From: an uncultured Clostridia bacterium
Lineage (GTDB): Bacteria; Bacillota; Clostridia; Lachnospirales; CAMVHY01
Length of the DNA: 12,745 nt
Direction of reading: 5' to 3'
Assembly (NCBI GenBank): GCA_947167415.1
Contig: CAMVHY010000010.1
Span: forward strand, 1 to 12,745
How positions within the stretch are numbered: the first letter of the stretch is position 1; each line of letters starts with the position of its first letter. Below the pieces are notes generated by a model. It worked only from the letters and a program-made list of their open reading frames with translations, made no database searches and was not told the DNA's origin. Positions 1 to 12,745 of this stretch are shown here, in pieces. A program made the position numbers and the translations under genes.

Positions 1-375
1 ACGATTTTTTTTTAGGTGGAACAACTGTCTTAAAGCCGTGATTCTTAGCTAAAGCGAAAGTTTTATCATCTTCGTAAGCTTTGTCCATCAGGAGATAATT
101 ATCATTTTTGGAATATATGGATTCAATCAATTTTCTTTTTCATTAGCACCATAAAAACTGCCAGGAGACAAACGAAAAGCCACTGGACATGGAGATATAG
201 AACATAGGGGTAACTTTGTTGCTAACCTGATTTTAGACATCCGATACCTTGTTTTTAATGATTATTCCCGTTGGAATATTGACTAATTTTTATACTTGTA
301 CTATTAATAAAAAGCATATAATCCTCTTTATTAAACAGTTTTTGTCTTTTCATAGCTTCTAAAATAATGAAATGA
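1..375 (-). pseudogene. IS5-family (IS427-like) transposase remnant, left copy
   Basis: Read on the minus strand, this is a decayed DDE transposase broken into several frames. In order I can read IILEAMKRQK (about 340-369), then FINSTSIKIS (around the first catalytic position), a badly scrambled middle equivalent to the RSKGSLTTKLH block of the right-hand copy, then a stop, and finally SKNDNYLLMDKAYEDDKT followed by TVVPPKKKS running off the window edge. LLMDxAYxDDKT and VVPPKK are typical of the second catalytic block of IS5-family, IS427-group transposases. The first catalytic Asp of the usual IDSTS motif appears here as Asn. At least two frameshifts and internal stops mean it cannot be active. 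The outer (right-hand) limit is approximate, and no terminal inverted repeat could be identified. A related, differently damaged copy in the same orientation lies at 12403-12745. Confidence 0.85.
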
Positions 376-539
376 AATACAATGAAATAGGATGAAAAAC
401 TATGTGCTCTTGCATGTAGTTTTTTTGTTTTGTGTGTTAAATTTTATGGTCAAAAATATTTTTTTAGCTATCGTAAAATTAAATTGTCAGATATTTTTTT
501 GAGAGCATAATTATTATTCGAAAATATTTAGATTAACTC
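376..539. other. Intergenic AT-rich stretch with no identified gene
   Basis: Between the transposase remnant and the promoter of the orphan gene I see no open reading frame with a ribosome binding site, no RNA gene and no clear hairpin. The segment near 367-396 contains short irregular repeats of the type AATGAAAT. It may be the undetectable rest of the insertion sequence, including its lost terminus. Confidence 0.4.
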
Positions 540-568
540 TTGACAAAGAAATATTATTGAATTATAAT
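540..568 (+). promoter_or_regulatory. Consensus sigma-70/sigma-A promoter
   Basis: TTGACA at 540-545 and TATAAT at 563-568 are separated by exactly 17 bases, a full match to the housekeeping promoter consensus. The predicted transcription start is near 575, just before the 16-bp tandem repeats, giving a leader of roughly 125 bases before the orphan gene's ATG at 699. The strength of this promoter suggests high constitutive transcription unless the downstream repeats serve as an operator. Confidence 0.85.
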
Positions 569-577
569 AACAAAGGA

Positions 578-625
578 GATATTTATTGGCGTCGATATTT
601 ATTGGCGTCGATATTTATTGGCGTC
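578..625 (+). repeat. Three perfect tandem copies of a 16-bp unit
   Basis: The unit GATATTTATTGGCGTC occurs at 578-593, 594-609 and 610-625 without a single difference. It lies immediately downstream of the predicted transcription start of the orphan gene, within its 5' leader. It is richer in GC than the surrounding leader. Perfect identity suggests recent copy-number change or selection. Its position fits a repressor-binding array, a structured leader or a slippage-prone tract. None of these can be decided from sequence alone. Confidence 0.95.
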
Positions 626-675
626 ATTTTTTTGTTAATGATTTTAACTTTTACACAAGGCGCCATCTTATTTAG
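586..675 (+). other. Possible 29-codon leader peptide ORF (TTG start)
   Basis: An AAAGGAG at 572-578 is followed after 7 bases by TTG at 586, opening a 29-codon frame (MASIFIGVDIYW...) that ends with TAG at 673-675, 23 bases before the orphan gene's ATG. The first part of the peptide is encoded by the 16-bp repeats. Because 16 is not a multiple of 3, any change in repeat number would shift its frame. Against it: the predicted transcription start (near 575) falls inside the Shine-Dalgarno sequence, so the mRNA may lack it. The call is weak. Confidence 0.2.
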
Positions 676-698
676 AAAAAAATCGGAGTGTGATAGTT

Positions 699-3209
699 AT
701 GTTAAAACAAAATTTAAATGATCAATGTTTTTCGATGGCGAATATTTTTAGTTTTGCTGAAAAAGTTATTCCGGATTTTAAAAATAAATCTGAAGGTGAT
801 AAATTTTTATCTTTGTATTGCATAACTGCAAAATTATTGAGCAATCGGTTATATGATAATGAATCGACAGAAGATAAAATAAAGTGTTTATTGAGTCGTA
901 TTCCAAAAGATAAAGAAAAAGATGCGGAACAGTTAAAAAGTGCGCTTAATGATTTTGTGGAGCAAAATAAGTTTTCAGAAGATAATGATTATTATTCAGC
1001 TAAGAAAGTAAGATCTTTTTTTGATACGAATAAAAATTTATTGACGTCGATTTATGGAAATGAAAAACCGACGGATTTGCTTTTCTTCTTTGCTCAAATG
1101 CGGTCGAAAAAGATGTTTACAAATGATGATCACCGACAATTTTTTGAATGGATAAATGAAGCGACCATAGAAAACAAAACATTCGGAGCAAACAGCGATA
1201 GTTATTGGCTTGATGGTAAAGTAGTAGATAAAGACAAAATAAGCAATTCACTAAAATCAAATCTAGATAGATACTTTAACGAATATATCGGAGAGATAAA
1301 CAAGAAATGTGGCTTAAATATTAATATTTTGGAAGGCGATGAATATAAAACACGTGGATTTAAATTAGAAAAAAGAAATTACAATGAAGAATGGACGGTT
1401 AGTTATGGTAAACCTTCGATAAATAACAAAAAGAATTATAAATCTAAGGATGAATATATCTCTCTAACTCTTGATATAGATAAAATCTTAAAAGAAAAAT
1501 TTGGTTTCAAAAAAATAAACGAAATGTCAAAAGATGAACTTGGAAAATTAAATTTGAGTTATGACGAAGAGTTTATTTATTTTTTATTTGGTTGTGATTT
1601 AGGCAATGAAGTTTATTTGCAAAATAAATCACGTTTGAAACAATTTAAAGCTCCGGATGTACCATTTAAAAATATAAAACCGGAAACAATATTAAAAATC
1701 TATAATTATTTTGATGGAACACCATTAAACAAAAAGACAATAGAAGATGCTATAAAACAAGTTGACGATCCAAAAAATCTGTTTGACGCATGCGATAAAA
1801 TTGAAAAAGAAAGTAAAAAATCGTTTTGTTTAAGAAAATATAATATTGTTAATCTATATTTTGGAAAACCAGTCCAAATTGATAAAGTTTTTAAATATAT
1901 AGATCAATTAGATACAGAAAATTTGAAAAATATCGATCATGAGATAAAAGAAATGGTATTTGATTTTCTTGACAAGGCTTTAAATGATAATAACCAAAAT
2001 GTTGACGCTTTGCTTAGTAAGTTTTTGCAAACTGGAAACGATGGTGGCAATTTATTGTTTCAATATATATGTGATAGGATAAGTAAAAATGATGGCGCTC
2101 ACAAATTTGAAAATTATCTTTCTAAAATATTTGAACATTATAAGAATACAAATTATGATCTCACTAAGAAGCAAAAAGTTGGATATTTAATAATTTGTGT
2201 TTTCAATAACCAATATAATTCAAAAGCTCCTGTAGCCGATCCGAAACAATATATCAACATAATTCTTGATCTTTTTGATAATGGAAATAAGGTTGAAGTT
2301 AAAGAATTGCATGGTAACACTTCTTTAGATACGATCGATGTTACAAATCGTTTAAAAACATTTCTAGAGCTATTTATAGCTAAATATTTGGATGCGAAGA
2401 AATCTGTTTTACCTAAATCACAAGAAAATAATAAAGCAATTGCTAAAATTGATGATTATTGCTATAATTTGCGAAAAATATTCGGTGCTTTTAAAGAATC
2501 ATATGATCCGCAACTAAATAAAAATGGTTATGGTCAAGACGATATCAAATCCATTCAATCACAGCTTGAATTTTATACACGAATTTTAAATAGTTCAGTT
2601 GTTAAGGTGGAGACTAAAAACACAATTTTGAAATTAGCTAGATATTATTTGAGAACATTAGAACAATCTAATAAAGAATTTGCAGATAGCCAGTTTCAAA
2701 TTTACTTGAATGAATATCAAAACGGTACTAAAGCTAGTCGATACTCACCGGATGATAGACAAAACTTGATTTCTCGTAAAAATTTAGAATTGTCGCAAGC
2801 CATAACAGATTTAAAATTAAAAATACGAACATTAGATATAAAATCAAACGTAACAAGCTACTTTAAAGAAAATTGGACAACATGGCTCAGTTTTCTTTTG
2901 ATTGTACCAATTTTCCTTTATAATTTTAAATGGAAGCCACAATATATTTCTACAAAAACTGATTATGAGAACGATAGAGAAAAATTAGAAAGTAAGGAAA
3001 AAGAATTACAAAATTTTGATTATGTAAATACAAACAGCGGAAAAAATCATAAAGAATTGATAGATAAATTAACAAAATTTATTGATGATGAAGAGAGCAT
3101 TGTACAACGAATTGTACAACAACAGGAGCAACAACAGAATGAGATAATACCAAACAATGAAGGAGAAGAAATAGAAGAAGAAGAGGAGGATCTCGATTTA
3201 GATTTATAG
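699..3209 (+). CDS. Orphan 836-residue protein with C-terminal membrane anchor and acidic tail
   Basis: I do not recognise this protein. It is mostly charged, Lys/Asn/Asp-rich and apparently helical, with no signal peptide and no motif I can assign to an enzyme family. Residues about 726-743 (core WLSFLLIVPIFLYNF) form one hydrophobic segment flanked by Trp. It is followed by a charged stretch likely to be coiled coil (DREKLESKEKEL), a Gln-rich patch (QQQEQQQ) and an extremely acidic end (EEIEEEEEDLDLDL). This implies about 725 residues on one side of the membrane and about 90 on the other. The ATG at 699 is preferred because GGAG at 685-688 lies 10 bases upstream; an in-frame GTG at 690 is only one base from that site. 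The gene has its own consensus promoter and terminator and stands alone beside an insertion-sequence remnant. That fits an acquired accessory gene, possibly a surface, effector or host-interaction protein, but no function can be assigned. Confidence 0.85.
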   Translation: MLKQNLNDQCFSMANIFSFAEKVIPDFKNKSEGDKFLSLYCITAKLLSNRLYDNESTEDKIKCLLSRIPKDKEKDAEQLKSALNDFVEQNKFSEDNDYYSAKKVRSFFDTNKNLLTSIYGNEKPTDLLFFFAQMRSKKMFTNDDHRQFFEWINEATIENKTFGANSDSYWLDGKVVDKDKISNSLKSNLDRYFNEYIGEINKKCGLNINILEGDEYKTRGFKLEKRNYNEEWTVSYGKPSINNKKNYKSKDEYISLTLDIDKILKEKFGFKKINEMSKDELGKLNLSYDEEFIYFLFGCDLGNEVYLQNKSRLKQFKAPDVPFKNIKPETILKIYNYFDGTPLNKKTIEDAIKQVDDPKNLFDACDKIEKESKKSFCLRKYNIVNLYFGKPVQIDKVFKYIDQLDTENLKNIDHEIKEMVFDFLDKALNDNNQNVDALLSKFLQTGNDGGNLLFQYICDRISKNDGAHKFENYLSKIFEHYKNTNYDLTKKQKVGYLIICVFNNQYNSKAPVADPKQYINIILDLFDNGNKVEVKELHGNTSLDTIDVTNRLKTFLELFIAKYLDAKKSVLPKSQENNKAIAKIDDYCYNLRKIFGAFKESYDPQLNKNGYGQDDIKSIQSQLEFYTRILNSSVVKVETKNTILKLARYYLRTLEQSNKEFADSQFQIYLNEYQNGTKASRYSPDDRQNLISRKNLELSQAITDLKLKIRTLDIKSNVTSYFKENWTTWLSFLLIVPIFLYNFKWKPQYISTKTDYENDREKLESKEKELQNFDYVNTNSGKNHKELIDKLTKFIDDEESIVQRIVQQQEQQQNEIIPNNEGEEIEEEEEDLDLDL

Positions 3210-3222
3210 TTATTCTGAAATG

Positions 3223-3247
3223 AAAACGGTTTTTAGACCGTTTTTTT
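3223..3247 (+). terminator. Rho-independent terminator of the orphan gene
   Basis: A perfect 8-bp stem, AAAACGGT (3223-3230) with ACCGTTTT (3237-3244), closes a 6-base loop and continues into a T run, beginning 13 bases after the TAG stop. Its arms also give four T residues on the opposite strand, so it could act weakly for the convergent UbiA gene that ends at 3273. Confidence 0.9.
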
Positions 3248-3272
3248 GTTGCTATCCAATAATTTTATTTTA

Positions 3273-4370
3273 TTAATTCCGACTGAATTTTCCTGCTCTA
3301 TTTTTTCCCATAATAAAACTGTTTTTACTGAATCCAGATGAAAATCTTAAAAAATAATAAACACATATAAACATTGCTTGATTCAAACAAAAAAATGTTA
3401 CTTCCCAATCAAATAAACATATTTTTAAAGACCAAATAAAAAATAAAAACGGCGTAATTAAACTTAATTTTTTTTTCGATGCCAAAACAAAAAAAATAAT
3501 AAAAACCCAAAAACATATCTCAAGAAAAAATATTAAAACATCAAAATCACTTTTTAATAAAATTGCTAGTGAAAGAAAAAAAATAGATAAAATAAAGTTC
3601 CAATTCCAAATGTCAAAAATTTTTCCTTTGCCATCTAAAAATAATTTTCCATTAGCTTTGTTACATAAAAACTCATAATGTTTTTTTCGTAGCTCAATAT
3701 TTTTTTCTTTTTGCGCCAAAGCTTCTTTTGTCCAATATAAAATATTTGCAAACTCACCAAAAAAAGCGTACGCAATCAAAACTAAAATCAAATCAAAACT
3801 AAAATTTATGTTTAAAAAATTATTTTCAAAAGCAGCTAAAAATCCTGCAAAAAATCTCAATGGATATCCAAAACAAACGAATAAAAATACCGGGAAAATA
3901 CTCTTTTTTGCGCGCGCAATTTCATAACATACAGCAAAAAAAATAATCAGCCCAACACATAACAAAATATTTAAAGCAATATTTTTGTCAACAAAAAAAA
4001 TTACAAATAAAAATAAAATCAAACGCAAAGCTATAACAAAACTCGAAATAAAAATCGTTTTTTCACGTGTCAATCCAATATTAAAAAAAATTTTTTTTGG
4101 ATCTATATTTTTTTTATCTCGCAACTCAAAAATATCATTCAATTGAAATCTTGCCTGATAAATCAAAAAATCAAACATAAATAGCATTAAAAATAAATTA
4201 CGCCATTCTATATTTTCAAACCTAATTTTATTTACAAGCACACCATAAAAAAAACCAATAACTATTAATATCGGCTTATAAAAATCTTTTACCTTTGGAT
4301 AAATAAAATATAAAATCGCCCTAATAAAATTTATTAAATCCTGTTTTTTTATATTAACTTCTATATCCAT
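3273..4370 (-). CDS. UbiA-superfamily membrane prenyltransferase
   Basis: This is a polytopic inner-membrane protein of about 365 residues with some eight or nine hydrophobic segments. UbiA enzymes move a polyprenyl group onto an acceptor using Mg2+ bound by Asp-rich loops. Motif I is visible as ARFQLNDIFELRDKK (N78, D79, E82, D85). A later YEIARAKK followed by FGYPLRFFAGFLA (about residues 165-180) resembles the GFVLRAIAG region of decaprenyl-phosphate phosphoribosyltransferases, as does the loop FANILYWTKEALAQ...LRKKHYEF. The closest guess is therefore a phosphoribosyl-polyprenol synthase-like member; the substrate is not proven. Motif I has Glu and altered spacing where NDxxDxxxD is usual, and the second Asp motif is not obvious. 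The start at 4370 is chosen because GGAG (4377-4380) sits 6 bases upstream; the longer frame from 4382 places that site inside the gene. It lies 38 bases downstream of the broken comEC copy, suggesting an ancestral comEC-ubiA order. Confidence 0.75.
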   Translation of the reverse strand: MDIEVNIKKQDLINFIRAILYFIYPKVKDFYKPILIVIGFFYGVLVNKIRFENIEWRNLFLMLFMFDFLIYQARFQLNDIFELRDKKNIDPKKIFFNIGLTREKTIFISSFVIALRLILFLFVIFFVDKNIALNILLCVGLIIFFAVCYEIARAKKSIFPVFLFVCFGYPLRFFAGFLAAFENNFLNINFSFDLILVLIAYAFFGEFANILYWTKEALAQKEKNIELRKKHYEFLCNKANGKLFLDGKGKIFDIWNWNFILSIFFLSLAILLKSDFDVLIFFLEICFWVFIIFFVLASKKKLSLITPFLFFIWSLKICLFDWEVTFFCLNQAMFICVYYFLRFSSGFSKNSFIMGKNRAGKFSRN

Positions 4371-4376
4371 TTTTAA

Positions 4377-4380
4377 CTCC
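4377..4380 (-). promoter_or_regulatory. Shine-Dalgarno site fixing the UbiA gene start
   Basis: On the minus strand GGAG is followed by 6 bases and ATG at 4370. This favours the shorter product beginning MDIEVNIKK over the upstream ATG at 4382, which has no ribosome binding site of its own. Confidence 0.65.
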
Positions 4381-4408
4381 ATTTTATAATTTTTATTAAC
4401 TTAAACTT

Positions 4409-4545
4409 TTAGTCTTCTATCTGCCTAATAATTTTAAAACCATCATTCAAAATTTTAATTCTTACCGTTTCTGACCAGCTTTATTTATTAAATTTAAATT
4501 TAATTTCTCAATAATTTTTTTGATTGGATAAAAATAAACATTAAT
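4409..4545 (-). pseudogene. Decayed duplicate of the comEC 3' end
   Basis: The minus strand reads as a second version of the last ~48 codons of the comEC found at 5364-5511. The order is INVYFYPIKKIIEKLNLNLINKA (aligned with NNIYSHPSKEVVERLNKLNLDLINTA), a one-base frameshift, then TVRIKILNDGFKIIRQIED and a TAA stop aligned exactly with comEC's own stop. By hand, the last 66 bases match at 57 positions; five of the nine differences are silent, including TAG/TAA and CTA/TTG. The fragment has no start, lacks everything upstream in comEC, and is only 38 bases from the UbiA gene start. It lies on the far side of grpB from intact comEC, so the two comEC ends bracket grpB. It is a relic either of a partial duplication or of recombination with a diverged comEC. 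Confidence 0.9.
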
Positions 4546-4556
4546 ATTTATACATT

Positions 4557-4572
4557 CAGAATTCTTATTCTG
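4557..4572. repeat. Small inverted repeat downstream of grpB
   Basis: CAGAAT and ATTCTG form a perfect 6-bp stem with a 4-base loop. Nearby, at about 4587-4609, an imperfect hairpin (ATCAAA...TTTGAT) follows the grpB stop on the minus strand. Neither has a good T run, so neither is a convincing terminator. They lie between grpB and the comEC relic and could belong to the edge of the inserted segment. Confidence 0.35.
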
Positions 4573-4626
4573 TAACAACAACACTATCAAAAACAAACTT
4601 TGTTTGATACATAATGTGTAATTTCA

Positions 4627-5199
4627 TTAGCGAGAGTATCTATCTCCATATTTTTTGCGTGCTTTCTCGGTATATTCGCGTATAAAATCAGTTTTTGCAT
4701 CGGTATAGGCGTTTCTGTTATGTTCATATCTTTTCCATAATTCCAACTTTAATGCTTCATATTCCTTCGCAATCTGAGGATTTTCACTCAAATAATCGCG
4801 GAAATATAGTTCATCGTTATCACCAATATATCTCAGATGTATATGATAAACTTGATTTGCAAATCCCTTTTCCGTATATCCTTTATTCAATGAAATTCTA
4901 TCAGTATTAGTGGCCATTATTAAAAATCCATTTTGTTCTAAAACATAGCCTACCTTTTTCATGTTAGCACTTTCAGAAATTTCGACTAGCACATCAATAA
5001 TATTTTTAGCCCATATGTTTGGTATAGCCGTACTGCCGATATGGCTTATTCTTTCGACACGATGATCTGCCAGTAACTCTTTTATTTGTTTTTCAATCTC
5101 ATTGAAATAGCGTTTCCAATTCTTGTTGTGTTCAACTAAAAAGATGGGGAATAACTCCCATAGTTCCTTCAATGTCATTTCTGATAACTTTTTTCCCAT
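4627..5199 (-). CDS. GrpB family protein (UPF0157, nucleotidyltransferase fold)
   Basis: The product has the GrpB family hallmarks: HIGSTAIPNIWAKNIIDVLVE (Gly-Ser of the nucleotidyltransferase fold and the downstream Asp), YHIHLR in the middle, and a basic helical C-terminus with LKLELWKRYEHNRNAYTDAK. The full family length is present (about 190 residues). The enzymatic role of the family is not settled; it shares the nucleotidyltransferase fold. The ATG at 5199 is preferred because family members typically begin just before the LSEMTLxELWxLFP block; a GGAGG lies 14 bases upstream, which is rather far. An in-frame ATG at 5250 gives 17 more residues but has no ribosome binding site. Base composition differs sharply from the neighbours: two 60-base samples counted by hand gave 30% and 35% G+C, against 18% and 10% for two samples of comEC. 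With duplicated comEC ends on either side, recent acquisition is likely. Confidence 0.85.
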   Translation of the reverse strand: MGKKLSEMTLKELWELFPIFLVEHNKNWKRYFNEIEKQIKELLADHRVERISHIGSTAIPNIWAKNIIDVLVEISESANMKKVGYVLEQNGFLIMATNTDRISLNKGYTEKGFANQVYHIHLRYIGDNDELYFRDYLSENPQIAKEYEALKLELWKRYEHNRNAYTDAKTDFIREYTEKARKKYGDRYSR

Positions 5200-5363
5200 T
5201 TGTGCTTTATTATCCTCCAAAATTTGATTCGTTTTTCCCATACACACCATTATTATGACAGTTTAGTAAATTTTTCTTACTGTAGATTTTTTCATACCAA
5301 ATCACAATAAAATTTCTGTATAGTACTATTTTAGAATTTCGTAACAAAAATTAAAATCCAAAC

Positions 5364-7691
5364 CTAATCTTTTATCTGCCTAATAATTTCAAATCCATCA
5401 TTTAGAATTTTAATTCTTACCGCTCCTGATTCAGCCGTGTTTATTAAATCTAAATTTAATTTATTTAATCTCTCAACAACTTCTTTACTCGGATGCGAAT
5501 AAATATTATTTACTCCCGTGCTTACAATCGCAAACTCTGGTTTTACTTTTAATAAAAAATCTAAACTCGAAGAAGTTTTTGATCCGTGATGCGCCAATTT
5601 TAAAATATCACATTTTAAATCTAAATTATTATATTTTAAAATTTCCTGCTCAGCTTCTTTTTCTATATCTCCCGTAAATAAAATTTTTTTTCCAAGCAAA
5701 TTTAATTTTAATACTAACGACGCATTATTATTACTATTAGGCTTTGATTTCTCAAACGGATAAATACAATCCAAAATAAAATTTTTATTCGCCAAACTAT
5801 CTCCTGACCTTAAATAATTTATCTCAACATTTTTTTCTCTTGCGACATCAATTAATTTTCTATATAACTCATCTTCAAAATTTTTTTCCGACAAATAAAC
5901 TTTTCCAACTTTTTTATTTTCCAGCAATTCTATTATTCCAATCACATGATCTCCATCCGAATGCGAAACAAAAACCGCGTCAACAAAATTTTTTGCTTTA
6001 TAATCCAAAAACGGCACCAAAATATTTTTTCCCGTGTTATTTCCAATTTCCTGTGTACTTTTTCCTCCGCCATCTATTACCAAAATATTTTTGCAATCAA
6101 TTACAAAACAATCTCCTTGTCCAACATCCAACATAATTATTTCCGGATTTTTTGGCCATAAAACACAAATTAAAATCAAAACTATAAATCCAAAACTAAA
6201 TCTCAAAAAATATTTTTTCGCTCTCAAAAATTTTTCTTTAAAACTATTTAACATCAAGATTAATAAATAAACCCAAACAAAATATAAACACACAAAAAAA
6301 ATATTTATATTCCCAACTAAAATTTTTGCAAACGGCAATCTCACAAAAATTTTACATACCAGCTCAAAAAATTTTAATAAAAAAACAATCGGCCAACTTA
6401 AAAAAAACGCTAAATTTAAATTTACCAATCCAATTATTCCAATTAAAAACGCAAATAAAATTAAAAAAGCCATGTTCGGCAAAATAAATAAATTCGCAAT
6501 AAATCCATATGGCGCAAAATAAAAAAAATAAAATCCCGTGATAATATTACTTATTAACATAGCTCCAATCGACGCAGATAAATATTTTTTTAGATCAATA
6601 AATTTATTTATAAAATAATTTTCCAGTAATAATTTTATCCAGTTAAATTTTAAATTTAATAAAACCAACCCTCTTTCTATTTTTTGCGAAAAACAAGCTA
6701 TGCCAAAAACAGACCCAAACGAATATTCAAATCCCATATCAAAAATACTAAACGGATTTAAAAATAAAATTATTATTCCGGCGAATCCTAACGAAGTTAA
6801 TAAATCGCTTTCTCTATAAAATAAATTAGCAATCAAAAATAAATCAAACATAATAAAAGCTCTCATCATCGAAATGCTTTCGCCTGTCATTAATAAATAA
6901 AAAAACAAAAATAAAATTAAAATCCCGCTCGCAGTTTTTTTATCTAAAAAAAACCTCAAAATAAAATTTAATATTACAGCGACAATCGAAACATGTAATC
7001 CTGAAATCGCTAACACATGATAAATTCCTGTCGTTTTATATAATTCGCTTATATTTTCATCTAAATCCGATTTATCTCCCAAAAGCATCGCTTTTAATAT
7101 TCCCGCTTCTTTTTCATCAAAAACAAAATCATAAACGCTCGCCAATTTATTTTTTATTTGCGCCAAATAATAATAAAAATAATTTTTGCGTCCTAAATTA
7201 TTTATCTTCTTGGGAAATATCTTATATAAAATCTTTTTCGTTAAAAAATATTTTTCTTCATCAAATCCTCCGGGATTTCTTTTTTTTTGCGCCGAAATTA
7301 AATTTCCAGTTAAATTAATTTTATCTCCCGGATTTATTTCATAATCTTTTTTTATATACGCCAGCAAATAAAAATTATTTTCTAATTTAACTAACGCACG
7401 ATTATAATTTTTTACTTCCGTAATATTTTTTATTTCGCCACAAATATTTTTATTTTTCCCCGCGTCAATTTTTTCTTTATATAAAAACAAACTTATATTT
7501 CCATGCATTAAACCCAAAATAAAAACAACAAAAAAAATCAGCATGACTTTTATTCCATGTTTCAAATAAATAAAAATCAACGCTGACAAACTTATAAATA
7601 CATATAAAATAAAATTTAAAAAACCATTTGCTTGCGAAAAAATTATTCCTAGCATAAAAAATATCCAACAAAAAAATAACGGTCTCTTCAA
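5364..7691 (-). CDS. comEC: ComEC/Rec2 DNA-uptake channel
   Basis: A full-length ComEC (775 residues), the inner-membrane channel that brings single-stranded transforming DNA into the cytoplasm. Order of parts: N-terminal membrane segments with a DUF4131-type soluble loop (about residues 75-165); the Competence domain, marked by HVLAISGLHVS at 225-235; several further membrane segments to about 515; and a C-terminal metallo-beta-lactamase-like domain beginning LDVGQGDCFVID (521-532). That domain carries the metal motif HSDGDH (577-582), FTGDIEKE (672-679) and LAHHGSKTSS (699-708). All key residues look intact. The start is TTG at 7691, supported by GGAAGTGA 6 bases upstream and by the typical MKRPL opening. 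It begins 2 bases after the GerMN gene's stop, so the two are probably translationally coupled. The other competence genes (comEA, comFA) are not in the window. Its 3' end has a decayed second copy at 4409-4545. Confidence 0.95.
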   Translation of the reverse strand: MKRPLFFCWIFFMLGIIFSQANGFLNFILYVFISLSALIFIYLKHGIKVMLIFFVVFILGLMHGNISLFLYKEKIDAGKNKNICGEIKNITEVKNYNRALVKLENNFYLLAYIKKDYEINPGDKINLTGNLISAQKKRNPGGFDEEKYFLTKKILYKIFPKKINNLGRKNYFYYYLAQIKNKLASVYDFVFDEKEAGILKAMLLGDKSDLDENISELYKTTGIYHVLAISGLHVSIVAVILNFILRFFLDKKTASGILILFLFFYLLMTGESISMMRAFIMFDLFLIANLFYRESDLLTSLGFAGIIILFLNPFSIFDMGFEYSFGSVFGIACFSQKIERGLVLLNLKFNWIKLLLENYFINKFIDLKKYLSASIGAMLISNIITGFYFFYFAPYGFIANLFILPNMAFLILFAFLIGIIGLVNLNLAFFLSWPIVFLLKFFELVCKIFVRLPFAKILVGNINIFFVCLYFVWVYLLILMLNSFKEKFLRAKKYFLRFSFGFIVLILICVLWPKNPEIIMLDVGQGDCFVIDCKNILVIDGGGKSTQEIGNNTGKNILVPFLDYKAKNFVDAVFVSHSDGDHVIGIIELLENKKVGKVYLSEKNFEDELYRKLIDVAREKNVEINYLRSGDSLANKNFILDCIYPFEKSKPNSNNNASLVLKLNLLGKKILFTGDIEKEAEQEILKYNNLDLKCDILKLAHHGSKTSSSLDFLLKVKPEFAIVSTGVNNIYSHPSKEVVERLNKLNLDLINTAESGAVRIKILNDGFEIIRQIKD

Positions 7692-7693
7692 AT

Positions 7694-8623
7694 TTAATCA
7701 CTTCCAATTATTTTTTCATTTCTTTCAAATGGCTTAGTCAAATCAAATATCAAATTCTTTTTATCTATTTTTTCTGTTTCAATTAAAAACTGCACTTTAT
7801 TTATATTTTCCAACTCCGTCAAAGAATTTACGATTCCATAAACAGCAAACTTTTGATCATCCAAATCAAGCTTATTTATATTTAAAAAGTCATCGCTCAA
7901 ACTTATATAACAAATATCTTTGTCAGTTTTTATATCATATATTTTAGTTTCTTTCGGCACAACCGATTCTAAATTATTATTTTCTGGTCCTAAAATTATT
8001 TGCTCCAAAATATATTTTTCTTCTGGCTGATTTAAACCTATATCTATTTTTCTTTCCTCTGCTAGCAATTTATTTTTTTTTCTAAAATACAACTTAAATA
8101 TTTTTCTATACACCTTCTCATCAGAAATTTCTGGGTTCAATAAAATATTTTCCCTGTCAAAAAAATCAAAATTTATATTTTCAATAACCTCCACTAAATT
8201 TTTTCCATCAACAAAAATTTCTACTTTATCAACAAAATCCAAACTCGTTACACTCCAAATTAATGCGCTTCTAAAAAAAATTTCATTTTCAATATTTTTA
8301 TATTCACGCGAAAAATTAATTTCGGCCATTTTATTTTTTTCGTCTAAATTTACATCCAAAATTTTTAAATCCCCTAAATCAAATCTCAAAAGATTTTTAC
8401 TTCTTGGTCCATCAAATAAAATTTTTATAATCTCACGCAAAATATTCTCTTTATCAAAATCTTTTTTTAAAATCATATTCCTATTTTCACATTCAAACAT
8501 ATTTTGATCATGATTTAAAAAATAAACTTCAAATTTCATTCCGCCAAAAAATTCTTTTTGACTTAGAAAAAAAATAATCACAAAAATAAAAATTAAAATC
8601 CCAAACCATATTTTTTTTTTCAT
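7694..8623 (-). CDS. Tandem GerMN-domain membrane-anchored protein
   Basis: The protein has a short basic N-terminus, one hydrophobic anchor (about residues 6-21), then two GerMN domains. The first (about 31-145) contains LFDGPRS and a strand-rich AEINFSREY. The second (about 170-290) contains IILGPENNNLESVVPKETKIYDI and CYISLSDDFLNI. The pattern of helix, LxGP, then strand-turn-strand and (I)xxS is characteristic of GerM, a protein first described in spore germination and sporulation of Bacillus. GerMN domains also occur in non-sporulating bacteria, so the domain does not prove that this organism sporulates. Unlike Bacillus GerM there is no lipobox Cys; it would be held by an uncleaved signal anchor and face the cell exterior. 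GAGG on the minus strand (8637-8640) could serve either ATG at 8623 (13 bases) or TTG at 8626 (10 bases). The gene runs directly into comEC. Confidence 0.8.
   Translation of the reverse strand: MKKKIWFGILIFIFVIIFFLSQKEFFGGMKFEVYFLNHDQNMFECENRNMILKKDFDKENILREIIKILFDGPRSKNLLRFDLGDLKILDVNLDEKNKMAEINFSREYKNIENEIFFRSALIWSVTSLDFVDKVEIFVDGKNLVEVIENINFDFFDRENILLNPEISDEKVYRKIFKLYFRKKNKLLAEERKIDIGLNQPEEKYILEQIILGPENNNLESVVPKETKIYDIKTDKDICYISLSDDFLNINKLDLDDQKFAVYGIVNSLTELENINKVQFLIETEKIDKKNLIFDLTKPFERNEKIIGSD
7698..7705 (-). promoter_or_regulatory. Ribosome binding site for comEC
   Basis: GGAAGTGA on the minus strand, 6 bases before TTG at 7691, lies inside the final codons of the upstream GerMN gene. 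It decides the TTG start; the next in-frame Met is 12 codons further in. Confidence 0.7.
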
Positions 8624-8760
8624 CAAATAACTATTACCTCTTCATAATAAATAACATTTTTAAACACAAACTTTTTTCACATAATCAACTCTTTATTTTA
8701 CAACATTTATCTTTGGAGATTAAAAACAAACAAAAACAAACACAAAAAACAATCAGGCCA

Positions 8761-9588
8761 TTAATCAACTTGACTACTTTTTTTTATAACTTTCACATCA
8801 CAAATTTTATAAATGTCAAATAAATCGCCATTTCTATTTTCTTCTTTAAAAGAAACTTTAACCTTTTGCGTAAGCAAATTTATTTTAAAAACTTTTCCTA
8901 TGCCATCAATCGTTTGAACTGTATCACCAACTTTTGGCGCATTCGATTTCAATTTATCATACATATCCTTTTCATATTTTAAACAGCACAATAATTTTCC
9001 ACAATTTCCAGAAATTTTAGCTGGATGCAGAGTCATACCCTGTTCTTTTGCCATACTTATAGAAATATCGTTAAATTTACTTAAAAATTTATTGCAACAT
9101 AACGGTCTTCCGCAAATTCCTATTGCAGGAATATTTGCTGCTTCATTTCGCACACCAACATATTTAAATTCGATTTTGGCTCTCAAAATATGCGAAAGTT
9201 CTCTGATTATTAATTTAAAATTAATATGCTCTTCCGCTGTGAATAAAAAAATAATTTTGCGTCCATCAAAAGTCAAATGCGATTTTATTAATTTCATCTT
9301 TAAGCCAAATTTTTTAATTTTATTTTTGCATAAGTTAAACGCATAGCACTCAAATTTTTTATTCTCATGATATTTTTTTGTATCACTAAATGTTGCTACT
9401 CTAACTAATCTTGGCAAAATATTTCTTTTGCTCATTTTATCAAGACGCGTCACAAATCCATATTCTAAATTATTATCTTTTTTTGCTATCACCGGCAAGT
9501 TTTTATACACCCAAAAATTTCCCGGATCATAAAAAAATATCTGTTGTAAATAATCATATTTAACGCTTACAACCCTTGTTTTTAACAA
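8761..9588 (-). CDS. ricT: PSP1-domain protein RicT (YaaT)
   Basis: A 275-residue PSP1-domain protein of the RicT/YaaT family. The six-Cys pattern is complete: Cys159, 164 and 165 in GICGRPLCC, and Cys196, 201 and 202 in GNCGKLLCCLKYE. In Bacillus subtilis RicT joins RicA and RicF in an Fe-S complex that promotes RNase Y-dependent RNA maturation and influences sporulation, competence and biofilm formation. The N-terminus (VVSVKYDYLQQIFFYDPG) matches the usual family opening, so TTG at 9588 is taken as the start; GGAG lies 11 bases upstream. The C-terminal segment holds a small beta domain (VGDTVQTIDGIGKVFKIN). It lies 45 bases downstream of holB, the usual Firmicutes order. RicA and RicF are not in this window. 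The 134-base gap to the GerMN gene has poly-A/C low complexity and no clear promoter. Confidence 0.93.
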   Translation of the reverse strand: MLKTRVVSVKYDYLQQIFFYDPGNFWVYKNLPVIAKKDNNLEYGFVTRLDKMSKRNILPRLVRVATFSDTKKYHENKKFECYAFNLCKNKIKKFGLKMKLIKSHLTFDGRKIIFLFTAEEHINFKLIIRELSHILRAKIEFKYVGVRNEAANIPAIGICGRPLCCNKFLSKFNDISISMAKEQGMTLHPAKISGNCGKLLCCLKYEKDMYDKLKSNAPKVGDTVQTIDGIGKVFKINLLTQKVKVSFKEENRNGDLFDIYKICDVKVIKKSSQVD

Positions 9589-9633
9589 AATAATTCACGC
9601 TCCAAATCCCAATTCCATTTTTTAAACAAAAAT

Positions 9634-10635
9634 CTAATCCAAAAATAAATCAATCAAAAATCCCGTTAAATTCAATTTAAAATTGACATTATAATCCAGA
9701 TAAATTTTTGCTTTTTCGACCGATTTTAATTTTTTATATAAAACTTCCGCATCGTATAAAACACAAGTTTTTTTTATCTGCTCAATCTTATCCAAATTTT
9801 TTAATTGCAACACATCATTATTCGTTTGACAATAAAAAAACAAGTCCACGTACCAAAAGTAAATTATATCAAAAACTAAATCAATATTCTCTTTCTGAAT
9901 CTCAAACTCTCTAACAAAATTTATTGCCAACGCCAAATCATTTTTTTTTAAGCTAATCATAAAATCAATAATTTTTTCTCGCAGCGCAAAAAAATTTTCG
10001 TCATTTAATAAAATTAATGCTTGCCCCAGATTTCCACCTGAGTAATTACAACAAACATCAATCAAATTTTTATCCTTTTCCTTATAATTCTCTATCAAAT
10101 AATTTTTTATTTGCCCCAAATCAATTAAATCCGTTTTTAAAACAGCACAACGTGAAATTATAGTCGGCAAAAAACTTTTTTTCTCATCTCCAAGCAAAAA
10201 AAATATTACAAAACTTGGTGGTTCCTCCAAAATTTTTAACAAAGCGTTTTGTGCCTGCACAGTCATTTTATCCGCGTCTTCCAAAATAAAAATTTTATAT
10301 TTGCAAACATATGGTTTTATATTTGCTTTTTCTTTTACTTGCTCACGAATATCATCTACTCCAATAAAATTTGTTTTCGTGGGCTTAACATAAATTACAT
10401 CAGGATTATTTTTTTCTTCAAACGAATGACACGAATAACAATTATTACATACATCATTATTTTTTTTTTTGTTTTGACACAAAATAAACTTGGCAAAACA
10501 ATTGGCTAAAAATAATTTGCCAGAATTTTTTTTGCCGTGAATAATATAACTATGAAAATTTTTTTTTTGCGCAATAGACTTTTGCATACTCAAAATTAAT
10601 TTTTTATTACCGATAATATTTTTTAGCTCAAACAA
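9634..10635 (-). CDS. holB: DNA polymerase III delta' subunit
   Basis: A clamp-loader AAA+ subunit of about 333 residues that helps load the beta clamp onto primed DNA. Numbered from TTG 10635: a P-loop-like GKKNSGKL at 34-41, a zinc module with Cys53 and CNNCYSC (Cys63, 66, 69), a Walker B-region IFILEDADKM at 115-124 followed by QAQNALLKILEEPP, and the sensor/arginine-finger SRC at 161-163. These are the conserved features of HolB/DnaX proteins; the short length and lack of a tau-type extension favour delta' over DnaX. The frame can be opened at TTG 10650, but nothing resembling a ribosome binding site precedes it. GGGTGAT (10642-10648) sits 6 bases before TTG 10635, and the product then opens MFELKNIIGNKK like other HolB proteins. 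It heads the leftward gene string and is followed by ricT. Confidence 0.88.
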   Translation of the reverse strand: MFELKNIIGNKKLILSMQKSIAQKKNFHSYIIHGKKNSGKLFLANCFAKFILCQNKKKNNDVCNNCYSCHSFEEKNNPDVIYVKPTKTNFIGVDDIREQVKEKANIKPYVCKYKIFILEDADKMTVQAQNALLKILEEPPSFVIFFLLGDEKKSFLPTIISRCAVLKTDLIDLGQIKNYLIENYKEKDKNLIDVCCNYSGGNLGQALILLNDENFFALREKIIDFMISLKKNDLALAINFVREFEIQKENIDLVFDIIYFWYVDLFFYCQTNNDVLQLKNLDKIEQIKKTCVLYDAEVLYKKLKSVEKAKIYLDYNVNFKLNLTGFLIDLFLD

Positions 10636-10673
10636 ACTAATATCACCCAAAAAAATTTTTTATCACAGAAAAA

Positions 10674-10682
10674 ATTATATCA
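10674..10682 (-). promoter_or_regulatory. Extended -10 promoter of the holB-ricT operon
   Basis: On the minus strand TGATATAAT is a perfect extended -10 element (TGn-TATAAT). No good -35 hexamer exists 16-18 bases upstream, as is usual for extended -10 promoters. The predicted start near 10667 would leave a leader of about 30 bases before TTG 10635. The -35 position would fall on the -35 box of the divergent pgi promoter. Confidence 0.6.
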
Positions 10683-10695
10683 AAGCGGAAAACAT

Positions 10696-10724
10696 TTGAC
10701 TTTTTTTTAAGATACAAACATAAT
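10696..10724 (+). promoter_or_regulatory. Promoter of pgi
   Basis: TTGACT (10696-10701) and CATAAT (10719-10724) are separated by 17 bases, each hexamer one base off consensus. The predicted start is near 10731, giving a leader of about 47 bases. It stands back to back with the holB promoter. Confidence 0.7.
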
Positions 10725-10777
10725 TTTTTTGTAAAAAGAATTTTATGTCGAAAAATAAAATTTATGGGGGTTTTTAA

Positions 10778-12214
10778 ATGACGATTGATTATCGTGAAAA
10801 AATTTGGTGCGAGAAAAATAAAATCCATTTGGATTTTAATTATGTAATGCAAGAATTTATTGGGCCTGAACAAGGCTTATTTGAAGAAGATTTTAAAAGC
10901 CTTGATACAAAAATAAATTATGCGATTGAACAAATAAAAAATAAGCGCGCCGAAAAAAAATTAGAATGGATGAGTTTGCCATACAATCAAGAAGGTGTTG
11001 TTGAGGAAATTTTAAATTATGCGGAGTATGTGCGAAAAAATTTTGAAAGCGTTGTGATTTTTGGAATAGGTGGTTCGGCTTTAGGTCCGATTGCTTTACA
11101 ACAAGCAATAAATCATCCGCTTTATAATGAGCTTTCGAAAGAAGAAAGAAAATATCCGAAGTTTTATGTTGCGGATAATATTGATCCAGAAAGATTAGTT
11201 TATTTGTTGGATGTAGTTGATATAGAAAAAACGCTTTTTATAATAATTTCGAAGTCGGGCAGCACATCTGAAACGATGTCGCAATTTATGATTATTAAAA
11301 ATTTGCTAGACGAAAAAAATAAAGAGCTAGCGAAAAAAAATATTGTGTGCATAACGGATGAAACGAAAGGAAATTTAATTAAAATTGCGAAACGCGAAGG
11401 ATATAAAACTTTTTATGTACCAAATGGAGTTGGCGGACGTTTTTCAGAATTATGTCCTGTTGGATTATTACCAGCGGTAATTTGTGGCATAGATATAAAA
11501 AAATTATTAGCAGGCGCAGAATTTATGGACAAAAATTTTTCTGATGAGCCAAAAAATAACATAGCAACTAAATTTGCTTTAATAAATTATTTGGCGATGC
11601 AGAAAAAACAAAAAAATATTTGTGTGATGATGCCGTATGCCGATAGTTTAAAATATATTGCTGATTGGTTTGCACAAATTTGGTCGGAATCTTTGGGTAA
11701 AGCAGTTGATAACGATGGAAATTTAATAAATATTGGTCAAACGCCTGTGAAATCTTTGGGCGTTACTGATCAGCATTCACAGGTTCAACTTTATAATGAA
11801 GGACCGTTTGATAAGATTATTGTTTTTTTGGAAGTTGAAAAATATCGCAAAAATATTTTTGTCCCAAAAATTTTTGAGGATATAGACGGAATAAGTTTTT
11901 TGGGTGGAATTTCTCACGAAGATTTAATTCACGCCGAACTAAAAGCAACTGAATTTGCTTTGGCGAAATCAAAACACATGAACATGAAAATTATTTTGCC
12001 TGAAATAAATGAGTTTGTGATTGGAGAATTATTTTTTGCGTTGGAATTGACGACGGCGTTAATGGGTGAATTTTTAAATATAAATGCGTTTGATCAGCCA
12101 GGAGTCGAAGAAGGAAAAAATGCAACTTATGCGATTTTTAATAAGCCCGGTTATGAAAATAAAAAACATGAATTAGAAAATATGTTGGTCAAAAGACAAG
12201 ATTATTTTGTGTGA
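10778..12214 (+). CDS. pgi: Glucose-6-phosphate isomerase
   Basis: Converts glucose 6-phosphate to fructose 6-phosphate in glycolysis and gluconeogenesis (cytosolic). The 478-residue protein has both SIS sugar-isomerase halves. Phosphate-binding IGGSALGP (97-104) and SKSGSTSET (159-167) are intact, as is the signature GVGGRFSELCPVGLLP (217-232) with Arg221. The catalytic residues expected for the family are present: Glu304 in WSESLGK, His333 in DQHSQ and Lys447 in GVEEGK. The length is a little above the ~450 residues of many Firmicutes Pgi proteins, mostly from an N-terminal extension. A G-rich ribosome binding site (GGGGG, 10766-10770) lies 7 bases before the ATG. It is transcribed alone, from its own promoter to the hairpin at 12297, and is divergent from holB. 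Stop is TGA. Confidence 0.97.
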   Translation: MTIDYREKIWCEKNKIHLDFNYVMQEFIGPEQGLFEEDFKSLDTKINYAIEQIKNKRAEKKLEWMSLPYNQEGVVEEILNYAEYVRKNFESVVIFGIGGSALGPIALQQAINHPLYNELSKEERKYPKFYVADNIDPERLVYLLDVVDIEKTLFIIISKSGSTSETMSQFMIIKNLLDEKNKELAKKNIVCITDETKGNLIKIAKREGYKTFYVPNGVGGRFSELCPVGLLPAVICGIDIKKLLAGAEFMDKNFSDEPKNNIATKFALINYLAMQKKQKNICVMMPYADSLKYIADWFAQIWSESLGKAVDNDGNLINIGQTPVKSLGVTDQHSQVQLYNEGPFDKIIVFLEVEKYRKNIFVPKIFEDIDGISFLGGISHEDLIHAELKATEFALAKSKHMNMKIILPEINEFVIGELFFALELTTALMGEFLNINAFDQPGVEEGKNATYAIFNKPGYENKKHELENMLVKRQDYFV

Positions 12215-12296
12215 AAAAGATTTTTTTAGTTGATAGTAAAATGCGAAATATGTTTCGAGTTTGGTTTTTAAAATTTATTTTTACGTAATCAAAATA

Positions 12297-12333
12297 AAAA
12301 AGGCTGAAGAAAAATAAAGTCTTCAGTCTTTTT
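12297..12333 (+). terminator. Long hairpin terminator after pgi, bidirectional
   Basis: AAAAAGGCTGAAGA (12297-12310) pairs with TCTTCAGTCTTTTT (12320-12333) over 14 bases with a single G-T pair and a 9-base loop. It is followed by further T residues and preceded by A residues, so it should stop transcription from both strands. On the minus side it would shield pgi from readthrough out of the transposase remnant. It begins 82 bases after the pgi stop; a small CGAAA/TTTCG hairpin at 12244-12257 lies between. Confidence 0.9.
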
Positions 12334-12402
12334 CTTTTTATGTTCAAAACTCATCACTAATTAAACAGGTCGTTAATTTGATTGCTATTGGTAACATCGG
12401 GA

Positions 12403-12745
12403 TCAAAAATATCGCTCGATACTGTTGCGTTGTTTACAAAGATGTTTATCATAGTTCCAATAGGATTTACGATTTTTTTAGGTGAAACAACTTATGATCT
12501 TTAGGTTTTATTATCTGCATAAGCTCTGTCCATCAGGAGGTAATTATTATTTTTGGAATATATGAATTCAGTCAGCTTTCTTCCTTCAGGAGTATCATAA
12601 GAGCTGTCAGAAAACAAACGAAAAACCACTGGACATGAAGATGTACAACATAGGTGCAACTTCGTTGTCAGACTTCCTTTCGAACGTCTGATGCTTTGTT
12701 CCTGATTATTTTTATTCTTGTTTGCATCTGGACTCACCTTTATGC
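12403..12745 (-). pseudogene. IS5-family (IS427-like) transposase remnant, right copy
   Basis: The minus strand enters from the window edge as IKVSPDANKNKNNQEQS, then RRSKGSLTTKLHLCCTSSCP, SDSSYDTPEGRKLTEF and NNNYLLMDRAYADNKT, ending at a stop. Compared with the left copy, about 30 bases are missing after this point. The protein resumes as VVSPKK and, after a one-base shift, as NRKSYWNYDKHLCKQRNSIERYF before another stop at 12403. The blocks LTTKLH, LLMDRAYAD and RNSIERYF are the central, second-Asp and catalytic-Glu blocks of IS427-group IS5 transposases. The deletion and frameshift make it inactive. Sequence beyond 12403 towards the terminator may be more of the same element but is not readable. 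The N-terminal part lies outside the window. Confidence 0.88.

Follow-up and report, generated by a model that had tools for sequence, protein, structure and literature searches.

A comEC 3´ end repeated on both sides of grpB in a Clostridia genome, a possible scar of an insertion-duplication

A whole gene, followed by cargo and then by a second, 5´-truncated end of the same gene, is the textbook product of a single crossover with a molecule that carries the 3´ end of the gene together with the cargo. Integrative elements that use gene 3´ ends leave a related picture, in which the gene end is complete and the old end is found behind the cargo. A further route is homology-facilitated illegitimate recombination, in which one homologous and one random joint can add non-homologous DNA beside a gene. 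In E. coli, gene-end duplications of 109–950 bp were described for 14 sequenced clones and ascribed to single-crossover integration (PMC3240628).

The locus described here shares features with all three. As in single-crossover (Campbell-type) insertion-duplication, a direct repeat of a gene end surrounds the insert, with one copy whole and the other 5´-truncated, and the duplicated length of about 145 bp lies within the range given for E. coli (PMC3240628); unlike the E. coli cases, the duplication found here is old and decayed. As with integrative elements, the comEC end is complete and the old end is located behind grpB, but the locus has no integrase match above the cut-off among the genes scanned, no clear short attachment core and only one cargo gene. 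The addition of non-homologous DNA beside a gene would also agree with homology-facilitated illegitimate recombination; this process generally deletes target DNA (PMC3240628), whereas our locus shows a duplication.

The repeated comEC 3´ end

The window, i.e. the whole stretch of DNA that was analysed, is the complete contig C10 (12,745 bases, 27% GC) of a 1.37-Mb draft genome that consists of 220 contigs and is 76.62% complete. The order of genes on the minus strand is a gene with a Germane domain, comEC, grpB, a comEC 3´ stub and a gene for a 369-aa protein. The features of the locus are as follows.

5364–7691, minus strand: comEC, intact, 775 aa (PF03772, E 5.1e-53)
5364–5510, minus strand: the comEC 3´ end in its intact copy, comprising the final 48 codons and the stop (alignment)
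5251–5363, minus strand: spacer from comEC to the longest grpB reading frame (GC 0.25, over 5200–5363)
4627–5250, minus strand: grpB, probably acquired (PF04229, E 4.6e-45)
4546–4626, minus strand: spacer from grpB to the stub (GC 0.24, over 4549–4626)
4409–4545, minus strand: comEC 3´ stub, 5´-truncated pseudogene fragment with the aligned stop kept (alignment)
3273–4382, minus strand: 369-aa protein, family unproven, named UbiA in an earlier note on this DNA (11 listed homologues, no profile match)

The intact comEC also matches the NCBIfam model TIGR00361 (280.9 bits, cut-off 190.05), and its product is 56% identical to that of G001, a genome of the same family.

The last 48 codons of comEC are present twice in direct orientation, intact at 5364–5510 and broken at 4409–4545, with grpB between them. 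A local alignment of 4410–4543 with 5365–5508 scored 128, compared with a mean of 27.8 and a maximum of 43 in 300 dinucleotide shuffles; the duplication around grpB to which the earlier note had drawn attention is thus real. In a global alignment of 4409–4545 with 5364–5510, 112 of 137 sites are identical (82%), with one gap of 9 bases and one of 1 base in the stub, and the 65 bases adjoining the stop are 88% identical. Exact identity between the two copies, flanks included, extends over no more than 17 bases of AT-rich sequence. Homology extends from about codon 728 to the stop and, in a looser alignment, at most about 14 bases past it, and local alignment revealed no convincing comEC homology upstream of the stub. 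The stop codon of the broken copy, TAA, is aligned with the TAG of the intact one, as had been claimed. The stub ends 26 bases before the ATG at 4382 of the next gene and 38 bases before an in-frame ATG at 4370, and it is the latter that the previously given distance of 38 bases fits.

A search of the own genome with the stub returned the comEC end with 112 bits, the next-best match reaching 39 bits over 30 bases. The idea that the spacers are a repeat element was rejected: own-genome searches with 4383–5600, 4383–4640 and 5240–5370 gave both comEC ends and otherwise matches of at most 43 bits, and the best other spacer match (contig C67, 79% over 48 bases) is located within an unrelated coding gene. 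Insertion of a transposon or IS found no support either, with no terminal inverted repeats between the grpB flanks among 25 of the 28 inverted pairs. Promoter-like sites are about as frequent as random sequence predicts (8 found, 7.7 expected). Those resembling terminators exceed chance (3 found, 0.2 expected) and were set aside since all three are located within the reading frame of grpB.

Both ends of the contig (60–293 and 12300–12745) contain IS5-like transposase sequence, and a 78-aa reading frame at a contig end matches the NCBIfam IS5 model with 27.7 bits, under the cut-off of 110. The stretch 12300–12745 has 34 further matches in the own genome with 68–96% identity, and the genome holds many decayed repeats. 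Six of these 34 matches start at most 2 bases from the first base of a contig, and the IS5-like copies may account for the fragmented assembly. At 690–3209 the window encodes an 839-aa protein without a clear family; it has an acidic tail and, judged by eye, a membrane-like stretch. Contigs C15 and C67 of this genome encode large proteins that look similar.

The gene next to the stub (3273–4382) had been named UbiA, a name for which we found no support: searches with its product against Pfam (up to E 5) and NCBIfam (up to E 0.001) gave no match. Its 11 listed homologues have no precomputed Pfam domains, and four of them, when rescanned, gave sub-threshold Pfam matches or none. Five of the homologues are 82–96% identical, and the six more distant ones have 592–642 aa. 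The gene was found in 0 of 55 relatives at E<=0.001, and its product possibly represents a lineage-specific family.

Decay of the stub and kinship of the two copies

Judged by its alignment with the intact copy, the downstream copy is a 5´-truncated, decaying pseudogene. Stub and intact copy differ in 20 of the alignable codons, 14 of them with an altered residue and 6 silent (0.30), and the substitutions are distributed over the three codon positions as 10, 5 and 10. Read from the intact copy to the stub, 17 changes are GC-to-AT and 6 AT-to-GC (two-sided P = 0.035). For polarisation, seven comEC proteins with 43–57% identity were taken from the best 120 of 140 matches. In the resulting 18 rows the stub is odd eight times and the intact copy once, while eight rows are variable and in one both copies differ from the homologues. 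The odd rows are those in which at least six of the seven homologues agree; one of the eight stub-odd changes is a gap, and six fall on the conserved motifs HPSKE and NTA..SGA. At position 768 of the protein it is the stub that agrees with all seven homologues, and the intact copy deviates. Among the matches listed, P0001, a comEC protein with 98% identity, shares all of its final 48 residues with the intact copy. Both the base changes and the polarised rows indicate that it is the stub that decays.

Silent changes had been taken to lean towards a diverged but once functional donor rather than simple decay of a recent duplication. Close to the stop they indeed make up half of the changes (4 of 8 changed codons in the 22 codons adjoining the stop, counted by eye). 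Over all alignable codons, 6 of 20 are silent; neutral simulations, with the observed change directions as input, gave a mean silent fraction of 0.16 and reached 0.30 with P = 0.052, and the functional divergence between this comEC and that of G001 has a silent fraction of 0.33. Since 0.30 lies between the neutral and the functional value, the argument is not decisive. The observed fraction is somewhat above that of neutral decay, so that divergence of a donor in a functional state is conceivable.

The earlier note had named copies that group as recent sisters as an outcome that would speak against its reading, and this is in part what was found: the two copies group, with 82% identity at the DNA level, compared with 65% (94 of 144 sites) between the intact copy and the comEC end of G001. 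Stub and G001 are identical at 87 of 116 sites (75%), but these sites are fewer and more heavily gapped, and for this reason the two figures obtained with G001 were not compared with each other. Since the copies are 82% identical, any donor would have to be a close relative. A distant donor appears unlikely from these alignments, and the kinship would be compatible with a donor of the same genus as well as with a duplication that was purely local.

Local duplication is the main rival explanation, although we consider it rather unlikely. The comEC 3´ end would have been duplicated in tandem by slippage or unequal exchange, first or independently, and grpB would have been inserted later or would have been part of the duplicated unit, with its second copy deleted. 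Such an origin automatically yields copies that are close kin, and it would suit a genome rich in decayed repeats such as the 34 IS5-like matches. However, it needs two events, one of them exactly at the boundary of the duplication, or else a precise second loss, and the window grpB is the only one found in own-genome searches.

The grpB gene and the region behind comEC in relatives

The product of grpB is a real GrpB protein (154.1 bits with PF04229, gathering score 25.5). The composition of the gene deviates, with a GC content of 0.333 and a GC3 of about 0.30 compared with 0.234–0.317 and 0.18–0.25 for seven other window genes that were measured. Its start is possibly the ATG at 5199, resulting in 190 aa, as in the homologues P0123 and P0124. 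The distribution of grpB in the order is patchy (37 of 392 genomes including the own one, at E<=1e-20); it is absent from G001, and no second copy was found in the own genome. Taking sequence and distribution together, grpB was likely acquired.

The nearest GrpB proteins, among the best 120 of 6663 matches, are P0121 (98% identical), P0122 (99%), P0123 (87%, mosaic) and P0124 (76%); the remaining ones among those listed are 65–76% identical. P0121 comes from another dataset and shares the 207-aa frame including its N-terminal extension, a mere hint that the same arrangement may occur in another strain. P0123 resembles the window GrpB in its first part and P0124 in its last part; such variants look mosaic and could reflect recombination between alleles or chimeras of metagenome assembly. 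On an IMG/VR contig (L076, 3657–4271) a GrpB with 61% identity is encoded between phage portal-like and terminase-like genes (labels by eye), and plasmid matches were found in 202 records, all of them less than 60% identical. No comEC match was present in 20 grpB loci; the flanks are no longer than 1.5 kb in 19 of these.

An assembly artefact joining two strains is conceivable in so fragmented a draft (220 contigs, 76.62% complete); we regard it as highly improbable. At 17 bases, the longest stretch in which the copies and their flanks agree exactly is below the length of the usual assembly word, and the stub has changes at conserved residues that would be unexpected in a functional comEC. The 207-aa frame recurs in P0121, a match that covers the frame and not the junction itself.

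The search for related genomes gave 56, none of the same genus, with G001 as the one genome of the same family. A comEC match was found in 54 relatives, and 41 of these (G001 and 40 others) were used to compare the region downstream of comEC; in the 13 left out the match was weaker, incomplete or at a contig end. Among the 41, G051 offered only 189 bases downstream and was not scored for the repeat, leaving 40 scorable relatives. A comEC-end repeat was called only if its score exceeded the shuffle maximum by more than 6, and neither repeat nor stub was found in any of the 40. Three uncalled relatives (G014, G047 and G028) top the shuffle maximum by 1–2 points over 21–38 bases.

In 28 of the 41 relatives holA is located directly behind comEC, with a start at -154 to +110 bases relative to the stop codon of comEC. 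In three (G001, G004 and G028) it follows at a distance of 1.4–1.8 kb, in nine it was not found in the examined stretch, and G051 with its 189 bases was not judged. The genome of the window has holA on another contig, C15, where 259 bases separate it from the end; these 259 bases contain no comEC remnant (score 19, shuffle maximum 30). In G001, an ANT(6)-like nucleotidyltransferase gene and a DUF2992 gene occupy the 1.4 kb between comEC and holA (L034, 10341–11670); the former matches PF04439 with E 1.4e-114 and reaches 262.7 bits with NCBIfam ANT_6, for which the cut-off is 420. No remnant of a comEC end was detected there (scores of 23 and 29 with shuffle maxima of 31 and 33). The downstream side of comEC departs from the usual order in both members of the family. 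Three relatives of one genus (G032, G014 and G044; loci L009, L010 and L012) have three different genes behind comEC and no holA in their stretches; thus, the adjacency of comEC and holA is broken there too.

The earlier note had read the geometry as that of an insertion which replaced the comEC 3´ end, and this part of its reading fits; the integrative element that it proposed as one of two possible sources is unsupported, since no integrase-carrying element was found. Under that proposal the locus would be the relic of a site-specific element that targeted the comEC 3´ end, supplied a replacement end and lost everything but grpB. The complete gene end upstream with the old end behind the cargo agrees with such a relic, as do the accessory genes that follow comEC in G001 before holA. 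On the other hand, no integrase or recombinase was found above the cut-off in nine window genes searched against Pfam and five against NCBIfam (a sub-threshold Pfam match, Phage_int_SAM_5 with E 0.025, is located in the reading frame 690–3209), G001 has no remnant of a comEC end, the repeat is present in 0 of 40 scorable relatives, and the longest exact identity of the copies is 17 bases. An element of this kind is in our view improbable.

Insertion-duplication as the preferred origin

We propose, with a probability of roughly 0.5, that the locus is the scar of an insertion which duplicated the comEC 3´ end, by a single crossover or an equivalent event, and brought in grpB. A molecule on which grpB lay beside a short comEC 3´ end, and which stemmed from the species itself or a close relative, would have recombined with the resident comEC in this way. 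The upstream copy would have stayed complete because the duplicated part includes the stop codon, and grpB would have been placed behind it. The displaced, 5´-truncated comEC end downstream, having neither start nor function, would then have decayed. The proposal is supported by the stub itself, which lacks its 5´ side and terminates at the aligned stop, as a displaced gene end should. Further support comes from the repeat score far above that of shuffled sequence, the polarised and AT-ward changes, the kinship of the copies, the composition and patchy occurrence of grpB, the lack of such a repeat in the 40 scorable relatives, the position of holA on another contig and the E. coli duplications. 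Residue 768, the silent fraction and the lack of a comEC match in the 20 grpB loci count against it. The data themselves show the duplication, the truncated and decayed state of the downstream copy, its close relation to the intact one, the deviating composition of grpB and the absence of the arrangement from the relatives examined. Neither an empty site in a relative nor a donor molecule with a comEC end and grpB was found, and since no genome examined shows the empty site, the choice of mechanism rests on parsimony. We infer all three of its parts, namely the import of grpB, one event for grpB and the duplication, and a crossover as mechanism. As to the order of events, grpB could also have entered a tandem duplication that already existed.

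The same product could be generated in one event by homology-facilitated illegitimate recombination of a linear fragment, with the homologous joint in comEC and a random joint that connected the grpB side to the end of the resident comEC. Uptake of the DNA by transformation would be plausible, comEC itself being a DNA-uptake gene. We nevertheless give this route little credence: it is generally coupled to deletion, and the E. coli study attributes its own duplications to single crossovers (PMC3240628).

Altogether, the repeat is a true and rightly located observation with an ordinary explanation, most likely an insertion-duplication; it does not look like a new system, and the argument for a diverged donor is weak.

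It is quite doubtful that in the family of G001 and the window genome small accessory genes have repeatedly settled in the space behind comEC, with grpB as the case in the window genome and the ANT(6)-like and DUF2992 genes as that in G001. They would have arrived by recombination in the 3´ end of comEC, which leaves the gene unharmed, and the window would show one such event in which the old end can still be seen. No report of comEC as an insertion or attachment place was evident from titles and the opening parts of abstracts.

The locus provides a readable case of how a foreign gene may come to be stitched behind a conserved gene that stays unbroken, with a pseudogene that records the event. 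It is also a warning that a broken gene end beside cargo is no proof of an integrative element. If the 3´ side of comEC were a recurrent insertion place in this family, this would be a modest finding on gene traffic at a DNA-uptake gene.
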